A stretch of 64,000 nucleotides of DNA from contig NZ_JALKBD010000001.1 in NCBI RefSeq assembly GCF_023015905.1, forward strand, positions 62,001 through 126,000, written 5' to 3'. The notes beneath the pieces are model-generated. The model searched no databases, had not been told where the DNA came from, and was given only the letters and a program-made list of their open reading frames with translations. The position numbers were made by a program, and so were the translations under genes. Positions 1-64,000 of the stretch are shown here, in pieces; positions within the stretch are counted from its first letter, which is position 1, and every line of letters starts with the position of its first letter. Source of the DNA: Arenibacter sp. F20364. Lineage in GTDB: Bacteria > Bacteroidota > Bacteroidia > Flavobacteriales > Flavobacteriaceae.

Positions 1-567
1 ATTTTGCTTACCAATTCCACCCTGGTCAAAGCTGTTAGCCATAAAGTCGGATGGGAATTAAGCCCGGTCAGAACGGTAAGTTTTAAAAAATCGAATATTC
101 TACCCAATTCCATTACCCTAAACAACAAACCCAATGAAAAATACAAGGGCAATGGCGGAAATACCTTAATTGATCTCAAAAGGGGAACCAGCAATTTTAT
201 CGATGGCAATTGGATTGGTTACGAAGGCAGTAGTTTTGCCGCCACCTTAAAGCTACAGAAAGAAGAATTGATATCTACGGTATCGGTAGGGGCATTTTCT
301 TCACCTGAAAAATGGATCTTTTACCCAACTGGTTTCAAGGTATGGGTATCTATGGATGGCAATAATTTTAAGCTTGTACACACGGAGAAAGTTCCAACGG
401 AAAAACCCAACTCCGATACTAAATTCCAATTTTTCGACATCAACATACCCCCAACGCAATCCAATTTCGTAAAGATAGAGGTGATTAGTCAGACCAGGAA
501 CCCTTCCTGGCACACCAACCCGGGAGGAAAAAGTTGGTTATTTGTGGACGAGATAGTTCTTAATTAA
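1..567 (+). CDS. C-terminal part of a probable GH20-type hexosaminidase (5' partial)
   Basis: The reading frame is open from the first base, so the gene starts upstream and only about 188 C-terminal residues are visible. They form a beta-rich galactose-binding-like domain (F5/8 type C-like): a segment about wrapping an object in 'GNWIGYEG' followed by 'VSMDGNNFKLV' and a terminal 'WLFVDEIVLN' strand. This arrangement is typical of the C-terminal appendage of Bacteroidota GH20 beta-N-acetylhexosaminidases and some sulfatases. The catalytic part lies outside the window, so the enzyme identity is inferred from the appendage only. The perfect palindrome 20 bases after the stop may also end this transcript. 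Confidence 0.6.
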   Translation: MLLTNSTLVKAVSHKVGWELSPVRTVSFKKSNILPNSITLNNKPNEKYKGNGGNTLIDLKRGTSNFIDGNWIGYEGSSFAATLKLQKEELISTVSVGAFSSPEKWIFYPTGFKVWVSMDGNNFKLVHTEKVPTEKPNSDTKFQFFDINIPPTQSNFVKIEVISQTRNPSWHTNPGGKSWLFVDEIVLN

Positions 568-586
568 ATTAGAGGGTGTTTCAAGC

Positions 587-630
587 TCTAAAATTCTCTG
601 TGTAACAATTGTTACACAGAGAATTTTAGA
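587..630. promoter_or_regulatory. Perfect 44-bp palindrome, candidate operator upstream of the YeeE pair
   Basis: Two 22-nt arms are exactly complementary with no spacer. The centre reads TGTAACAATTGTTACA. It ends 6 bases before a TAnnTTTG -7 element and 30 bases before the YeeE start. Position and symmetry suit a dimeric Crp/Fnr-type regulator; the hairpin could also terminate the upstream gene, but there is no clear T-tract. Binding protein unknown. Confidence 0.55.
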
Positions 631-636
631 TACCTT

Positions 637-644
637 TATATTTG
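637..644 (+). promoter_or_regulatory. -7 element TATATTTG for the YeeE pair
   Basis: TATATTTG matches the Bacteroidota -7 consensus TAnnTTTG and lies 16 bases before the ATG at 661. No TTG at the usual 19-20 base spacing is present; the region upstream is the palindrome, which fits a promoter that needs an activator. Confidence 0.55.
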
Positions 645-660
645 CATCTTAATAAATAAT

Positions 661-1224
661 ATGGATTATATACTTCAACCCTGGCCCTGGTATGTATCCG
701 GGCCTTTAATTGCCTTTGTGATGCTTCTTTTGGTATATTTTGGCAAAACTTTCGGCATGTCGTCCAACCTACAAACACTATGTTCCATTGGTGGTGCAGG
801 GAAATATTCTGATTACTTTAGGTTCGATTGGAAGGCCAATCGCTGGAACCTGACCGTTGTTCTCGGTGCTGTTCTTGGTGGGTTTATTGCTACTCAATAT
901 TTATCCGATGGTTCAGCGATTGCATTGAGCAGCGAGACCATTTCGGATTTAAACGCCTTAGGGTTTAATGAGGTTGGCGAAACCCTCTTACCCCCTGAGA
1001 TCTACAAATGGGAAAATATATTGAGCCTTAAAGGAATCTTGATATTGGTCATAGCCGGTTTTTTGGTGGGCTTTGGCACAAGGTATGCAGGCGGATGTAC
1101 TTCGGGACATGCCATTACCGGTCTGAGTAACCTTCAATTGCCCTCACTTATAGCCGTGATAGGATTTTTTATAGGTGGCCTAATAATGACGTTCTTTATT
1201 CTACCCCTTATTTTCGGGTCTTAA
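661..1224 (+). CDS. YeeE/YedE family transporter, first half of a split pair
   Basis: Inner-membrane protein of 187 residues with four to five hydrophobic segments (about 12-28, 62-80, 122-141, 158-184). It carries the family signature GGCTSGH at 144-150 with Cys146, and a second conserved Cys41 in 'CSIGGA'. YeeE/YedE proteins move thiosulfate or related sulfur species across the membrane by relay between cysteines. In Bacteroidota the single long protein of enterobacteria is often split in two genes, and the next gene is the matching half. The ATG lies just after a -7 element. Substrate is inferred from the family, not shown. Confidence 0.85.
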   Translation: MDYILQPWPWYVSGPLIAFVMLLLVYFGKTFGMSSNLQTLCSIGGAGKYSDYFRFDWKANRWNLTVVLGAVLGGFIATQYLSDGSAIALSSETISDLNALGFNEVGETLLPPEIYKWENILSLKGILILVIAGFLVGFGTRYAGGCTSGHAITGLSNLQLPSLIAVIGFFIGGLIMTFFILPLIFGS

Positions 1225-1352
1225 AAACGACTTTCAATGGAAAATCATTTGTAGAAAGGAGTAAAATAATTCTCTTGCATGTATCAATTAAATAATAATC
1301 AGCTTTAGGTGGAACAAAAAAATTTCAGCCAAAAGTAGAAAGCATAAAAGAA

Positions 1353-1766
1353 ATGAAATTCTTAAAATTCTTGTTGGTAGGGGTATTCTTCGGAATAGTT
1401 CTTGTAAAATCGGAAGCAGTATCCTGGTACCGTATCTATGAAATGTTCAAATTTCAATCCTTCCACATGTACGGAATTATTGGTTCCGCGGTATTCCTTG
1501 GCATCCTATTTATTTGGCTTTTCAAAAAATTTAAGGTCAAAAGTACTGAAGGAAAGGAAATAGACTTGATTCCAAAAGATAAAGGAGTAACGAGATATAT
1601 TCTTGGTGGCACCATCTTTGGATTTGGCTGGGCTTTGGCTGGTGCTTGCCCAGGGCCCATGTTCATTCTGGTGGGCACCGGAGTTTTTAGTATGCTTATC
1701 GTAATAGCAGGAGCACTATTGGGTACTTTTGCCTATGGGGTACTTATGAAAAAACTGCCTCATTAA
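1353..1766 (+). CDS. YeeE/YedE family transporter, second half (DUF6691 type)
   Basis: A 137-residue membrane protein with hydrophobic segments near 5-20, 38-58, 83-100 and 105-130. The key motif is 'GWALAGACPGP' with Cys99, the counterpart of the Cys in the upstream gene. It is separated from the first half by 128 bases in which I see no gene and no terminator, so the two are probably cotranscribed and form one thiosulfate/sulfur-species channel. Lysine-rich cytosolic loop around 59-66. No sulfurtransferase or rhodanese gene is adjacent here, unlike in many relatives. Confidence 0.85.
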   Translation: MKFLKFLLVGVFFGIVLVKSEAVSWYRIYEMFKFQSFHMYGIIGSAVFLGILFIWLFKKFKVKSTEGKEIDLIPKDKGVTRYILGGTIFGFGWALAGACPGPMFILVGTGVFSMLIVIAGALLGTFAYGVLMKKLPH

Positions 1767-1955
1767 GCAAATTCCGTTGTGAAAATTGGAAATTGAATTA
1801 AAAAAAATAATTTGATCCAATTACCATAATAAGAGAAATATAAATGATTGTGGCACCATTTTGGCCTTAATTGCTTTTTTCAGTAATTGCCAAGCCAAAT
1901 TTCCAAAAAAGTGAATCACTTTTGGCGAAGAAATTAACTATTTCAAATAATCCCT

Positions 1956-2240
1956 TTAAACGATCTCTGCGCTTAAACCCGCATTTAAGAGCTTACTGCA
2001 CCTTGGCTTTAGATCGTTGTATTCTCCAGTCTTAACGGTACACTTACCATTGTAATGGACAATTAGCGAGCATTGCTCCGCCTGTTCCGGAGTGTGGTCA
2101 CAGGCCATTATTAATGTTTCAATAACGTGGTCAAAAGTATTAACGTCATCATTGAACAAAACAATTTCATTTTGCTTTATCGTCTCCTCATCCAAAAGTA
2201 ATTCTTCCGAGACTTTTTCTTTCGTACTCATAGAATTCAT
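1956..2240 (-). CDS. clpS: ATP-dependent Clp protease adaptor ClpS
   Basis: A 94-residue ClpS. It binds the N-domain of ClpA/ClpC-type unfoldases and delivers N-degron substrates. The core 'LFNDDVNTFDHVIETL' (about 28-43) contains the NDD-type substrate pocket residues, followed by the family's 'AEQCSLIVHYNGKCTVKTG' region. The N-terminal about 25 residues are the usual variable acidic extension. It lies 13 bases downstream of prmA on the same strand, a common arrangement in flavobacteria. The ATG at 2240 could be replaced by Met4; both are near. Confidence 0.93.
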   Translation of the reverse strand: MNSMSTKEKVSEELLLDEETIKQNEIVLFNDDVNTFDHVIETLIMACDHTPEQAEQCSLIVHYNGKCTVKTGEYNDLKPRCSKLLNAGLSAEIV

Positions 2241-2253
2241 TTTTTAATACCTT

Positions 2254-3090
2254 CTAAAATACATATTTTACCGCAACCCAATTATTCTTTTCCAGATTTT
2301 TTTTAAATTTTAACCCTACAGCTTCGCATCTTTCCGAAATCTGCGGAATATCCTCTTTATAAAAACCACTTAAGAACAAAATACCGGCATTTTTTAGACA
2401 TTTCACATAGGCAGGAATGTCTTCCAACAAAATATTTCTGTTTATGTTGGCTATGATAATGTCGTATTTCTGGTCCACCAATAAGTCGGCAGTCCCTTCA
2501 TAGACATTAATATGGCTGCAATTGTTCCGATCAACGTTTTCTTTGGCATTTTGATAGCACCAATTATCAATATCTATGGCATCTACGTCACTGGCTCCCT
2601 TCATGGCCGCCAAAATGGCCAAAACCCCAGTTCCGCTTCCCATATCCAAAATGGATTTTCCGGTAAAGTCATGATCCAAGATATGCTGTAACATCATATG
2701 GGTAGTTTCGTGATGGCCGGTACCGAAACTCATCTTTGGCTCTATAATAATATCATAATCTACCTCGGGCTTTTCATGAAAGGGCGCTCTAATGATACAT
2801 TGCTGCCCAACTTGAATAGGGTTGAAATTACTTTCCCAAGTAGCGTTCCAGTTCTCCTGCTCAATCTCTACAAAATCATAATCTATATTAAACAAGGGAT
2901 TAGTAAGGATATGTAGGTCGTCCAGGATATTCGGATACCAATCTTCCTTTTTGATATAGGCCTGAACCCCATCTTCAGTTTCCACGAAACTTTCAAATTC
3001 AACTTCTCCCAATTCGGCAATAAGAATATCCGAAGCTGGCTGAACAGGCTCTACCTTAAAGTTATACTCTAAATATATCGTATTCGACAT
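2254..3090 (-). CDS. prmA: Ribosomal protein L11 methyltransferase
   Basis: A 278-residue PrmA that transfers methyl groups from S-adenosylmethionine to ribosomal protein L11. Visible features are the N-terminal L11-recognition domain (1-85), the 'SFGTGHHETT' family signature at 121-130 and the SAM-binding glycine loop 'DMGSGTG' at 149-155, then the acidic 'DAIDID' strand. 'IANINRNIL' matches the NPPF-like catalytic loop in its Asn-Ile-form used by PrmA. It precedes clpS by 13 bases, so the two are likely cotranscribed. Length is normal for the family. Confidence 0.93.
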   Translation of the reverse strand: MSNTIYLEYNFKVEPVQPASDILIAELGEVEFESFVETEDGVQAYIKKEDWYPNILDDLHILTNPLFNIDYDFVEIEQENWNATWESNFNPIQVGQQCIIRAPFHEKPEVDYDIIIEPKMSFGTGHHETTHMMLQHILDHDFTGKSILDMGSGTGVLAILAAMKGASDVDAIDIDNWCYQNAKENVDRNNCSHINVYEGTADLLVDQKYDIIIANINRNILLEDIPAYVKCLKNAGILFLSGFYKEDIPQISERCEAVGLKFKKNLEKNNWVAVKYVF

Positions 3091-3126
3091 TTTGACTGAA
3101 ACAAATTAATATGGATACCCTAATAT

Positions 3127-3156
3127 AGGAAAAGAACCCGTTGATGATTCAACGGG
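3127..3156 (-). terminator. Terminator after tpiA
   Basis: Read on the minus strand, a stem CCCGTTGA / TCAACGGG (3137-3156) with a short loop is followed by TTCTTTT. It sits about 75 bases beyond the tpiA stop and just before prmA, separating the two transcripts. Confidence 0.65.
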
Positions 3157-3230
3157 CCTTTACAATCTTATTGCTTACCCAAAATCCTTGTAAAACATAA
3201 ATTTCACCTGGCCTGGGCATAAATTAAATA

Positions 3231-3983
3231 CTATGCTATTGCCTTTATTATAGCGACAAAATCGTCCGCTACCAGTGATGCTCCCCCTATTAAACCACCA
3301 TCAACATCCGGCTTAGAAAAAATCTCAACGGCATTATTAGGTTTTACACTACCGCCATAAAGTATGGAAACATTGTTTGCTATGCCTGCGTCATAGGCAT
3401 TTGTAATGGTCTTACGAATAAAGGCGTGCATTTCCTGTGCTTGTTCCGGGGAGGCTGTTTCTCCTGTTCCAATGGCCCATACAGGCTCATAGGCAAGGAC
3501 GATCTTACTCCAGTCTGCCGCATCCAAAGAAAATAAGGCATTTTTCAATTGACTTTCCACAATTTTAAAGTGGTTTCCAGACTTACGGTCTTCCAACTCC
3601 TCTCCAAAGCAAAACATTACCCTCATATTTTTTGCCAAGGCAGCAACAACCTTTTTGGATAAAATGTCATCGGTCTCCCCAAAATAAGCCCTTCTTTCAG
3701 AATGACCTATAATAACGGTATCTATACCAACCCCCAACAGCATATCAGCAGATATTTCTCCAGTGTAGGCCCCATTTTCAGCAAAGTGCATATTCTGTGC
3801 AATTACCTCAATAGTAGACGTTTCTAATTTATTGACCGCTGCGGCCAAGTTTACAAATGTTGGTGCCACCATTACTTCTGCATTGGTCTCCGGAAGTTTA
3901 GCCGAAAGTTCTGCCAACAACACTTCCGTTTCCGCCAAATTCTTATTCATTTTCCAATTACCTGCTACTATTTTACTTCTCAT
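3231..3983 (-). CDS. tpiA: Triosephosphate isomerase
   Basis: A 250-residue enzyme interconverting dihydroxyacetone phosphate and glyceraldehyde 3-phosphate in glycolysis and gluconeogenesis. All catalytic residues are present: Lys11 in 'NWKMNK', His94 in 'IIGHSERR', Glu166 in 'AYEPVWAIGTG', and the phosphate-binding 'ILYGGSVKP' and 'GGLIGGASL' loops near the C-terminus. Length is standard for a bacterial TIM barrel. It lies downstream of the DoxX-type gene on the same strand with a 78-base gap, the order commonly seen in Flavobacteriaceae. Confidence 0.97.
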   Translation of the reverse strand: MRSKIVAGNWKMNKNLAETEVLLAELSAKLPETNAEVMVAPTFVNLAAAVNKLETSTIEVIAQNMHFAENGAYTGEISADMLLGVGIDTVIIGHSERRAYFGETDDILSKKVVAALAKNMRVMFCFGEELEDRKSGNHFKIVESQLKNALFSLDAADWSKIVLAYEPVWAIGTGETASPEQAQEMHAFIRKTITNAYDAGIANNVSILYGGSVKPNNAVEIFSKPDVDGGLIGGASLVADDFVAIIKAIA

Positions 3984-4061
3984 TTTGATTCTATTTTATG
4001 TTGTTCTCTTATACTATTTATGGGTGATTTTCTTTGTGTATTGTAAAGTTCTCCACTTAGA

Positions 4062-5159
4062 CTATTCAAACTTTAGATCCCCCAAGTCGTTGTAATGAAC
4101 TTTTTGGATAATAGTACCCTGCTCCAACACCAACACCCCTGGATTGGACCGCACAATGGTTTTTAAGGTAGTCTCATCAGTAAAATAAAAATCGAAACCC
4201 AATTGATATTCGCTTTTCATTTTTTGAGTATAATCCACTCCGGAAGCCGACATTCCTATTACCTTAAAACCATTCTTCATGGCCCTATCGGTTACTTCCT
4301 TTATTTCCCGAAATGCTCCGTAATGGCTCTTGGCCAAATCATAAGCTATTACCATAACCAATTTAGGCTCCTGCAATAAGGAGATGGCCATATCCTCCCC
4401 GTCTCGCTCAATAGTAAAATCATGGATAGGGGGCTCATATCCCTTTTGAATTTCTTTGGTTTCCACACCAATAAACTCTCCATCAACAGAAGGGTAATCC
4501 CCGTTGGTAACCACCACTTTTTCTTCTCCATTTACATTAAACTTCCAACTATAATCAAAAATGGCAACAGGTGCATTTTCTGGAACGCTCATGCCTTCTT
4601 CAATATTGGCCCCAATTTTATAAGGTCTAAAATCCAAAGCAGGCAAATGATTAAGCACATAATAGGCAAAGATAGCACTAAACAGCAAACTAAGCCCAAC
4701 AATAAGTCTTTGAGCCCTATCCCCAAAAGGCGATTTGATATACTTTATTCCTAAAAAAAGAACAATTATAAGCACTAATAAAATTACATCCTTGGTAAAG
4801 GACTCCCAAGGGGTCAGCTTTATGGCATCACCAAAACATCCACAGTCAGTAACCTTATTGAAATAGGCAGAGTAAAAAGTTAGGAATGTGAAAAAGACGA
4901 TCATTAAAAGTAGGCTCCAAATAGTAATTTTAGCCCGAAAACCGATCAACAGCATAACCCCTAGCAATACCTCCAAAACAACCACAAATATGGAAATTCC
5001 TAAGGCATAAGGCATTAGCAAATCCAAATCCAACACTCCGGGACTAAAATATTCCTCCAATTTAAAGGAAAATCCGACCGGATCGTTCAATTTAATAAAT
5101 CCACTAATGATAAATAAAATGCCGACAATAATTCGACTCAATGCCACTATATATTTCAT
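4062..5159 (-). CDS. BT_3928-type DoxX membrane protein with C-terminal thioredoxin-like domain
   Basis: A 365-residue protein. Residues 1-160 hold four transmembrane helices of the DoxX/MauE type, including 'SGFIKLNDPVGFSFKLEEY' and the conserved 'DCGCFGD' cysteine pair in the loop after helix 3. Residues from about 180 form a soluble thioredoxin-like domain that lacks a CxxC motif ('MSASGVDY' occupies the equivalent place). The family is annotated as redox-associated, but its reaction is unknown. The neighbours tpiA downstream and DUF1599 upstream are conserved company in flavobacteria. Role in the quinone pool or in disulfide chemistry is speculation. Confidence 0.8.
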   Translation of the reverse strand: MKYIVALSRIIVGILFIISGFIKLNDPVGFSFKLEEYFSPGVLDLDLLMPYALGISIFVVVLEVLLGVMLLIGFRAKITIWSLLLMIVFFTFLTFYSAYFNKVTDCGCFGDAIKLTPWESFTKDVILLVLIIVLFLGIKYIKSPFGDRAQRLIVGLSLLFSAIFAYYVLNHLPALDFRPYKIGANIEEGMSVPENAPVAIFDYSWKFNVNGEEKVVVTNGDYPSVDGEFIGVETKEIQKGYEPPIHDFTIERDGEDMAISLLQEPKLVMVIAYDLAKSHYGAFREIKEVTDRAMKNGFKVIGMSASGVDYTQKMKSEYQLGFDFYFTDETTLKTIVRSNPGVLVLEQGTIIQKVHYNDLGDLKFE

Positions 5160-5289
5160 ATGCTAAAACAATTCCATTTTAAATATTTTGTTAAACCAAA
5201 TCTAATTTGGACATAAACTTTGATCATTATTTTCAATAGCGATATTATCACTGGATTTACTTCAAATTCCAATATCGAATTATGGAAAT

Positions 5290-5838
5290 CTAGGACCTGT
5301 TTTTTTGTCCCAGATGTATCATTGCAAATACGGCATAATTGATCATATCCTGATAGTTGGCATCTATGCCTTCGCTAACCAACGTTTTTCCTTTATTATC
5401 CTCTATTTGCTTTACGCGCAACAACTTCTGCAAAATTAAATCTGTCAGGGAACTTACCCTCATTTCCCGCCAGGCCTCCCCGTAATCGTGGTTCTTATTT
5501 TCCATTAAGGTCTTGGTGATAGCAATGTGTTTATCAAATAGGGCCACCGCTTCCGAAGGGGAAAGATCTGGCTGATCTACAACCCCTTTTTCGATTTGAA
5601 TCAATGCCATTATGGAATAATTAATAATCCCAATAAACTCTGAAACCTCATCCTCATCTACCTTGCGCACTTCATTTTCCTGCAAACTCCTAATGCGCTG
5701 TGCTTTGATGAAAATTTGATCTGTAAGTGATGGAAGCCTTAGAATTCGCCATGCACTGCCGTAATCTTGCATCTTTTTCAGGAAAAGGTCCCTACAAATT
5801 TTAATAACGGCATTGTATTGCTCGGAAGTATTATGCAT
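5290..5838 (-). CDS. DUF1599 domain protein with internal duplication
   Basis: A 182-residue, helix-rich cytosolic protein without signal peptide. The sequence contains two copies of the same unit: 'KMQDYGSAWRILRLPSLTDQ' (about 21-40) and 'KNHDYGEAWREMRVSSLTDL' (about 113-132), each followed by an 'RI/V..LQ/IE' helix and an asparagine-tyrosine ('INYS', 'INYA') helix. The fold resembles all-alpha NTP pyrophosphohydrolase-like proteins, so a nucleotide-related function is possible but unproven. It is divergent from folP (108 bases between starts), and folP-DUF1599 adjacency is frequent in the phylum. Confidence 0.82.
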   Translation of the reverse strand: MHNTSEQYNAVIKICRDLFLKKMQDYGSAWRILRLPSLTDQIFIKAQRIRSLQENEVRKVDEDEVSEFIGIINYSIMALIQIEKGVVDQPDLSPSEAVALFDKHIAITKTLMENKNHDYGEAWREMRVSSLTDLILQKLLRVKQIEDNKGKTLVSEGIDANYQDMINYAVFAMIHLGQKNRS

Positions 5839-5946
5839 TTAATCTTTCTAATTTGTGTAAATTTCGCTTAAAATTTTAAACTATTCAAAAATCGAGGTTT
5901 AAACTTAACTACCCAAAGTTTTACTCCCATTTATCAAATAAATAAC

Positions 5947-6783
5947 ATGACTATTAACTGTAAAGGTAATTTATTGGATCTGAGCACGCCCGTAGTAATG
6001 GGTATCATCAATATTACCCCGGATTCGTTCTATGATGGCGGCAAATACAAGAACGAAGCAGACATTATTGCCCAGGTAAAAACCATGCTGACCAATGGGG
6101 CGAGCTTAATAGATATTGGGGCCTATAGTTCAAGGCCGGGTGCAGACCATGTAGATGAAGAAGAGGAGTTGGGACGCATTATTCCAATCGTAAAATTATT
6201 GCTCAAGGCTTTCCCGGAAATTCTTTTATCCATAGACACCTTTAGAAGTAGGGTTGCCGATGAATGCCTTAACCTTGGAGCGGCAATAATAAATGATATA
6301 TCCGCCGGAAATCTTGATTCTAATATGTTACCAGTAGTAGGGAAGCATAGAGCTCCATATATTATGATGCATATGAAAGGTACTCCCGGCACCATGCAGG
6401 GCAAAACCAATTACGAAAACCTACTAGGAGATATACGCTATTATTTTTCGGAAAAAGTAGCCGAGGCACGGACTTATGGCATTAAGGATATTATTATAGA
6501 CCCAGGCTTTGGATTTTCAAAGACCATGGAACAGAACTATGAAATTCTGAAAAAATTGGAATTGCTACATGCGCTGGACCTACCCATTTTGGTGGGTATT
6601 AGCAGGAAATCCATGATTTACAGACTACTTAAAACCACTCCTGAAAATGCCTTGAACGGAAGCACGGCCTTACATATGTACGCACTCAACAAAGGTGCGC
6701 ACATATTAAGGGCACATGATGTTAAGGAGGCTATGGAATGTATTCGTTTATTTAATGCCATTGACGGAACCAGTGATCACTAG
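5947..6783 (+). CDS. folP: Dihydropteroate synthase
   Basis: A 278-residue folate-biosynthesis enzyme that joins p-aminobenzoate to hydroxymethyl-dihydropterin diphosphate. The TIM-barrel motifs are all visible: 'GIINITPDSFYDGGKY' with the diphosphate loop, 'SIDTFRS', 'IINDISAG', 'MMHMKGTPGTMQ', 'IIDPGFGFSKT' and the C-terminal 'VGISRKS' and 'RAHDV'. It is followed after 113 bases by cdaA on the same strand, a conserved pair in Bacteroidota. A second pterin gene, folE, is found at 53.4 kb in a different regulatory setting. Confidence 0.96.
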   Translation: MTINCKGNLLDLSTPVVMGIINITPDSFYDGGKYKNEADIIAQVKTMLTNGASLIDIGAYSSRPGADHVDEEEELGRIIPIVKLLLKAFPEILLSIDTFRSRVADECLNLGAAIINDISAGNLDSNMLPVVGKHRAPYIMMHMKGTPGTMQGKTNYENLLGDIRYYFSEKVAEARTYGIKDIIIDPGFGFSKTMEQNYEILKKLELLHALDLPILVGISRKSMIYRLLKTTPENALNGSTALHMYALNKGAHILRAHDVKEAMECIRLFNAIDGTSDH

Positions 6784-6896
6784 GGATCAATTTGAATTCT
6801 TGATTATCAGAAAATTGTTGAAAAAGTGGCCAAAACATTTTTTCGAAATTAATTTGAGGTTATAGCTTATTTCCTATTTTTACAAAAACCACAAGA

Positions 6897-7682
6897 TTGG
6901 ATTTTTTAAACTTCTTAGATTTTAGTGTTACCGATATTATAGACATCTTTTTGGTGGCTGTGCTAATGTATTATGTTTACCAATTAGTTAGGGGAACCGT
7001 AGCCATTAATATATTTATTGGTATCGTTATCGTCTGGGCGTTTTGGAAACTGACCGAAGTTTTGGAAATGAAAATGATCAGTAGTATGGTCGGGGGTTTT
7101 ATGCAAGTGGGACTAATTGCCCTTATCATTGTTTTTCAACAGGAAATCCGAAAATTTCTGTTAATGGTAGGATCTACCAATCTTGCCTCCAAACGCAACT
7201 TTTTAAAACATTTTAAATTCCTAAAGGAAGACGCACTGACTATTGGGACCAATGTAGACGCTATTTTAGCTGCCTGTGAGAAAATGGCAAGTTCCAAAAC
7301 CGGTGCCCTGATCATTATTGCCCGAAATAATTCCTTGGATTTCGTTAAATCGACTGGCGATAAAATGTATATAGAAATCACCCAGCCCATTCTGGAAAGC
7401 ATTTTTTATAAGAACAGCCCCTTACATGATGGAGCCGCCGTTATTGAGGATAATTATATAGTGGCCACCCGCGTAATCCTACCTGTTTCAAATGAACGGT
7501 CCATACCACTTCGTTTTGGTCTTAGACATCGGGCCGCCGTTGGCATTACCGAAAAAACGGATTCCCTGGCGCTAATCGTCAGCGAAGAAACGGGCCTAAT
7601 CTCCTATATTAAAAATGGGGAGTTTGTATTGTTTAAGGATTTGGCCGAACTGGCCAGTTTAATCAAATCCGATCTAGTGTAG
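6897..7682 (+). CDS. cdaA: Diadenylate cyclase CdaA
   Basis: Membrane enzyme of 261 residues that makes cyclic di-AMP from two ATP. Three N-terminal helices (about 12-30, 34-50, 64-82) precede the DAC domain, which has the catalytic 'DGA' at 178-180 and 'RHR' at 210-212. The start is taken as TTG at 6897, since the translation then begins with the family-typical 'MDFLNFLDF' and no ATG precedes the first helix. CdaA next to folP is usual in Bacteroidota; in Firmicutes it sits beside cdaR and glmM, which are absent here. Confidence 0.93.
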   Translation: MDFLNFLDFSVTDIIDIFLVAVLMYYVYQLVRGTVAINIFIGIVIVWAFWKLTEVLEMKMISSMVGGFMQVGLIALIIVFQQEIRKFLLMVGSTNLASKRNFLKHFKFLKEDALTIGTNVDAILAACEKMASSKTGALIIIARNNSLDFVKSTGDKMYIEITQPILESIFYKNSPLHDGAAVIEDNYIVATRVILPVSNERSIPLRFGLRHRAAVGITEKTDSLALIVSEETGLISYIKNGEFVLFKDLAELASLIKSDLV

Positions 7683-7698
7683 TGCTATTTATGAATTC

Positions 7699-9465
7699 CT
7701 AAACTACCTCTTCCGCCAAGAATTGGGCCTCATATAAGTTTTGATAGTACCCTTTTTGTTTCAATAGTTCTTTATGGGTTCCGGTTTCTACGATCAATCC
7801 GTCATGCATCACCAATATTTTATCGGCCTTTTTAATGGTTGCCAATCGGTGGGCTATAATAATGGAAGTACGTCCCTCTGTGATTTTTTCCGTAGCACGC
7901 TGTATCAATTGTTCTGAGTAAGTATCTACCGATGAAGTAGCCTCGTCCAACACCAAAATACTAGGATTGCTTACGTAGGCCCTTAAAAAGGCGATCAGCT
8001 GCCGCTGCCCACTGGAAAGCATGGTTCCCCTCTCCTTAATATTATAGGTATATCCCCCTGGAAGACTTGAAATAAACTCGTGCACCCCTATCTGCTTAGC
8101 GGCCTGTTCCATATGCGCTATGGTTATTGCATCATTCTTGAGGGATATATTATTGGCAATGGTATCGGCAAAAAGAAATACATCTTGTAAAACTACTGCA
8201 ATTTTAGACCTTAAGGATTGTAATTTATAGTCCTTAATATTAACCCCATCAATCAAAATAGCGCCGGAATTAATTTCGTAAAACCGATTGAGCAAATTAA
8301 TAATAGTCGATTTTCCAGCTCCCGTTGCCCCTACAATGGCTATCGTCTCTCCCGCTTTGACCTTAAATGAAATTCCGTGCAACACCTCTTCATTTTCCAA
8401 ATAGCCGAAGTGTACATTTTTAAAGTCAATATCCCCTTTAACGCCTGCTTTATCTATTGTTCCTGCATCTTCAATATTACTGTCGGTATCCAATATTTTG
8501 AACACCCTGTTCGCTGCCACCATCCCCATTTGAAGGGTATTGAACTTATCCGCAATTTGACGCAACGGACGGAACAACATACTGGATAACAGTATAAACA
8601 TGAAAATGGTTCCATATTCCTCCTTACTTATGTTGGCGACATTCTGCAATCCCCCGTACCACACTATCAATCCCACGGTAATAGAGGATACAATTTCAGC
8701 AACCGGAAAAAAAATGGAGTTGTACCATACTGTTTTTAGCCAGGCATTTTGATGTCTTTCATTGATTTCCCTAAATTTTTCCTTCTCTATTTCTTCCCTA
8801 GTAAACAACTGTACTATTTTCATTCCGGTGATTCGTTCCTGCACGAAGGAATTTAGATTCGACACTTGTGCCCTAACCTCAATAAAAGCGACCTTCATAG
8901 CCTTTTGAAACAAGCGCGTAGCGTACAAAATGATCGGTAATACGGCAAATACTATTAATGAGAGTTTCCAATTGGCGACAATCATTACTATTGCCACTAC
9001 CAACATTTTAAGTAGGTCCGATACTATTACAAAAAATCCTTCACTAAAAATCTCACCTATCCGTTGCATGTCCGTCACCGCACGGGTCACCAATAGGCCT
9101 ATGGAGGAATTGTCATAATACTTCATCTTGAACCCCATAAGATGGTTAAAAAGTTTTATCCGTATATCCTTTATTACCGACTCCCCTAACCAATTGGCAT
9201 AATAATTAAAATATAGCTGGCTCAAAACTTCCCCTATCAAAACACCCACCATGATCAAGGTCAAGCTCAACAATTTTTGACCGTCCCTATTGGTAATGGC
9301 ATTATCAACTATCTCCCCCACCAAGATAGGCGTAAGTACCGCAAAACCTGATAGAAGTATTGCCGCTATGGCAACTCCGTAAAAAGTCACTAAATATGGC
9401 CTAACATGCCTAAGCAATCGCTTAAACAATCTATAATCAAATGCTTTCCCCGTATCCTTATCCAT
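7699..9465 (-). CDS. ABC exporter half-transporter (MsbA/Sav1866 type)
   Basis: A 588-residue fused permease-ATPase expected to work as a homodimer in the inner membrane, exporting lipid or a hydrophobic compound; substrate unknown. Six helices occupy about 20-320. The ATPase has Walker A 'GATGAGKST', signature 'LSSGQRQ', Walker B 'ILVLDEATSSVD' and the H-loop 'IIAHRLATI'. I chose the ATG at 9465 instead of the TTG at 9474; it overlaps the end of truA by 8 bases, suggesting translational coupling. The cdaA gene converges on its 3' end with only 16 bases between. Confidence 0.9.
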   Translation of the reverse strand: MDKDTGKAFDYRLFKRLLRHVRPYLVTFYGVAIAAILLSGFAVLTPILVGEIVDNAITNRDGQKLLSLTLIMVGVLIGEVLSQLYFNYYANWLGESVIKDIRIKLFNHLMGFKMKYYDNSSIGLLVTRAVTDMQRIGEIFSEGFFVIVSDLLKMLVVAIVMIVANWKLSLIVFAVLPIILYATRLFQKAMKVAFIEVRAQVSNLNSFVQERITGMKIVQLFTREEIEKEKFREINERHQNAWLKTVWYNSIFFPVAEIVSSITVGLIVWYGGLQNVANISKEEYGTIFMFILLSSMLFRPLRQIADKFNTLQMGMVAANRVFKILDTDSNIEDAGTIDKAGVKGDIDFKNVHFGYLENEEVLHGISFKVKAGETIAIVGATGAGKSTIINLLNRFYEINSGAILIDGVNIKDYKLQSLRSKIAVVLQDVFLFADTIANNISLKNDAITIAHMEQAAKQIGVHEFISSLPGGYTYNIKERGTMLSSGQRQLIAFLRAYVSNPSILVLDEATSSVDTYSEQLIQRATEKITEGRTSIIIAHRLATIKKADKILVMHDGLIVETGTHKELLKQKGYYQNLYEAQFLAEEVV

Positions 9466-10210
9466 TGTAATCAATAATATTTTTTGGATATTTTATTGCT
9501 GTCAAATATAATCCTTTTGCAGGCACCGACACCCCTGCTTCACTTCTATCCTTGCTGGCCAATATAGATCTTATGTCCGCCAGGGTGGATTTGCCCTGAC
9601 CAACATCTATAAGGGTTCCAACGATGGCTCGTACCATATTCCGCAAAAATCTATCGGCGCTTATGGTAAAAATCAACCTACCTCCCTCATTTTCCCATTG
9701 GGCCTTTCTAAGATCGCAGAGATAAGTTTTTACATCGGTATTGGACTTTGAAAAACACTCAAAATCCTTATGAGCCACTAAAATAGCTGCAGCTTCGTTC
9801 ATCTGCTCTATATTTAACGGATATTTCACATAATAGGCGGCATCCACTAAAAAGGGATCTTTGTTTTGAACCACCCAATATTCATATGTACGTTCCGAGG
9901 CATCAAAACGGGCATGTGCATCTGCCCCAACTAAAAATATTCCAATAACCGCTATATCTTCCGGTAGAAAAGCGTTTAAACGGTGGATTAATTCCATATT
10001 GCTGAAATGGGCATCAGTATCAAAATGTGCAAACATTTCCCTGGCGTGGACTCCAGCATCCGTCCTCCCGGCCCCCACCAAAGACACTGTTTCCCTTAAA
10101 AGTAAGGAAAAAGCATTTTCCAAAACCTCCTGCACGCTTATTGCATTGGGCTGTTTTTGCCAACCGTGATACGACTTGCCTTGATAAGAAAATTGGACGA
10201 AATATCTCAA
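9458..10210 (-). CDS. truA: tRNA pseudouridine(38-40) synthase
   Basis: A 250-residue TruA, which isomerises uridines 38-40 in the tRNA anticodon arm. The catalytic aspartate is Asp51 in 'GAGRTDAGVHA', and the C-terminal 'FLRNMVRAIVGTLIDVGQGK' region is characteristic. Length is normal. It is first in a two-gene unit with the ABC exporter, which begins inside its last codons. Its ATG at 10210 leaves a 241-base intergenic gap towards the divergent phosphoesterase gene. Confidence 0.96.
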   Translation of the reverse strand: MRYFVQFSYQGKSYHGWQKQPNAISVQEVLENAFSLLLRETVSLVGAGRTDAGVHAREMFAHFDTDAHFSNMELIHRLNAFLPEDIAVIGIFLVGADAHARFDASERTYEYWVVQNKDPFLVDAAYYVKYPLNIEQMNEAAAILVAHKDFECFSKSNTDVKTYLCDLRKAQWENEGGRLIFTISADRFLRNMVRAIVGTLIDVGQGKSTLADIRSILASKDRSEAGVSVPAKGLYLTAIKYPKNIIDYNG

Positions 10211-10451
10211 AGGAAAAATTTAGTATATGGTTGGCAAAGATACTTTTTCTAAGGCAGAAAAAAATACTGGGCTTCAAAATACAGTTTAAGTAATATAGTA
10301 AACTAACAAGATGGACACTCATTGGCAGGGGAGGCTTTAAATAATTTTGCAATAATAAATTGACTCCACCCCTTTCAATTGATCTCCATAGCATACTTTG
10401 CAAAACCTTTAAACCATTAACTTTGCCAGCCTGCTAATTTCAAATCGTAAT

Positions 10452-10949
10452 ATGAAAAAAATACTGTTGCTTTCGGACACCCATAGCCATTTGGACGAAA
10501 AAATATTGAAATATGCCAAGGAGGCAGACGAAATTTGGCATGCCGGGGATATAGGGACTTTAGAGGTAATGGACACCCTAAAAAAAATAAAGCCCGTAAG
10601 AGGAGTCTATGGAAACATAGATGAACATAAAATCCAGTTGGAATATCCGTTGGACAACAGGTTTAAATGCGAGGATGTTGATGTCTGGATGACCCATATT
10701 GGTGGATATCCCAACAAATATAATGTACGGATCAGGGAAGAGATAAAAACGAATCCGCCAAAGCTCTTTATTTCTGGACACTCCCACATCCTAAAGGTAA
10801 TGTGGGACAAAAAACTAAACCTTTTACATATGAACCCCGGAGCATGTGGTATCCATGGTTTTCACCAAATACGGACCATGCTGCGATTTGCCATAGACAA
10901 GGAGAATATTAAGGATCTGGAAATAATAGAACTGGGGAAAAGGGGGTAA
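10452..10949 (+). CDS. YfcE/MJ0936-type metallophosphoesterase
   Basis: A 165-residue soluble protein with the full metal-binding set of calcineurin-like phosphodiesterases: 'LSDTHSHLD' (about 7-15), 'WHAGDIG' (29-35), 'VYGNIDE' (53-59), 'THIGGYP', 'ISGHSHI' and 'LLHMNPGACG'. The family hydrolyses small phosphodiesters with Mn or Ni; the physiological substrate is generally not known. It stands alone, followed by 285 bases without a gene. The start is fixed by the Met immediately before the first metal-binding strand. Confidence 0.9.
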   Translation: MKKILLLSDTHSHLDEKILKYAKEADEIWHAGDIGTLEVMDTLKKIKPVRGVYGNIDEHKIQLEYPLDNRFKCEDVDVWMTHIGGYPNKYNVRIREEIKTNPPKLFISGHSHILKVMWDKKLNLLHMNPGACGIHGFHQIRTMLRFAIDKENIKDLEIIELGKRG

Positions 10950-11179
10950 AATAATCACAAGCGGGAATGAGGTAAGGGAATTTAGAATTTGGATGGAATA
11001 ATCTATTGCCTGTAAAAACTTCGGGGCAAGCCCGGGAGGCTTTGTATGGGAAAAAAATAAGTCAATGAAACAAGCTTCTAGGCATATAACCTAAATATCA
11101 CGCTTTTTTCGGCGGGATTAGTTTCACTAACTGCTTTAAATTAGCTGCAAGCCACTTTTTAAAACAGAGTTTCACTAAT

Positions 11180-11205
11180 AAAAAACCCGGGCACTACCCC
11201 GGGTT
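11180..11205 (-). terminator. Terminator after the DUF4293 gene
   Basis: Read on the minus strand, AACCCGGG and CCCGGGTT form a perfect 8-bp GC-rich stem with a 6-base loop (11184-11205), followed by a run of six T. It lies 30 bases beyond the DUF4293 stop. Confidence 0.85.
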
Positions 11206-11234
11206 CACGCACTAATACTACTAAGATGTTAGGC

Positions 11235-11645
11235 TTAACGCAATCGATCAACAGATTTTACAAGATCTTCATCCTTTTTTATTGCCCTGTTGGCCAGGAC
11301 TAAAAAAACGATAGAAAATACAGGAATCAGCATCCCAATACCCTTCTCAGAAACAATAGTTTCTCCGGATAAGTTTAGTGATCGGTAAACGAAAAATCCT
11401 AGTAAAAAAAGATTCAATATCATATTCAACCTGTTCACTACAAATTGATTTTGTCTATTCTTATATAAAACTATTCCCACCAGTCCAAGGACCGCCACGG
11501 CATAAAAAGCAATTGAAATAAACACTTCATTCTCCGCGAATATTTCATTTCCAGCAGCATCAGACCATAGATTTACAAAAAACGGAACAACCGCCCCTAA
11601 TATTATAACTACGATTAAATAAACTGTCTGAATTCTTTGAATCAT
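11235..11645 (-). CDS. DUF4293 family membrane protein
   Basis: A 136-residue protein with four predicted transmembrane helices (about 5-25, 42-60, 70-90, 100-122) and a positively charged C-terminus. It opens with 'MIQRIQTVYLIVV', typical of this Bacteroidota-only family of unknown function. It is divergent from rho with 197 bases between starts; DUF4293-rho adjacency is widespread in the phylum, but no functional link is established. A strong terminator follows it. Confidence 0.88.
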   Translation of the reverse strand: MIQRIQTVYLIVVIILGAVVPFFVNLWSDAAGNEIFAENEVFISIAFYAVAVLGLVGIVLYKNRQNQFVVNRLNMILNLFLLGFFVYRSLNLSGETIVSEKGIGMLIPVFSIVFLVLANRAIKKDEDLVKSVDRLR

Positions 11646-11842
11646 ACTTTTTAAACCAATTTAAAAGCAAAAATAAGCGTCTTTTTAAAAATTATCACCT
11701 TAATATTGAAAATAATTTGTAATATTGCTACGTTATAAGTCAGATTACTTACCAACAGGGGATCTCATTCCCTTTATTATCCAAAAAACAAGTACAACAT
11801 ACACTTCATATTTTCGTAATAGTATAATTTATTCAAAACTTA

Positions 11843-13528
11843 ATGTTTGAGATTTCAGATTTAAAATCAAAAAAGCTTCCTGAGCTTCAGGAAATAGCCA
11901 AGGGCCTAAATGTTGCCAAGTTTAAAACTTTGAAAAAGCTCGATTTAGTCTATCAAATTTTGGATGTACAAGCATCGAATCCAAAAATTGTTCAAGAAAG
12001 AACCGATGTAACTACAGAGGAAAGCAATACTCCCAAACCTAGAAGATCTAGAATAGTCAAGTCCAAGCCAAAAGAAGCGGGGACAAAAGCTGCCGCACCC
12101 AACAAACCAGAGAGGAAACCTGTTGAAACAACAGAAAAAACAAATACTCCCAAAGAGACCTCTACTGTTGTTGAAGAAAAGAAAGAGGACGGCAAACGTG
12201 AAAGAAAACCGCGCCAACACAGTAATCCTGTTCAGGCGAAAAAGGAATTTCAGAAAGGTGCACCACAACAAAATGCAACCCAACAAAATACCCAACAAGC
12301 CAACAAGCCACAGCATAAGAAAAATCCCCACCATCAAAAAAGCAATGTTGACAAAAACAACAGCAATTTTGATAAAGACCTAAAAAACAAATACAAAGAA
12401 CCGGAATTTGAGTTCGACAGTATTATTGAAAGTGAAGGTGTGCTGGATATTATGCAGGATGGCTATGGGTTTTTAAGGTCTTCGGATTACAACTATCTTT
12501 CTTCACCGGACGATATTTATGTATCCCAGTCACAAATTAGACTATTTGGCCTAAAAACCGGAGATACCGTACTTGGAAATGTACGTCCGCCCAAAGAAGG
12601 TGAAAAGTATTTCCCACTTATTAAGGTCAATAAAATAAACGGAATAGATCCCCAGATAGTTAGGGATAGAGTTTCTTTTGAACATTTGACCCCATTATTC
12701 CCACAGGAAAAATTCAATCTTGCCGAGAGGCAAAGTACCATTTCCACAAGAATAATTGACTTGTTCAGTCCTATTGGCAAAGGTCAAAGAGGTATGATCG
12801 TATCCCAGCCCAAAACTGGTAAGACCATGCTTTTGAAGGATATAGCAAATGGTATTGCGGCCAATCATCCAGAAGTATACCAGATAATTCTTCTAATAGA
12901 TGAACGCCCGGAGGAAGTTACGGACATGCAGCGAAATGTTCGAGGAGAGGTTGTTGCCTCTACCTTTGATAAAGAAGCCACAGAACATGTGCGTGTTGCC
13001 AATATTGTTCTTGAAAAAGCAAAACGCTTGGTAGAATGTGGTCATGATGTAGTTATCCTATTGGATTCCATTACCCGTCTGGCCCGTGCCTACAACACGG
13101 TACAACCTGCTTCAGGAAAAGTATTAAGTGGAGGTGTTGACGCCAATGCCCTTCATAAACCAAAGCGTTTCTTTGGTGCAGCCCGTAATATTGAAGGCGG
13201 AGGTTCGCTATCTATTATAGCTACCGCCCTTACTGAAACTGGCTCTAAAATGGATGAAGTTATTTTTGAGGAATTTAAAGGAACTGGTAACATGGAATTA
13301 CAATTGGATAGAAAAATATCCAATCGAAGAATATTCCCGGCCATTGATCTTACATCGTCAAGTACAAGAAGGGACGACCTTTTACTGGATGAAAACACGA
13401 TTCAAAGAATGTGGATCATGAGAAAGTATTTAGCGGACATGAATCCGGTAGAGGCCATGGAATTTATTGAACAAAGATTCAAGCAGACCAAAAACAACGA
13501 AGAGTTTTTGTTGACCATGAATCAATAG
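11843..13528 (+). CDS. rho: Transcription termination factor Rho with long N-terminal insert
   Basis: A hexameric RNA-dependent ATPase that ends untranslated transcripts. Order: Rho_N helical domain (about 3-42), a low-complexity insert (about 48-188) rich in Lys, Asn, Gln, Pro and Thr, the cold-shock-like RNA-binding domain (about 195-265, 'GYGFLR' at 207-212), and the ATPase with Walker A 'SQPKTGKT' (321-328), '[10 protein letters not shown]' and the R- and Q-loops. At 561 residues it is about 140 longer than the E. coli protein, all of it in the insert. Such inserts are known in Bacteroidota Rho. A good terminator follows the gene. Confidence 0.96.
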
Positions 13529-13570
13529 AACCCATAAGCATTACCCCTGTAAAATAAGGGACTGTCTTAA

Positions 13571-13607
13571 AATCCCATTTGGCTTGTTAGCCGAATGGGA
13601 TTTTTTT
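13571..13607 (+). terminator. Terminator after rho
   Basis: AATCCCATTTGGC and GCCGAATGGGATT form a 13-bp stem with one wobble around a TTGTTA loop, followed by seven T. It lies 42 bases after the rho stop. Confidence 0.9.
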
Positions 13608-13764
13608 GTTTTCACCCCACAAGTAAAAATGTACTTATTTTTTAAGTGATTTTTTTAGATGTACAATAATCAGTAATTTAACCAATAATTTAACAAGTGT
13701 TTTCCCCCAACGCTTACCACTAAATAATTACTTTAATTAACAACTAATTGTAAACATTTAACTT

Positions 13765-14457
13765 ATGAAAAACCTAAAAAGAATTCAGGCAAAATTATGC
13801 TTTGGGGCCCTTATTATTTTTGGCTTCACTTCCTGCGAGCAAAAAAAGGAAAAAACACCAGTGACCGAACCTGAACCGATGGAAGTTAAGGCTCCGGAAC
13901 AGATCGTTACGGTAACCCAAGCCAAAATTATGTACGACGCCTACGGAGAGCGAAGGGTGGGCCTAATTGAAAACTACGAAAATGAACTTGCGCCGGAGAA
14001 GAAATTTGATGTGGCACGTTTTGGCTATTATGACTACAAGACCATAAAGGAGTACATGAACTACATTGAACAAGAGGCTAAAAAGGCCAATGTTGAGATA
14101 TCCTCCCTGCGTTTTTATTTTTCCAATTATCCTGATAAAAAAACTTTTGAAGACGGCAGGGAAATAAAACATCCAAAACAAAATTCATTTTTTATCATCC
14201 CTGCTGTAAAGGACAGGAATGATAGGGAATACGGATTCTATATAAGGGAGGAGGACGATGGCAAAAATGTCCCCGTATTACTGACAGATAATTTGGAACC
14301 CAAAAAAGATGGAGCAATGGACAAGATGCAGTCCGGGGAAAGTAAATCTGAGGCTTCATTTATGCCGAGCGCTTCCCCTACTCCATTCTACGCCAGAAAT
14401 AAAAGTCTGGTTTTAAACGAAGCCAATATGGTTCCACCACCATATCATGAGGATTAA
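13765..14457 (+). CDS. Hypothetical lipoprotein
   Basis: A 230-residue exported protein. The N-terminus has basic residues, a hydrophobic stretch (about 12-25) and a lipobox ending at Cys27 in 'GFTSCEQ', so it should be lipid-anchored. The rest is charged and soluble, with a Pro/Glu-rich linker (about 33-47) then a mixed alpha/beta domain containing 'YDYKTIKEYMNYIEQEAK'. I recognise no family. It is followed after 31 bases by a membrane-protein gene on the same strand, so they may form a two-gene unit with related function. The start is the first Met before the signal peptide. Confidence 0.7.
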   Translation: MKNLKRIQAKLCFGALIIFGFTSCEQKKEKTPVTEPEPMEVKAPEQIVTVTQAKIMYDAYGERRVGLIENYENELAPEKKFDVARFGYYDYKTIKEYMNYIEQEAKKANVEISSLRFYFSNYPDKKTFEDGREIKHPKQNSFFIIPAVKDRNDREYGFYIREEDDGKNVPVLLTDNLEPKKDGAMDKMQSGESKSEASFMPSASPTPFYARNKSLVLNEANMVPPPYHED

Positions 14458-14488
14458 CAAGACCAATTAACCCCAGATCGAAGCAACA

Positions 14489-15178
14489 ATGGAAATATTG
14501 GATACTATTTTAGAGAATTCCAGTCAACCTCTCTATGCTGTAACCTTATTAATCGCTTTAATAAAATACCCAAAATATTACAGTACTCCTTTAAAGTATT
14601 TTCCAATACTTTTAATGTACACTTTCCTAACGGAATTATTGGGGTATTTTACAAAGCACTATGAGGTATTCCATATTTCCATTTTTTCCTCCTTCATTAG
14701 GCACAATGTTATTATTTACAATATCTACAACTTGGTCTTTTTTAGCTATTTTTTTTATGTGTATTGGAGCTACATTGGCAACAAAAAGTATAGAAAATTT
14801 ATAATATTTGCCGCCATATTTTATCTATTGGTCTCCTTAATTAATCCGTTTTTTCAAAGCTTTAAACTAGAATCACAGGTTTATAGTTATTTGGCGGGAG
14901 CGTTGGCCATTATAATATGCATTGTACTCTTCTTCATGGAGCACCGCAATAATAGTAAAACATTGGACTATAGGTTTACAGGTATTAAATGGATAAGCAT
15001 TGGGCTATTAATTTTTTATGTAGGTTATTCCCCCATCAAAGCCTCTAGATTTTATAATTATACCTACCAAATAAATGAATATGTTCATTTAAGAAGAATG
15101 CACCTTTTATTGATCCTATTAATGTATATCAGTATTATCATCGGGTTCCTGAGAATGAAACGAAAGTTTTGGATCTGA
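14489..15178 (+). CDS. Hypothetical polytopic membrane protein
   Basis: A 229-residue, very hydrophobic protein with about seven predicted membrane segments (near 15-27, 38-55, 70-93, 103-120, 130-148, 168-185, 202-222), short loops and many Tyr and Phe residues. No enzymatic motif is visible. Proteins of this size and topology occur widely in Flavobacteriia downstream of small lipoprotein genes, and remain without function. Spacing of 31 bases after the lipoprotein gene suggests cotranscription. No terminator is evident after it. Confidence 0.65.
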   Translation: MEILDTILENSSQPLYAVTLLIALIKYPKYYSTPLKYFPILLMYTFLTELLGYFTKHYEVFHISIFSSFIRHNVIIYNIYNLVFFSYFFYVYWSYIGNKKYRKFIIFAAIFYLLVSLINPFFQSFKLESQVYSYLAGALAIIICIVLFFMEHRNNSKTLDYRFTGIKWISIGLLIFYVGYSPIKASRFYNYTYQINEYVHLRRMHLLLILLMYISIIIGFLRMKRKFWI

Positions 15179-15780
15179 ACTAGGTTTAGTAAGTACCGAA
15201 TGCTTTTCTATTTTTTAGCAAGCCAATGTCAAAATAGCTCACCCATTATTCCCGGCACTTTTTCGATTAGCCAAGATACAGCGCCCGTAAAATATTCGGG
15301 CTAATTCCCATTTAGCCCAGAAAACCCACCAAAAATCATTGTTGAAAGAATCAAAGATTATAGGTTTTGGGTCAATAAATCAATAACCAAGTTATTAATA
15401 TTGATAGAGAATTTAAGATTTGCCTTAGTTAAAATCTTCATTGGCGATTAGTTTGGGAATCGTACAAATAATGGTCTAGACATCTCTAACACCCATTATG
15501 GGCAGCAAAAACAACTCAAAAAAATTTAGAACAAAAAAGCCCAATAAGCCGCGCTAAGCCATAAAGTTTGTTTCCCCAATTAAGGTAAAATCAATCGAGG
15601 GCTTTTTGATAAAAAAGAAAAACCAATGAAACCAAATCCCAGAGCAAGTCCAGTAAATTTTCTTAAGAGCAGAATACCTGCACAATAAGAAATAGCTTTG
15701 GTACAACCCTTACCCCTATCGGCCAATTTAATCGAAAAGAAATAGAACCCTAATAACAGAAAAATGCTAAAACAAAAAAT
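15179..15780. other. 602-base gap with overlapping hairpins and no clear gene
   Basis: No convincing coding frame. At 15283-15318 two mutually exclusive stems share GGGC: GCCCG(15283)/CGGGC(15297) and GGGCTAA(15298)/TTAGCCC(15312). TAGCTTTG at 15693-15700 fits the -7 consensus and could serve the nitroreductase gene at 15781. A minus-strand frame at 15580-15798 is hydrophobic and faintly resembles the tail of a LysE-type exporter, but is too short to call. Confidence 0.4.
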
Positions 15781-16389
15781 ATGACAGCTCCAGAACAAAT
15801 TCAGTTAGAAAATATTGCAGACTCCGATTACGAAATATTTGCACTCCTTAAACAGCGATACAGCCCTAGGATTTTTAAGGATAGAAAGGTTACCGAACAA
15901 CATTTACATCAACTATTTGAAGCTGTACGTTGGGCACCAAGTTCCAACAACCTACAGCCATGGCGATTCCTTTATGCGGAAAAAGGTTCAGAGGCCTATG
16001 AAAAAATTGTTGATAACCTAACAGAGTCCAATAAGACTTGGGCCAAAAATGCCCCGCTACTAATGCTAACGGCATTCCATAAAAAAACTGATCAAGGAAA
16101 AGAAAATTTCCATGCCCTTCATGACTTGGGCCTTGGATTGGGAGGGATGACGGTACAGGCACAGTACATGGGCATAGCCATGCACCATATGGCCGGTTTA
16201 GACCATAAAAAAGCCCAACAAGTCTTCAATATCCCGGAAGAATTCCATATTGTATCGGCGGTTGCCATCGGATACTATGGTGGGGAACTGGATGATCTGC
16301 CTCAAAAACTTCAGAAAAAAGAAATTAGAGAAAGACGACGTATGCCCCAAAACGAATTTGCGTTTAAAAATAGATGGGGTACAGACTAG
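15781..16389 (+). CDS. Nitroreductase family protein
   Basis: A 202-residue FMN-dependent oxidoreductase of the nitroreductase fold, working as a dimer with NAD(P)H. FMN-binding motifs seen are 'RYSPRIFKDRKVT' (about 25-37), 'WAPSSNNLQPWRFLY' (51-65) and the late 'AIGYYGG' strand. Substrate is unknown; relatives reduce nitroaromatics, quinones or flavins. The first about 15 residues are polar and may be dispensable, but ATG 15781 is the first start in frame. It converges with the aldehyde dehydrogenase gene, with 4 bases between the stops. Confidence 0.85.
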   Translation: MTAPEQIQLENIADSDYEIFALLKQRYSPRIFKDRKVTEQHLHQLFEAVRWAPSSNNLQPWRFLYAEKGSEAYEKIVDNLTESNKTWAKNAPLLMLTAFHKKTDQGKENFHALHDLGLGLGGMTVQAQYMGIAMHHMAGLDHKKAQQVFNIPEEFHIVSAVAIGYYGGELDDLPQKLQKKEIRERRRMPQNEFAFKNRWGTD

Positions 16390-16393
16390 ACTT

Positions 16394-17755
16394 TTACTTT
16401 CTTATATAAACTGTCTTTTTGTTCACAAACTCCAAAATACCTTCTATGGAAAGCTCACGACCAAATCCCGACGCTTTTGTACCTCCAAAAGGTAACCTTG
16501 GATCGGATTTCACCATTTCGTTGATAAAAAATGCACCATCCGGTATATCCCCAACTATCTCCCTAGCAGATTTTATATCCTCGGTGAAAAGCATGGACCC
16601 CAGACCAAATTTAGAACTTGTCGCCAAGGCAATAGCTTCTTGCCTATCTTTTGCTATAACAACAGCCGCCACCGGGCCAAAAAGCTCTTCATCAAAGGCG
16701 GGCATACCAGGGACTACCCCAGTAAGAACCGTAGGTTCGTAATAGGCACCGTCACGTTTGTTTCCTAACTTAACTTGAGCTCCTTTATCCAAGGAATCTT
16801 TGACTTGTTGCTCCAAGGTTTTTGCCAAGTCCTCCCTGGCCATTACTCCTATATCCGTATGTTTATCCAACGGATCTCCAGACTTCAGGGTCTGAATTCT
16901 CTTGGAAAATTTGGCTAGAAACTCCTCATATATGGCTTCGACCACTATGAATCTTTTTGCAGCAATACAACTTTGACCGGTATTTTGCATTCTGGCCATT
17001 ACCATAGTATCCAAATACTTATCCAAATCGGCATCTTCCCAAATTATACAGGCATTGTTCCCACCAAGCTCCATAACGCATTTTTTCAAATGCTTTCCTG
17101 CCTGGGCCGCAATTGACCTTCCTGCCTTCTCACTCCCTGTAAGGGTTACCCCCTGGACAATTGAATTACCTATGATTGATTCTAGCTGTTTATGGTCCGC
17201 AAGTACATACTGAAAGCTACCTTGGGGATAACCCGCCGAAAGAAAAAGCGCTTGAAGGGCTGCGGCACAACCAGGAACATTACTTGCATGTTTTAATATT
17301 ACGGTATTACCGGCAGTTAGAGTGGGTGCCGCGAAACGGATAACCTGCCAAAATGGAAAGTTCCAAGGCATAATAGCCAATACACAGCCAATAGGGTCAT
17401 AACTTATAAAACTTTCGTCCGCTTCAGTATCTATGAGATCGTCTGCCAGAAACCGAACGGCATTCTTGGCATAAAAATCGCAGACCCATGCACATTTTTC
17501 AATTTCTGCAATACCCTGGGCTATAGGTTTTCCCATCTCTTTGGACATTAGTTGGGCATAGAATTCTTTATTTTTCAGCAATGCGTTTGCCAGTTTTTTT
17601 AACAGTCCAGACCTATGTTCCACGCTTTCATTTTTCCAGCCTGGAAAGACCTGTTGCGCCTTATCCAAGACTTTATTGATATCTTCATCTGAAAATTCTT
17701 TGTATTTTCCCAATCGCTTGCCATCATAGGGGCTTACAGATTCTATATTTTCCAT
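16394..17755 (-). CDS. NAD(P)-dependent aldehyde dehydrogenase, succinate-semialdehyde type
   Basis: A 453-residue cytosolic ALDH. Catalytic Cys263 in 'NTGQSCIAAKR' and general base Glu229 in 'MELGGNN' are present, with the nucleotide loop 'TGSEKAGRSI' at 206-215 and the 'PWNFPFWQ' motif at 130-137. The closest pattern is the short YneI/Sad group, which oxidises succinate semialdehyde, but Bacteroidota members are often annotated only from homology. It appears monocistronic, with no GABA transaminase near. Length is typical for this subgroup. Confidence 0.85.
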   Translation of the reverse strand: MENIESVSPYDGKRLGKYKEFSDEDINKVLDKAQQVFPGWKNESVEHRSGLLKKLANALLKNKEFYAQLMSKEMGKPIAQGIAEIEKCAWVCDFYAKNAVRFLADDLIDTEADESFISYDPIGCVLAIMPWNFPFWQVIRFAAPTLTAGNTVILKHASNVPGCAAALQALFLSAGYPQGSFQYVLADHKQLESIIGNSIVQGVTLTGSEKAGRSIAAQAGKHLKKCVMELGGNNACIIWEDADLDKYLDTMVMARMQNTGQSCIAAKRFIVVEAIYEEFLAKFSKRIQTLKSGDPLDKHTDIGVMAREDLAKTLEQQVKDSLDKGAQVKLGNKRDGAYYEPTVLTGVVPGMPAFDEELFGPVAAVVIAKDRQEAIALATSSKFGLGSMLFTEDIKSAREIVGDIPDGAFFINEMVKSDPRLPFGGTKASGFGRELSIEGILEFVNKKTVYIRK

Positions 17756-17841
17756 TCTACTTTTTTGTTTAATAATTTTAATTAAAACAGCTAAGATGTT
17801 ACTATTACATTGTTCAGTACTTTATTCAGTAATGGGTCATT

Positions 17842-19131
17842 CTAAATCGAAGCCAAGATATTTTCCCTGTCCAATTTATTGGTAATACTTTCCTCAACAT
17901 CCATTCTTAAGGCCTGCAATTCCTTTTCCACCACTTCTTTATTTTCCTTTGAAATTTTGATATCCTGTAAAATATATTTTAAAGCTCCCAAAAGGGCCAG
18001 TACTACAGAGCTATCTTTTTTTCCATACAAGCGGATGGGCTGAACAATCATTTGCATTAATTCTTTGGCCATAAGGTTGTTCTTAACCAGAATCATCTTT
18101 CCTTCCCTCAAAGAATTGGATGTTTTGTTTGGAAACCTCATCGTTTTCATAAGTAAGGGGGCCAATTTGTTAATAGAATCAATAGCAGTTCCCGGATCAT
18201 TGATCCCTGGGGACATGGCCTTGACCGCTATCTCCATTAATTTAATAAATCCGCCAATACCATTATCTTGGTCATTGCGGTTATTGGACAGATTAACACA
18301 CAATAATAAACCTTCTACCTCCTTGGCTTCAATCGATTTCTTAACCAGCAATAGGGGCATTCCCCTATACAAATACTTGCCTACATAAGGCAGGATTTCT
18401 ACGTAGCCGCCCTTTTCATAATAGGAATCACTTATCAACGATGCGTCAAATCCCCTAAAATAGCCGGATTTGTGTGAATAAATTGTTTCAAAGTCCTCCA
18501 GATTATCCAACTGCAGTGCTTTAAGTCCTACTTTTGAAGCTTTATAGTCTTCGTATTCCTGGTCCAAAAATCTCGCGCTAGATCGAAAAATATTGTCTAT
18601 AATATTTTGAATTTGAATGGATGTGGAAATACTATGTATAAAATAAACGAACAATCCAACACAAAATACCCCGAAAATTGAGGCTAACATGGTGGAAAAT
18701 CCTACCAAGTCGCTATCCAACCCCTTAGCGCCAAGAAAAATTAAGACGATAATGCAATATAGAAGTGTACCTATGTAAACTCCTAAAATTAATTGATGTC
18801 TTTTGTTAGAAACCAAACTGGGCAATAGCCTTGGTGAAAAATTAGATGAGGCTTGGCTCAGTACTACCATGACCATAGTAAAACTAAATACGGTCAAAGA
18901 AAGAATGCCCCCTATAAGTGTGGTTAAAATAGCTCTTGCAGTTTCATAATCTCCAATAAAAAAATAAGGAGTCCGCTCTTTAATGGTTTTGGCCAAATTC
19001 CAACTTTCAAACTCCAACATCAGCAAAGCAAACAGAAAAAAACCAAATGCGATGAGCACCGGATAAAACGCTATGCTCTGTAACACCCTACTATAAAGCA
19101 CTTTCAATAATTTGATGATGGACTTCAACAT
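17842..19131 (-). CDS. DUF2254 family membrane protein
   Basis: A 429-residue protein: four helices in the N-terminal half (about 24-40, 68-95, 113-134, 143-168), then a long cytosolic part. The 'MSPGINDPGTAIDSINKLA' segment (about 300-318) is the strongest conserved block of DUF2254. Function is unknown. It lies upstream of and divergent from the MscS gene, separated by a region with a candidate small RNA. The start ATG at 19131 leaves a basic amphipathic N-terminus before the first helix. Confidence 0.85.
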   Translation of the reverse strand: MLKSIIKLLKVLYSRVLQSIAFYPVLIAFGFFLFALLMLEFESWNLAKTIKERTPYFFIGDYETARAILTTLIGGILSLTVFSFTMVMVVLSQASSNFSPRLLPSLVSNKRHQLILGVYIGTLLYCIIVLIFLGAKGLDSDLVGFSTMLASIFGVFCVGLFVYFIHSISTSIQIQNIIDNIFRSSARFLDQEYEDYKASKVGLKALQLDNLEDFETIYSHKSGYFRGFDASLISDSYYEKGGYVEILPYVGKYLYRGMPLLLVKKSIEAKEVEGLLLCVNLSNNRNDQDNGIGGFIKLMEIAVKAMSPGINDPGTAIDSINKLAPLLMKTMRFPNKTSNSLREGKMILVKNNLMAKELMQMIVQPIRLYGKKDSSVVLALLGALKYILQDIKISKENKEVVEKELQALRMDVEESITNKLDRENILASI

Positions 19132-19327
19132 CTTGCATTCAGATTAATGTTACCTAAAGATAATCAATAGCCCTTCTTCGTTTAGCCCATTCCCATAAAA
19201 TAGTAATCTAAATGATGATTGTTTCGGTATCAAAAAAGTCTGTCCCCTGATTAAAAAACAAACCGCGAATCTTGCATAAGAGTTAACAATAGTTAGAATA
19301 CAGCACATTTATTATACCTCTCCAACC

Positions 19328-19520
19328 TAACTTTGAGATCAAGAAAGAAGTTTGCACTATTCCATTGGCAATCAGGTAAGCCTAAATTTCGGGGGACATT
19401 TGGGAATAATCGTATTCTTCGTTGAATTACTGTGAACTACAAAAGTAATTCATGTAGGATGGTTAGGTTGGTTGTTAAATAATGGTTCCGATACACTTAA
19501 ATATCGGAGCCATTTTTTTT
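19328..19520 (+). ncRNA. Candidate small RNA with own promoter element and terminator
   Basis: TAACTTTG at 19328-19335 matches the -7 consensus, and a strong intrinsic terminator ends at 19520, enclosing about 180 bases without an open frame of note. Inside is a stem GAATTAC / GTAATTC (about 19423-19450). Both neighbours have their own starts elsewhere: DUF2254 reads away, and mscS begins 96 bases beyond the terminator. A terminator with no upstream gene on this strand is the main argument. The -33 box is weak. Not assigned to any known RNA family. Confidence 0.4.
19481..19520 (+). terminator. Intrinsic terminator between DUF2254 and mscS
   Basis: AATGGTTCCGATA (19481-19493) pairs with TATCGGAGCCATT (19502-19514) with one G-U wobble, followed by eight T in total. 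No protein gene on the plus strand ends upstream of it. Confidence 0.85.
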
Positions 19521-19615
19521 GGATAAGCTCCTATTATAGCTGTATATTTAATAATCAAGAAGGTTTTTCATAAAAATCTTCTTAACTTCTAAACAACATC
19601 AAAAAAGTACTATTT

Positions 19616-20500
19616 ATGGATTTAAAGATCGATGAAGCCTGGGAAGAAATGATTAACAGACTGGCGTCTTGGGTAGACAGTTTAATAGTGAATTTACCCA
19701 ATATTATTTTGGCTCTGCTTGTATTCACCATCGTGATTATACTTTCCAAATACTTTACCAAACTTACTTGGAAACTATTGGAGAAAAGTAGTTTACAAAA
19801 ATCCATGAAGAATTTAATTGCCAAGTTAATATCAGTATTGGTAATTCTGACGGGATTATTTTTAGTTCTAGGAATCTTGGACCTGAGTAAAACTTTAAAT
19901 ACAATTCTTGCCGGCGCAGGGGTGGCGGGACTGGCTGTAGGTCTAGCCTTGCAGGGTGCCCTGGCCAATACCTATTCTGGAATAGTGTTGTCATATATCA
20001 AGCACATAAAATTTGGGGATTGGATAGAGAGCAACAGTTATGAAGGGGAGGTGATCGATATAGATCTAAGGGCGGTAACCATAAAACAATCGGACAACAA
20101 TTTGGTTTATATTCCGAACAAATTGGTTTTGGAAAACCCAATCAGAAATTTTTCCACTACGTCCCAATCACGGGTTATCCTTACCTGTGGTGTTGGTTAT
20201 TCCTCCAATTTGGAATTTGTACGAGACTTGGTATGCAGGACTATTGCGTCTAATTTTGATAATGTTGAAAATAGCAAGGAAGTTATTTTTCTTTATACCG
20301 AATTTGGGGATAGCTCTATTAATTTTGAAACTCGATTTTGGATTCAATCCACCTCGGCCATAGAGGTACTAAGGGCCAAGACAATTGCCATGATCGCCAT
20401 AAAAAAAGCCTTTGACGAAAACGATATTAATATTCCATTCCCTATACGAACATTGGATTTTCCTGAAAATTTTAAGCTCAACAACAACACAAACAACTGA
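19616..20500 (+). CDS. Small-conductance mechanosensitive channel, MscS family
   Basis: A 294-residue inner-membrane channel that opens under membrane tension to release solutes during osmotic downshock. Three helices are visible: about 27-47, 70-90 and the pore-lining TM3 (about 97-126) with the Ala/Gly-rich pattern 'GAGVAGLAVGLALQGALAN'. The beta domain follows ('FGDWIESNSYEGEVIDIDLR' about 138-157), then the C-terminal alpha/beta cage. Length is normal. ATG at 19616 gives a proper amphipathic N-terminal helix. It opens the run of osmotic and envelope-stress-type genes that follows. Confidence 0.93.
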   Translation: MDLKIDEAWEEMINRLASWVDSLIVNLPNIILALLVFTIVIILSKYFTKLTWKLLEKSSLQKSMKNLIAKLISVLVILTGLFLVLGILDLSKTLNTILAGAGVAGLAVGLALQGALANTYSGIVLSYIKHIKFGDWIESNSYEGEVIDIDLRAVTIKQSDNNLVYIPNKLVLENPIRNFSTTSQSRVILTCGVGYSSNLEFVRDLVCRTIASNFDNVENSKEVIFLYTEFGDSSINFETRFWIQSTSAIEVLRAKTIAMIAIKKAFDENDINIPFPIRTLDFPENFKLNNNTNN

Positions 20501-20582
20501 CTTAAAATAAGTTACAACAATGCCATCTGTGTTAACTATTAATGTGATAAAGTTAAACAATGTGATTCTATAGCCCGAGATT

Positions 20583-20592
20583 TGTTATACAA
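20583..20592. promoter_or_regulatory. TGTTATACAA motif upstream of the DUF1328 gene
   Basis: TTTGTTATACAAA (20581-20593) has 5-bp dyad arms. The same ten bases occur inverted at 25815-25824, upstream of another small gene in the same module. A shared regulator is possible; the evidence is two occurrences only. Confidence 0.3.
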
Positions 20593-20638
20593 ATTGTTTT
20601 AAGGACAGTTTATAGTAATAACCTAAAAAACATATATC

Positions 20639-20800
20639 ATGCTACGATGGACAGTAACATTTGTAATATTGGCAATAGTTGCCGCAATTTTTGGATTTGG
20701 GGGAATTGCAGCGGGAGCAGCGAGTATTGCCAAGATCTTATTTTTTCTTTTCCTGATTCTGTTTGTAATCTCATTATTTACCGGAAGAAGAAAGATATAA
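20639..20800 (+). CDS. DUF1328 (YtjA-type) small membrane protein
   Basis: A 53-residue protein with two hydrophobic helices (about 5-24 and 32-47) joined by a '[14 protein letters not shown]' stretch, closing with 'FTGRRKI'. This matches the DUF1328/YtjA pattern 'L.W...F..lA.iA..fGFgGia.gaA.iAkilF'. Function is unknown; members are small inner-membrane proteins often induced by stress. ATG at 20639 is the only sensible start. It opens the module of tiny genes that runs to the AraC-type regulator at 21855. Confidence 0.88.
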
Positions 20801-20869
20801 ACGGGGCAACTCTGTAAAAATTCACAAAAAAATTAAGTAAAAAAGGTACATAATCCTAAAACTACAACA

Positions 20870-21061
20870 ATGAAAAAATTTATAATATCCTTTTTATTCG
20901 CTTTACTATTTACACTTTCATTATCCACTTTAAATAGCTGTAGGGAAGAAAAAACTGCAGGTGAGAAAATTGAGGATGGAATAGAAAGTGTAGGCGATGG
21001 TATTGAGGAAGGTGTGGAAGAGGTTGAAGATGAAATAGATGATGCCACAGACGACAATTAA
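20870..21061 (+). CDS. Small acidic lipoprotein
   Basis: A 63-residue product with a signal peptide (1-23) and a lipobox 'LNSC' ending at Cys24, so the mature part is a lipid-anchored peptide of about 40 residues. That part is almost entirely Glu, Asp and Gly in an 'EG/IE..G/VED' rhythm, giving a very high negative charge. No family is recognised; such peptides are frequent in flavobacterial stress loci. It sits 69 bases after the DUF1328 gene and is followed by a terminator, which suggests one short transcript for both. Confidence 0.75.
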   Translation: MKKFIISFLFALLFTLSLSTLNSCREEKTAGEKIEDGIESVGDGIEEGVEEVEDEIDDATDDN

Positions 21062-21094
21062 AAAAATCTTTTTATTTGGTTAGATTTTGTTATC

Positions 21095-21129
21095 AACGGG
21101 CATTTTCCTTTGCGGATCTTGTCCGTTTT
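21095..21129 (+). terminator. Terminator after the acidic lipoprotein gene
   Basis: AACGGGCA pairs with TGTCCGTT (one G-U) around a 16-base loop, then four T. It lies 34 bases after the stop of the lipoprotein gene. Confidence 0.55.
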
Positions 21130-21248
21130 CAATTATGCTTAAAATAATTGACTAGGCAAAAGACAGGTTGGTAGGAGTAAAACGGCCAAAACTATTACCA
21201 AGAAATTAAATTGAAAGATAAGTTGTAATTAAATTAAAGAATATAAAG

Positions 21249-21569
21249 ATGAAGAATGAATTCGCTAAGAATGAAAAAGAAATTATTGAAGAATATCAAA
21301 AAAAAGGCTTTAAGGGCAGCTACAGGGTAGAGAACATGAAATTGATAGATTTGAAGACAAAAACTGCGTATTCGCCCCAAAACGTGACTATTTTGGAGGA
21401 ATATCGCTTTGAAGGAATGAGCAACCCTTCTGACATGTCCATTTTATATATTTTGGAAACCAATGATGGCAGTAAAGGAACTGTCTTGGCCAATTATAGC
21501 CCATCCAGCAATATTGAAACAGCGGAATTTTTCAAGGAGATCCCCAAAGAAAACTACTTAGCCAACTAA
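21249..21569 (+). CDS. Hypothetical small cytosolic protein
   Basis: A 106-residue soluble protein without signal or membrane segment. It has a charged helical start ('KNEKEIIEEYQKKGF') and a beta-rich body with 'YRFEGMSNPSDMSILYILET' (about 56-75). Homologous short proteins are familiar in Flavobacteriaceae beside stress genes, but no function is established and I assign none. Start ATG at 21249 follows an AT-rich leader without Shine-Dalgarno, normal here. It lies between the lipoprotein terminator and the AraC-type regulator. Confidence 0.7.
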   Translation: MKNEFAKNEKEIIEEYQKKGFKGSYRVENMKLIDLKTKTAYSPQNVTILEEYRFEGMSNPSDMSILYILETNDGSKGTVLANYSPSSNIETAEFFKEIPKENYLAN

Positions 21570-21808
21570 AAGAATATTTCCCATGGTAAAGCTATCAAAG
21601 TTTAAAAAGTCATAAAATGTATTCCCTTTTTCCATAATGGCCGAAAAAATTATGATCTGTCTTACAAACCCAATAAGCCATGGAAAGTATTGGTCATAAA
21701 ATTTGCCTTGGGTATCAGTGAGCAGTACAATTGACAAAAAGTTCAATGAGCGGTTTAATTGAATTTAAAAATTCATCATCTTTGTGTATATCGCCTACAT
21801 TGTTTTCC

Positions 21809-21816
21809 TAAGTTTG
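21809..21816 (+). promoter_or_regulatory. -7 element TAAGTTTG for the small AraC-type regulator
   Basis: TAAGTTTG fits TAnnTTTG and lies 38 bases before the ATG at 21855. It is inside the longer open frame that begins at 21759, which argues for the downstream start. The -33 box is not at ideal distance. Confidence 0.4.
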
Positions 21817-21854
21817 TAGGAAAAGCTCTAAATGGCCCTTATTACACGCAATCA

Positions 21855-22418
21855 ATGAGAATCTACCTGAAATTTGATTTTAAACACATCTGTAGAACGG
21901 TGTTAAAGGAGCAATTGGACTCCCTAGGACTGAAGTACACAATTTATGGCGTTGGAGAAATTGAATTTAATAAAATACCCACCCAAAAAGAAGAACAGGA
22001 AATGACCTCGCTTTTGGGACATTACGGCATAGAAATTATGGATGACCAACAAATGGAATTGGTGCAACGTATAAAAGATGCGGTTACAGAATGGATTCAT
22101 GATGAAGAGAACCCCAAACTATATAATTTTTCCACATATCTTTCTGAAAAGTTAGATTATTCATACACTTATTTGTCCTCTGTATTCTCTGAAGCTACCT
22201 ATTCTTCTATCGAAAACTTCGTAATATTAAGAAAAATAGAGTTTGTTAAAAGTTTTATCCTTCAAAACAACCTGACCTTAACGGAAATAGCTTTTAAACT
22301 CAACTATAGCAGTGTATCCCATTTATCGGCACAATTCAAGAAAACGACCGGACTAACCCCTTCCGCTTTTCAAAAAATCATCCTTAAGAGGAAAGAAAGA
22401 GCATTATCACAAAAATAA
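21855..22418 (+). CDS. Short AraC-type transcriptional regulator
   Basis: A 187-residue regulator. The N-terminal about 75 residues ('MRIYLKFDFKHICRTVLKEQ' onward) form a small domain with no recognised ligand fold; the C-terminal 90 hold the two helix-turn-helix units of AraC/XylS proteins ('FSTYLSEKLDYSYTYLSSVF' and 'TLTEIAFKLNYSSVSHLSAQ', then 'FKKTTGLTPSAFQ'). I chose ATG 21855: relatives begin at this point, and a -7 element lies within the alternative longer start. It is followed after 12 bases by a response regulator and a histidine kinase, so it likely belongs to their signalling unit. Confidence 0.8.
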   Translation: MRIYLKFDFKHICRTVLKEQLDSLGLKYTIYGVGEIEFNKIPTQKEEQEMTSLLGHYGIEIMDDQQMELVQRIKDAVTEWIHDEENPKLYNFSTYLSEKLDYSYTYLSSVFSEATYSSIENFVILRKIEFVKSFILQNNLTLTEIAFKLNYSSVSHLSAQFKKTTGLTPSAFQKIILKRKERALSQK

Positions 22419-22430
22419 CCAGACCAAAAT

Positions 22431-22877
22431 ATGCCCCTAAATACACTAAACATAGCTTTGGCCGATGATGACGAAGATGACAGAACATTGTTCAAGGAGG
22501 CTATGGATGAAATAAAAATCAAGACCAAGCTATCCCTCTTTAATAATGGAAAAGAGTTGATGGATTATTTGATCTTGCCAAATGTGATCTTACCGGAAAT
22601 AGTATTTCTAGATCTAAACATGCCCATCAAAAACGGAATGCAATGCCTTGATGAAATTCGAAACCACCCTAAACTTCAGGACCTATTGGTGGCCATATAT
22701 TCAACATCCTCTTCTGAAAGCGACATTGAAGAAACCTTTGTGAACGGTGCCAATATTTATATCAATAAGCCCAATAGTTTTGGGGCCTTAAAACAAGTCA
22801 TAGAAAAGGTTTTACAACTCAATTGGCAATACCACACCTCGGCCCTTAATAGGGATAATTTTTTATTACGGATCTAA
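22431..22877 (+). CDS. Single-domain response regulator
   Basis: A 148-residue stand-alone receiver domain. The acidic pocket is 'ADDDEDD' (10-16), the phosphoacceptor is Asp61 in 'FLDLNMP', followed by 'YSTSSSESD' with the conserved Ser/Thr and Lys in 'YINKPNSF'. There is no output domain, so it must act by protein contact, either with the kinase encoded 13 bases downstream or as a phosphate shuttle. The pairing of such receivers with PAS kinases having 'SHDLQEPLRK' H-boxes is common in Bacteroidota. Confidence 0.9.
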   Translation: MPLNTLNIALADDDEDDRTLFKEAMDEIKIKTKLSLFNNGKELMDYLILPNVILPEIVFLDLNMPIKNGMQCLDEIRNHPKLQDLLVAIYSTSSSESDIEETFVNGANIYINKPNSFGALKQVIEKVLQLNWQYHTSALNRDNFLLRI

Positions 22878-22890
22878 AATGGGTTAAGGC

Positions 22891-25470
22891 ATGCCAATAA
22901 GAAAAATAACATCTTCTCCAAAAGTACTTGCCGTCTCCCTTATTTTGGCCATTGCCCTTCTTATGTTTCTAGGAAGCATAAGTTACAAGCAGATTGTACA
23001 ACTTGGCGAATCTGCAGACATGGTTTCCAATACCTTGGAGGTCGACATGGAAATAAATCAACTTTTTTCCTATTACGCCCAAATGCAATCTACGGAGCTT
23101 AAAAACTTGCTATCCCAGGATACCTTGGGCATTTCCTCATATGAAATATATAAACCGGAAGTACAGGGCTCCTTTCTTAAACTTAGGGAATTGACCCAAA
23201 ATAATCCCGTTCAGCAGAGAATTCTACATTCCGTAGAATCATGGCAGGACAGCCTTTATAATTCACTAAGTATTATAGCGAATATTCCATTTCAAAAATC
23301 CAATTATTCTTCAAAAGATCGAATAAAAATAAACAATGTTTCCCGGTCGATTACCCAGCTAAATTTGCTAAGAAACCAAATGTATCAAGAAAAACAAATA
23401 CAACTTGCAAAGCGTAAAGAAGAATATAGATCCCAAATTTCATTTACGCCCATGATGACTTTGCTCTTGGGTATGTTTGCCTTGTTCATTTTCATTATCT
23501 CCTTTCTGCAGATCAACTCACAGCGAAAAAAAACTGCTACCGCGGAAAAATTCCTTCAAAATATATTAGGCAGTACGGACAATGTCATCAGTTATTTTTC
23601 GCCTATCTACAATACTGCTGGCCAAGTAAAAGATTTTACCATTGAATTTTCCAACGAAAAAATAGAGTCCGTCCTCGGGCGAAAACCCATCAAAATAGCA
23701 CAAAGAAAAATGTCGGAACTTATTCCCATCAATTTTAAGAATGGCATCTTTGATGAATTGGCAGCTGTTATTGAAGATGGGACTACCCGTAAATTCGAAA
23801 AATATTTTGCCTATAATGGTAATAAGTTTTGGTTTACAACCACTGCCGTAAAAATGGAAAACGGGGTTTTAACCACTTCGGTCGACACAACTTCCGAAAG
23901 AATGTTCACACAGAATTTAAAGAACTTGAACGAGCAATTGGAAGAACAAAATAACAATTTGGTCGAAACCAAAGCCTTTTTGAATAATATCCTTGAAAGC
24001 ACCAGTAACACCGTTAGCCATCTGACTACAGAGCGGGACGCCAATGGTAACATATTGGATTTTAGATATTTGTTTACCAACAGCAATAGTGAAAAGTTAT
24101 CCGGTAAATTGGTAAGTGAGGTAATAGGTAAAACCATATCCACAATCTTCCCTTATGTCCATGAGGCAGGACTCTTTGACCTCATGGTAAAATGTGCCAA
24201 CAATGGTACCATTGAAACACATGAAACCCAATATACTTTAAAGGGGAAGCGCGTGTGGATTCACACCACCATTAACAAACTTAATGACGGCATTACCCTT
24301 ACTTCCTACGAAAGCACCCAGATAATTCACGCCAAACAACGTCTACTGGAACTCAATGAACAATTAAAGGTGCAGAATTCCATTTTAAACGATGCAGAGG
24401 CCGTTGCCAAAATTGGTAGTTACCGATGGAATATTAAAACCATGGAGGCCACCATGTCCGAAAATTTTTTCAGACTATTGGATTGCGAACCCAATGAGTT
24501 TATCCCAACACCAGAAAATTACAGACCCTTTATTCATCCTAAAGACCTTAAGGTTTACGACGAAAAACTAAACCTGGCCTTGGAGAAGAAAATAATCAGC
24601 AATTTTACCTATCGCATTATAACCAAAAATGGGAAGGTAAAACACCTTCAGAATTCAGGCCATTTTTTAAAGACCGAATTCATTGGAGTTGTAAAGGATA
24701 TCACCAAAGAACTAAAAAACGAACAAAAACTAAAGGACAAGAATCTAGAGCTAAAACGTACCAATAGTGAATTGGAATCTTTTAACCGTGTTGCCAGTCA
24801 TGACCTCCAGGAGCCTTTAAGGAAAATTCAGATGTTTATCTCAAGGATAATGGATTCCGATTCAGGAAGTTTAACGAAACAACAAGCGGAATACATTGAT
24901 AAAGTTAAATCCTCTGCCAACCGAATGCAGACCCTTATTAAATACCTCTTGTCCTATTCCAGAATTAACAAGAAGAAGAAAGATTTTGTAAACGTAGATC
25001 TTAATCTTGTTATGGAAAAAGTACAGGAAGATTTGGAAGCCTCTATTAAAGAGACCGGGGTAGAATTTGTTCTGGAAGATCTTCCAGAAGTAAAAGGTGT
25101 CCCTTTCCAGATAGAACAACTTTTCAACAACCTGATCTCAAATTCCATCAAATACCACAGCATTCTTGAAACTCCGAAAATAGAAATCTCCTGTAAAAAA
25201 TTGGAACGTACCGAAATTCCTTATGATTTTCAGAAAAAAGCCAAGCTGTACTACTGTATTTCGTTGAAGGACAACGGTATTGGTTTTGATCAGGTAAATT
25301 CCCATAAGATATTTGAACTATTCCAACGCCTTCACCAAAAAAACGAATATTCAGGCACGGGAATTGGATTGGCCATTTGCAAAAAAATTGTGGAAAAACA
25401 CAAGGGGCATATTGTAGCTCACGGTCAAATAAACAAAGGAGCGACCTTCAACATCTATTTACCTACCTAA
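22891..25470 (+). CDS. Membrane-bound multi-PAS sensor histidine kinase
   Basis: An 859-residue hybrid-free kinase. Order: helix 1 (about 12-32), a periplasmic CHASE3-like four-helix sensor (33-190), helix 2 (about 190-210), three PAS domains (about 215-340, 360-480, 495-610), a HisKA domain with phosphorylated His637 in 'ASHDLQEPLRK', and a HATPase with 'NLISNSIKYH', 'DNGIGFD' and 'GTGIGLAICKKIVEKH'. The ligand is unknown. It shares a tight operon with the single-domain receiver and the small AraC-type regulator, which are its likely partners. The first PAS copy is preceded by 'QNILGSTDNVISYFSPIYN'-type start and the second by a near-repeat, showing duplication. Confidence 0.9.
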   Translation: MPIRKITSSPKVLAVSLILAIALLMFLGSISYKQIVQLGESADMVSNTLEVDMEINQLFSYYAQMQSTELKNLLSQDTLGISSYEIYKPEVQGSFLKLRELTQNNPVQQRILHSVESWQDSLYNSLSIIANIPFQKSNYSSKDRIKINNVSRSITQLNLLRNQMYQEKQIQLAKRKEEYRSQISFTPMMTLLLGMFALFIFIISFLQINSQRKKTATAEKFLQNILGSTDNVISYFSPIYNTAGQVKDFTIEFSNEKIESVLGRKPIKIAQRKMSELIPINFKNGIFDELAAVIEDGTTRKFEKYFAYNGNKFWFTTTAVKMENGVLTTSVDTTSERMFTQNLKNLNEQLEEQNNNLVETKAFLNNILESTSNTVSHLTTERDANGNILDFRYLFTNSNSEKLSGKLVSEVIGKTISTIFPYVHEAGLFDLMVKCANNGTIETHETQYTLKGKRVWIHTTINKLNDGITLTSYESTQIIHAKQRLLELNEQLKVQNSILNDAEAVAKIGSYRWNIKTMEATMSENFFRLLDCEPNEFIPTPENYRPFIHPKDLKVYDEKLNLALEKKIISNFTYRIITKNGKVKHLQNSGHFLKTEFIGVVKDITKELKNEQKLKDKNLELKRTNSELESFNRVASHDLQEPLRKIQMFISRIMDSDSGSLTKQQAEYIDKVKSSANRMQTLIKYLLSYSRINKKKKDFVNVDLNLVMEKVQEDLEASIKETGVEFVLEDLPEVKGVPFQIEQLFNNLISNSIKYHSILETPKIEISCKKLERTEIPYDFQKKAKLYYCISLKDNGIGFDQVNSHKIFELFQRLHQKNEYSGTGIGLAICKKIVEKHKGHIVAHGQINKGATFNIYLPT

Positions 25471-25885
25471 ATAGATCATACTCCTACGGTTTCTATTTAC
25501 CCAGACTATTCTCCCTTTAGGCGAAAATTGGTCATAAAACTATCCACATGGCGAACCATTGTTCTTGGTTGGCTACTTCCCTATACATCATTACGATAAC
25601 ATCTTAGCCTATTAAATGTTGCCATGGCTTGAATCTAAGAAAAAACTCCCACTTTTGGTACTGATTCTAGCTCCTTGGCTACATTTTACCAATCAGAAGT
25701 GCTATTGCAATTGCTACAACAATCTTACTCAAGTGTTGATCCTACCCATTATAATCTTGCCTTTTTTAATGGATTTCAGGGTTTTTCATGGAATTATATA
25801 ACAGAATAAAAAAATTGTATAACACACAGGGCTGCTTCATTTTGGAACTTTGTTCTAGACAATTAGAAATTTAAAGACAACCAAC
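25471..25885. other. 415-base gap after the kinase gene
   Basis: No convincing gene. A 61-codon frame at 25616-25801 has no family resemblance and unusual Cys/Asn composition. TTGTATAACA at 25815-25824 is the inverse of the motif at 20583. The sequence TTGGTCATAAAA occurs here (about 25528) and again near 21692, upstream of the AraC-type gene. Confidence 0.4.
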
Positions 25886-26026
25886 ATGAACAAGACAACA
25901 GATCCATATCAATTGAATTCTAAAATCGGTAAAAGTTGGACTTTGGATTCCAAGGACAGCAGAAATAATGGCCTCCCGGATAATTTCATCATGGGTATGA
26001 CCAATCAAAATATAGAAAGCAACTAG
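25886..26026 (+). CDS. Possible small protein of 46 residues
   Basis: An uninterrupted frame starting 'MNKTTDPYQLNSKIGKSW' and ending '...QNIESN'. It is hydrophilic, has no signal or membrane segment, and is placed 61 bases before the next small gene in a locus where several genuine proteins of this size occur. I know no family. Support is context and a plausible composition only; it could be noncoding leader of the lmo0937-type gene. Confidence 0.4.
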   Translation: MNKTTDPYQLNSKIGKSWTLDSKDSRNNGLPDNFIMGMTNQNIESN

Positions 26027-26087
26027 ATATAAGATTTATATCATTCGAAAGGCTATTTAAACCTTTACAATCATCATAATATAGAAA

Positions 26088-26234
26088 ATGTCGAAAATGT
26101 TGGTTATAGCAGCAATAATAATGTTCTTACTATGGGCTATAGGCTTTTTTATATTCAACATTGGCATGCTAGTACACATTTTCCTCTTATTGGCAGTGGC
26201 TCTTTTTATAATCAGGGTAGTAAGGGATAAATGA
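26088..26234 (+). CDS. lmo0937-type (DUF5670) small membrane protein
   Basis: A 48-residue protein with two hydrophobic stretches, 'MLVIAAIIMFLLWAIGFFIF' (4-23) and a second from about 27-44, ending in 'VVRDK'. The two-helix pattern with a central 'GxxxHxxLxxA' and a short basic tail is that of the lmo0937 family, a set of very small membrane proteins of unknown function seen in stress and envelope loci. Start may be Met1 (26088) or Met4 (26097). It lies 25 bases before the second AraC-type regulator and is probably cotranscribed with it. Confidence 0.75.
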   Translation: MSKMLVIAAIIMFLLWAIGFFIFNIGMLVHIFLLLAVALFIIRVVRDK

Positions 26235-26259
26235 AGTAATAATCTTAAAATACGAAATC

Positions 26260-27291
26260 ATGAAAATTGTATATCTTAAAACAAACAATATTGCTAACAT
26301 ATTCAATCAGTTACAACAAGACTTGGGTGGAAAATTAAAAATTCGACCCCAGGAGTATAATCTTGAATTACACAATAATTTGGTAAGCGGTGTCATCAGC
26401 GGAGTGTCCTTTAAGAATAATATATCTTTTATGGAATACGACATTGTCTTCAAGGAAGATATGCTTCTTATCAATAACATGCCGATTACCAATCCTATTC
26501 ATTTTATGTATTGTGCCAAGGGGAGAATTAGTCACAGTTTTGGCATTAAAGGAGAAAAAAGACATTTAAACCAATTCCAAACAGGAATTTTCTCCAGTGA
26601 CCCCAGCAAGGATACGACCTTGTTCTTTAAGAAAAATGAAGCCGTTAAACTTTCCAATATAATGGTGGACACACATGAAGTTGGTCCAGATGATGAAGGT
26701 ATAGATCTATTAAGAAATCAGTTGCTGAAAACCTTTATGCCAAAAACAGGACATAACATTTTTGCCTATTCCGGTTCCTATAATCTAAAGATTGCGGAAA
26801 AAATGCAACAATTAAATGCCCTTACCGAAAAGGGATTGGTCCGAAATCTATTAATAAAAGGTATTGTACATGTTATGTTGGCAATGGAAATTCAACAGCA
26901 TAAAGAAGATAAAAGGAATGCAAAAAATAATTTTGGGTCCTTGACCAAAGATGAGATGGATGATATAAAAGAGCTATCAAATTTCATTAAGAATTATCCA
27001 GAAATTCAGTACAGTTTAAAATACCTTAGCAACAAGTCCGGACATTCACCTGCAAAATTACAGGAAGGCTTTAAACTGTTATTTAATAGGACAGTTACTG
27101 ATTACATCAGAAACATTAGGGTAGAAACGGCAGAAAATCTCATTAAAACCACAGACCTCAACATTTCCGAAATTGTTTATAGTGTGGGGCTTACCAGTAG
27201 AAGTTATTTCTCTAAAATTTTCAAGGAAAAATATAATTGTAGTCCTAAGCACTATCAGGATCACCAAAATTCGGTAGCTGTTACAGCCTAA
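26260..27291 (+). CDS. AraC-family transcriptional regulator
   Basis: A 343-residue regulator. The N-terminal about 225 residues are a cupin-like sensing region ('FKEDMLLINNMPITNPIHFM', 'HSFGIKGEKRHLNQFQTGIF'), with a helical linker. The C-terminal AraC/XylS DNA-binding domain spans about 245-335, with 'LSNKSGHSPAKLQEGFK' as the first helix-turn-helix and 'NISEIVYSVGLTSRSYFSKI' plus 'FKEKYNCSPKHYQ' as the second, the most conserved part. The effector is unknown. It is preceded by an lmo0937-type gene and followed by a clear terminator. It may control the tiny stress proteins around it. Confidence 0.88.
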   Translation: MKIVYLKTNNIANIFNQLQQDLGGKLKIRPQEYNLELHNNLVSGVISGVSFKNNISFMEYDIVFKEDMLLINNMPITNPIHFMYCAKGRISHSFGIKGEKRHLNQFQTGIFSSDPSKDTTLFFKKNEAVKLSNIMVDTHEVGPDDEGIDLLRNQLLKTFMPKTGHNIFAYSGSYNLKIAEKMQQLNALTEKGLVRNLLIKGIVHVMLAMEIQQHKEDKRNAKNNFGSLTKDEMDDIKELSNFIKNYPEIQYSLKYLSNKSGHSPAKLQEGFKLLFNRTVTDYIRNIRVETAENLIKTTDLNISEIVYSVGLTSRSYFSKIFKEKYNCSPKHYQDHQNSVAVTA

Positions 27292-27314
27292 TATATAGCT
27301 AAGTTTAATTACAC

Positions 27315-27339
27315 AACCAGTCTAATGACTGGTTTTTTT
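27315..27339 (+). terminator. Terminator after the AraC-family gene
   Basis: AACCAGTC and GACTGGTT form an 8-bp stem with a TAAT loop, followed by seven T. It starts 23 bases after the stop. Confidence 0.9.
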
Positions 27340-27473
27340 GTTTATTAAATCCTGTTCATACTACATTCATCCTTATTGGCCCACCTGTATTTTTCCCCTA
27401 ACCAAACTTGGTTAAAGTCTTGGCCGGAATATTCATTTATTGGATTCGGAACCACCATCATATACAGCTTTAA

Positions 27474-27509
27474 TAAAAAAAAAACGGCAGGAGATAATTT
27501 CCTGCCGTT
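27474..27509 (-). terminator. Terminator after dps
   Basis: On the minus strand, AACGGCAGGA pairs perfectly with TCCTGCCGTT around a 7-base loop, followed by a run of about nine T. It lies 33 bases after the dps stop. Confidence 0.92.
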
Positions 27510-27541
27510 CCAAATAAGTTGTAAATGTGTCTAATTACTTA

Positions 27542-28030
27542 TTAAAAGGTTTTTAAGGAAGCCCTAAGCATCCAGGACATCTGCTCATGTAATTGCATGA
27601 TTCCGGTTATAAAATCTGCCGTACCCTCATCATTGTGCTCCTCTGCATTTTCACTGATACTTTTTCTGATGAACTGAATAATGGTAGCATGATCCGCCAA
27701 TAAAATTTCCATAAAACTAGCGCTATCGTTCTTTTTCGGATTTTCATCCTTCAAATGTGAGAGTTCTAAAAACTCCTTTAAAGTACCGGGAGAATAAAAC
27801 CCCAGCATACGGATCCTTTCGGCAACCTCATCCACAATTTTTTCTATTTTATTGTATTCTTCCTCAAAAAATACATGCTTGGTATGGAAGTCGATTCCCT
27901 CTACATTCCAATGTGCATTCCTTAGTTTTGTATAAAGCAAATATTCGTCCGCCAAAAGCTTACGAAGCATTTCAACAACGGCTTTCCTATTTTCTTTTTC
28001 GATTCCGATAGTTGCATGTGTTGTTTCCAT
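27542..28030 (-). CDS. dps: Dps family DNA-binding ferritin
   Basis: A 162-residue Dps, forming a 12-subunit shell that oxidises and stores iron and protects DNA in stationary phase or oxidative stress. The inter-subunit ferroxidase residues are visible: 'RNAHWNVEGIDFHTKHVFFE' with His, His, Asp and Glu ligands (about 38-57) and 'EEEYNKIEKIVDEVAERIRM'. Length is normal. The upstream region has a TTGTTA-A-TAACAA dyad (28054-28066) that could bind a redox regulator. A strong terminator follows, so it is monocistronic. Confidence 0.93.
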   Translation of the reverse strand: METTHATIGIEKENRKAVVEMLRKLLADEYLLYTKLRNAHWNVEGIDFHTKHVFFEEEYNKIEKIVDEVAERIRMLGFYSPGTLKEFLELSHLKDENPKKNDSASFMEILLADHATIIQFIRKSISENAEEHNDEGTADFITGIMQLHEQMSWMLRASLKTF

Positions 28031-28377
28031 AATATCTATATATTTTTATTTTATTGTTAATAACAACAAGTTAAGGCGCTTCCATCGGAACCATTGATCG
28101 AAACAATTTTTTGCTTTGCTCTTTTAAAATGATGCCCATGTTTTTGGTAGAACCAAGCTAGAAGAATACAAAACTGACTGTCCCATGCTCTTTTTAGCAT
28201 GATTTTCTCTTTGTAGTAAACTAGCTCGGGGCAAGCCTGTCTACCGACAAAGACAGGCCCGAAAAGCATTGAAAGGAACCTTATTTTAGATTTCGAAGCC
28301 TGCCTGAACGAGCAAGCCCGCCTAAACGGAACGGGCAGGTAAGCGCCGGAGCGTTTTAATCTCGCTTATCGCGTAAA
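28031..28377. repeat. Gap with GC-rich palindromic repeat elements
   Basis: No gene seen. GCCTGTCT (28235-28242) pairs with AGACAGGC (28251-28258), and GCCTGCC (28298-28304) faces GGGCAGGT (28333-28340). These GC-rich palindromes stand out from the AT-rich surroundings. The string CGGGGCAAGCC at about 28228 also occurs near 11031, so this may be a dispersed REP-like element. Confidence 0.45.
28054..28066. promoter_or_regulatory. Dyad in the dps upstream region
   Basis: TTGTTA-A-TAACAA is a perfect 6-bp inverted repeat with a one-base centre, 24 bases upstream of the dps start, on top of the likely promoter. It could be an operator for an OxyR, PerR or Crp-type regulator; none is encoded next to it. 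Confidence 0.35.
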
Positions 28378-29949
28378 TTATTCCTTTTTGCCATTACCGG
28401 TAAGTGTGTTGACGATCCCGTCCATTACATTGAGCCATAAATAATTAAAAAATGATTTGGTATTATCCCTCTCTGCATATATTTCCCCATACCTGTAGCC
28501 CTGTTTGTCCGTTTTGGAGCCGTCATTGGTGAAAATATTACCAACGAAGGTTAGCAGTTTATTTACTCCCGTTCTATCCTTTTTAAGAACGGTAAATCGA
28601 AAATCCTCATAGTTCATTTTCATATCGCCACTAGAACTAATTGCATCGCCACTAACTGTAAAATACAATTCTTGTACATCCCCTTCGGCCTCTGTACGAA
28701 GATTGGATCTTAAGAATTGATTGATGCTTTCGGATTTAAAATCGGTGACAACGCCAGATACGAAAAATGCATCGTTCTCCTTGTTGGCATCAAAATTCCA
28801 TGTTAGCTCAATCGGGGCTTCACCCATGAGTTGGGCCATAACTTTAATTTGGGTCTTTTCTCCATTTTCATAAGTATTGGAAACATTGTACATGGTAGCC
28901 TCAAGATCGGCAAATACAATCTCTCCAGGTAATGTCCCGCTTTTTACCAATTCGGAATAGGCAATATAACCATCGTTGATCTTTAGCTCGGAAACATTCA
29001 GATCAAAGGGCAACTCGCGTAACATACGGCTGTATAGTTTTTTTTGTTTATGGTCATCCTGAACTAGCTTATCGCGATATATTTCCATTTTTGGTTTTTG
29101 GAGAGCCAACGATGAGGAGTTTAGAAAAAATCGCTCTTTATTAAATCCAAAGTCCATATTGACCATCCTAAGCTCGGGGATTTTCAAATCTATGTGATCG
29201 TGCTCTTTGTCCAATTTACAGGAAAGGGCAGTCTTATTATATTTGGACTTCAAGGATAAATTACTAAGTTGCAATTCTTTGTTCTTGATATTTGTGTCGC
29301 TTAATGTTAGCCCTTCGTATGGTCCAAGATCTGCAAATACCATGCCCGTACTCAAATTGTAATCCACATAGGAAAATGGTATTTCCCGTTCTATAGTTTC
29401 CTTATCCAATTTTAGATTTTCAAGGGACAAATTCAAATTTTCCACCGAGAAAACTATAGAATCCCTGCCCTTTTCCAAAATCCTGAATTCGCCATCCTCA
29501 ATGGACAATCGGGCTATGGACAAAGTTCTTTCCATGGAACTGTACGTTGCTGCAATCCCATTGTTTTTAACTTGACGTTCTCCTTGATAATAATCTGTTT
29601 TTGGTTTTGACAATCGAATTTCACGAATACTTATTGTGTTTCCAAATATGGCTTGGTGAAAGCCTATACCCTTTAGGTCAATAGCCTCGAGGCTCATCCC
29701 CGCTTTTCTAAAATTGGCATCCTTTTCCAAAATATCCAACCCAACCTCAGTTAATCTTACCGAACCCCGTATCAGATTTACCTGAATTTGGTCATAGGTC
29801 AAATGGATATGATCTGGTATTTGTTTGCTTAGATAATTTTCAATATAACCCTTGGCCCTCAATTGTAGGATGGTCAACAAAAGCAGTATCAGGACTACTG
29901 AAACAGTGATGATCCAAACTATTCTTTTTTTCAGTTTGCTGTCGGCCAT
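28378..29949 (-). CDS. AsmA/DUF748-like membrane-anchored protein
   Basis: About 523 residues starting at 'MADSKLKKRIVWII'. One N-terminal helix (about 9-28) is followed by a long beta-rich periplasmic region with repeated 'L..L.I..G' strands, as in AsmA-like proteins (for example 'YDQIQVNLIRGSVRLTEVGL' and 'LSIARLSIEDGEF'). AsmA-like proteins bridge inner and outer membranes and are linked to lipid transport. I prefer ATG 29949 over the upstream TTG at 29997, because it places the charged start right before the helix. Monocistronic as far as visible. Family assignment is by pattern, not by a strong motif. Confidence 0.65.
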   Translation of the reverse strand: MADSKLKKRIVWIITVSVVLILLLLTILQLRAKGYIENYLSKQIPDHIHLTYDQIQVNLIRGSVRLTEVGLDILEKDANFRKAGMSLEAIDLKGIGFHQAIFGNTISIREIRLSKPKTDYYQGERQVKNNGIAATYSSMERTLSIARLSIEDGEFRILEKGRDSIVFSVENLNLSLENLKLDKETIEREIPFSYVDYNLSTGMVFADLGPYEGLTLSDTNIKNKELQLSNLSLKSKYNKTALSCKLDKEHDHIDLKIPELRMVNMDFGFNKERFFLNSSSLALQKPKMEIYRDKLVQDDHKQKKLYSRMLRELPFDLNVSELKINDGYIAYSELVKSGTLPGEIVFADLEATMYNVSNTYENGEKTQIKVMAQLMGEAPIELTWNFDANKENDAFFVSGVVTDFKSESINQFLRSNLRTEAEGDVQELYFTVSGDAISSSGDMKMNYEDFRFTVLKKDRTGVNKLLTFVGNIFTNDGSKTDKQGYRYGEIYAERDNTKSFFNYLWLNVMDGIVNTLTGNGKKE

Positions 29950-30145
29950 AATCAAGTTAAAAATAAGAACTACTATCCGCAAAGTACGCGCATGCAATTT
30001 TTAATTAATGCTCCAACCAAATTAAATATTGACTTTTTCCAAAGAGTTAGTCTATGAATCCAATGGAGTCATAATTAGTATTGATGGGGACAATACGGTA
30101 GCCAAACAATATCTATTCTTGTAAAAAATAAAAACAGTCATAATC

Positions 30146-30616
30146 ATGAAGAAGATATTAAGTGTTTTAACAGTTATAACAATGACAATTGTGGCGGCCA
30201 ATGCCCAATCCGTTTCCAAAAACGCCCTAGGTTTAAGGCTTGGGGACAATGACGGATTTGGAGGGGAAGTATCCTATCAAAGGGCAGTATCGGACAATAA
30301 CAGACTTGAATTTGATCTAGGTTGGCGCGATTCCAACAATGTTGATGCTTTTAAATTGGTTGGACTCTATCAATGGGTGATGCCAATAGAAGGGCTGTTT
30401 AACTGGTATGTGGGCGCTGGGGCCGGGATAGGCTCCTTCGATTCCCCAGGAGGAGATGGCGCTTTTGCCCTTGTGGCAGGTGACATAGGTATAGAGTGTA
30501 ATTTTGATTTTCCGCTTTTGCTGTCCTTGGACATACGTCCAGAACTTGGTTTTAATGATGACTACTCGGACGATCTGGATTTGGATATCGCCTTAGGTAT
30601 CAGGTATCAGTTCTAA
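30146..30616 (+). CDS. Small outer-membrane beta-barrel protein
   Basis: A 156-residue exported protein with signal peptide (1-20, ending 'VVAANAQS'), then alternating hydrophobic strands such as 'NALGLRLGDNDGFGGEVSYQ' and 'NRLEFDLGWRD', ending in the barrel-type 'LGIRYQF' with terminal Phe. That C-terminal pattern is the signal for outer-membrane insertion by Bam. It probably forms an eight-strand barrel of the OmpA/OmpW size class. No function can be given. A terminator follows within 30 bases. It is probably monocistronic. Confidence 0.82.
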   Translation: MKKILSVLTVITMTIVAANAQSVSKNALGLRLGDNDGFGGEVSYQRAVSDNNRLEFDLGWRDSNNVDAFKLVGLYQWVMPIEGLFNWYVGAGAGIGSFDSPGGDGAFALVAGDIGIECNFDFPLLLSLDIRPELGFNDDYSDDLDLDIALGIRYQF

Positions 30617-30641
30617 AACTGATTAAAAATTAAAACAACAT

Positions 30642-30680
30642 ATACCCTAGAATCAAGTTCTTTGATTTCTAGGGTATTTT
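30642..30680 (+). terminator. Terminator after the outer-membrane barrel gene
   Basis: ATACCCTAGAA-TCAA pairs with TTGA-TTTCTAGGGTAT around GTTC, giving a long stem, followed by TTTT. It starts 26 bases after the stop. Confidence 0.8.
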
Positions 30681-30854
30681 CATTCTATAGTAGCTTAAAG
30701 TGAACCCATAAATAATTTCAAACTTTTAATTATCCAGATCACCAGTAGTAATTACCGCTGTTGCCCCCTATCAATAATACTTGTTACTTCATTAGAGTTT
30801 GTCTTCAAAGTTTTTTAAATTACTGAATTAAAATCAGTTAAATAATTAATAAGA

Positions 30855-31598
30855 ATGAAAAAACTAGAGGGGCAGGTTGTAATCATTACCGGTGGGGCAA
30901 GAGGCATAGGTGAGGGAATCTGTAAAGTCTTTTGTAATGAGGGGGCCACTGTAGCCCTATGGGATGTGCTGGAAGAAGGCCAAAAAACCGCGGACAGGAT
31001 TGCTAAGAACGGTGGTAAAATATTCTACCAAAATGTGGATGTTTCCAGCCAAGAATCTGTTGATAAGGCTGTTGCCAAGGTCATTTCCGAATATGGAAAG
31101 ATAGATGTACTTATTAACAACGCCGGAATAATTCGTGACCGATCTATTTTAAAAATGAGTCGTGAGGAATGGGACCAAGTTATGTGCGTAAATGTTGATT
31201 CCCTTTACATTACCGCCAAAGCGATAGTACCACATATGAAGACCGCCAATTATGGCAGGATTATTTCCGCCTCCTCCGTGAATGCCTTTCAAGGCGCCTT
31301 TGGACAGACCAACTATAGTGCCAGTAAGGCTGCTATAGTAGGCTTTACACATTCCCTGTGCAGGGAAGTTGGCAAATACAATATTACTGTTAATGCCATT
31401 GCCCCAGGATTTATTAAAACTGAAATGACGGATTCCATGCCTGAAGATGTCATACAGACAGGAATCTCCATGATTCCGGTGGGCCGCATTGGCACCCCGG
31501 AAGATATGGGACATGCCTATCTCTTCCTGGCTTCCAAGGAAGCCGGATTTATAAGCGGGCATACCTTGCACGCCAATGGTGGTGCCATGCCAATGTAA
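30855..31598 (+). CDS. SDR-family 3-oxoacyl reductase-like (FabG type)
   Basis: A 247-residue short-chain dehydrogenase using NAD(P)H. It has the nucleotide loop 'TGGARGIG' (12-19), 'NNAG' (88-91) and the catalytic Ser140/Tyr154/Lys158 in 'NYSASKAA'. It resembles FabG-like enzymes that interconvert 3-oxo and 3-hydroxyacyl thioesters, but here it starts a same-strand catabolic set with an enoyl hydratase and an acyl-CoA dehydrogenase, so a beta-oxidation-type or side-chain alcohol oxidation role is more likely than fatty-acid synthesis. The next gene is 64 bases on. Confidence 0.85.
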   Translation: MKKLEGQVVIITGGARGIGEGICKVFCNEGATVALWDVLEEGQKTADRIAKNGGKIFYQNVDVSSQESVDKAVAKVISEYGKIDVLINNAGIIRDRSILKMSREEWDQVMCVNVDSLYITAKAIVPHMKTANYGRIISASSVNAFQGAFGQTNYSASKAAIVGFTHSLCREVGKYNITVNAIAPGFIKTEMTDSMPEDVIQTGISMIPVGRIGTPEDMGHAYLFLASKEAGFISGHTLHANGGAMPM

Positions 31599-31662
31599 TA
31601 CAAGCCCATTGCACAACCAATAAAACACTCAATACTAATAGTACTTTAATATTACAAGTGGG

Positions 31663-32451
31663 ATGCAAACTAGGATAAAACAAAAATTCGATTTAAAGAA
31701 CAAGGTAGCCATTGTCACCGGTGCCAGTAAGGGTATTGGGGAATCTATTGCCAGAGGTCTAGCCGAATACGGAGCCAAGGTGGTCATTAGTTCCCGTAAC
31801 CAAGAAGCAGTTGACCAAGTGGCAAACAATTTAAAAAAGGAAGGGTACGATGCCTTGGGGATAGCCTGCCATGTTGGTGATGAAGACCAATTAAAAAAAT
31901 TGGTTGAGGAAACAATGAACGCTTATGGAGGGGTGGACATCCTAGTGAACAATGCCGCCACCAATCCGTTTTATGGCCCCTTGGACACCATGGAGAACGC
32001 CCTATTCGACAAAATAATGAACATAAATGCCAAGGCCCCTTTCCAGTTGGCCAATCTATGTTATCCCATTATGAAAAAAAGCGGAGGCGGTAGTATCATT
32101 AATATTGCTTCGGTGGAAGGAATGAAACCAAGTGTTGGATTGGGATTGTACAGTGTTAGTAAGGCGGCCTTGATCATGTTAACCAAATCACAGGCAGTGG
32201 AATGGGGCAAATTTGGAATCCGTTCCAATGCCATCTGCCCAGGACTCATCAAGACCAAATTTAGTTCGGCCCTATGGCAGAACAAAAAAATATTGGATCA
32301 AGTAACCCGTCATTTACCTACAGGAAGAATGGCCGTTCCGGACGAAATGGCCGGCCTGGCCTGTTTTTTGGCTTCTGATGCTTCCAGCTATTGTACCGGA
32401 TCGGTTTTTACGGCCGATGGCGGGCATATGATTGCCGGTGGATTCAATTAG
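31663..32451 (+). CDS. SDR-family oxidoreductase (dehydrogenase/reductase)
   Basis: A 262-residue classical SDR: 'TGASKGIG' (19-26), 'NNAAT' (96-100), active-site Ser150, Tyr163 and Lys167 in 'LYSVSKAAL', and 'ICPGLIKTKFSSAL' after it. Its pattern resembles DHRS4/peroxisomal-type carbonyl reductases that act on ketones or 3-hydroxyacyl groups. Together with the preceding SDR it would give two alcohol/ketone steps in the same pathway. The exact substrate is not shown. Spacing of 57 bases to the MaoC-crotonase gene suggests a common transcript. Confidence 0.82.
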   Translation: MQTRIKQKFDLKNKVAIVTGASKGIGESIARGLAEYGAKVVISSRNQEAVDQVANNLKKEGYDALGIACHVGDEDQLKKLVEETMNAYGGVDILVNNAATNPFYGPLDTMENALFDKIMNINAKAPFQLANLCYPIMKKSGGGSIINIASVEGMKPSVGLGLYSVSKAALIMLTKSQAVEWGKFGIRSNAICPGLIKTKFSSALWQNKKILDQVTRHLPTGRMAVPDEMAGLACFLASDASSYCTGSVFTADGGHMIAGGFN

Positions 32452-32508
32452 TCATTGGACAAAGCTTAGTTCAATCCAAACAATTTAAAAGGACATATAT
32501 CAAACCAA

Positions 32509-33843
32509 ATGGAAGAAGAAAAATCGATCAATAAGGCGTACTCCACAGAAATTTCACAACTGTCGGATCTGACCCATTACCTAGGCAAGGAATTGGGGCT
32601 ATCCAATTGGATAACTATAACCCAGGATATGATCGACACCTTTGCCAGAACAACGGACGATAACCAATGGATTCACGTGGATCCAGAAAAATCCGCCAAA
32701 TATTCCCCCTATAAAAAAACGGTGGCACATGGATTTTTGGTCCTTTCCCTAGCCTCAAAATTCTGCTTTGAAACCCTCAAGATAAAAGATATTGCGATGG
32801 GGGTAAATTATGGATTGGACAAAGTGCGGTTTATGAATGCCACCCCTGTGGGCGCCTTATTAAGGGCTCGTGTATCTTTAATGGAATTCAGCCCTTTTGA
32901 AGGCGGGGCCAAATACAAATTAAAGCTTGTATTTGAGCTTAAAGGGGAAGAAAAACCGGCTTGTGTAGCCGAGTTTATTGCCCAAGCCTATGCAAACCCA
33001 AATAGTAAAAAAACAAGTTCGGCACCTAAAAAGGTCGCTCCAGAAAAAATTGAAAGCAACAATAATGAGAGTGTTCTTTTTGAAAAGGAAGGCGATATTG
33101 GAATTATCACCCTTAACAGGCCGTCAAGATACAATGCGGTTACTGACGATGTCGTGCACGGAATTACTGCCGCTATCAACATAATCCGCAAGGACGATGA
33201 CATTCGGGCAGTGGTTATTACAGGAGCCGGAAAAGGTTTTTGTGCCGGTGCGGATATGGCGGTATTCGGCCAAGTTACACCCGAAGAAGGCAGGGCATAT
33301 ATTACCAGTACCTACCAACCTTTAATGCGTACACTTTTTACACTTCGCAAACCCATTATCGGGGCCATTAACGGAACTGCGGCCGGAGTAGGAGCTTCCC
33401 TGGCCCTTGCCTGCGATTTTAGGGTAATGTCCAAAAGCAGTGCTTTGCTGTACGCCTTTATTAATATAGGCTTAGGCCCAGACGGAGGGGGCAGTTGGCT
33501 TTTGGCAAGACAAGTAGGATATAGCAAAGCATTACAAATAGCCGTGGAAGGCAAAAAAATAATGGCTGCACAATGCCTGGATCTTGGCCTCACCAATAAA
33601 TTGGTACAGGACGATGCCGATTTGCTTAAAACCGCCAAAAATTGGGCCCATGAATTGGCCAAACTGCCCACTTTAGCTGTTGGTGTTACCAAAGAAGATA
33701 TGTTCTATGCCATGGGACATGATCTATATGATACCATTGCTTATGAAGCGGAAAAACAAGTTGCCACTTTTGGGAGTCGCGATTTTGCAGAAGGTGTCAA
33801 TGCCTTTTTGGAAAAGCGTCCCGCTAAATTTATTGGCAAATAA
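32509..33843 (+). CDS. MaoC-like hydratase fused to enoyl-CoA hydratase/isomerase
   Basis: A 444-residue two-domain protein. Residues about 20-160 are a hot-dog MaoC-type (R)-hydratase with the catalytic pair Asp51 and His56 in 'TDDNQWIHVDP' and the 'HGFLVLSL' strand. After a Ser/Lys-rich linker (about 164-188), residues 190-444 form a crotonase with 'GAGKGFCAGADMAVF', 'INGTAAGVGASLALACDFRV' and 'GLGPDGGGS' in the oxyanion-hole and active-site regions. One chain thus joins two hydratase folds of opposite stereospecificity or of hydratase and isomerase type. It precedes the acyl-CoA dehydrogenase gene by 86 bases. Confidence 0.85.
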   Translation: MEEEKSINKAYSTEISQLSDLTHYLGKELGLSNWITITQDMIDTFARTTDDNQWIHVDPEKSAKYSPYKKTVAHGFLVLSLASKFCFETLKIKDIAMGVNYGLDKVRFMNATPVGALLRARVSLMEFSPFEGGAKYKLKLVFELKGEEKPACVAEFIAQAYANPNSKKTSSAPKKVAPEKIESNNNESVLFEKEGDIGIITLNRPSRYNAVTDDVVHGITAAINIIRKDDDIRAVVITGAGKGFCAGADMAVFGQVTPEEGRAYITSTYQPLMRTLFTLRKPIIGAINGTAAGVGASLALACDFRVMSKSSALLYAFINIGLGPDGGGSWLLARQVGYSKALQIAVEGKKIMAAQCLDLGLTNKLVQDDADLLKTAKNWAHELAKLPTLAVGVTKEDMFYAMGHDLYDTIAYEAEKQVATFGSRDFAEGVNAFLEKRPAKFIGK

Positions 33844-33929
33844 CTCATTATTTAAGATAGAGCTACCATTTTCAAAAGATATCCTAAGCTGATTATACAT
33901 GAAGAACGGAGCTTCCAAAGACTAAACAA

Positions 33930-35108
33930 ATGAATTTCGAAGATATAAAAAATAGGATAAAAGCCTTTGTTAAGGAGGAACTATTTCCTTTGGAACCATG
34001 GATATTAAATTGTAGCTGGGATGAAAAACTACCAAAGCTGAATGAACTTCGCAAAAAAGTAAAAGACGGCGGACTTTGGCTACCCCAGGTCCCAAAGGAA
34101 TACGGGGGTTTAGGGCTAAGCAATACCCAGCATGGGGAAATCAGCGAAATTTTAGGTGCCAGTCCCTACGGACATTATTGCTTTAATTGTCAGGCCCCTG
34201 ATGCCGGCAACATGGAAATATTGATCGAGTTCGGGACCAAGGAACAGAAAGAGGCATACCTCTACCCTCTTCTAGCAGGAGATATTAGGAGCTGTTTCGC
34301 CATGACCGAACCCGATTATGCAGGCTCCAATCCTGTAAATATGGGCACAATGGCCTTTAAAAAGGATGGCCATTATATAATAAACGGTCATAAATGGTTC
34401 ACCACCGGTTTTGACGGGGCCTCATTTGCCATTGTAATGTTGATAACCAATCCAGAAGCATCAGAAGCGCATAAAAAGGCCAGCCAAGTAATTGTACCAA
34501 CAGATGTTGCAGGCGTTGAATTTGTTAGAAACATCTCTATTATGGGCCATTCCGGTGGTGGCTGGGAAAGTCATTCCGAAATTAAATTCCATAATGTAAA
34601 AGTGCCCTTGACGAATGTATTGGGCGGAGATGGCGAAGGATTTACCATTGCCCAAAAACGATTGGGACCGGGACGTATCCACCATTGCATGCGTTGGATG
34701 GGAATATGTGAACGCTCTTTTGACCTAATGTGCCAACGGGCCGTGTCCAGGGAATTGGCACATGCAAAAACCTTGGCCGATAAACAGACCGTCCAAAACT
34801 GGATCGCAGAATCCAGGGCCGAAATTAATGCTGCGCGATTATTGATCCAGGATGCTGCCCATAAAATTGATACTCAGGGAGCTTATGAAACCAGAAAGGA
34901 AATATCCATCATTAAGTTTTATTGTGCCAACGTGCTTCAAAAAGTGGTAGACCGTGCCATTCAGGTCCATGGTGCCTTAGGCCTAACGGACGACACCATC
35001 CTGGCTTTCTACTATAGGCATGAACGGGCTGCCCGAATTTACGATGGGGCCGACGAGGTGCATAAGAGCAGCTTGGCCAGACAGATTTTAAAAGAATACA
35101 GAACCTAA
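33930..35108 (+). CDS. ACAD10/11-like acyl-CoA dehydrogenase
   Basis: A 392-residue FAD enzyme with the usual N-terminal helical, central beta and C-terminal helical domains. Seen are 'CFAMTEPDYAGSN' (central beta FAD contact), 'GHSGGGWESHSEIKF', 'GPGRIHHCMRWMG' and the C-terminal 'QVHGALGLTDDTILAFYYRHERAARIYDGADEVH'-type block (only parts quoted here). The pattern and the directly following kinase gene match the ACAD10/11 group, which eliminates phosphate from 4-phosphoacyl-CoA. The kinase starts 5 bases after its stop, so the pair is translated together. Confidence 0.85.
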   Translation: MNFEDIKNRIKAFVKEELFPLEPWILNCSWDEKLPKLNELRKKVKDGGLWLPQVPKEYGGLGLSNTQHGEISEILGASPYGHYCFNCQAPDAGNMEILIEFGTKEQKEAYLYPLLAGDIRSCFAMTEPDYAGSNPVNMGTMAFKKDGHYIINGHKWFTTGFDGASFAIVMLITNPEASEAHKKASQVIVPTDVAGVEFVRNISIMGHSGGGWESHSEIKFHNVKVPLTNVLGGDGEGFTIAQKRLGPGRIHHCMRWMGICERSFDLMCQRAVSRELAHAKTLADKQTVQNWIAESRAEINAARLLIQDAAHKIDTQGAYETRKEISIIKFYCANVLQKVVDRAIQVHGALGLTDDTILAFYYRHERAARIYDGADEVHKSSLARQILKEYRT

Positions 35109-35113
35109 AAACC

Positions 35114-36196
35114 ATGTTGAATACTTGGAACGATAAATCCACAGCCGTCCGAAAAGGGGAAGAGTTGCGAATGGACAATTTGCAATCCTATTTGCAGCAA
35201 TTTTTTACCACCAATGGAGATCTAACAGTGACCCAATTTCCAAGTGGTTATTCCAACCTTACCTATTTGGTACGACTTGGCAATATAGAATATGTGCTAC
35301 GAAGACCGCCCATTGGTGCCAATATAAAATCCGGTCACGATATGAAGCGTGAATACGACATATTAACGGCCTTAAAACCAAATTATGGTAAAGTACCCAC
35401 GCCGATACTTTATTGCCAAGACGAATCCATTATAGGCTGCCCCTTCTACTTGATGGAACGGGTGGAAGGGGTTATTTTAAGGGCAAAAATGCCGGTTGAA
35501 ATGATTCCCTCCAAAGTACTGATGCAGGGCATATCGAACAGTTTTGTAGATACATTTGTTGATCTTCATCAACTGGATGTAAAGGAAATAGGTTTGGATG
35601 ATTTTGGCAAACCCCAAGGATATATGGAACGTCAAATTGAAGGTTGGACCAAGCGATATTACAAATCCAAAACCGATGAAATTCCCAGAATTGAAGCTGC
35701 CGCCAAATGGTTGGGAGAGAATATGCCCAAGGAACCAAAAGACTATTCCCTGATCCATAACGATTTTAAATACGACAATTTGGTGCTTGATGCCCAGGAT
35801 TGGACCAAAGTAAATGCGGTGCTGGATTGGGAAATGGCCACAATAGGAAATCCGTTGATGGATCTTGGCACCACCTTGGGATATTGGGTCAACCCCAATG
35901 ACCCTGACTTTATGAAGGCCTTAAACCTAACCCCAACTCATCTTCCCGGTAATCTTACACGGGAAGAAGTAGTGCATCAATACGCAATAAAAAGCGGAAG
36001 CGAAGTAGGCAATATTATCTTCTATTATGTCTACGGCCTGTTCAAAATAGCAGTAATCATCCAACAAATATACTTTCGCTATAAGAAAGGATTTACTCAG
36101 GACCAGCGCTTTGCAAAACTCATCGATGGAGTAAACCTGCTTGGAGAAATAACACAAATGGCCATAAACAAAAAACGATTGGACCGTCTTTTTTAA
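35114..36196 (+). CDS. APH-like kinase partner of the acyl-CoA dehydrogenase
   Basis: A 360-residue aminoglycoside-phosphotransferase-fold kinase. The catalytic loop is 'HNDFKYDNL' (215-223, Asp217), with the metal-binding 'LDWEMATIG' (237-245) and the nucleotide-binding 'FPSGYSNLTYLV'. In ACAD10/11 of animals and in the levulinate pathway of Pseudomonas (LvaA), such kinases phosphorylate the 4-hydroxyl of hydroxyacyl-CoA, so the dehydrogenase can remove it. Tight coupling (5 bases) to the dehydrogenase gene supports this job. It is not an antibiotic resistance gene. The substrate remains inferred. Confidence 0.82.
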   Translation: MLNTWNDKSTAVRKGEELRMDNLQSYLQQFFTTNGDLTVTQFPSGYSNLTYLVRLGNIEYVLRRPPIGANIKSGHDMKREYDILTALKPNYGKVPTPILYCQDESIIGCPFYLMERVEGVILRAKMPVEMIPSKVLMQGISNSFVDTFVDLHQLDVKEIGLDDFGKPQGYMERQIEGWTKRYYKSKTDEIPRIEAAAKWLGENMPKEPKDYSLIHNDFKYDNLVLDAQDWTKVNAVLDWEMATIGNPLMDLGTTLGYWVNPNDPDFMKALNLTPTHLPGNLTREEVVHQYAIKSGSEVGNIIFYYVYGLFKIAVIIQQIYFRYKKGFTQDQRFAKLIDGVNLLGEITQMAINKKRLDRLF

Positions 36197-36271
36197 ACCT
36201 TTTGTGCGTTCTTAAATCTTCCTTTGCCATTTTTTGTTATCTTCAAATCCAAATAATCAATAACCAAAACA

Positions 36272-37693
36272 ATGATCGAACAGAGGCAAAGAACAAGGGG
36301 ATATTCTCAAATTATTGTAACCTTATTGCTATTAGCTATTTACACCAATTTTGGCTGGAGTCAAGAAAATCTTGGCAAAAGCCCCAATTTCATCATCATC
36401 TTTGCTGATGATCTGGGATATGGTGATCTGGGCACCTATGGGCATCCCACCATTAAAACACCTTATTTGGATCAAATGGCCGCAGAGGGGCAAAAATGGA
36501 CCAATTTTTATGTAGGTGCCAGTGTGTGTACGCCCAGTAGGGCGGCATTATTAACTGGAAGATTGCCGGTAAGAAGTGGCATGGCCAGTGATAAGCATAG
36601 GGTATTGTTTCCAGATTCTAAAAATGGTTTGCCAAGTTCGGAGATAACCTTGGCGGAACAATTAAAAAAAGTAGGTTATAGCACCGCATGTGTTGGCAAA
36701 TGGCATTTAGGCCATAAAGAAGAATACCTCCCTACCAACAATGGTTTTGACTACTATTTTGGTATCCCCTACTCCAATGATATGGATTTTGTGGGCGATT
36801 ATAAGGCCTTTAAGGAAACAAAAGGAAGTTTACCCACAGAAAATTTCAATGTTCCCTTATTGCGGAATACGGAAATAATAGAAAGGCCCGCCGATCAGAA
36901 TACCATCACCAAAAGATATACGGAAGAGACTATTTCCTTTATCAAAAAAAACAAGGACAATCCTTTCTTTATATACTTGGCCCACAACCTTCCCCATATT
37001 CCGTTATTCGCCTCAGAGGATTTTTTAGGTAAGAGTAAAAGGGGTATATATGGCGATGTAGTAGAGGAAATTGATCATGGCATTGGACAAATAATTGCTG
37101 CCCTAAAGGAAGAGGGATTGGACAAAAATACCATTGTAATCTTTACCTCGGACAATGGCCCCTGGCTTTCCTACGGAATTAATGGCGGAAGTGCGGGTCT
37201 CTTAAAAGCTGGGAAAGGCATGACATGGGAGGGTGGAATGCGGGAGCCCTGCATTTTCTGGTCGCCCTCCAACATTAAACCGGCAGTAGTCACCGAACTG
37301 GGTACCACCATGGACCTTTTTACCACCTTTAGTGCCTTGGCCGGCGTACCCATGCCCGAGGACAGGATTATGGATGGTTATAACCTAAGTAGTACACTTT
37401 TTAAGAACGCTCCCAGTCCGCGAAAGGGGGTTTACTATTATAGAGGAACCCAACTATACGCAGCCCGACTCGGAGATTATAAAGCGCATTATTTTACCCA
37501 GGGATCTTATGGCCAGTTTGGCGAAAAAGAAGTTCATGACCCCCCTATCCTATATAATTTAAGCGTTGACCCATCAGAGAACTTCGACATAGGGTCAATT
37601 CATCCAGAAATTCTAGGGGAAATCAATGCCATGGTCAAAGAGCACCAGTCCAATTTGGTAAAAGGCAAAGACCAACTAGCGGATAGGGAATAA
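36272..37693 (+). CDS. Type I sulfatase (arylsulfatase A-like), exported
   Basis: A 473-residue sulfatase. After a signal segment (about 12-30) come '[17 protein letters not shown]' with metal-binding Asp46/Asp47, and the activation motif '[12 protein letters not shown]' at 86-97, whose Cys86 is converted to formylglycine. The export suggests periplasmic action on sulfated polysaccharide, steroid or alkyl sulfate. It ends the catabolic set: 75 bases follow the kinase gene. Cutting sulfate off a substrate taken up for the acyl-CoA pathway is a possible link, but sulfatases are also abundant on their own in marine flavobacteria. Confidence 0.88.
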
Positions 37694-37752
37694 ACTGTTG
37701 TCGTGCAACATCAATAAGGAACAAAGGGATCTTAAGCCAATAGATTATTACC

Positions 37753-38742
37753 TTATCCCTGTACAATTGATTCCTGTTCCTCAGGTCTATTGGCCCGTAT
37801 CCCTGCAATTACGCTCAAGATCAAAATCTGAGTGGCATGGAAAATCATTAGTGGCAATAGAATTATGCCTATGGAAGCCATATTCCCGAACAAAATTTTG
37901 GAAAAAACGGTCCCGTGCACCAAAGATTTTTTGGTGCCGCAAAACTGGGCCGTTATTTGGTCTTCCGTATTGAATTTTAGTTTTTTGGCCACAAAACCAG
38001 TTAAAAAGAATGCCAGGTAAAACAGTACCAAAACCGCTACAAATAGTATCAATAAATCCAAAAGGGATACCGAACCAAATATGTTTTCTTCAAACGATCC
38101 TGCAAAACTTTTATAGATAATGAGCAGGATAACGGATTTGTCGAACAAGGACAAGCGCCTATTAAACCTTTGTGCCAATTCGCCAAGAAAACGCTGTAAA
38201 AGAATTCCCAGTACTACAGGTAGAATTATTTGCAGAATGAGTTTGGAATAGATTTCGGAAAAATCAAAATCAGTACCGGAACCTTGTACAAAAAACCCCA
38301 TCCAAAGTGGTGTAATGGCAATTCCGATTATCCCCGAAATACTGGCATTGAATATTGCTGCAGGAATATTACCCTTGGCCATTGAGACCATTACCACCGA
38401 GGATGAAACTGTAGACGGTAAGGCAGCCAAAAAAAAGAAGGCCAACCAAAGTGTCTCCTGTTCTTCATTTTGCATAAACGGATAAAAAGCCAAAACAATC
38501 AGTGGAAAAATAAAAAAAGTGGATCCCTGCACCAATAAGTGCAACTTCCAGTTCTTAAGTCCGGCTTTTAACTTTTGGGGACTTAATTTTAATCCATAAA
38601 AAAAGAAGATTAAAGAAATCCCTATTGCACTCATAGTATCGATAGGAATGCTACTTTCTCTTGCTCCCCACTGAGGAAATAAATAAGCAATACCAATAAC
38701 AGCTATTATGGAGAGGACAAAGCCATCAATCTTTAATTTCAT
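37753..38742 (-). CDS. Bile acid:sodium symporter family (SBF) transporter
   Basis: About 329 residues, starting at ATG 38742 ('MKLKIDGFVLS'), with nine to ten helices covering the whole chain. The family marks are 'IFFFYGLKLSPQKLKAGLKN' early, 'STVSSSVVMVSMAKGNIPAA' in the fifth-helix region with the polar crossing motif, and 'CGTKKSLVHGT' later. SBF/YfeH-type proteins carry bile acids, other organic anions or, in this soluble branch, unknown acids with Na+. It converges with the sulfatase gene (59 bases between stops). Uptake of the sulfatase product is an attractive but unproven idea. Longer frame upstream is not convincing. Confidence 0.85.
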   Translation of the reverse strand: MKLKIDGFVLSIIAVIGIAYLFPQWGARESSIPIDTMSAIGISLIFFFYGLKLSPQKLKAGLKNWKLHLLVQGSTFFIFPLIVLAFYPFMQNEEQETLWLAFFFLAALPSTVSSSVVMVSMAKGNIPAAIFNASISGIIGIAITPLWMGFFVQGSGTDFDFSEIYSKLILQIILPVVLGILLQRFLGELAQRFNRRLSLFDKSVILLIIYKSFAGSFEENIFGSVSLLDLLILFVAVLVLFYLAFFLTGFVAKKLKFNTEDQITAQFCGTKKSLVHGTVFSKILFGNMASIGIILLPLMIFHATQILILSVIAGIRANRPEEQESIVQG

Positions 38743-38978
38743 ATTCAATCTGTTTTTGCCCTTTGCCCAATACGGCACTTGAAGTAGTACCATCAAGGAA
38801 AAATTCACGTTTCAATAACTTAAAGTCATTAGAAATCTGATTCCAAACAACTTTGACTCCAAACCGGAAACCATTAAGTCAGCAAAATTAAGATATAATT
38901 TTAGAATTTATAAAATGACTATCAGATTAAATATAATGCTTGAAAAGTATGAAAAACGCAACGGGAAATAGGTGACAA

Positions 38979-40007
38979 TCAACTTATTTTTAACACCTTA
39001 GCCCCAATGATATGTCGCTCCTTCAGTTCTACAAGTGCCTTATTGGCTTCCTCCAAAGGATATACTTGTACCTTTGGTCTTATGGAGGCCTTTGCGGCCA
39101 GAATTAAAAAATCTTCTACATCCCTTGCTGTTAAATTGGCGACCGACTTAATTTCCTTTTCCATCCAAAGATGATCTTGATAGTTTAGGTTTTGAAGAAC
39201 GCTCTTATCCTTTTCCTCCTTGCGAATGGCATTGATTACCAGTCTACCTCCTTTTTTAAGATTTGCAAGAGCTTCCACGACAGGTTTCCAGGCCGGGGTG
39301 GTATCTATAATACTATCCAATTTCTCCGGGCAGGCATTTGAGGTATCTCCGGCCCATATCGCCCCCAATTCCTTGGCAAAGGACCTTTCCTCCTCCTTCC
39401 TTGCAAAAACATATATCCGGGCCTTGGGAAATGAATACCTCAGCATTTTAAGGACAAGGTGGCCGGAAGCCCCAAACCCGGTAAGACCCACATTGTCACC
39501 ATCCTTTATTTTGGCAAGCTGTACGGACCTAAATCCTATTGCTCCAGCGCATAAAAGGGGAGCTGCTTCGGTATCGGAAAAAAAATCAGGTATTTTATGG
39601 GCATATTTTTCGGGCACCACCATGTACTCGGCATAACCGCCATTGACATCCTTGCCCGTCGCCAGAAATTGATCGCACAGGTTTTCCAGTCCCTCAAGAC
39701 AAAATTCACAGTAGCCACATGCGGAATAAATCCAGGCCACCCCTACCCGATCTCCCTTCTTAAACTTAGATGTCCCAGAGCCCAATTTATCCACTATTCC
39801 AATTACCTGATGTCCTGGGACCACAGGAAACTCCATTGCGGCTATTCTCCCCTCTATTTCATCCAGCTCCGTATGGCAAACCCCACATACAGAAATCTTG
39901 ATCCTTACTTGGTTGTCCTTAGGCACAGGAACTGGAATATCTACCAAGTCCAAAGGAAATTTATTCTCCTTTAAGTCGCTTATTCCATTCAACAACATTG
40001 CTTTCAT
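38979..40007 (-). CDS. Zinc-dependent alcohol dehydrogenase
   Basis: A 342-residue medium-chain dehydrogenase. Catalytic zinc ligands lie in 'CGVCHTELDE' (41-50) and 'PGHQVIG' (64-70, His66), and the structural zinc is bound by Cys97, Cys100, Cys103 and Cys111 in 'ACGYCEFC...C'. The Rossmann fold is 'GFGASGHLV'. In place of the common 'GHE' it has 'GHQ', found in other AdhA-type enzymes. It starts 4 bases after a small upstream gene, so both are in one transcript. Substrate is a simple alcohol or aldehyde by family analogy. Confidence 0.9.
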   Translation of the reverse strand: MKAMLLNGISDLKENKFPLDLVDIPVPVPKDNQVRIKISVCGVCHTELDEIEGRIAAMEFPVVPGHQVIGIVDKLGSGTSKFKKGDRVGVAWIYSACGYCEFCLEGLENLCDQFLATGKDVNGGYAEYMVVPEKYAHKIPDFFSDTEAAPLLCAGAIGFRSVQLAKIKDGDNVGLTGFGASGHLVLKMLRYSFPKARIYVFARKEEERSFAKELGAIWAGDTSNACPEKLDSIIDTTPAWKPVVEALANLKKGGRLVINAIRKEEKDKSVLQNLNYQDHLWMEKEIKSVANLTARDVEDFLILAAKASIRPKVQVYPLEEANKALVELKERHIIGAKVLKIS

Positions 40008-40011
40008 AACA

Positions 40012-40179
40012 TCATTTTATTTTAATTCCCCTTTTCTCCATTTCAACTCTTAGTTTTGCAGGAATATCAATTCTGAACTGACAATTTTTAAAGTGTTCCA
40101 AATGCCATGCAATACGTTGATCTACCGTTGCGTTTTTAGGCATTTTATGTTCCATATACCTATCCTTGTTTAATTTCAT
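40012..40179 (-). CDS. Small conserved-looking protein upstream of the alcohol dehydrogenase
   Basis: A 55-residue, charged, soluble protein, starting 'MKLNKDRYMEHKMPKNATVD' and containing 'IAWHLEHFKNCQFRIDIP' (24-40, my count). It has no signal or membrane segment. Its stop is 4 bases before the ADH start, so it is translationally coupled. The 'PKNATV..RI.WHLEH....C' pattern looks familiar from short proteins next to this ADH type, with a His-x2-His and Cys that could bind metal, but I cannot name a family. It was too short for a usual gene cut-off. Confidence 0.65.
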   Translation of the reverse strand: MKLNKDRYMEHKMPKNATVDQRIAWHLEHFKNCQFRIDIPAKLRVEMEKRGIKIK

Positions 40180-40191
40180 GATCCAAAGATT

Positions 40192-41274
40192 TTATTCGGA
40201 AACATTATACACTATATCAACAACCCTAAATTTGCCATAGACAAATTCCCCGTCAGGATAATGCCAAATAGCTTCGCCATAGGTTGGCAATTTGTAGCCA
40301 TTTATATTTTTATAATTACTTACCGGTGTGGAAAAAGGAAAGGCTTTCATTTCTGAAACGGAATAGCGGTCGTTGGATATAAAATTCACCAGCTGCCCCT
40401 TTTCATTAAAATATAAAATAGCAGTTATTGAAGTGCCGTTATTGTTAAATGTAGCCTTTGCACTTAATGCATCCAAGTTTACCCATGTAATGCGCTTATC
40501 TATAAGTGCCGCAGGCGCAAATAAACATATATCGTTAAAGAAAGTTACCGTTTCAGTGGGGTATAGTTCAGGTTCGTCCAAGTCCACCACTGAAAAAAGG
40601 GACAATAATTTTATGTGCATGCTTGCGCTTTGGTCAGTATATTTATGATAGCCATTTGTAGGTAGGCCCATTACCTTAGCTTTCATAAAAAACAAACGCT
40701 GTGGCGAAGCCATGAAATTATATTGTTCCGATGTAAAATGGAACCAATCCTTATCCTTGTCCCTCATTTCACCCTTGAATACAATTTTCATATTATATAC
40801 TTTGGGCTTTCCCACCACACCAGCGTTCTCCAGGTACTTTTGTACACATACTGGTAAGGGTGCCAAATCTTCCTTACTAAGAATTTCATTGATTGGGGCT
40901 ACTGCCTTCATAGCAGACTCAACATCCTTTTTATAATTCCCTTCAAATGCCAAGTTGCATTGACCTAAAATTGCCATGCATAAAATAATGGCGTTCGCAA
41001 TAGTCCCATATTTGGCATCTGCCCACATTGTAAAAATTAAGCCTTGTGACAGGACTACGGCGACAATACCCAGCATTGGCCACCAGTCCTTTTTGAAAAA
41101 CATTCCTGTTGCGGTAACTAAAAACAATAATGCCGTCATCAACCAAAGTATCCCCAGTGGCCTAGAAATTTCTTTGGTAAATTGAGCCATATTTCCCCAA
41201 TTATAAGCCTTGGCAAAACCCATAAAATGTATAAGGCCATGAAGAAAAGTAATTATTAAAAGCAATATGCGCAT
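40192..41274 (-). CDS. DUF6544 family membrane protein
   Basis: A 360-residue protein with three to four N-terminal helices (about 3-18, 38-58, 66-82, 88-107), then a soluble beta-rich domain. The linking block 'LAPLPVCVQKYLENAGVVG' (about 137-155) is the DUF6544 hallmark, followed by 'MKIVFKGEMRDKDKDWFHF'. Function is unknown. It lies 12 bases upstream of the small gene at 40179 on the same strand, so the unit may be DUF6544, small protein, ADH. The promoter is in the gap towards 41461. Confidence 0.78.
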   Translation of the reverse strand: MRILLLIITFLHGLIHFMGFAKAYNWGNMAQFTKEISRPLGILWLMTALLFLVTATGMFFKKDWWPMLGIVAVVLSQGLIFTMWADAKYGTIANAIILCMAILGQCNLAFEGNYKKDVESAMKAVAPINEILSKEDLAPLPVCVQKYLENAGVVGKPKVYNMKIVFKGEMRDKDKDWFHFTSEQYNFMASPQRLFFMKAKVMGLPTNGYHKYTDQSASMHIKLLSLFSVVDLDEPELYPTETVTFFNDICLFAPAALIDKRITWVNLDALSAKATFNNNGTSITAILYFNEKGQLVNFISNDRYSVSEMKAFPFSTPVSNYKNINGYKLPTYGEAIWHYPDGEFVYGKFRVVDIVYNVSE

Positions 41275-41461
41275 TTCCTAAGTTTATTAATTAAAAAAAA
41301 CTCTATTAAGAAACCCTTGGCATTACAAAAACTTCCTGAAAATAGGTAATGCCAAAAAGGGATAGGCCCAATAGCTGCCAAATTAAAAATTGCCGGATTC
41401 AGATGTTGTTAAAATCATAATGGCACCGAAACGTAACTAGTGTCGGCTAGGTTTAAATATT

Positions 41462-41911
41462 TCAGTTATCCATCAAATTCGCAAGGGACTCGCTATCGAT
41501 AATATACTCTGTAATGGCAAAGACCTCTTTTCTATTACCGCGAAAATGGCTTACGAAATTTGCAATCTCTTCCTCAAGATGTTCATGTTCAGTCTTGATT
41601 ATACTGGCATCAGTCTTATTATAATCTTCGACCATCTGACCCAATTGTCCCATATGTCTTCCAACTTTCTCCAATAGATCCTTATTCTTTTTCTTCAAGA
41701 GTGATAATCCGGCTTCTAGAGCTTTTACCATATCCAGATTCTCCTGTTTGGTAATCCACATAAAATATTTATCTATTAAATGATGTAAAAAGCGGAGATC
41801 ATCACCATAGAACTCTAGATCCGATTTCCAATGCCCGCACAGCACATACAGTTCGGACCATGGTCCTTCCTTAACAAATTGAGTTTCCTTATTGCTTTCT
41901 GTATATTCCAT
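41462..41911 (-). CDS. Hypothetical helical protein divergent from uspA
   Basis: A 149-residue cytosolic, mostly helical protein rich in His, Glu, Asp and Lys, with 'CGHWKSDLEFYGDDLRFLHH' (about 25-44) and 'HMGQLGQMVEDYN', 'TEHEHLEEEIANF' later. The spacing of His and Glu on a likely four-helix bundle invites comparison with hemerythrin-like or ferritin-like di-iron proteins, but I cannot match a motif set. It shares the upstream region, and the two TGAC-type dyads, with the divergent UspA gene, so both may respond to the same redox or oxygen regulator. Confidence 0.65.
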   Translation of the reverse strand: MEYTESNKETQFVKEGPWSELYVLCGHWKSDLEFYGDDLRFLHHLIDKYFMWITKQENLDMVKALEAGLSLLKKKNKDLLEKVGRHMGQLGQMVEDYNKTDASIIKTEHEHLEEEIANFVSHFRGNRKEVFAITEYIIDSESLANLMDN

Positions 41912-41969
41912 GATGATAAATTTTAAAAATTACAGCTCTAAAATTAATTAGGTTATAGCTCTTTGAACA

Positions 41970-42012
41970 TGACATATATCATGTACCCTTGATTTTCGCA
42001 TGACAATGGTCA
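41970..42012. promoter_or_regulatory. Two TGAC-N4-RTCA dyads between the divergent genes
   Basis: TGACATATATCA (41970-41981) and TGACAATGGTCA (42001-42012) share the pattern TGAC-N4-RTCA. Their centres are 31 bp apart, about three helical turns. A likely uspA promoter has TTG at 42015-42017 and a -7-like TAGTTTCG at 42036-42043; the downstream dyad then lies near -41 and the upstream near -72, as for Crp/Fnr activators. Regulator not identified. Confidence 0.45.
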
Positions 42013-42068
42013 TTTTGCATATTGGATTTATAACTTAGTTTCGGGAAAGAAATCCAAATCATCAAAAG

Positions 42069-42911
42069 ATGAAAACCATTCTCTACGCAACGGACTACTC
42101 CCAAAACTCGGTCGCCGCCTTAAGGCTGGCCCACCTTATGACTAAAAAATTCAATGCAAAATTGATTGCTATGCACGTTTTTGACATTCCAATAACCCTT
42201 AGCACCGTTTCCATAAGTCATCTAAAAAAAGAGAAAAGATTATTGGAGGAAAACCACTCTAAGTTAAAAAAGTTTTGTACCGAGCATCTCGGGGATACCT
42301 GGGAAGGTTCAAATATTAACTTCGTTGTGGAAGAGAACGCATCAATAATAGACGGTATCTTGGAGAAAGCAATAAAATTTGATGTCGATCTTCTTGTTGT
42401 AGGAACCAAGGGAGCAAGTGCAGTTAAGGAATTTCTTTTGGGTAGCGCAACTACCGGTCTGATAAAAAAGGCATCTTGTGCTGTTATGGCCGTGCCTGCC
42501 ATGTACATCCTCGAAAATTTCAAAACTGTGGTCTATGCCACCGATTTTGAACAGGCCGATATTTTTGCTATCAATAGGCTGGTGGAAATTGCAGAGAAAT
42601 TCAACTCTAAAATACATATCGTTCATATATCCACCAGTGGGGAATATGCCGGCGATCAACAGATGGAATGGTTCAAAGAAATGCTTAAGCAAAAAGTAAA
42701 ATATAAAAAAATAGCATTCGATTTAATCTTCGCCAATGACATTTATGAAGAGTTAAACGGGTATTTGGATAAATCGGAAGCCACCTTGTTTGCCATGTTG
42801 GAAAGAAAGGATAGCTCCTTTGTCCAAAAATACCTACAAAAGGATATGGTCAAAAAGATGGTATCGGGTATTAGTATTCCCCTAATAAGCTTCAACATTG
42901 GAGGACTTTAA
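42069..42911 (+). CDS. Tandem-domain universal stress protein
   Basis: A 280-residue protein of two UspA domains. The first (1-145) starts 'MKTILYATDYSQNSVAALRL' and ends with the ATP-binding motif G-x2-G-x9-G(S/T): 'GTKGASAVKEFLLGSATTG' (about 118-136). The second (about 150-280) starts 'FKTVVYATDFEQAD' and lacks a clean ATP loop, typical for the degenerate half. Usp proteins respond to starvation, redox and hypoxia. It is divergent from an unknown helical protein with two dyads in between, and seems monocistronic. Confidence 0.88.
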   Translation: MKTILYATDYSQNSVAALRLAHLMTKKFNAKLIAMHVFDIPITLSTVSISHLKKEKRLLEENHSKLKKFCTEHLGDTWEGSNINFVVEENASIIDGILEKAIKFDVDLLVVGTKGASAVKEFLLGSATTGLIKKASCAVMAVPAMYILENFKTVVYATDFEQADIFAINRLVEIAEKFNSKIHIVHISTSGEYAGDQQMEWFKEMLKQKVKYKKIAFDLIFANDIYEELNGYLDKSEATLFAMLERKDSSFVQKYLQKDMVKKMVSGISIPLISFNIGGL

Positions 42912-43240
42912 ACTTTAAGTTAAATGTAGTAATAGCTCTTTATCGCCATGTTAGTATTCTGTCAAAAAAAAATGACAGTATATAATCCTGCAGCTTCACC
43001 TTTAGAATAGTTTTTAATTTCCCTAGATTCCAACTTTGGAAAACACTTACTAGGTCTATATGAAATATATTTTCTAATAGATTTTTGGGATATCCACAGC
43101 TACCCATATACTGTCCAAGATTTAAAATAGGCTCTCTAATTTATTAATTATTATTTAAAATTATTCTAAATAATTTTGGGCAATAGAATTTTCCATTTTA
43201 TTTTAGCACCTTATTTAAATTAAGTCTAATTTAAAATATA
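42912..43240. other. 329-base gap after uspA
   Basis: No gene seen. CTGTCA (42959-42964) and TGACAG (42973-42978) flank eight A, giving a dyad near the end of the uspA transcript without a T-tract. The last 100 bases before 43241 are strongly AT-rich, as expected for a promoter of the next gene. Confidence 0.4.
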
Positions 43241-43585
43241 ATGAAAAAACTTCTTTTGTATGTTCATTTGTTAGTTGTTGCTACACTTTTTGCACACAAT
43301 TATGGGACGGTCATCGGAACCATCATTGCGGGTAACACCAACCCTGTTCCATTTGCAAATGTCATTGTAGAAGGCCATAAAAAAGGCGGAATGGCCAGTG
43401 AGTTTTGGCATTATACACTAACCAAAGTCCACTGTGGTGAATGGCAAATTACATTGAGTTCGGTTGGTTTCAGGACCATAAATTTCCCCTTGGGCATATC
43501 TACTTCCGATACAAATGATCTAGTAGTCAGACCGATCCTCGATCTTTTACCAGGATATTACTATAAACACCATAACCCTTCATAA
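43241..43585 (+). pseudogene. Stub of a TonB-dependent receptor (CarboxypepD_reg domain only)
   Basis: A 114-residue product with a signal peptide (about 1-19) and a recognisable N-terminal extension domain of TonB receptors: 'GTVIGTIIAGNTNPVPFANV' (about 22-41), 'IVEGHKKGGM' and 'ITLSSVGFRTI', as in the carboxypeptidase-like regulatory domain. It stops where the plug domain should begin. The PepSY reductase gene follows 11 bases on, a usual partner of siderophore receptors. So I read it as a truncated receptor. It could instead be a small functional secreted protein; the reading frame itself is intact. Confidence 0.6.
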
Positions 43586-43596
43586 ATATTTTAAAC

Positions 43597-44751
43597 ATGT
43601 CTAATAAAAGTAAAAAATATACCTTGAGAAAGTTTATCAACGATGCACACCTTTGGTTGGGTATTGGAAGTGGAATTATTTTATTTCTTGTCTGTTTAAG
43701 CGGCACCGTGTTGACATTTGAAGAAGAAATTAAAGACCTTTTTGCCAAAGAATTTGTGATTATGAATACATCGGGAAGCCCGCTATCCATAGAGAAACTC
43801 TCGGAATCTATATCCAAGGAAGGAGTAGTGAGCAATGTTACCATTCCGGCAGCGACAAATGAAGCATTAAAATTCCAAGTAAAAACTTCCCCTAAGGATA
43901 GACGTGGCACTACCTATTTCGTAGATCCGTATTCGGGGGAATACCAAAAAGAACAAAAATCCAATTTGGATGGATTCTTTATGACCATGTTCAAAATGCA
44001 CAGATGGTTATTGTTGGAAACTGAGGTGGGAAGACCTATTGTTGGTGTTGCTACCATAATATTCTTATTCTTGGCCATCAGTGGTATGGTATTGTGGTTT
44101 CCCAAAAGAATGAAGTGGAAGAGTTTTAAACCCGGCTTTAAAATTAAGTATAAGGCTAACTGGAAAAGGATTAACCACGACCTGCACAATACCCTTGGAT
44201 TTTATGCCTGTATCTTTTTGGTTATCATGTCTCTTACCGGGCTATTTTGGTCTTTTGAATGGTATAGGGATGCCGGGAGTACCGTTTTGGGCACCAAAGT
44301 TTTTGGGAATCGTGGTGGCGGACCAAATTTTAAATCGGCCCTAAATCCCGGTGCCAAGGAAATAACCTTTGAAGAAATACTTCAGCTAACATCAAGAGAA
44401 TTGGACTTTGAAGGTAAGACCACTATTTCTATCCCGGTCTCGGAAAACGATGTTTATACGGTAACCAAAAATAACAATTCCAGATTTTCGCCTATAACAA
44501 CCGATAAACTTATATTTGATAGGGATGGGACACTTTTGCACAAAGAGCTCTTTGCCAATAAGCCATTGAACGTTCAGATCGCCTCTTTGATAAAACCCAT
44601 TCATATAGGCACTATTTATGGCACCTTTTCAAAAATAATCTACTTTTTTGCTTGCCTAATTGCCACAAGTTTGCCGATTACAGGAACCCTCATTTGGATT
44701 AATAAACTCAAAACAAAAAAGTCGAAAAAGAAACAACCAGTCCTGGTCTAA
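43597..44751 (+). CDS. PepSY-associated transmembrane protein (PiuB-type)
   Basis: A 384-residue inner-membrane protein with four helices (about 18-40, 148-172, 203-225, 345-368) and two large periplasmic PepSY-type regions. The first part reads 'INDAHLWLGIGSGIILFLVC', with His for a probable haem, and 'HRWLL' and 'HNTLGFYACIFLVIM' follow. The family reduces ferric siderophores at the membrane. Its normal partner, a TonB receptor, is only present here as a stub 11 bases upstream, so uptake would need a receptor encoded elsewhere. A terminator follows. Confidence 0.88.
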   Translation: MSNKSKKYTLRKFINDAHLWLGIGSGIILFLVCLSGTVLTFEEEIKDLFAKEFVIMNTSGSPLSIEKLSESISKEGVVSNVTIPAATNEALKFQVKTSPKDRRGTTYFVDPYSGEYQKEQKSNLDGFFMTMFKMHRWLLLETEVGRPIVGVATIIFLFLAISGMVLWFPKRMKWKSFKPGFKIKYKANWKRINHDLHNTLGFYACIFLVIMSLTGLFWSFEWYRDAGSTVLGTKVFGNRGGGPNFKSALNPGAKEITFEEILQLTSRELDFEGKTTISIPVSENDVYTVTKNNNSRFSPITTDKLIFDRDGTLLHKELFANKPLNVQIASLIKPIHIGTIYGTFSKIIYFFACLIATSLPITGTLIWINKLKTKKSKKKQPVLV

Positions 44752-44785
44752 CCCTTTCAAAAGGAGTCAACATCTTTCAGTTATT

Positions 44786-44808
44786 AAAGGGTCATTATTG
44801 GCCCTTTT
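44786..44808 (+). terminator. Terminator after the PepSY gene
   Basis: AAAGGGTC and GGCCCTTT pair (one wobble) around an ATTATT-like loop, followed by TTCC TTT. It lies 35 bases after the stop. Confidence 0.6.
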
Positions 44809-44913
44809 CCTTTCTAAAACTTATTGAAATTCAGTTGATTGCAGAGCATCCATAAAAATACCAATAATGCAACCATTTGCAGAAACCATGAGTAATTCCA
44901 TTAGGAATAGGGT

Positions 44914-47148
44914 TTAATCAAACTCAATTTTTGAAATTAGTACCAGCATTTTCCCGCTTAACGAAAACAACCACTGTAATTGCTCTGTGACCAGATGGGC
45001 CTCTTTTAGTTCCCGCTCCAATTTTACGTCCACCTCGGAGGAAAGATCTATATTCTGTGGTACAAAAGTAGGAAGTTGTTCCTTGGCGAAATGATTGTTC
45101 TGGGGATCAATGGGTGTCTGGTCGGACTTTGAATTCTCTAAGGCCTGAAGTACCTGCTCCAGATTTTCATCTATTTTAGAAATAAAGTTTTTAAACTTTA
45201 AAGAGGCCTCAGTAGTAGGATTGTTCTGAATATAGGTACTAAACGATGCCAGTGACGCTAAAAAGGTGTGGTTCAACACTACCAGTTCATATATTTTATC
45301 CAAATATTTTTGTTTGGACACAGGTTCTTGGGCCATTCGTTGAAAGGCCGAACTAAGATTGGAAGTTTCTACAAAGGCTTCTTTACGGGACACCTTATAG
45401 GTAGTAGTCACTTTTCCTTTGCGTTCGTAATAATTGGCAATTTGGCCAAGAAAATCCCTATTGGCCTTTACACTATTTCTAATTTGTTGTCTTATCTCCA
45501 TGTATCCCCAAGCCGGCCATATCCACAACATGGCCACAAAAGACAGTCCGGCACCGATCAGGGTATCCAATATTCTGTATTGAATAACGGTTAGAACGTC
45601 CGGACGGATAATGGCATAGATGAAAACCACACTTAGCGTAATAAACGTTGCCCCTGCCCTATAATTCCTTTGGACCATTGAAAAGGCAATAACCAATGAT
45701 ACCACTCCCAATACCCCAAATACATAGGGGTCCTGAATAAGAAAAACAAATCCTGTTGCAATAGCCCCTCCTAGGAGCGTTCCAATAATTCTGTCTTTTG
45801 TACGCGATTTTGTAAGACCATAACTGGGCCGCATTATAACGATTATAGTCAGGAGTATCCAATAAGGATTTTGAAAATCGAAGAAGTTACCCAGGGCATA
45901 CCCTATCATAACCGTCACTGCCAGCCTCAACGAATGTTTAAATATGGTGGACTTAAAACTAAAGTTGCTTGCCAATAATTTGGGGTCATAATCCTGGGCA
46001 ACTACAAAACGTTTGGCCGATGACTGATCTACCATATCCACGGAACGCATATCGGGATTCCCTAAAAGCCATTTTATTTTTTTAATTTTTTCAAATTGTT
46101 TTTCCAGATATTCCAATATGTTTTGAAGCATTAGGAACCCCTCATAATCCATAGTGCCTTTCTCGTTTCTAAGTACAGCAACTTCCTGTTTCACCTGAAC
46201 AAAACATTGGGCCAGTTTCGAATTCCTGGGAAACTTGCTCTTGTCGCCTCCCATTTCGGCGATTAGCCTTAATTGACTGGCCATTTCGAAAATTAGTTTT
46301 TGAAAGCTCTTTATAAACTCTGGATGATGGACAAGAAGGGTATCCATTTTATCATAATTTACCGGGTTGGCGATGGCCGTTTCGAGCATATCGATCAATT
46401 CAACAAAAATCAACAGTCTCTTGGCCTGATAACTAGATCTTCCAGAGCTTTTCCTGGAAAGCAGCAAGATTTCTCTCAAGGTTTCATGATGCTCGATTAA
46501 CTTATCCTGTATCTCATACAATTTAGACTGCAATTCCAATCGGTCTGTCTGTGGACAAACCAATTTACCTCTGGTTTCCAAAAATTCAGCTGTCAGTATA
46601 TAAGTTTCCCAAAAAAGCTCCTCGGTCTGTGCTCTGGGGTTTATACGGTACCAAAGCACTGCCAAAAACAAATACCAAAGTCCCCCTGCCCCTATCAAAA
46701 GGGCATATTGGAATATTTCGAGTTCTTGCGATTCATGGGCGAAACCCAGTACCAAGGCAAGTAATCCAGAAAAACTGATCAGAGAGGCCCTAAACCCATA
46801 TACAGATATAAAGGCGATTGCAAAAGTTAAGATTCCCAAAACGGGAATCAACAACCAAGTTTCAAACTTTAAATAACCACCTATAAAACTAACTAGCATT
46901 ACTAATACTGCAGAAAATAGGATCCCAAACTTTTTGTGTCGAAAATTTCCACTCACATCACTTGGTGAACTCCAGAAGGCTCCAAAGCACAGGGCCAATC
47001 CAATTTCTAAATATCCAAATCTAATGGAAAGTATTATCGGTAGGGTAACCGCTATGGCAATCAAAATAGCCTTTGAGAAATTGGTACTTTTTAGAAAGTG
47101 AAGCAGTTCCCTAAAATTATCGAAAATGATGTGGCTAAATGATTTCAA
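44914..47148 (-). CDS. FUSC/YccS-type membrane protein
   Basis: A 744-residue inner-membrane protein. Two clusters of helices (about 25-165 and 395-530) flank a cytosolic helical region, as in YccS/YhfK and other fusaric-acid-resistance-like (FUSC) proteins and aromatic acid exporters. The second cluster carries the characteristic 'NPYWILLTIIVIMRPSYGLT' and 'RTKDRIIGTLLGGAIATG'. The substrate is unknown; relatives export aromatic carboxylates. Long helical C-terminal domain (about 560-744). It is divergent from the CarH-like regulator with 200 bases between, and has no operon partner. Confidence 0.88.
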   Translation of the reverse strand: MKSFSHIIFDNFRELLHFLKSTNFSKAILIAIAVTLPIILSIRFGYLEIGLALCFGAFWSSPSDVSGNFRHKKFGILFSAVLVMLVSFIGGYLKFETWLLIPVLGILTFAIAFISVYGFRASLISFSGLLALVLGFAHESQELEIFQYALLIGAGGLWYLFLAVLWYRINPRAQTEELFWETYILTAEFLETRGKLVCPQTDRLELQSKLYEIQDKLIEHHETLREILLLSRKSSGRSSYQAKRLLIFVELIDMLETAIANPVNYDKMDTLLVHHPEFIKSFQKLIFEMASQLRLIAEMGGDKSKFPRNSKLAQCFVQVKQEVAVLRNEKGTMDYEGFLMLQNILEYLEKQFEKIKKIKWLLGNPDMRSVDMVDQSSAKRFVVAQDYDPKLLASNFSFKSTIFKHSLRLAVTVMIGYALGNFFDFQNPYWILLTIIVIMRPSYGLTKSRTKDRIIGTLLGGAIATGFVFLIQDPYVFGVLGVVSLVIAFSMVQRNYRAGATFITLSVVFIYAIIRPDVLTVIQYRILDTLIGAGLSFVAMLWIWPAWGYMEIRQQIRNSVKANRDFLGQIANYYERKGKVTTTYKVSRKEAFVETSNLSSAFQRMAQEPVSKQKYLDKIYELVVLNHTFLASLASFSTYIQNNPTTEASLKFKNFISKIDENLEQVLQALENSKSDQTPIDPQNNHFAKEQLPTFVPQNIDLSSEVDVKLERELKEAHLVTEQLQWLFSLSGKMLVLISKIEFD

Positions 47149-47320
47149 CAGCTAATTATTCTGCCATAAAGATACGATTTGCCATGTCTACAACAAATAT
47201 AGAAATCCGGTATTTAGAAAGCATTCCCCCTATTTCCATTATCTCATATGGAAACATACACAAACCCATATCATATAAATTAAGCTTCACCCAAAACTTT
47301 GAAATTGACTAGAAAAACCA

Positions 47321-47328
47321 TACTTTTG
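47321..47328 (+). promoter_or_regulatory. -7 element TACTTTTG for the MerR/CarH-like gene
   Basis: TACTTTTG matches TAnnTTTG. It lies 22 bases before the ATG at 47350, leaving a very short leader. The left arm of the dyad at 47327 overlaps its last two bases, so binding there would block transcription. Confidence 0.5.
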
Positions 47329-47356
47329 TTTAACTTTTTATTTAAATTGATGAACA
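47327..47356. promoter_or_regulatory. Dyad A, degenerate, at the regulator's own start
   Basis: TGTTTAAC (47327-47334), 14 bases, then GATGAACA (47349-47356), which matches GTTAAACA at 6 of 8 positions. It spans the -7 box and the ATG. Architecture is the same as the two sites at 48427 and 52581, which suggests autorepression. Confidence 0.5.
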
Positions 47357-48249
47357 ACGTTAAAAGTAACTTCAGCATCAAAGACCTTGAAAATCTTTCA
47401 GGTATTAAGGCGCACACTATTAGAATATGGGAAAAGCGCTATAATCTTTTTCAACCAAATAGAACGGACACCAACATAAGATGTTACAATATAGAGAACC
47501 TTCAAAAACTACTTAACGTAACTTTTCTCTATAACAACGGCTATAAAATTTCCAAAATATCGCAGTTAGGCGAGGAAAAAATCCCCATGGTAGTAAGGGA
47601 TTTAGTTTCTGAACAAAGCAACAACGGACATGTTTTGAATTCCTTTAAAATGTCCATGATGAATTTTGACCAGAGCCAATTCTTTAAGACTTACAATTCC
47701 CTATTAAAAGAAAAATCCTTCAGGGAAATCTTCTATGAAGATTTTATCCCTTTATTAACGGAATTGGGGCTACTATGGCAAACAGATACAATAACACCCT
47801 CCCATGAACATTTTATTTGCGCCCTGATTAAGCAAAAGATTTTGGTAAATACAGAAAAGTTGCAATTCAGTACGCCTACCAATGCCTCCAAAACCTTTGT
47901 CCTATATCTTCCAGACAACGAAATACATGAATTGGGGCTAATGTTTCTCAATTATGAAATCCTCTCAAAAGGGTATCAAGCTATTTTTCTTGGACAAAGC
48001 ATCCCTATTTTTAGCTTAAAGGATTTAGTGCCATTATATGACAATATTGTATTTGTTTCCTATTTTACTGTACAACCGGACAAAGACAACATTATGGCCT
48101 ATCTAGAAGATTTTCATGATTTGCTGCTGAAGGACAGTACTTCCGAGCTTTGGATATTAGGAAAAATGCTTGAAGAAATTAATCAAAAAGATTTGCCCAA
48201 AACTATTATTGGTTTTTCCCAAATAGATCATTTGGTCCAAAAACTTTAA
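47350..48249 (+). CDS. MerR-family, CarH/LitR-like B12-binding regulator
   Basis: A 299-residue regulator. Residues 8-72 are a MerR-type winged helix ('FSIKDLENLSGIKAHTIR', 'WEKRY'). The C-terminal half has a helical bundle with Trp143-x9-Glu153-His154, and a B12-binding-type fold with Glu191-x-His193-x-x-Gly196, the positions used in CarH to hold adenosylcobalamin and sense light. CarH binds as a tetramer in the dark and lets go in the light. The family's usual DxHxxG is ExHxxG here. I start at ATG 47350, since the 47299 TTG start would include the promoter. Two operons follow, with the same dyad upstream. Confidence 0.82.
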   Translation: MNNVKSNFSIKDLENLSGIKAHTIRIWEKRYNLFQPNRTDTNIRCYNIENLQKLLNVTFLYNNGYKISKISQLGEEKIPMVVRDLVSEQSNNGHVLNSFKMSMMNFDQSQFFKTYNSLLKEKSFREIFYEDFIPLLTELGLLWQTDTITPSHEHFICALIKQKILVNTEKLQFSTPTNASKTFVLYLPDNEIHELGLMFLNYEILSKGYQAIFLGQSIPIFSLKDLVPLYDNIVFVSYFTVQPDKDNIMAYLEDFHDLLLKDSTSELWILGKMLEEINQKDLPKTIIGFSQIDHLVQKL

Positions 48250-48426
48250 TTTAAAAAAGCTTTAACGAATTTAAATATTCTACAAGCTTCATCCATGTAA
48301 ATTATTCTTAGAAGCAGTTTGGATAGAAATCCCTATACCATAATTGTGCTACAGGGACTTGCTAACTACGCCCGTAAAGATTCTTGGGCATTTAAAAGGT
48401 CCCTTCCCTAAAACCAAGTTAAATTT

Positions 48427-48456
48427 TGTTTAATATTATATTTAAAACGTTAAACA
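48427..48456. promoter_or_regulatory. Dyad B upstream of the TetR operon
   Basis: TGTTTAAT (48427-48434), 14 bases, then GTTAAACA (48449-48456). It is followed by TTTTGTATCTTG, aligned base for base with the site C downstream sequence except for small changes. It lies 31 bases before the TetR start and overlaps the likely -33 to -7 region, so a repressor would block the promoter. Confidence 0.65.
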
Positions 48457-48487
48457 TTTTGTATCTTGTGCCATACAATTGATAGTC

Positions 48488-49144
48488 ATGGCAAAAAAGA
48501 AAACAATTTCAGAAAACGACATTATTTCATCTTATATGGATTATGTCCTTGAACATAACGAAAACCCAAAATCGGTTTATGCCTTTGCAAAAGCCAACAA
48601 CTTTGAAGAATCAAAATTCTATGCATTTTTCGGCTCTTTTGAGGCTATCGAAAAACACATTTTCAAAGCTTTTTTTAACAATACCGTTTCCATTTTGGAA
48701 AAAAGTGAGGATTACAAATCCTTCGATGCCCGAAATAAATTATTGAGCTTTTACTTTACCTTTTTCGAAAATTTAACTGCCAATAGAAGTTATGTAATAT
48801 ATGCACTGCATCAGCATAAAAATGGCCTCAAAGGACTAACACTGCTATCAGAACTTAAAATTGGCTTCACCTCCTATATAGAGGATCTGGATATTGAAAC
48901 TTTGGATATTAAACAAGAGCAAGTAGACAAAATTCAACGTCGAGCCTTGCAAGAATCGGCCTGGCTGCAATTGTTATTGACCATTAAATTCTGGATTGAC
49001 GACACCTCAGCTGCCTTTGAAAAGACCGATATCTTTATAGAGAAATCTGTCAACACTAGTTTTGATATTTTAAATATCGCGCCTCTTAAAAGTGTGCTCG
49101 ACTTTGGAAAATTCATATTCAAGGAAAAAATGCACACTAAATAA
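48488..49144 (+). CDS. TetR-family transcriptional regulator
   Basis: A 218-residue protein from ATG 48488. The N-terminal helix-turn-helix region is 'ISENDIISSYMDYVLEHNEN' and 'SVYAFAKANNFEESKFYAFF' with 'FGSFEAIEKHIFKAFF', the typical TetR three-helix layout although with changes in the recognition helix. The C-terminal part is helical and could bind a ligand. It is the first gene of an operon with an ABC1-kinase, flavin reductase and SDR, directly downstream of the dyad. A local second regulator under the photoreceptor is plausible. The next gene starts 9 bases on. Confidence 0.78.
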   Translation: MAKKKTISENDIISSYMDYVLEHNENPKSVYAFAKANNFEESKFYAFFGSFEAIEKHIFKAFFNNTVSILEKSEDYKSFDARNKLLSFYFTFFENLTANRSYVIYALHQHKNGLKGLTLLSELKIGFTSYIEDLDIETLDIKQEQVDKIQRRALQESAWLQLLLTIKFWIDDTSAAFEKTDIFIEKSVNTSFDILNIAPLKSVLDFGKFIFKEKMHTK

Positions 49145-49153
49145 AACCTGTAG

Positions 49154-50464
49154 ATGAAAACAATCGACAATATACCTGTTTCAAAAATACATCGTGCCTC
49201 AAAATTAGTATCCACGGGCGCTCGCGTTGGGGTTAATTATCTTAAATACTACGGGGACAAATTCACTAAAACTGAGCTTGAAGCCCGAACCCGGCTTAAC
49301 GAGAGCAACGCTGAAGATATTTATGACAGCCTTAAACAGCTAAAGGGAAGTGCTCTAAAAGTGGCTCAAATGCTGAGTATGGAAAAAAGCATAATGCCAC
49401 AGGCCTATGTGGAAAAATTTTCCTTGGCCCAGTTTTCGGTACCCCCTTTGTCGCCCCCTTTGGTGCTTAAAACTTTTAAAGATTATTTTGGCAAGCTGCC
49501 AAATGAATTATTTGATTCCTTCAACACAACTTCAGTAAACGCTGCCAGCATTGGCCAAGTCCATGAAGCAGCAAAATATGGGAAAAAACTTGCTGTGAAA
49601 ATCCAATATCCTGGAGTTGCCGAGAGTATAGCCTCCGACTTGGCCCTAGTTAAACCTATTGCTATTAAAATGTTTAACATTAAAGGCAAAGATTCGGACA
49701 AGTATTTTAAGGAAGTTGAAGGAAAGTTAATAGAGGAAACAAATTATGTGCTGGAAATGGAACAGAGCAAGGAAATTGCTGATGCCTGCTCATACATTCC
49801 CAACCTTTTGTTTCCTCAATATTACGAAGAATTATCCTCTGACCGTATTATTACCATGGACTTTATGCAAGGTGAACACCTTTCAGAGTTTACAGCCTAT
49901 AATACCGACCAGGAGAAAGCCAATCAATTGGGACAGGCATTATGGGACTTTTATATGTTCCAAATACATAAGTTGAGAAAAGTACATGCCGACCCACACC
50001 CAGGAAATTTCCTAGTATCCAAGGAAAGTAAATTGATTGCCTTGGATTTTGGCTGTATGAAAATTATTCCGAATGAATTTTATATCCCTTATTTTGAGCT
50101 GGCCAAACCAGAAAATATTACCGACCACAAATTCTTTGTATCCAAATTATACGAATTGGAAATTTTACGCAAAGACGATACCAAAGAAGAAATCACATTC
50201 TTCACGGAGATGTTCCATGAACTGCTAAGCCTGTTCACCCAACCGTTTCATGTAGAAAATTTCGACTTTTCAGATGGTGATTTTTTTGGGAAAATTACGG
50301 AATTGGGACAACGATATTCGAAGAATACCGAATTACGAAAAATGAATGGCAATAGAGGGTCCAAACATTTCATATATATTAATCGGACATTTTTTGGTCT
50401 GTACAACCTTATGTTCGATTTAAAGGCCAGCAACATTAAGATCAATAATTTTAATCATTTGTAA
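49154..50464 (+). CDS. ABC1/AarF (UbiB) family atypical kinase
   Basis: A 436-residue ABC1-kinase-like protein. The family pieces are 'LKGSALKVAQMLSM' (KxGQ-like region, here KVAQ), 'VNAASIGQVHEA' (nucleotide loop), 'VKIQYPG', 'HADPHPGNFLV' (catalytic loop) and 'ALDFGCMKII'. ABC1 proteins control ubiquinone or other isoprenoid and lipid metabolism, and in plants photo-oxidative stress. Quinone handling here is inferred. It ends by a one-base TAATG overlap with the flavin reductase gene, so translation is coupled. Confidence 0.88.
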   Translation: MKTIDNIPVSKIHRASKLVSTGARVGVNYLKYYGDKFTKTELEARTRLNESNAEDIYDSLKQLKGSALKVAQMLSMEKSIMPQAYVEKFSLAQFSVPPLSPPLVLKTFKDYFGKLPNELFDSFNTTSVNAASIGQVHEAAKYGKKLAVKIQYPGVAESIASDLALVKPIAIKMFNIKGKDSDKYFKEVEGKLIEETNYVLEMEQSKEIADACSYIPNLLFPQYYEELSSDRIITMDFMQGEHLSEFTAYNTDQEKANQLGQALWDFYMFQIHKLRKVHADPHPGNFLVSKESKLIALDFGCMKIIPNEFYIPYFELAKPENITDHKFFVSKLYELEILRKDDTKEEITFFTEMFHELLSLFTQPFHVENFDFSDGDFFGKITELGQRYSKNTELRKMNGNRGSKHFIYINRTFFGLYNLMFDLKASNIKINNFNHL

Positions 50465-51099
50465 TGACACATTTTGACCAACGGGACTTTCAAAAAATGG
50501 ATCGTTTATTCAGAATTAACCTCATCAATAGTTGTTCTGGATACAAATCCGCAAATCTGGTTGGCACCAAATCCCCTGAAGGCGTTTCCAATTTGGCCGT
50601 GTTTAGTTCGGTTACACATATCGGTTCCGATCCGGCCCTTTTGGGACTTATTTTTAGGCCTACCACTGTGGTCAGAAATACCTACAACAATATCAAAAAA
50701 ACTGGGTCGTTTACCCTAAATCAAATTCATGAGCCTGTGCTGGAGGATGCCCATCATACCTCAGCCAAATACGCAGCTAATATTTCAGAATTTGATGCAA
50801 CAAACTTGGAGGAGGATTACAGGAAAAATTTTCCAGCGCCTTTTGTTAAGGCATCGCCCCTTAAAATAGCAATGGGCTATCTTGAAGAGTATTCTTTAAA
50901 GGCGAACAATACCATACTCATGATCGGAGAAATTAAGCATCTGTTCGTAGATGACCAGTTACTTCAAAAGGACGGTTTCCTTAATTTATCTAAAGCAAAA
51001 ATTGCGACCATTAACGGACTTGACGGATACGCCATACCAAATTTAAAAACTAGGTTGGCATACCAAAGACCAAAAAATACATCTCAAAACACTGTATAA
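50464..51099 (+). CDS. Flavin reductase-like FMN-binding protein
   Basis: A 211-residue split-barrel flavin-binding protein. It shows 'NLAVFSSVTHIGSDPALLGL' (about 42-61) and 'GLIFRPTTVVRNTYNNIKKT' pattern of the flavin-reductase-like (DIM6/NTAB) family, in which such barrels bind FMN and pass electrons to a partner. The partner is not known. It overlaps the AarF stop by one base and is followed by an SDR gene after one base. The whole operon is thus translated as one tight unit under the dyad-controlled promoter. Confidence 0.85.
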   Translation: MTHFDQRDFQKMDRLFRINLINSCSGYKSANLVGTKSPEGVSNLAVFSSVTHIGSDPALLGLIFRPTTVVRNTYNNIKKTGSFTLNQIHEPVLEDAHHTSAKYAANISEFDATNLEEDYRKNFPAPFVKASPLKIAMGYLEEYSLKANNTILMIGEIKHLFVDDQLLQKDGFLNLSKAKIATINGLDGYAIPNLKTRLAYQRPKNTSQNTV

Positions 51100-51100
51100 T

Positions 51101-52525
51101 ATGAAAATTCTCGTTACCGGCGCCACTGGCTATATTGGAAAAAGATTGATTCCAATATTAAGCAACGAAGGTCATGATGTGGTCTGCGCTGTAAGGGATA
51201 AGTTGAGGGCGGACAAAAACTATCTTGATGATGAACATATAAGTGTTGTCGAGGCAGATTTTTTAAAACCTGAAACACTAATTAATATACCTAAAGACAT
51301 TGATGTTGCGTATTATTTAATCCACTCCATGTCCAATTCTTCCAGTAATTTTGAACGTTTGGAAGCAGCTTGTGCTGCCAATTTCAAGGCCTACTTTGCA
51401 AATACCCAATTAAAGCAAGTTATTTATTTAAGTGGTATTACCAACGAAAAACAACTTTCTAAACATTTGCAGTCCAGAAAAAATGTGGAAGAAATTTTGT
51501 CTGCAGATACGTACGCACTTACAGTTTTTAAGGCAGGAATTATTGTAGGATCAGGAAGTTCTTCTTTTGAAATTATTAGGGACCTAGTAGAAAAATTGCC
51601 GGTAATGGTAGCCCCAAAATGGCTAAATACCAAAACACAACCATTGGCGGTAAGGGATGTATTGGCCTTTTTATCACGGGCAAAAGGAAGAAAAGAACTT
51701 TACAACACCTCATATGACATTTTTGGTCCAGAAATTTTGACCTATAAGCAAATGCTTTTGGAGTTTGCAAAAGCAAGGGGATTAAAACGCTATATTTTAA
51801 CAGTTCCTGTCATGACGCCAAAACTTTCTTCATATTGGCTTTATTTTGTAACCTCCACCTCATACAAATTGGCTACAGCACTAGTTGATAGCATGGGTGT
51901 GCAGATTGTTGGGAAACCCAGCAATATCAACCAATTATTAGAGGTGAACCCCATAACCTACAAAGAGGCTGTGGAATTGGCTTTTGAAAAAATTGAGCAG
52001 AACAGTATTGTATCCAGTTGGAAAGACTCCATGGTGAGCAGTGGTCGTCTAAAGAATAGTTTACACAAATATGTTAATGTTCCCAAATACGGATGTTTTA
52101 AAGATTATAAAGAGCGTAAAGTCGAAAATGAGCAGGTAACCATTAGCAAGATTTGGTCTATTGGAGGTACAACGGGATGGTACTACGGGAACTTTCTATG
52201 GAAAACAAGAGGATATCTGGACAAGTTGGTCGGCGGGATAGGACTACGCAGGGGAAGAACCCATATTTCCGAATTGGACGCAGGCGACGCCCTAGATTTT
52301 TGGCGAGTTATTTTCAGTGATAAAAAAGAAAAAAAGCTACTGCTATATGCCGAAATGAAGCTCCCAGGAGAAGCTTGGCTCGAATTTAAGATTGAAGACG
52401 GGCTCCTTAAACAAACTGCAACCTTTAGGCCACGAGGACTTGCTGGAAGATTGTATTGGTACAGCGTATATCCATTTCATGGCATTATCTTCAATGGGCT
52501 GATCAATAAATTGGTCGCCGATTAG
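51101..52525 (+). CDS. SDR (NmrA-like) fused to DUF2867
   Basis: A 474-residue protein. The N-terminal part (1-290) is an extended SDR with the Rossmann loop 'TGATGYIGKRL' (6-16) and 'YLIHSMSNSS', binding NAD(P). The C-terminal part (about 320-474) is a DUF2867 domain, with 'GGTTGWYYGNFLWKTRGYLD' and 'FRPRGLAGRLYWYSVYPFHG' (the START-like lipid-binding pattern). The combination is widespread and uncharacterised; a role in modifying lipids or isoprenoids would fit the neighbouring ABC1 kinase. Starts 1 base after the flavin reductase. Confidence 0.88.
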   Translation: MKILVTGATGYIGKRLIPILSNEGHDVVCAVRDKLRADKNYLDDEHISVVEADFLKPETLINIPKDIDVAYYLIHSMSNSSSNFERLEAACAANFKAYFANTQLKQVIYLSGITNEKQLSKHLQSRKNVEEILSADTYALTVFKAGIIVGSGSSSFEIIRDLVEKLPVMVAPKWLNTKTQPLAVRDVLAFLSRAKGRKELYNTSYDIFGPEILTYKQMLLEFAKARGLKRYILTVPVMTPKLSSYWLYFVTSTSYKLATALVDSMGVQIVGKPSNINQLLEVNPITYKEAVELAFEKIEQNSIVSSWKDSMVSSGRLKNSLHKYVNVPKYGCFKDYKERKVENEQVTISKIWSIGGTTGWYYGNFLWKTRGYLDKLVGGIGLRRGRTHISELDAGDALDFWRVIFSDKKEKKLLLYAEMKLPGEAWLEFKIEDGLLKQTATFRPRGLAGRLYWYSVYPFHGIIFNGLINKLVAD

Positions 52526-52580
52526 ACTTTTTTTTACATAGTTATAGCCTATAACGTCATAAGAAAATAGAATCCAATTA

Positions 52581-52610
52581 TGTTTAACTTTTTTTTAAAA
52601 TAGTTAAACA
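52581..52610. promoter_or_regulatory. Dyad C upstream of the FolE operon, perfect form
   Basis: TGTTTAAC (52581-52588), 14 bases, then GTTAAACA (52603-52610): a perfect 8-bp inverted repeat. It ends 5 bases before the -7 element, so it covers the -33 region. Followed by TTATGTATATTTG, parallel to the TTTTGTATCTTG after dyad B. Confidence 0.7.
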
Positions 52611-52615
52611 TTATG

Positions 52616-52623
52616 TATATTTG
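52616..52623 (+). promoter_or_regulatory. -7 element TATATTTG for the FolE operon
   Basis: TATATTTG fits TAnnTTTG and lies 19 bases before the ATG at 52643, close behind dyad C. A repressor on the dyad would keep polymerase off. Confidence 0.6.
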
Positions 52624-52642
52624 AGTACCGTTTGAGAGAAAG

Positions 52643-53074
52643 ATGATATTAGAGACTTCACATAGCAATAAAGATGATTCCTTACTTATTAATGATTTGG
52701 TAGGGAAGCCTTTTGGCCTATTAAAGACTATTCAACTCAAAGGAGTAGGTTCTTCAAGAATGATCATCGAAGAAGCTAGTCCAAATATGAAGTCCTTTTT
52801 AAATACCACCTTCGACGCCACCTATGCCAATATAGAACTGCGCCCCTTTGGAATACTATTAAGAATACTTAACGGACTAAGAAATTTTACATGGGTAATC
52901 CCCTATTATCAATTGGTTATTTACAAAAGCAACTGCAGTAGTATTTATGCACAAGGCCGCTTTATCCACTTTAGGGAGGATCATTATTTTAAAAATAATA
53001 AATCCTTCCTTAGAAAGCTTTTAAGACTTAAAGCAAAATATGAGACCAAATATCAATTTTTGAATTTCAAATGA
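52643..53074 (+). CDS. Hypothetical protein, first gene of the FolE operon
   Basis: A 143-residue basic, mixed alpha/beta protein without signal or clear membrane segment: 'LLINDLVGKPFGLLKTIQLK' (about 15-34), 'YANIELRPFGILLRILNGLR', 'IYAQGRFIHFREDHYF' and a Lys/Arg-rich C-terminus. I recognise no family. Overlap of 4 bases (ATGA) with the TIGR03643 gene shows translational coupling, so it probably belongs to the same function. Position directly after dyad C makes it a member of the putative light regulon. Confidence 0.7.
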   Translation: MILETSHSNKDDSLLINDLVGKPFGLLKTIQLKGVGSSRMIIEEASPNMKSFLNTTFDATYANIELRPFGILLRILNGLRNFTWVIPYYQLVIYKSNCSSIYAQGRFIHFREDHYFKNNKSFLRKLLRLKAKYETKYQFLNFK

Positions 53075-53343
53075 ATTTAAGCGAAAGGGATATAGACAGA
53101 ATTATTGAAATGGCTTGGGAAGACAGGACTCCCTTTGAAGCTATTACGTATCAGTTTTCAATTTCCGAAACAGAAGTTATAAAACTCATGCGAAAAGAAA
53201 TGAAGCCCAGAAGTTTTAAAATGTGGCGTATACGAGTTAAAGGAAGGACTACCAAACACCAACAACTAAGAACCTTTGAAAAAGGGCGCTTTAAATGCTC
53301 TAGACAAAAACAGATAACGAATAATTCAATTTCAAAACGATAA
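53071..53343 (+). CDS. TIGR03643 family protein
   Basis: A 90-residue basic protein: 'SERDIDRIIEMAWEDRTPFE' (4-23), 'SISETEVIKLMRKEMKPRSF', 'WRIRVKGRTTKH'. This helix-turn-helix-like small family is known to travel with cryptochrome/photolyase genes in many bacteria; its role is unknown, with DNA binding or partner function being plausible. It overlaps the preceding gene by 4 bases. The C-terminal about 20 residues are low-complexity and basic. No photolyase gene is next to it here, which is noteworthy. Confidence 0.85.
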   Translation: MNLSERDIDRIIEMAWEDRTPFEAITYQFSISETEVIKLMRKEMKPRSFKMWRIRVKGRTTKHQQLRTFEKGRFKCSRQKQITNNSISKR

Positions 53344-53397
53344 TGTTGCTTTGCCTTATGGAATGAGCACATAAGTACAGCACATAAAAAAGATATT

Positions 53398-54096
53398 ATG
53401 AACACAGAGACCTTAGCTTTAAAAAATAAAAATGACCACAAGTTAAATGGTTTTTCCCATACGGATATTGGAGACGACCATTTGTATACGGGATTGGAAA
53501 CTCCAATGAAACCTGACGCTTTCAAAATTTCAGACACCGAGAAAAAACAACGTATTGCCCTACTTTTTCAAGAAATTATGGATGTCATGGGCTTGGATCT
53601 AACCGATGATTCCTTAAAAGGTACTCCGGAACGGGTTGCCAAAATGTATATCGATGAAATTTTCTCTGGATTAAATCCGGCCAACAAACCGAAGATTGCA
53701 TTATTCGACAACAAATATCGATATAATCAAATGTTGGTGGAGAAGAACATTACCTTCTACTCCAATTGCGAACATCATTTTGTACCGATAATTGGTAAAG
53801 CCCATCTAGCATATATCTCTTCGGGCAAAGTTATTGGATTATCCAAGCTGAACAGAATTGTTCAGTACTATGCAAAGCGCCCACAAGTGCAGGAACGCCT
53901 TACCAATCAAATCGCCGATGATTTGAAGAGTATTTTGGGGACTGAAAACGTTGCCGTCATCATCGATGCCAAACATTTATGTGTCTCTTCCAGAGGTATT
54001 AGAGATGAATCCTCCGCAACGGTAACCTCCTATTATGGAGGAAAATTCAATACTCCATCAAAAATAGCAGAATTACAAAACTATCTTAAAAATTAA
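53398..54096 (+). CDS. folE: GTP cyclohydrolase I
   Basis: A 232-residue enzyme making 7,8-dihydroneopterin triphosphate from GTP, the first step of folate and pterin synthesis. Zinc-binding Cys and His are in 'NCEHHFVPIIGKAH' and 'HLCVSSRGI', with 'GTPERVAKMYIDEIFSGL' and 'GLSKLNRIV' as family blocks. The first about 50 residues are an extra extension ('MNTETLALKNKNDHKLNG'). Placed in a dyad-controlled operon away from folP, it may be a light-induced copy supplying pterin for a photolyase antenna or for other cofactors. Such placement is known in LitR regulons. Confidence 0.95.
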   Translation: MNTETLALKNKNDHKLNGFSHTDIGDDHLYTGLETPMKPDAFKISDTEKKQRIALLFQEIMDVMGLDLTDDSLKGTPERVAKMYIDEIFSGLNPANKPKIALFDNKYRYNQMLVEKNITFYSNCEHHFVPIIGKAHLAYISSGKVIGLSKLNRIVQYYAKRPQVQERLTNQIADDLKSILGTENVAVIIDAKHLCVSSRGIRDESSATVTSYYGGKFNTPSKIAELQNYLKN

Positions 54097-54100
54097 AATT

Positions 54101-54331
54101 ATGGACCTCATTAACGAAGCATTAGAATTTGAACAAAGAAAACTAAGATCGCTTTCTACAAGCGATAGAATTGAAATTTCAAGAAAAGCAAAATCCTTGA
54201 TCTTGGGTTTGAACGAAATTTATAAGCGTAAGAAAGATGATAAAATTATGGACATCATGAAACGCTTGACCGTTATAAAACGAAAAGTAGAAAAAAGATT
54301 AAAGGGTAAACACTTGACAACAAACGCATAA
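54101..54331 (+). CDS. Hypothetical small helical protein
   Basis: A 76-residue, highly charged, almost entirely helical protein: 'LEFEQRKLRSLSTSDRIEIS', then a Lys/Arg-rich second half 'YKRKKDDKIMDIMKRLTVIK' and 'VEKRLKGKH'. No signal or membrane segment, no recognised family. The start is 4 bases after the folE stop and the next gene is 13 bases on, so it is inside the operon. The positive charge could mean nucleic acid or membrane contact; this is guesswork. Confidence 0.7.
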   Translation: MDLINEALEFEQRKLRSLSTSDRIEISRKAKSLILGLNEIYKRKKDDKIMDIMKRLTVIKRKVEKRLKGKHLTTNA

Positions 54332-54344
54332 GACGGCAAAAAAA

Positions 54345-55028
54345 ATGAAAACAATAGTTGTTATAGGAGGGAGTAAGGGAATAGGGAAGGCTATTGTGAA
54401 CACTTTTTTGGATACACATAAAGTAATCAATATAAGTAGGTCTTCACCAGAAGAAACCCATACTAATTTAACGCATATGGGTTGTGACATTTTAAAGGAT
54501 GAACTCCCTGAAATTGCGGCCATAGATTCGTTGGTATACTGTCCTGGAAGTATCAATTTAAAACCCTTTGGACGTTTAAGCCTGGATGACTTTAGGCAAG
54601 ATTATGAATTAAACGTAATTGGCGCCGTAAAGGCCCTTCAAAAGTATTTGGATGTGCTTAAAAAAGCAGAACGACCTTCGGTCTTACTCTTTAGTACGGT
54701 GGCTTCCAAACTAGGTATGCCCTACCATGCCAGTATTGCAGCTGCAAAATGCGGAGTGGAAGGTTTGGTAAAATCCCTTGGTGCAGAATTGGCGCCATCC
54801 CTTCGGATTAACGCTATAGCACCCACTGTTACAGATACCCAATTGGCTTCAAAGCTTTTACGAAATGATAAGATGATCGAAAATATTAAAGAGCGTCATC
54901 CATTAAAAAAATTCCTAAACCCTAAAGAAGTTGCGGAAATGGCCGAATTTTTATTGTCGGAAAAAGCATCCTCGATCTCAGGGCAAATATTTGAAATGGA
55001 TTGTGGAATTGTAAGCTTTAAAATTTAA
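54345..55028 (+). CDS. Short-chain dehydrogenase/reductase
   Basis: A 227-residue SDR: 'VIGGSKGIGKAIV' (6-18) as nucleotide loop, 'LVYCPGSINLKPFG' in place of the NNAG block, and the 'FSTVASKLGMPYHASIAAAK' catalytic stretch with Ser, Tyr (PYHAS) and Lys about 141-145. The end is 'SISGQIFEMDCGI'. Substrate unknown; pterin-reducing SDRs occur, and the neighbouring folE makes a pterin reductase an option. It is between the small protein and the glutathione peroxidase gene, with gaps of 13 and 3 bases. Confidence 0.85.
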   Translation: MKTIVVIGGSKGIGKAIVNTFLDTHKVINISRSSPEETHTNLTHMGCDILKDELPEIAAIDSLVYCPGSINLKPFGRLSLDDFRQDYELNVIGAVKALQKYLDVLKKAERPSVLLFSTVASKLGMPYHASIAAAKCGVEGLVKSLGAELAPSLRINAIAPTVTDTQLASKLLRNDKMIENIKERHPLKKFLNPKEVAEMAEFLLSEKASSISGQIFEMDCGIVSFKI

Positions 55029-55031
55029 TTC

Positions 55032-55574
55032 ATGAACCCCTTAAAAATATTTGCCGCAACCCTATTCTCCAATTCCAAATCCAAAGTCAAGATGGATTTG
55101 CAATTGCTCTATGACATTGAAATAAATAGCTTAGGCGGTGTGCCCATAAGTTTGAAAGACTTTGAAGGAAAGCATATTCTATTTGTAAATGTGGCTTCCA
55201 AATGTCGCTTTACCCCCCAATACCAAAAGTTACAGGAACTTCATGAAACATATAAGGATAAGCTTGTGGTCATTGGATTGCCATGCAATCAATTTGGGGG
55301 GCAAGAACCAGGCAGCGCAGAAGAAATTGAATCTTTTTGTGAAGTGAACTATGGGGTAAAATTCCTAATAACCGAAAAAATCGATATCAAAGGTCAAAAT
55401 CAGCATCCTTTATACAAATGGCTTACCCACAAAGGCTTTAACGGCCTAAAAAGTTCGTCGGTAAAATGGAATTTTCAAAAATATCTTGTGGACGCCAAGG
55501 GAAATTTGGTCGATTACTTCTTTTCCAATACTAGTCCCCTGAGTTCTAAAATAACAAAACACCTAAAAGATTAG
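55032..55574 (+). CDS. Glutathione peroxidase-family thiol peroxidase
   Basis: A 180-residue Cys-type GPx. The peroxidatic residue is Cys58 in 'NVASKCRFTPQY', and the tetrad is completed by Gln91 in 'NQFGGQEPG', Trp146 and Asn147 in 'VKWNFQKYL'. A second Cys85 lies in 'LPCNQFG' and Cys103 could resolve. These enzymes normally use thioredoxin and reduce lipid and other peroxides. It has an extension of about 20 residues at the N-terminus ('MNPLKIFAATLFSNSKSK') that might be a weak signal or anchor. It adds oxidative defence to the operon. Confidence 0.92.
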   Translation: MNPLKIFAATLFSNSKSKVKMDLQLLYDIEINSLGGVPISLKDFEGKHILFVNVASKCRFTPQYQKLQELHETYKDKLVVIGLPCNQFGGQEPGSAEEIESFCEVNYGVKFLITEKIDIKGQNQHPLYKWLTHKGFNGLKSSSVKWNFQKYLVDAKGNLVDYFFSNTSPLSSKITKHLKD

Positions 55575-55576
55575 TC

Positions 55577-55747
55577 ATGTTCGGAATATTCAAAAAAAAA
55601 TCCAAAGTAGAAAAGCTTCAAGAAAAATACAATACCCTTATGAAGGAATGGCATACACTTTCCAGCATTAACAGATCGGAAAGCGATAAAAAATATGCTG
55701 AGGCGCAGGAAGTCTTGGAGGAGCTGGTGGCCCTGCAAAAGAATTAA
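55577..55747 (+). CDS. Lacal_2735 family small protein
   Basis: A 56-residue basic-then-acidic helical protein: 'MFGIFKKKSKVEKLQEKYNT', 'LMKEWHTLSSINRSESDKKY' and 'AEAQEVLEELVALQ'. It has the pattern of the flavobacterial Lacal_2735 family ('MFGLFKKK...LQ.KY..LM.EA..LS..NR..SD.K'), of unknown function. The start is 3 bases after the GPx stop, so it is the last gene of the operon. No terminator with a T-tract follows; a GC-rich hairpin region lies 55 bases on. Confidence 0.8.
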   Translation: MFGIFKKKSKVEKLQEKYNTLMKEWHTLSSINRSESDKKYAEAQEVLEELVALQKN

Positions 55748-56166
55748 GGAAAACCTATATCACCCCTACTTTTTTACCCGATAATCGAGATTTAAATGCT
55801 CCGACGCTTGACTGGCTGTTTCTTTCAGGCGGGCGTCGAAATGTTATTAGTAGTTTCCTTCTGATGCCTCAAGGGCTCGCCCTGAGGTAATTGACTTTCT
55901 TTTAAATCATGGTTTCCACTACCATTGGATAGATAACAATTCCCCCTCAAACAGACTACTTTTGTTCCTCCCGCCTAGGGCAAAGGGGCATTTACAATTT
56001 TTCTATTATTTAACTTCTATCAACCGGAGGTAGATTATGCTATTTCTGGAGCAGTACCGTGAAGACAAATAATGACTTATTCCATAGGATAACGATGGAT
56101 ATAATCGCTATAAAAAGTTTATCTTTAGTTTCATAGACCACAAACCAACCATAAAATCCGGAACAA
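55748..56166. other. 419-base gap with GC-rich hairpins
   Basis: No gene seen. CGACGC (55802-55807) pairs with GCGTCG (55833-55838), and CCTCAAGGG pairs with GCCCTGAGG (about 55866-55886). These resemble the palindromic element near 28.3 kb and could be part of a dispersed repeat or end the upstream transcript. The promoter of the DUF5916 gene should be in the last 60 bases. Confidence 0.4.
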
Positions 56167-58428
56167 ATGAAGTGTTGCCTACATTTGACCTTGCTTTTTT
56201 TATCTTCAATAATTTATGCCCAAAACTTGCCTGGTACAAAATTGAAAATCAAAAAATTCCAAGGTGAAATTGTATTGGATGGGGCGCTGAATGAAAATGC
56301 TTGGAAGGAAGCCGACGTAGCCGACGACTGGTACCAAAACTTTCCCGTAGATAGTTTGCCGTCCCCATTTCAAACAGAGGCTCGCATGACTTACAACGAC
56401 GAGTTTCTTTATGTATCTTTTGTGTGCTATGACGATGACACTCCAGATGTCGTAAGCACCCTTAGAAGAGATTTCAACTACGCTGTCAACGATAATGTTT
56501 CCTTTATATTTGGGCCTTACAATGATCGCTTAAACGGCTATTTTTTTAATGTCACCGCCATTGGTGCACAAAGGGAAGGAACAGTATCCAGCGGCGGAAA
56601 TGGAGAAAATGCCTTTAATATATACTGGGATAATAAGTGGTACTCCAAAGTAGTTAGGTACAAGGACAAGTGGATTGCCGAATTGGCAATCCCGTTTAAA
56701 AGTTTTAAGTACAAGAGTGATGTAAAAGAATGGAATGTCACTTTCGATCGGTTGGACAAAAAACGAAATATAAAGTCGGCCTGGGTACGCACGCCCAGAC
56801 AATTCTATACGGGTACCTTTGCTTATGCAGGGCAGCTGGTATGGGAGGATCCTATTCCGAAGGCCAGTTCCAACATTTCACTTATTCCTTATGTTTCTGG
56901 AGGTGCCTTTGAAGATCGGGAGGTAGATCCCAAAGAATCCTCTACAGAACTACAGACCGGATTCGATGCCAAAGTGAGTATAAGCCCTTCCATGAATTTG
57001 GATCTCACGGTGAATCCTGATTTCTCCCAAATAGAAGTTGATGAGCAAATCCTTAATCTATCCCGCTTCGAATTTAGGTTCCCGGAACGCCGGCAATTTT
57101 TCTTGGAAAACAGCGATCTTTTTGACAATGCCGGTTTTGATTCTGCCCGACCATTTTTCTCCAGACGTATCGGCATTATTCAGGACACGGCCGGGCTTTC
57201 CCAAAAAGTACCAATCATGTACGGTGCTAGACTCAGTGGCACCATAAACCAGAAATGGCGCTTAGGGCTTATGAACATGCACACAAAAAAAATGTTGGAA
57301 TTGGGACTACCCGCCCAAAACTATACCGTGGCCACCGTACAAAGAATGTTTCACGAACAATCCAGTTTTTCCATGACTTTTGTGAACAAAGAAAGTTTGG
57401 GGGTTTCGGAAAGTGATTCCTTGAAGTATTACCATCCCAGTATTTTCGGTAGACCTACACTAGATGATCGCCTGAGACCAAACACATACAATAGGGTACT
57501 AGATGCTGATTTAGTGCTAAGAAGTAAAGATAACAGATGGTATCATAGCTCCTTCCTGGCCCAATCCTTCGACGATAGAAATATAGCAAAAACTATGTCC
57601 GGTTCCGCCTTTTTTCAGTATTCGGACCGTAGTCTTTTAGCCAATTTTGGAACCTTCTTCGTAAATAAAAACTTTAATGCCGAAGTTGGGTATGTCCCGG
57701 GGAGCATGGTCTATCCCGGACAAATGGGCTATTATTCGGAAGTGGCCTATAAAATTTACCCCGAGAACAACAGTTTGCTTTATTCCGGGCCCCAAACCAG
57801 AATAAACGACACCTATTTACCCAACGGTAATTTGGTTGATCGGGAATTTGCCGTAGGCTACGTCTTCGATTTTAAAAATTCCGCAAACCTGACCTTCGAT
57901 TTCGCACATATTTTTCAACAATTAACCGTTGATTTTAACCCCGTGAACAATACGGAATCAAGAAAATTTTTAAAGGGTGAGGAATACAGATGGAATACTA
58001 TTTCCGCTTCCTATCAGAGCAATACTGTTAAGAAAATGAACTTCTTAATTAATTCCACTTATGGCGGCTTTTACAATGGCACTAATCTAAATATATCGGG
58101 ACAGCTGGATATGCGCTTTCAACCTTATGTAAATATTGCCATGAGCTTTGACTATAACAATCTTAAATTGGATGAAGATTATGGCAGTGCAGAGTTGTTT
58201 CTTCTAGGACCAAAGTTGGATGTTACCTTTACGGATAAGTTGTTCTTTACTGGTTATTATCAATACAATAACTTAACCGAAAACATGAATTTGAATGCCA
58301 GGTTTCAATGGAGATATAAACCAGCTTCCGATTTCTATATTGTCTATACCGAAAATTATTTCCCTTCCAATTTTACAAGCAAGAATAGGGCTTTGGTATT
58401 TAAACTTACCTATTGGATGAATCTTTAA
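56167..58428 (+). CDS. DUF5916 outer-membrane protein with CBM9-like domain
   Basis: A 753-residue exported protein with signal peptide (about 1-18). Residues about 25-230 are a carbohydrate-binding-like (CBM9) beta domain with 'KIKKFQGEIVLDGALNENAW' and 'FQTEARMTYNDEFLYVSFVC'. The rest is a beta barrel with DUF5916 hallmarks 'MNLDLTVNPDFSQIEVDEQI' and 'RFPERRQFFLENSDLFD', ending in a hydrophobic strand. Bacteroidota have many such proteins, probably for outer-membrane handling of glycans or their uptake. Role unknown. It stands alone between two gaps. Confidence 0.88.
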   Translation: MKCCLHLTLLFLSSIIYAQNLPGTKLKIKKFQGEIVLDGALNENAWKEADVADDWYQNFPVDSLPSPFQTEARMTYNDEFLYVSFVCYDDDTPDVVSTLRRDFNYAVNDNVSFIFGPYNDRLNGYFFNVTAIGAQREGTVSSGGNGENAFNIYWDNKWYSKVVRYKDKWIAELAIPFKSFKYKSDVKEWNVTFDRLDKKRNIKSAWVRTPRQFYTGTFAYAGQLVWEDPIPKASSNISLIPYVSGGAFEDREVDPKESSTELQTGFDAKVSISPSMNLDLTVNPDFSQIEVDEQILNLSRFEFRFPERRQFFLENSDLFDNAGFDSARPFFSRRIGIIQDTAGLSQKVPIMYGARLSGTINQKWRLGLMNMHTKKMLELGLPAQNYTVATVQRMFHEQSSFSMTFVNKESLGVSESDSLKYYHPSIFGRPTLDDRLRPNTYNRVLDADLVLRSKDNRWYHSSFLAQSFDDRNIAKTMSGSAFFQYSDRSLLANFGTFFVNKNFNAEVGYVPGSMVYPGQMGYYSEVAYKIYPENNSLLYSGPQTRINDTYLPNGNLVDREFAVGYVFDFKNSANLTFDFAHIFQQLTVDFNPVNNTESRKFLKGEEYRWNTISASYQSNTVKKMNFLINSTYGGFYNGTNLNISGQLDMRFQPYVNIAMSFDYNNLKLDEDYGSAELFLLGPKLDVTFTDKLFFTGYYQYNNLTENMNLNARFQWRYKPASDFYIVYTENYFPSNFTSKNRALVFKLTYWMNL

Positions 58429-58450
58429 GTTTACTTTTTACCTGGCTCAT

Positions 58451-59470
58451 TTAATCCTTTGTAAAAATATGATGCTGTGTCGCTGTAAAATAATCACAAA
58501 AAATTTGGTTCAACTCCTGGCCGTTTGTACTTGCCTTCACGCCCAAATAAGGAAAGATTTCAATAATATTCCTTGATATACTTTTCACGGAATGCATGGC
58601 GTCATTGTGTATTTTCCCAATATAATCCGTTTTAAAAACTCCTTTTTCCTCAATCCTTCTCTCAATTTCGATGGCATAAAAGGTAATTTTATCACAGGAC
58701 TCTATGAGCGTATTTTTCAATTCATCCAATCGCCCAGTAACAATATTGGCTGAAACTTCTTCCAACAAATGTTCAGCCATGCCAATATAATTTACCCATA
58801 GCGTTAAATCGGCAAAAAGGGCAAATGGAATTTTAAAAATAGAGTGAGGCAGATGGCACTCATTGTAGACGAAACTGCAATTTTTATGGGCCATAAAACC
58901 ATTAATTTCAAAAGAATGGGTAGCCGTAGCCTTTAAACCCATGGTATTCCAGTCTTCGATTACCTGTACTGCCTCTTTGGGAATAACAAATGATAGCACT
59001 TTGGACGACCCGTCCCCGTTTCGCAATTGGACCCCGTTTTCCAGAATTTCCGCGTTTAAGGTAAAATGTGTGAGGTAGGGAGCTCCGGTGGCATAGCGCC
59101 ATTTACCCGAAATTCTAAAATGATCATCCACTATTTCGGCCGTTCCCGAAACACCTCCACTTCCTCCCAAACAAGCGGAGGTACCCGTATTCATAAAAAT
59201 ATCCCGAGCCATGCATTGCTGTAGATTGCCAATAAAATAATTGGCTCCGCTACATAGAGTTATTGTCCATCCAAGACTGGCGTCTAGCCTGGCCAACTCC
59301 CTAAGCTTGGACAGCCCCTCGCTAAGTGATAATTCAAGACCTCCATAAGTTTTGGGAACCCATATATTCCAAAGGTTCTCTTCTTTGATCCAATCCAGCA
59401 CTTCCGACGGAAAAACCGTTTCACCAAAACAAAGTTTCCTAAGCTCCTGCTGTTTGTCTACTTGTATCAT
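58451..59470 (-). CDS. Acyl-CoA dehydrogenase-fold flavoprotein in a TPP-controlled operon
   Basis: A 339-residue protein shorter than ordinary ACADs. It shows 'VPKTYGGLELSLSEGLSKLR' (early), 'DASLGWTITLCSGANYFIGN', 'FRISGKWRYATGAPYLTHFT' (central beta domain) and 'GLKATATHSFEI', the pattern of the group D flavin monooxygenase and DszC-like branch and not of true acyl-CoA dehydrogenases. It overlaps pnuT by 32 bases and is thus under the TPP riboswitch. A role in thiamine or pyrimidine/thiazole salvage is inferred from regulation alone. Confidence 0.75.
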   Translation of the reverse strand: MIQVDKQQELRKLCFGETVFPSEVLDWIKEENLWNIWVPKTYGGLELSLSEGLSKLRELARLDASLGWTITLCSGANYFIGNLQQCMARDIFMNTGTSACLGGSGGVSGTAEIVDDHFRISGKWRYATGAPYLTHFTLNAEILENGVQLRNGDGSSKVLSFVIPKEAVQVIEDWNTMGLKATATHSFEINGFMAHKNCSFVYNECHLPHSIFKIPFALFADLTLWVNYIGMAEHLLEEVSANIVTGRLDELKNTLIESCDKITFYAIEIERRIEEKGVFKTDYIGKIHNDAMHSVKSISRNIIEIFPYLGVKASTNGQELNQIFCDYFTATQHHIFTKD

Positions 59471-60041
59471 GCATAACTATTTTTCTCCATTTAAAATATC
59501 CCGAGGTACCCACCGTAAACAAGAAAATGGTCAACCCGGCATAAATGTATAATTCTTTGTATATGAGCAGTGGGATGGAAATAATGTTACTAATATTTAA
59601 GTAAATCCAATTTTCCATTTTTCTTTTGGCCATAAGCCACATTCCCGCCCAAGCAAAGGCACTAACTGCGGCATCCCATATAGGAACATCCGAATTGGTA
59701 TGATATCGGAGCCAGTAGACCATAAGTGTAAAACAGGCGATCACAATACCAACTGCCTTTATTTGTTCCGCCTTATTAGCGTAAGTAATAGGAGTTTCTT
59801 CTTTTTGTCTACCATACTTCCAATAAAGCCAACCGTAGATACTCATCACCAAATAGTATAGATGGAGTATAATATCCGCATACAGTTTTGTTTGGTATAG
59901 TACCCAGACGCCTATAAGAATGGAAGCAATCCCAAATAAATAATTGTGGATGTTATTATTTCTGGCCAATAGTACTTGAACTACTCCAAGGACCGTTCCA
60001 ATTGCCTGTAAACCTGTAAGATGCGTGAAAAAATTCTCCAT
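59439..60041 (-). CDS. pnuT: PnuC-family transporter, probable thiamine importer (PnuT)
   Basis: A 200-residue membrane protein with about seven helices. The PnuC signature region is 'LHLYYLVMSIYGWLYWKYG' (about 60-78), followed by 'DVPIWDAAVSAFAWAGMWLM' and 'IYLNISNIISIPLLIYKELY'. PnuC proteins take up nicotinamide riboside, but copies behind a TPP riboswitch are thiamine transporters. The riboswitch 77 bases upstream decides this here. The next gene begins inside its last codons, showing coupling. No TonB receptor or thiamine pyrophosphokinase is in the operon. Confidence 0.9.
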   Translation of the reverse strand: MENFFTHLTGLQAIGTVLGVVQVLLARNNNIHNYLFGIASILIGVWVLYQTKLYADIILHLYYLVMSIYGWLYWKYGRQKEETPITYANKAEQIKAVGIVIACFTLMVYWLRYHTNSDVPIWDAAVSAFAWAGMWLMAKRKMENWIYLNISNIISIPLLIYKELYIYAGLTIFLFTVGTSGYFKWRKIVMHDTSRQTAGA

Positions 60042-60117
60042 CGATTCCCTAACTTAAATTTATGAAATGGGAAGATGAAGTAAGCATCGATCGGCAGTAA
60101 TGCGAAATCGAACTAAA

Positions 60118-60204
60118 ATCCCTACGCCGGCATTATCCGGATCAGGTTCAGAGTAAAAACTCTTGGGTATCATCTCAGCCTGCAGCCAATGGCAAGCACC
60201 CCAT
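60118..60204 (-). promoter_or_regulatory. TPP riboswitch (THI element)
   Basis: The minus strand shows all conserved blocks: GGGGTGC, GGCTGAGAT, ATACCC, TGAACCTGATCCGGATAA, TGCCGGCGTAGGGA. It lies 77 bases before the pnuT start and should lower expression when thiamine diphosphate is plentiful. No clear terminator hairpin is seen after it, so control may be on translation. Confidence 0.97.
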
Positions 60205-60212
60205 TTCAACAA

Positions 60213-60220
60213 CAAAGCTA
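60213..60220 (-). promoter_or_regulatory. -7 element TAGCTTTG for the TPP riboswitch transcript
   Basis: On the minus strand TAGCTTTG matches TAnnTTTG and is 8 bases upstream of the first conserved riboswitch base, the expected start region. The -33 box is not evident. Confidence 0.55.
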
Positions 60221-60356
60221 AAACTAATTTATGATTTGCCGTCTATTTTTAGATACGTAATTCAAAAAAAATAGATATTAGCTAAATAGGCATACTTAAA
60301 AGTTAAAGAATAGATTTATATACATGTCCACCGGCAAGGCCATGATACTTGGTCTT

Positions 60357-61226
60357 TTAATCCTTCTTCACCAAAGTATTTAATACCAAGGCCGAGATGA
60401 TCATAAAAAGTCCAATAAAACTATAAATAGTGTAAGCCTCATTGAACCATAAAACCCCAATGGAAATTGTAAAGATCACCTCAATGTATTTTAAGGGAGC
60501 CACAAGATTTGTTTTTGCTATTTGAAAGGCCTTGGTCATATATAATTGCCCCATAAATCCAAAAACACCTAAAACAAGTAAAAATGCCCACTCGTAACCT
60601 ATAGGTTGTATCCATACGGTAATTGCCAAAAGTCCACCAATAACAGTACCCACAAACATAAAGTAATTCACAACGACTGCTGGATGGTCTGCCACTCCTA
60701 TTTTTCTAATAACCACATATACCATTCCACTAAATACGGAAGCAGTCAGGATAAGAGTGAGCCCTGTCGTATTAATATTTCCATCAAATCCTTTTAAAAC
60801 CAGAACACCGGCAAAGGCAGTTAGGAAGAAAAGCCATTGAATGTTTTTTAATCTTTCCCTCAATACAAAAATGGCAAAAATAGCTGCAAAAATAGGGGCT
60901 ACATAGCGCAAGGAAACCGCTGTTCCTACATTCAAGTGTTTTAAGGAAAGAAAGAACAAAGTCATGGCCGTTAATCCAAGAACAGCTCTTAGTACCATTA
61001 ATCTTCGCTTGATACCAAATATAGGAATCCCCTTGACCAAAATATAAGTAGTCGCCAATACAAAGGATCCAAAGCATCTAAAAAATACAATTTGAAATGT
61101 GGGAATACGGTCTAAATATTTTACGGAAACATTCATCAAGGCAAATGAAAAAGTGCTGATAATCATAAAAAGCACTGCCTTCTTAAAATCCAATCCGGAA
61201 TGTTTACTCCATTTAATATTTAACAA
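60357..61226 (-). CDS. EamA/DMT family transporter
   Basis: A 289-residue inner-membrane protein with ten predicted helices in two EamA repeats (about 15-140 and 155-285). Visible features are 'FSFALMNVSVKYLDRIP' (first repeat), 'NVGTAVSLRYVAPIFAAIFA' with the family's 'APIF' turn, and 'APLKYIEVIFTISIGVLWFN' in the second repeat. DMT transporters export metabolites or take up small compounds; no substrate is given by context. It lies just upstream, in transcription order, of the riboswitch region but has its own stop 136 bases before the promoter. Confidence 0.85.
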   Translation of the reverse strand: MLNIKWSKHSGLDFKKAVLFMIISTFSFALMNVSVKYLDRIPTFQIVFFRCFGSFVLATTYILVKGIPIFGIKRRLMVLRAVLGLTAMTLFFLSLKHLNVGTAVSLRYVAPIFAAIFAIFVLRERLKNIQWLFFLTAFAGVLVLKGFDGNINTTGLTLILTASVFSGMVYVVIRKIGVADHPAVVVNYFMFVGTVIGGLLAITVWIQPIGYEWAFLLVLGVFGFMGQLYMTKAFQIAKTNLVAPLKYIEVIFTISIGVLWFNEAYTIYSFIGLFMIISALVLNTLVKKD

Positions 61227-61691
61227 AATAGGTCGGTTGTTTCCCCAAAAGAAAAGGGCATTGGCATAAAGTTGCTAAGGTATGAAAACCTGTGCTCTAC
61301 TAGAGCTCATAGCTCCATGAATTACAGATCTTTAATTATTTCATTGCTAACCAGCACCATAAACTGAATTGCATTATAAGGTAGTAGGTCAAAAACATAA
61401 TGGTAAAACGGAAAAAACAAGAAACTGGAACATTTCACCTTAACATTCAGCCAGTTGCATACCATATCATCTTATGAATGTAAATACATTATTCTTTTAA
61501 ACATAAAATATTGATTTGCACAGCAAATATTCATATTCTTAATTGTCGCCGCTATTTAAAATCCCGCAAAGGCATTCTGGACCCTTGTATTTATCCCAGT
61601 TAAAAATTTGACGTTCAGGGGGTTTGTTTGGTCGTTAACGTTTTTTTTGCTAAAAATTTCACGGAAATTCACTTACTTGTATAGTGACATA
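61227..61691. other. Gap of about 465 bases before the TlpA-like gene
   Basis: No gene or RNA is apparent. It is AT-rich, with short dyads such as GAGCTCATAGCTC (about 61303). The frame starting with TTG at 61608 could extend the TlpA-like gene, but the lipoprotein signal starts later. The promoter of the plus-strand thioredoxin genes must be here. Confidence 0.35.
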
Positions 61692-62321
61692 ATGATGCCA
61701 CACATGAACATGCCACATACTAAATCCATTTTCTTACATGTAACACCATTACTTTTGGCCTTTGTTTTCATGACCGCTTGTAAAAACAATGAAAAAAAAG
61801 AAAATGCCAAGGAACTACCTGCTTCCTCCGATGGCGCCCCTATAGCAAAAATGGGTTGGCCAAAACCGGATTCCTTAAAAGCTGGAATTCCCATTTACAA
61901 CACTTTTGATAGACTGGAGCCATTGTTTCATTTTAATAACGACACCACCTATGTCATTAATTTTTGGGCCACCTGGTGTAAACCGTGTATTGCCGAGCTA
62001 CCTTATTTTGAGGCATTTAACTCGAATCAAAAAAAAGAAAAAGTGAAGGTTGTTTTGGTTAGCCTTGATTTTCCAGACAAAATAGAAAGCAATTTAGTGC
62101 CATTCGTCAAAAAATGGCAATTGAAATCAGAAGTGGTAGTTCTGCTGGACGGCAAGTACAATAATTGGATCGACAAAGTTTCCCCAGATTGGTCTGGAGC
62201 CATACCAGCAACATATATATACAAAAAAGAACAAAATCAATTAGTAGCCGACCCATTCGAAAATCTTGAAGAATTAACTGAAGTCGTAAAGCCATTTTTA
62301 TTCATTCCTAAAACACATTAA
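61692..62321 (+). CDS. TlpA-like thioredoxin-fold lipoprotein
   Basis: About 209 residues from ATG 61692. A signal peptide with lipobox ends at 'FMTACKNN', so it is a periplasmic lipid-anchored protein. The thioredoxin fold carries the active-site 'WATWCKPCIAEL', with Cys96 and Cys99, and a later cis-Pro loop 'IPATYIYKKE'. TlpA-type proteins reduce disulfides, for example in cytochrome c maturation. The ATG is one of four close Mets; the exact start is uncertain. It is followed by a thioredoxin-like gene after 2 bases. Confidence 0.85.
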   Translation: MMPHMNMPHTKSIFLHVTPLLLAFVFMTACKNNEKKENAKELPASSDGAPIAKMGWPKPDSLKAGIPIYNTFDRLEPLFHFNNDTTYVINFWATWCKPCIAELPYFEAFNSNQKKEKVKVVLVSLDFPDKIESNLVPFVKKWQLKSEVVVLLDGKYNNWIDKVSPDWSGAIPATYIYKKEQNQLVADPFENLEELTEVVKPFLFIPKTH

Positions 62322-62323
62322 TC

Positions 62324-62974
62324 ATGAAAAGACTAATTTTATTTTCACTTACGTTGGCACTTTTTTCTTTTGTAAAACCAGAGTCGTTGACTCAACTGAA
62401 AGATGAATCCAAGGTGCACCTGAAGCTCCAAGGGGTTGGTATAGGCGACAGTGCCCCGTATTTCAATCTTAAGAATATTGATGGAAAACAATATTCATTT
62501 GACAACATCATCGATGGAAACGGTAAAAAACCCAAAGGATTTGTTGTGGTCTTTACGTGTAACACCTGCCCCTATGCAAAAGCCAATGAGCAACGCCTAA
62601 TAGATTTGCACAAGACCTTTGCCCCAAAGGGATATCCCATTGTGGCCATTCAGCCAAACGACCCTTCCTTAAGCCCTGGAGACAGTTTCGATGCAATGAA
62701 GGCAAATGCCAAAAAGAAAGGCTTTCCGTTTCTTTATCTCATTGATGACGGCCAAAAAATATTCCCAAAATATGGTGCAACCAAAACGCCAGAAGTTTTT
62801 TTGATCGACTCCAAACGAATCGTACGCTACCATGGCGCCATCGATGACAGCCCGCGCGATGGGGAAAGTGTAACCGAAAAGTATGTGGAGATGGCCATTG
62901 AGGCTATTGAAGCCGGTAAAGATCCAAACACAAAAACGACCAAGGCGGTCGGATGCGGAATTAAGAGCACCTAA
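62324..62974 (+). CDS. Exported thioredoxin-family (AhpC/redoxin-like) protein
   Basis: A 216-residue protein with a signal peptide (1-18, 'LFSLTLALFSFVKP') and a thioredoxin fold of the redoxin kind: 'GIGDSAPYFNLKNIDGKQYS' (about 39-58), the CxxC 'TCNTCPYAK' with Cys79 and Cys82, and 'TPEVFLIDSKRIVRYHGAID' with the cis-Pro. It probably acts in the periplasm together with the TlpA-like lipoprotein encoded 2 bases upstream; a two-step disulfide relay is likely. The target is unknown. Confidence 0.88.
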   Translation: MKRLILFSLTLALFSFVKPESLTQLKDESKVHLKLQGVGIGDSAPYFNLKNIDGKQYSFDNIIDGNGKKPKGFVVVFTCNTCPYAKANEQRLIDLHKTFAPKGYPIVAIQPNDPSLSPGDSFDAMKANAKKKGFPFLYLIDDGQKIFPKYGATKTPEVFLIDSKRIVRYHGAIDDSPRDGESVTEKYVEMAIEAIEAGKDPNTKTTKAVGCGIKST

Positions 62975-63057
62975 ATAGAGTGTACTGCCAATAGAAATTC
63001 CCTATTGGGAGATAAAAAGAATTATTGTACATTAAGACAACTCTTAATCCAAAAAAA

Positions 63058-64000
63058 ATGAATGACTTTCGGATTATTTTTGTCTTTATGCTGGCAACAA
63101 TATTTGCCTGTAATACAAGTTCAAAAAAGAAAGAAAAAGATATAGCGCATACGGACAAGAATATCCCAAAGGTAGTTACTGCGGATATAGAAGCTGGTAT
63201 TAAAGCCAATATCGCCAAAAAAGTAGAAGAAGGGGGCGGGTATTTTAACATGAGTACAGAGGAAAAAGATCTTCGCCTGCAATTGGTTCGTGTCCATACG
63301 GAATACCTTTCCAATTTAGGACCTAGACGGCATTTTGCCTGTGTTGATTTAGCCGATGTTAGCGGTGATGTATACGATGTTGATTTCTTCTTAGAAGGAG
63401 ATCCTGGCAACATGACCGTTACGGAAACGACGCTTCACAAGCTTAATGGCAAACCTTTTTACACCTGGAAACAAAGGGAGGACAAGACTTGGTATAAGCT
63501 ACCCCTTGACAATGCTTCCACCGACTTACTAGGCGTCATTGAAGGAGAGGACAGCTTTGAATTCAAGTATGAGGTTACCCTCCCAGAGATAAAAGAACCT
63601 GCAAAAATATGGATTCCAGTACCACAGAGCGATCGCTTTCAGACTGTTCAAATACTGGCAATTGAAGCTCCTGAGGAGCACCAAATGCTCAAAGAAGAGA
63701 AATATGGCAATACTGTATTGTATATGCAACTTTCACCGGAACATAGCGGAAAAAAAGTGGAACTTATATACGATGTTGAAAGACTTGAGAAAGAACCATA
63801 TGAAGAAAATTCATCACCTACAATCTACTTGGACCCCAATATACTGATGCCTGTTGGTGATAGATTTCAGATACTTGCCGATTCCATTATTGGATCTAAA
63901 GGCAGTGAAAGTACCATTATGAGTGCAAGGGCACTGTATGATTATGTAATTGACAATATGCGCTACATAAAGGCGGGCAAATATGGCACTGGCGATGCGG
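63058..64000 (+). CDS. Transglutaminase-like lipoprotein (3' partial)
   Basis: The frame is open to the window end, so the stop is outside; 314 codons are visible. It starts 'MNDFRIIFVFMLATIFACNT', a lipoprotein signal with Cys18. A beta-rich N-terminal domain (about 85-260) follows, and the visible end 'YDYVIDNMRYIKAGKYGTGD' is the entry to a transglutaminase-like (papain-type) domain, where the next residues would give the Cys motif. Such proteins occur in bacteria as putative proteases or peptidoglycan-related enzymes. The catalytic part is not in the window, so the class is inferred from this entry segment. It is 83 bases after the redoxin gene. Confidence 0.75.
   Translation, partial: MNDFRIIFVFMLATIFACNTSSKKKEKDIAHTDKNIPKVVTADIEAGIKANIAKKVEEGGGYFNMSTEEKDLRLQLVRVHTEYLSNLGPRRHFACVDLADVSGDVYDVDFFLEGDPGNMTVTETTLHKLNGKPFYTWKQREDKTWYKLPLDNASTDLLGVIEGEDSFEFKYEVTLPEIKEPAKIWIPVPQSDRFQTVQILAIEAPEEHQMLKEEKYGNTVLYMQLSPEHSGKKVELIYDVERLEKEPYEENSSPTIYLDPNILMPVGDRFQILADSIIGSKGSESTIMSARALYDYVIDNMRYIKAGKYGTGDA

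Follow-up and report, generated by a model that had tools for sequence, protein, structure and literature searches.

An inverted repeat with a 14-base spacer stands at three putative promoters around the gene of a MerR-type regulator of Arenibacter sp. F20364 with a predicted B12-binding part. What was observed, in the 64,000-nucleotide stretch of DNA that was analysed (the window) and in related genomes, is the sites themselves, a constant spacing and register with the −7 box, sequence conservation, and an association with the subfamily of the regulator. Judged from its sequence, the dyad is a genuine operator-like element. With a probability of roughly 0.78, we infer that the MerR/CarH-like protein encoded at 47350..48249 uses it as its operator; by analogy this protein would bind it with B12, repress in the dark and be released by light. 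Beyond the first-pass annotation, the inverted-repeat form of the putative operator (versus the direct repeats of CarH) and a correspondence between one half-site base and residue 26 of the recognition helix were found.

The regulator, the dyad sites and their promoters

The regulator gene (47350..48249, forward strand) encodes a protein of 299 amino acids with a CarH/LitR-like, B12-binding C-terminal part, as indicated by Pfam, a PDB match and AlphaFold2. The N-terminal MerR winged helix was recognized by Pfam MerR_1 (3.3e-12), and a match to Pfam B12-binding_2 was obtained, while Pfam B12-binding (the Rossmann part) failed at E 0.001. CarH was matched in the PDB (5c8d, E 6.8e-12), and AlphaFold2 modelled a MerR, a helical and an alpha/beta part with confidence (mean pLDDT 89.2). 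The W-x9-EH motif of the helical part (W143 and E153 invariant, H154 in at least 90% of 27 sequences) and the ExHxxG motif of the lower axial His (no variation at E191, H193 retained in 90% or more of the 27) are both present. The MerR DNA-binding part, the helical cobalamin part with W-x9-EH, and ExHxxG are shared with CarH of Thermus thermophilus and Bacillus megaterium (class I LitR). A cobalamin adenosyltransferase is encoded in the same genome.

The dyad TGTTTAAC-N14-GTTAAACA is perfect at site C (52581..52610), ahead of operon 2. Site B (48427..48456; TGTTTAAT-N14-GTTAAACA), ahead of operon 1, has one mismatch and site A (47327..47356; TGTTTAAC-N14-GATGAACA) has two, which confirmed the three places and the common 14-base spacer given in the first-pass annotation; the agreement that it reported of the bases following B and C was also seen on direct reading. 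When up to three mismatches were allowed, five matches were found in the window, against a mean of 0.77 and a maximum of 3 in 100 dinucleotide shuffles, none of which reached five. The remaining two matches (19650 and 20530, three mismatches each) look like noise, since this class in the whole genome held 52 matches versus 101 for the reversed pattern. Sites B and C appeared as footprints in same-genus alignments (11 aligned promoters for B). At site A the same geometry recurs in relatives, but its right arm overlaps coding sequence, which confounds the conservation seen there; in one same-genus genome (L031) the merR start no longer has a left arm.

The regulator's ATG (47350) lies within site A, which ends at the first base of the third codon. 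The left arm of the site is overlapped by the putative −7 box of the regulator gene (TACTTTTG, 47321..47328, of the form TAnnTTTG), and a TTTG (47298..47301), the putative −33 element, lies 19 bases ahead of this box, with CTTTGAAAT in 10 of 12 aligned same-genus upstreams. Sequence and same-genus alignment both bore out the earlier placement of this dyad over the regulator's own −7 box and ATG. The putative −7 boxes of operon 1 (TATCTTG, 48462..48468) and operon 2 (TATATTTG, 52616..52623), which like that of the regulator were read from the sequence and the same-genus alignment on the forward strand, are each separated from the right dyad arm by 5 bases. TAnnTTTG has been described as the −7 consensus (PMC9723704). 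Its exact form began 5 bases past a dyad arm in 19 of 22 cases, against 2.55 in shuffles with all offsets pooled, while a scan for sigma-70-type promoters was uninformative (19 found, 19.1 expected).

All genes behind the two sites lie on the forward strand. Site B is followed by genes for a TetR_C_23 protein (48488..49144, from a domain search), an ABC1/UbiB-type atypical kinase (49154..50464), a flavin-reductase-like protein (50464..51099) and an NAD(P)-binding SDR with DUF2867 (51101..52525). Site C is followed by genes for a 143-residue protein of unknown family (52643..53074; no Pfam family at E 0.001), which is a recurrent neighbour of the dyad in relatives, a DUF2805/TIGR03643 protein (53071..53343), GTP cyclohydrolase I FolE (53398..54096), an SDR-family oxidoreductase (54345..55028) and a glutathione-peroxidase-like protein (55032..55574). 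Except for the 143-residue protein and the TetR_C_23 protein, these were assigned by domain or family profile matches.

Distribution of the dyad and coupling to the regulator

In the genome itself, dyads with at most one mismatch were found at three places, two of them in the window. Two more dyad sites, 0.9 kb apart on another contig, precede fasciclin and DoxX-like genes. The first-pass annotation had proposed a local, autoregulated regulon with two operons; the autoregulatory site and the operon sites stood, but confinement to the locus did not. Three further matches with two mismatches (C127:13222; C127:152046, inside an open reading frame; C159:89002) look like chance. No dyad site was found within 237 bases upstream of the genome's own crtI copy, and its photolyase gene adjoins a paralogue of the regulator.

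In a set of 60 genomes (this one included), the exact form TGTTTAAY-N14-RTTAAACA occurred at 72 sites in 36 genomes, as compared with two matches for the reversed pattern, a ratio at odds with random occurrence, which the first-pass annotation had named as grounds for dropping the idea. Only one of the 15 genomes without the regulator in this set carried it. Of the 65 genomes with the regulator in a sample of the phylum, 39 had the exact dyad and 26 did not, versus 2 that had it among 231 genomes lacking the regulator (Fisher p 8e-29, kinship uncorrected), and the reversed pattern gave three matches in three genomes. The dyad thus tracks the MerR/B12-type regulator in both collections, with the reservation that, owing to relatedness by descent, counts of genomes and regulators are not independent. 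As shown by the upstream regions of 166 regulators, an autoregulatory dyad (N14, at most two mismatches) was located at the regulator start in 115 (shuffles: mean 1.5, maximum 3), whereas other spacers gave 0-30; 51 upstreams had no N14 site at two mismatches.

Among 80 named loci, crtI adjoins the regulator in 78, and five also hold photolyase, FolE, SDR2 and DUF2867-SDR; a core dyad (at most one mismatch) was near the regulator in only 26, in four of these inside the gene. Elsewhere the dyad precedes crtI, fasciclin, FolE and other light or oxidative-stress genes. The expectation that matches in relatives would lie before photolyase, carotenoid or pterin genes accordingly held for crtI and FolE; for photolyase, the 60-base rule gave a single site, of the Thr (TTATACA) type, and the nearest Ile-type site was 103 bases away.

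Known operators and alternative readings

Known CarH operators consist of three to four tandem 11-bp direct repeats (PMC9304148, PMC8156234). The CarH operator and the dyad half-site both contain TnnACA; the dyad, in contrast, is an inverted repeat with a 14-base spacer. No CarH-like tandem repeat was present, as one of 160 cases (80 sites, both strands) had TnnACA at a distance of 11 bases on the upstream side of the right arm. A third half-site at 11 or 22 bp, which looked suggestive by eye at site C, was ruled out by this count, and the spacer composition held no third motif. The operator of class II LitR (PplR1 of Pseudomonas putida, PmlR2 of P. mendocina) is the inverted repeat T(G/A)TACA-N12-TGTA(C/T)A (PMC9758184). 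Both are inverted repeats with TnnACA arms, but the hexamers are 12 bases apart in class II LitR and 18 here, so that the sites here do not have the form TGTACA-N12-TGTACA. In Pseudomonas, LitR makes FolE and photolyase inducible by light; B12 binding by class II LitR is described as unlikely, and PmlR2 acts as an effector of a LOV protein (PMC9758184). In the window, FolE lies behind site C. In Flavobacteriaceae strain GF1, a MerR/B12 gene lies upstream of crt genes, next to phytoene dehydrogenase, and no operator is described in the matched text of that study (PMC6974559). This locus is L206 of our set, one of the four with a core dyad inside the regulator gene; at L206 this is the only core dyad (at most one mismatch). 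Light-induced carotenoids and crt genes were reported in another flavobacterium, Chryseobacterium lacus, for which the matched text only guesses at the regulator and names no operator (PMC7064467).

In the dark, the regulator, by analogy loaded with AdoCbl, would occupy the dyad either as a dimer with two-fold symmetry or as half of a tetramer. RNA polymerase would thereby be excluded, at the regulator's own gene because the −7 box and the start codon are covered, and at both operons because the DNA upstream of −7 is. On illumination the cobalt-carbon bond would be broken and the regulator would release the dyad; the FolE/SDR/peroxidase and TetR_C/ABC1/SDR operons would then be expressed against photo-oxidative stress, and the fasciclin and DoxX-like genes elsewhere in the same response.

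An RNA or terminator structure, or AT-rich sequence arisen by chance, has a negligible probability as an explanation of the dyad: the arms are AT-rich and the class with up to three mismatches is noise, but the 72 exact sites against two control matches and the fixed spacing speak against chance, and RNA structure was ruled out since sites B and C precede the −7 box and so fall outside the transcripts of these promoters. TetR proteins bind palindromes, and many genomes have the TetR_C_23 gene downstream of the dyad (for the TTAAACA form, 14 near genes), so the product of operon 1 might bind the dyad and autoregulate, with the MerR-type gene a bystander. This is very improbable, and the TetR_C_23 protein was rejected as binder on its distribution: exact dyads occur in eight genomes without it at E 1e-6 (G004, G006, G020, G028, G035, G036, G038, G049), G040 and G053 have it and lack both regulator and dyad, and it was not found in five genomes with a TGTATAAY form. 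Moreover, a search for the TetR N-terminal domain in the protein found none.

The right arm lies directly upstream of −7 in operons 1 and 2, which is where classical MerR activators act. That the regulator activates these promoters is nevertheless improbable: repression accords better with a dyad that overlies both the −7 box and the ATG at the regulator gene, and PmlR2 is a repressor, as its authors state of many LitR/CarH members (PMC9758184). Somewhat less improbable, yet still unlikely, is that the MerR-type protein binds the dyad but responds to metabolism, through cobalamin or a different ligand, rather than to light. The position of His132 in CarH of Thermus thermophilus is Gln in the window regulator and His in 0 of 194 regulators; TtCarH H132A stayed mostly tetrameric after light, whereas an earlier report had disassembly (PMC10442372); and the score of 63.6 bits is far under the NCBIfam CarH equivalog cut-off of 400. 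Against this, other cobalamin photoreceptors also lack this His, one having Gln (PMC11796333), and light is favored by the carotenoid, photolyase and FolE neighbours in relatives and by the light induction of the latter two in Pseudomonas.

Half-site base and residue 26 of the recognition helix

The half-site base before ACA follows the regulator subfamily and recognition-helix residue 26: Ile, Val or Met pairs with TTAAACA, Lys with TTAGACA and Thr with TTATACA. The TGTATAAY form of the dyad occurs in five genomes, and the genome of the window carries both Ile-type and Lys-type regulators. A tentative reading, which we hold somewhat below even odds, is that cobalamin photoreceptors of Bacteroidota read a true palindrome, and hence would bind in an assembly with two-fold symmetry, in contrast to CarH, whose tetramer is head-to-tail. 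Residue 26 would select the base before ACA (A, G or T), and by this code two paralogous photoreceptors might keep separate light regulons in one cell.

Among the matches listed from the CarH/LitR and flavobacterial light-regulation literature, neither this dyad operator nor, in the text matched, an operator of any flavobacterial light regulator is described, though this does not prove that none has been published. Sunlit waters commonly harbour flavobacteria. The recurrence of this dyad alongside the sensor gene in many relatives suggests that a known class of photoreceptor uses an unusual operator code, and a fixed operator that recurs across much of the phylum would make the light regulon predictable from sequence. 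DNA reading by a MerR helix could be tested directly on the three base-residue pairings, which would also provide light switches separable from one another should adenosylcobalamin prove to be the sensor.

Dyad sites of the window and their conservation

The three dyads described by the first-pass annotation were recovered at 52581–52610 (site C), 48427–48456 (site B) and 47327–47356 (site A), with 0, 1 and 2 mismatches, respectively, and a spacer of 14 bases in all. Site A overlaps the -7 box and covers the ATG of the regulator gene (47350–48249, + strand), as had been proposed, and extends to base 1 of codon 3. Five bases separate sites B and C from the -7 boxes of two downstream putative operons, predicted from spacing and strand. 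Operon 1 (from 48488) would encode a TetR_C_23 protein, an ABC1 kinase, a flavin-reductase-like protein and an SDR with DUF2867, and operon 2 (from 52643, + strand) a 143-aa protein without family, DUF2805, FolE, an SDR and a glutathione-peroxidase-like protein. Small ORFs were seen by eye inside operon 2 (54101–54331, no match in a Pfam search) and at its end (55577–55747).

In the aligned same-genus promoters (12, 11 and 7 rows), the arms and the -7 box stood out by conservation; the left arm was altered at merR in two relatives' loci, L031 and L029. In locus L053, the third dyad is unaligned and other sequence separates it from the gene (∼7654–7895; 212 bases from the dyad to the start of the 143-aa gene vs. 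11–33 in L051, L052 and L055). GTTAAA (48418–48423), which directly precedes the left arm at site B, was identical in 11/11 aligned same-genus promoters and is possibly an extra half-site.

Across 166 distinct upstream regions of regulators with Ile, Val or Met at residue 26, the N14 dyad with up to two mismatches was present in 115 (shuffle mean, 1.5), and other spacers gave 0–30 (30 for N8). With up to three mismatches, N14 was found in 133 (shuffles, 9.1), but the threshold is blurred because N15 (109) and N8 (75) were also frequent; in 102 of these 133 the right arm was ATGAACA, i.e., start codon, Asn codon and one base. TAnnTTTG started 5 bases past the arm in 19 of its 22 exact occurrences (80 distinct exact sites). 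The core dyad with up to one mismatch was located near the regulator in 26 of 80 named loci, in 4 of these inside the regulator gene.

The own genome comprises 5.74 Mb in 181 contigs, and three places in it match with up to one mismatch: sites B and C, and a position 3 bases upstream of the listed start of a DoxX-like gene (C127:65724). At two mismatches, the matches were site A, a site ahead of a fasciclin gene (C127:64801) and three more that resemble chance hits. Contrary to the earlier claim, the predicted regulon is thus not purely local, since further sites lie on contig C127. The class of up to three mismatches is uninformative because it gave 52 matches vs. 101 for the reversed pattern.

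Coupling of the dyad to the regulator across genomes

At E 1e-10, the regulator was detected in 45 of the 60 genomes, the own one included. Exact TGTTTAAY-N14-RTTAAACA gave 72 sites in 36/60 genomes, against 2 matches of the reversed control. Among genomes with a best regulator of the Ile/Val/Met type, 35 of 38 had an exact site, against none of the seven other regulator genomes (six typed Lys or Thr; G054 not typed); among the 15 genomes without regulator, only G020 had one, before obg (named by eye). In 296 genomes of the phylum, own counted, the site occurred in 39/65 with the regulator vs. 2/231 without (Fisher p 8e-29, kinship ignored), and the reversed control matched in 3 genomes. The counts across genomes and regulators are non-independent, the loci behind the footprint alignments partly coincide with the 60 relatives, and genomes may be common to the named and unnamed collections.

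A second regulator and the half-site dialects

The own genome encodes a second regulator of the Lys type, 33% identical to the first, on contig C138 (G000:C138:213000–232900, L079), where a fasciclin gene is divergent from the regulator, crtB and crtZ (identified by eye in the translations) lie on the fasciclin strand, and a photolyase adjoins. The region between regulator and fasciclin contains three dyads with a 15-base spacer, TGTCTAAT/CTTAGACA, TGTCCAAT/TTTAGACA and the mixed TGTTTAAC/ATTAGACA, recognisable in 13 aligned rows, although some arms are not intact. Because the left arm of the third dyad is of the first regulator's type, the two regulators may not be wholly insulated from each other.

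TGTCTAAY-N15-RTTAGACA with up to one mismatch gave 23 matches in 15/60 genomes (control, 10), 19 of them adjoining a Lys-type regulator gene, and a third form, TGTATAAY-N14-RTTATACA, gave 7 sites in 5/60 genomes (control, 1). When the two bases after TGT were varied with a complementary opposite arm (N6–N23) beside 194 regulators, dyads were nearly confined to N14 and N15. The base before ACA was A beside 58/58 Ile/Val/Met regulators with a dyad (167 examined), G beside 10/10 Lys regulators (15 examined; one dyad at N16) and T beside 3/3 Thr regulators (6 examined); no dyad at N6–N23 was found beside the 6 Ala regulators. In the AlphaFold2 model, residue 26 lies within the second helix (residues 21–31), which we take to be the recognition helix of MerR proteins. 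A tree built from 88 of these 194 regulators gave the Lys group a single origin and placed the Thr rows with dyads in one clade; the sixth Thr row, which has no dyad, fell outside it. A-type sites are retained by a Val lineage next to the Lys group and by an Ile lineage close to the Thr clade. Two switches are not enough to prove residue 26 to be the cause of the base change.

Genes behind the dyads, and comparison with CarH and LitR

All 69 exact sites surveyed outside the window (63 TTAAACA form, 6 TTATACA form) lay outside ORFs by our rule, 61 with a gene start within 60 bases. Near the TTAAACA form were TetR_C_23 (14), fasciclin (9), the 143-aa family (9), crtI (5), ECF sigma (3, one gene with two sites counting as two), the 165-aa family (3), and, once each, FolE, SDR2, DUF2867-SDR, TspO, a desaturase-like protein, DoxX, CIA30, aldehyde dehydrogenase and sugar-lactone oxidase, besides five unplaced genes, including obg of G020 and one adjoining a photolyase whose start is 103 bases away from the site. 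The TTATACA form was accompanied twice by the 143-aa family, twice by the 165-aa family and, once each, by crtI, the regulator itself, photolyase, pterin synthase and an unplaced gene. Of the photolyase, carotenoid and pterin targets anticipated earlier, crtI (both forms), FolE (TTAAACA) and pterin synthase (TTATACA) were found, but photolyase within 60 bases only for the TTATACA form. The 143-aa protein (52643–53074) had no Pfam family at E 0.001, its relatives lie behind both forms, and it is a candidate light-response protein.

In the named loci, crtI adjoins the regulator in 78/80, and photolyase, DUF2867-SDR, FolE and SDR2 also occur in five of 80; the gene set of the window thus recurs, rearranged, with carotenoid and photolyase genes in these relatives. 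Flavobacterial-type merR loci were also met in four MAG records (L243, L251, L253, L259) under the titles Rhizobium, Nitrotoga, Bifidobacterium and Klebsiella, with crtI after merR in three of the four; these are probably misbinned contigs or wrong labels. No dyad was found in the 237 bases between the crtI-crtB-crtZ cluster at G000:C109:47904–49349 (L334, L342) and the upstream contig end.

The regulator (299 aa) combines a MerR helix-turn-helix with B12-binding_2, and retains W-x9-EH and ExHxxG. Its best solved chains were 3whp (E 5.6e-12), labelled 'probable transcriptional regulator', and 5c8d (6.8e-12), which carries the name CarH; its NCBIfam CarH score was only 63.6 bits (cut-off 400), and it is not classed as a CarH equivalog. 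The AlphaFold2 model (27 sequences; mean pLDDT 89.2) suggests a MerR domain, a helical bundle and an alpha/beta domain, named from helix and strand order. The own genome also encodes a cobalamin adenosyltransferase. The position of TtCarH His132 is Gln in the window, and none of the 194 regulators from the fetched loci, counting that of the window, had His there (Q 142, G 15, L 12, others 25). According to PMC10442372, a CarH mutant without His132 is mostly tetrameric in light, contrary to an earlier report, and PMC11796333 describes the position as variable among other cobalamin photoreceptors, with Gln in one.

The CarH operators described in PMC9304148 and PMC8156234 consist of direct repeats of 11 bp in tandem; in contrast, the dyad sites here lack such repeats, TnnACA standing 11 bases before the right arm in 1/160 cases (80 sites, both strands). 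The TnnACA dyads of class II LitR are spaced by 12 bases according to PMC9758184, which also reports FolE and photolyase as light-inducible under LitR in Pseudomonas; here the spacing is 18. The predicted regulon would thus work like a CarH/LitR regulon, through an operator of different build.
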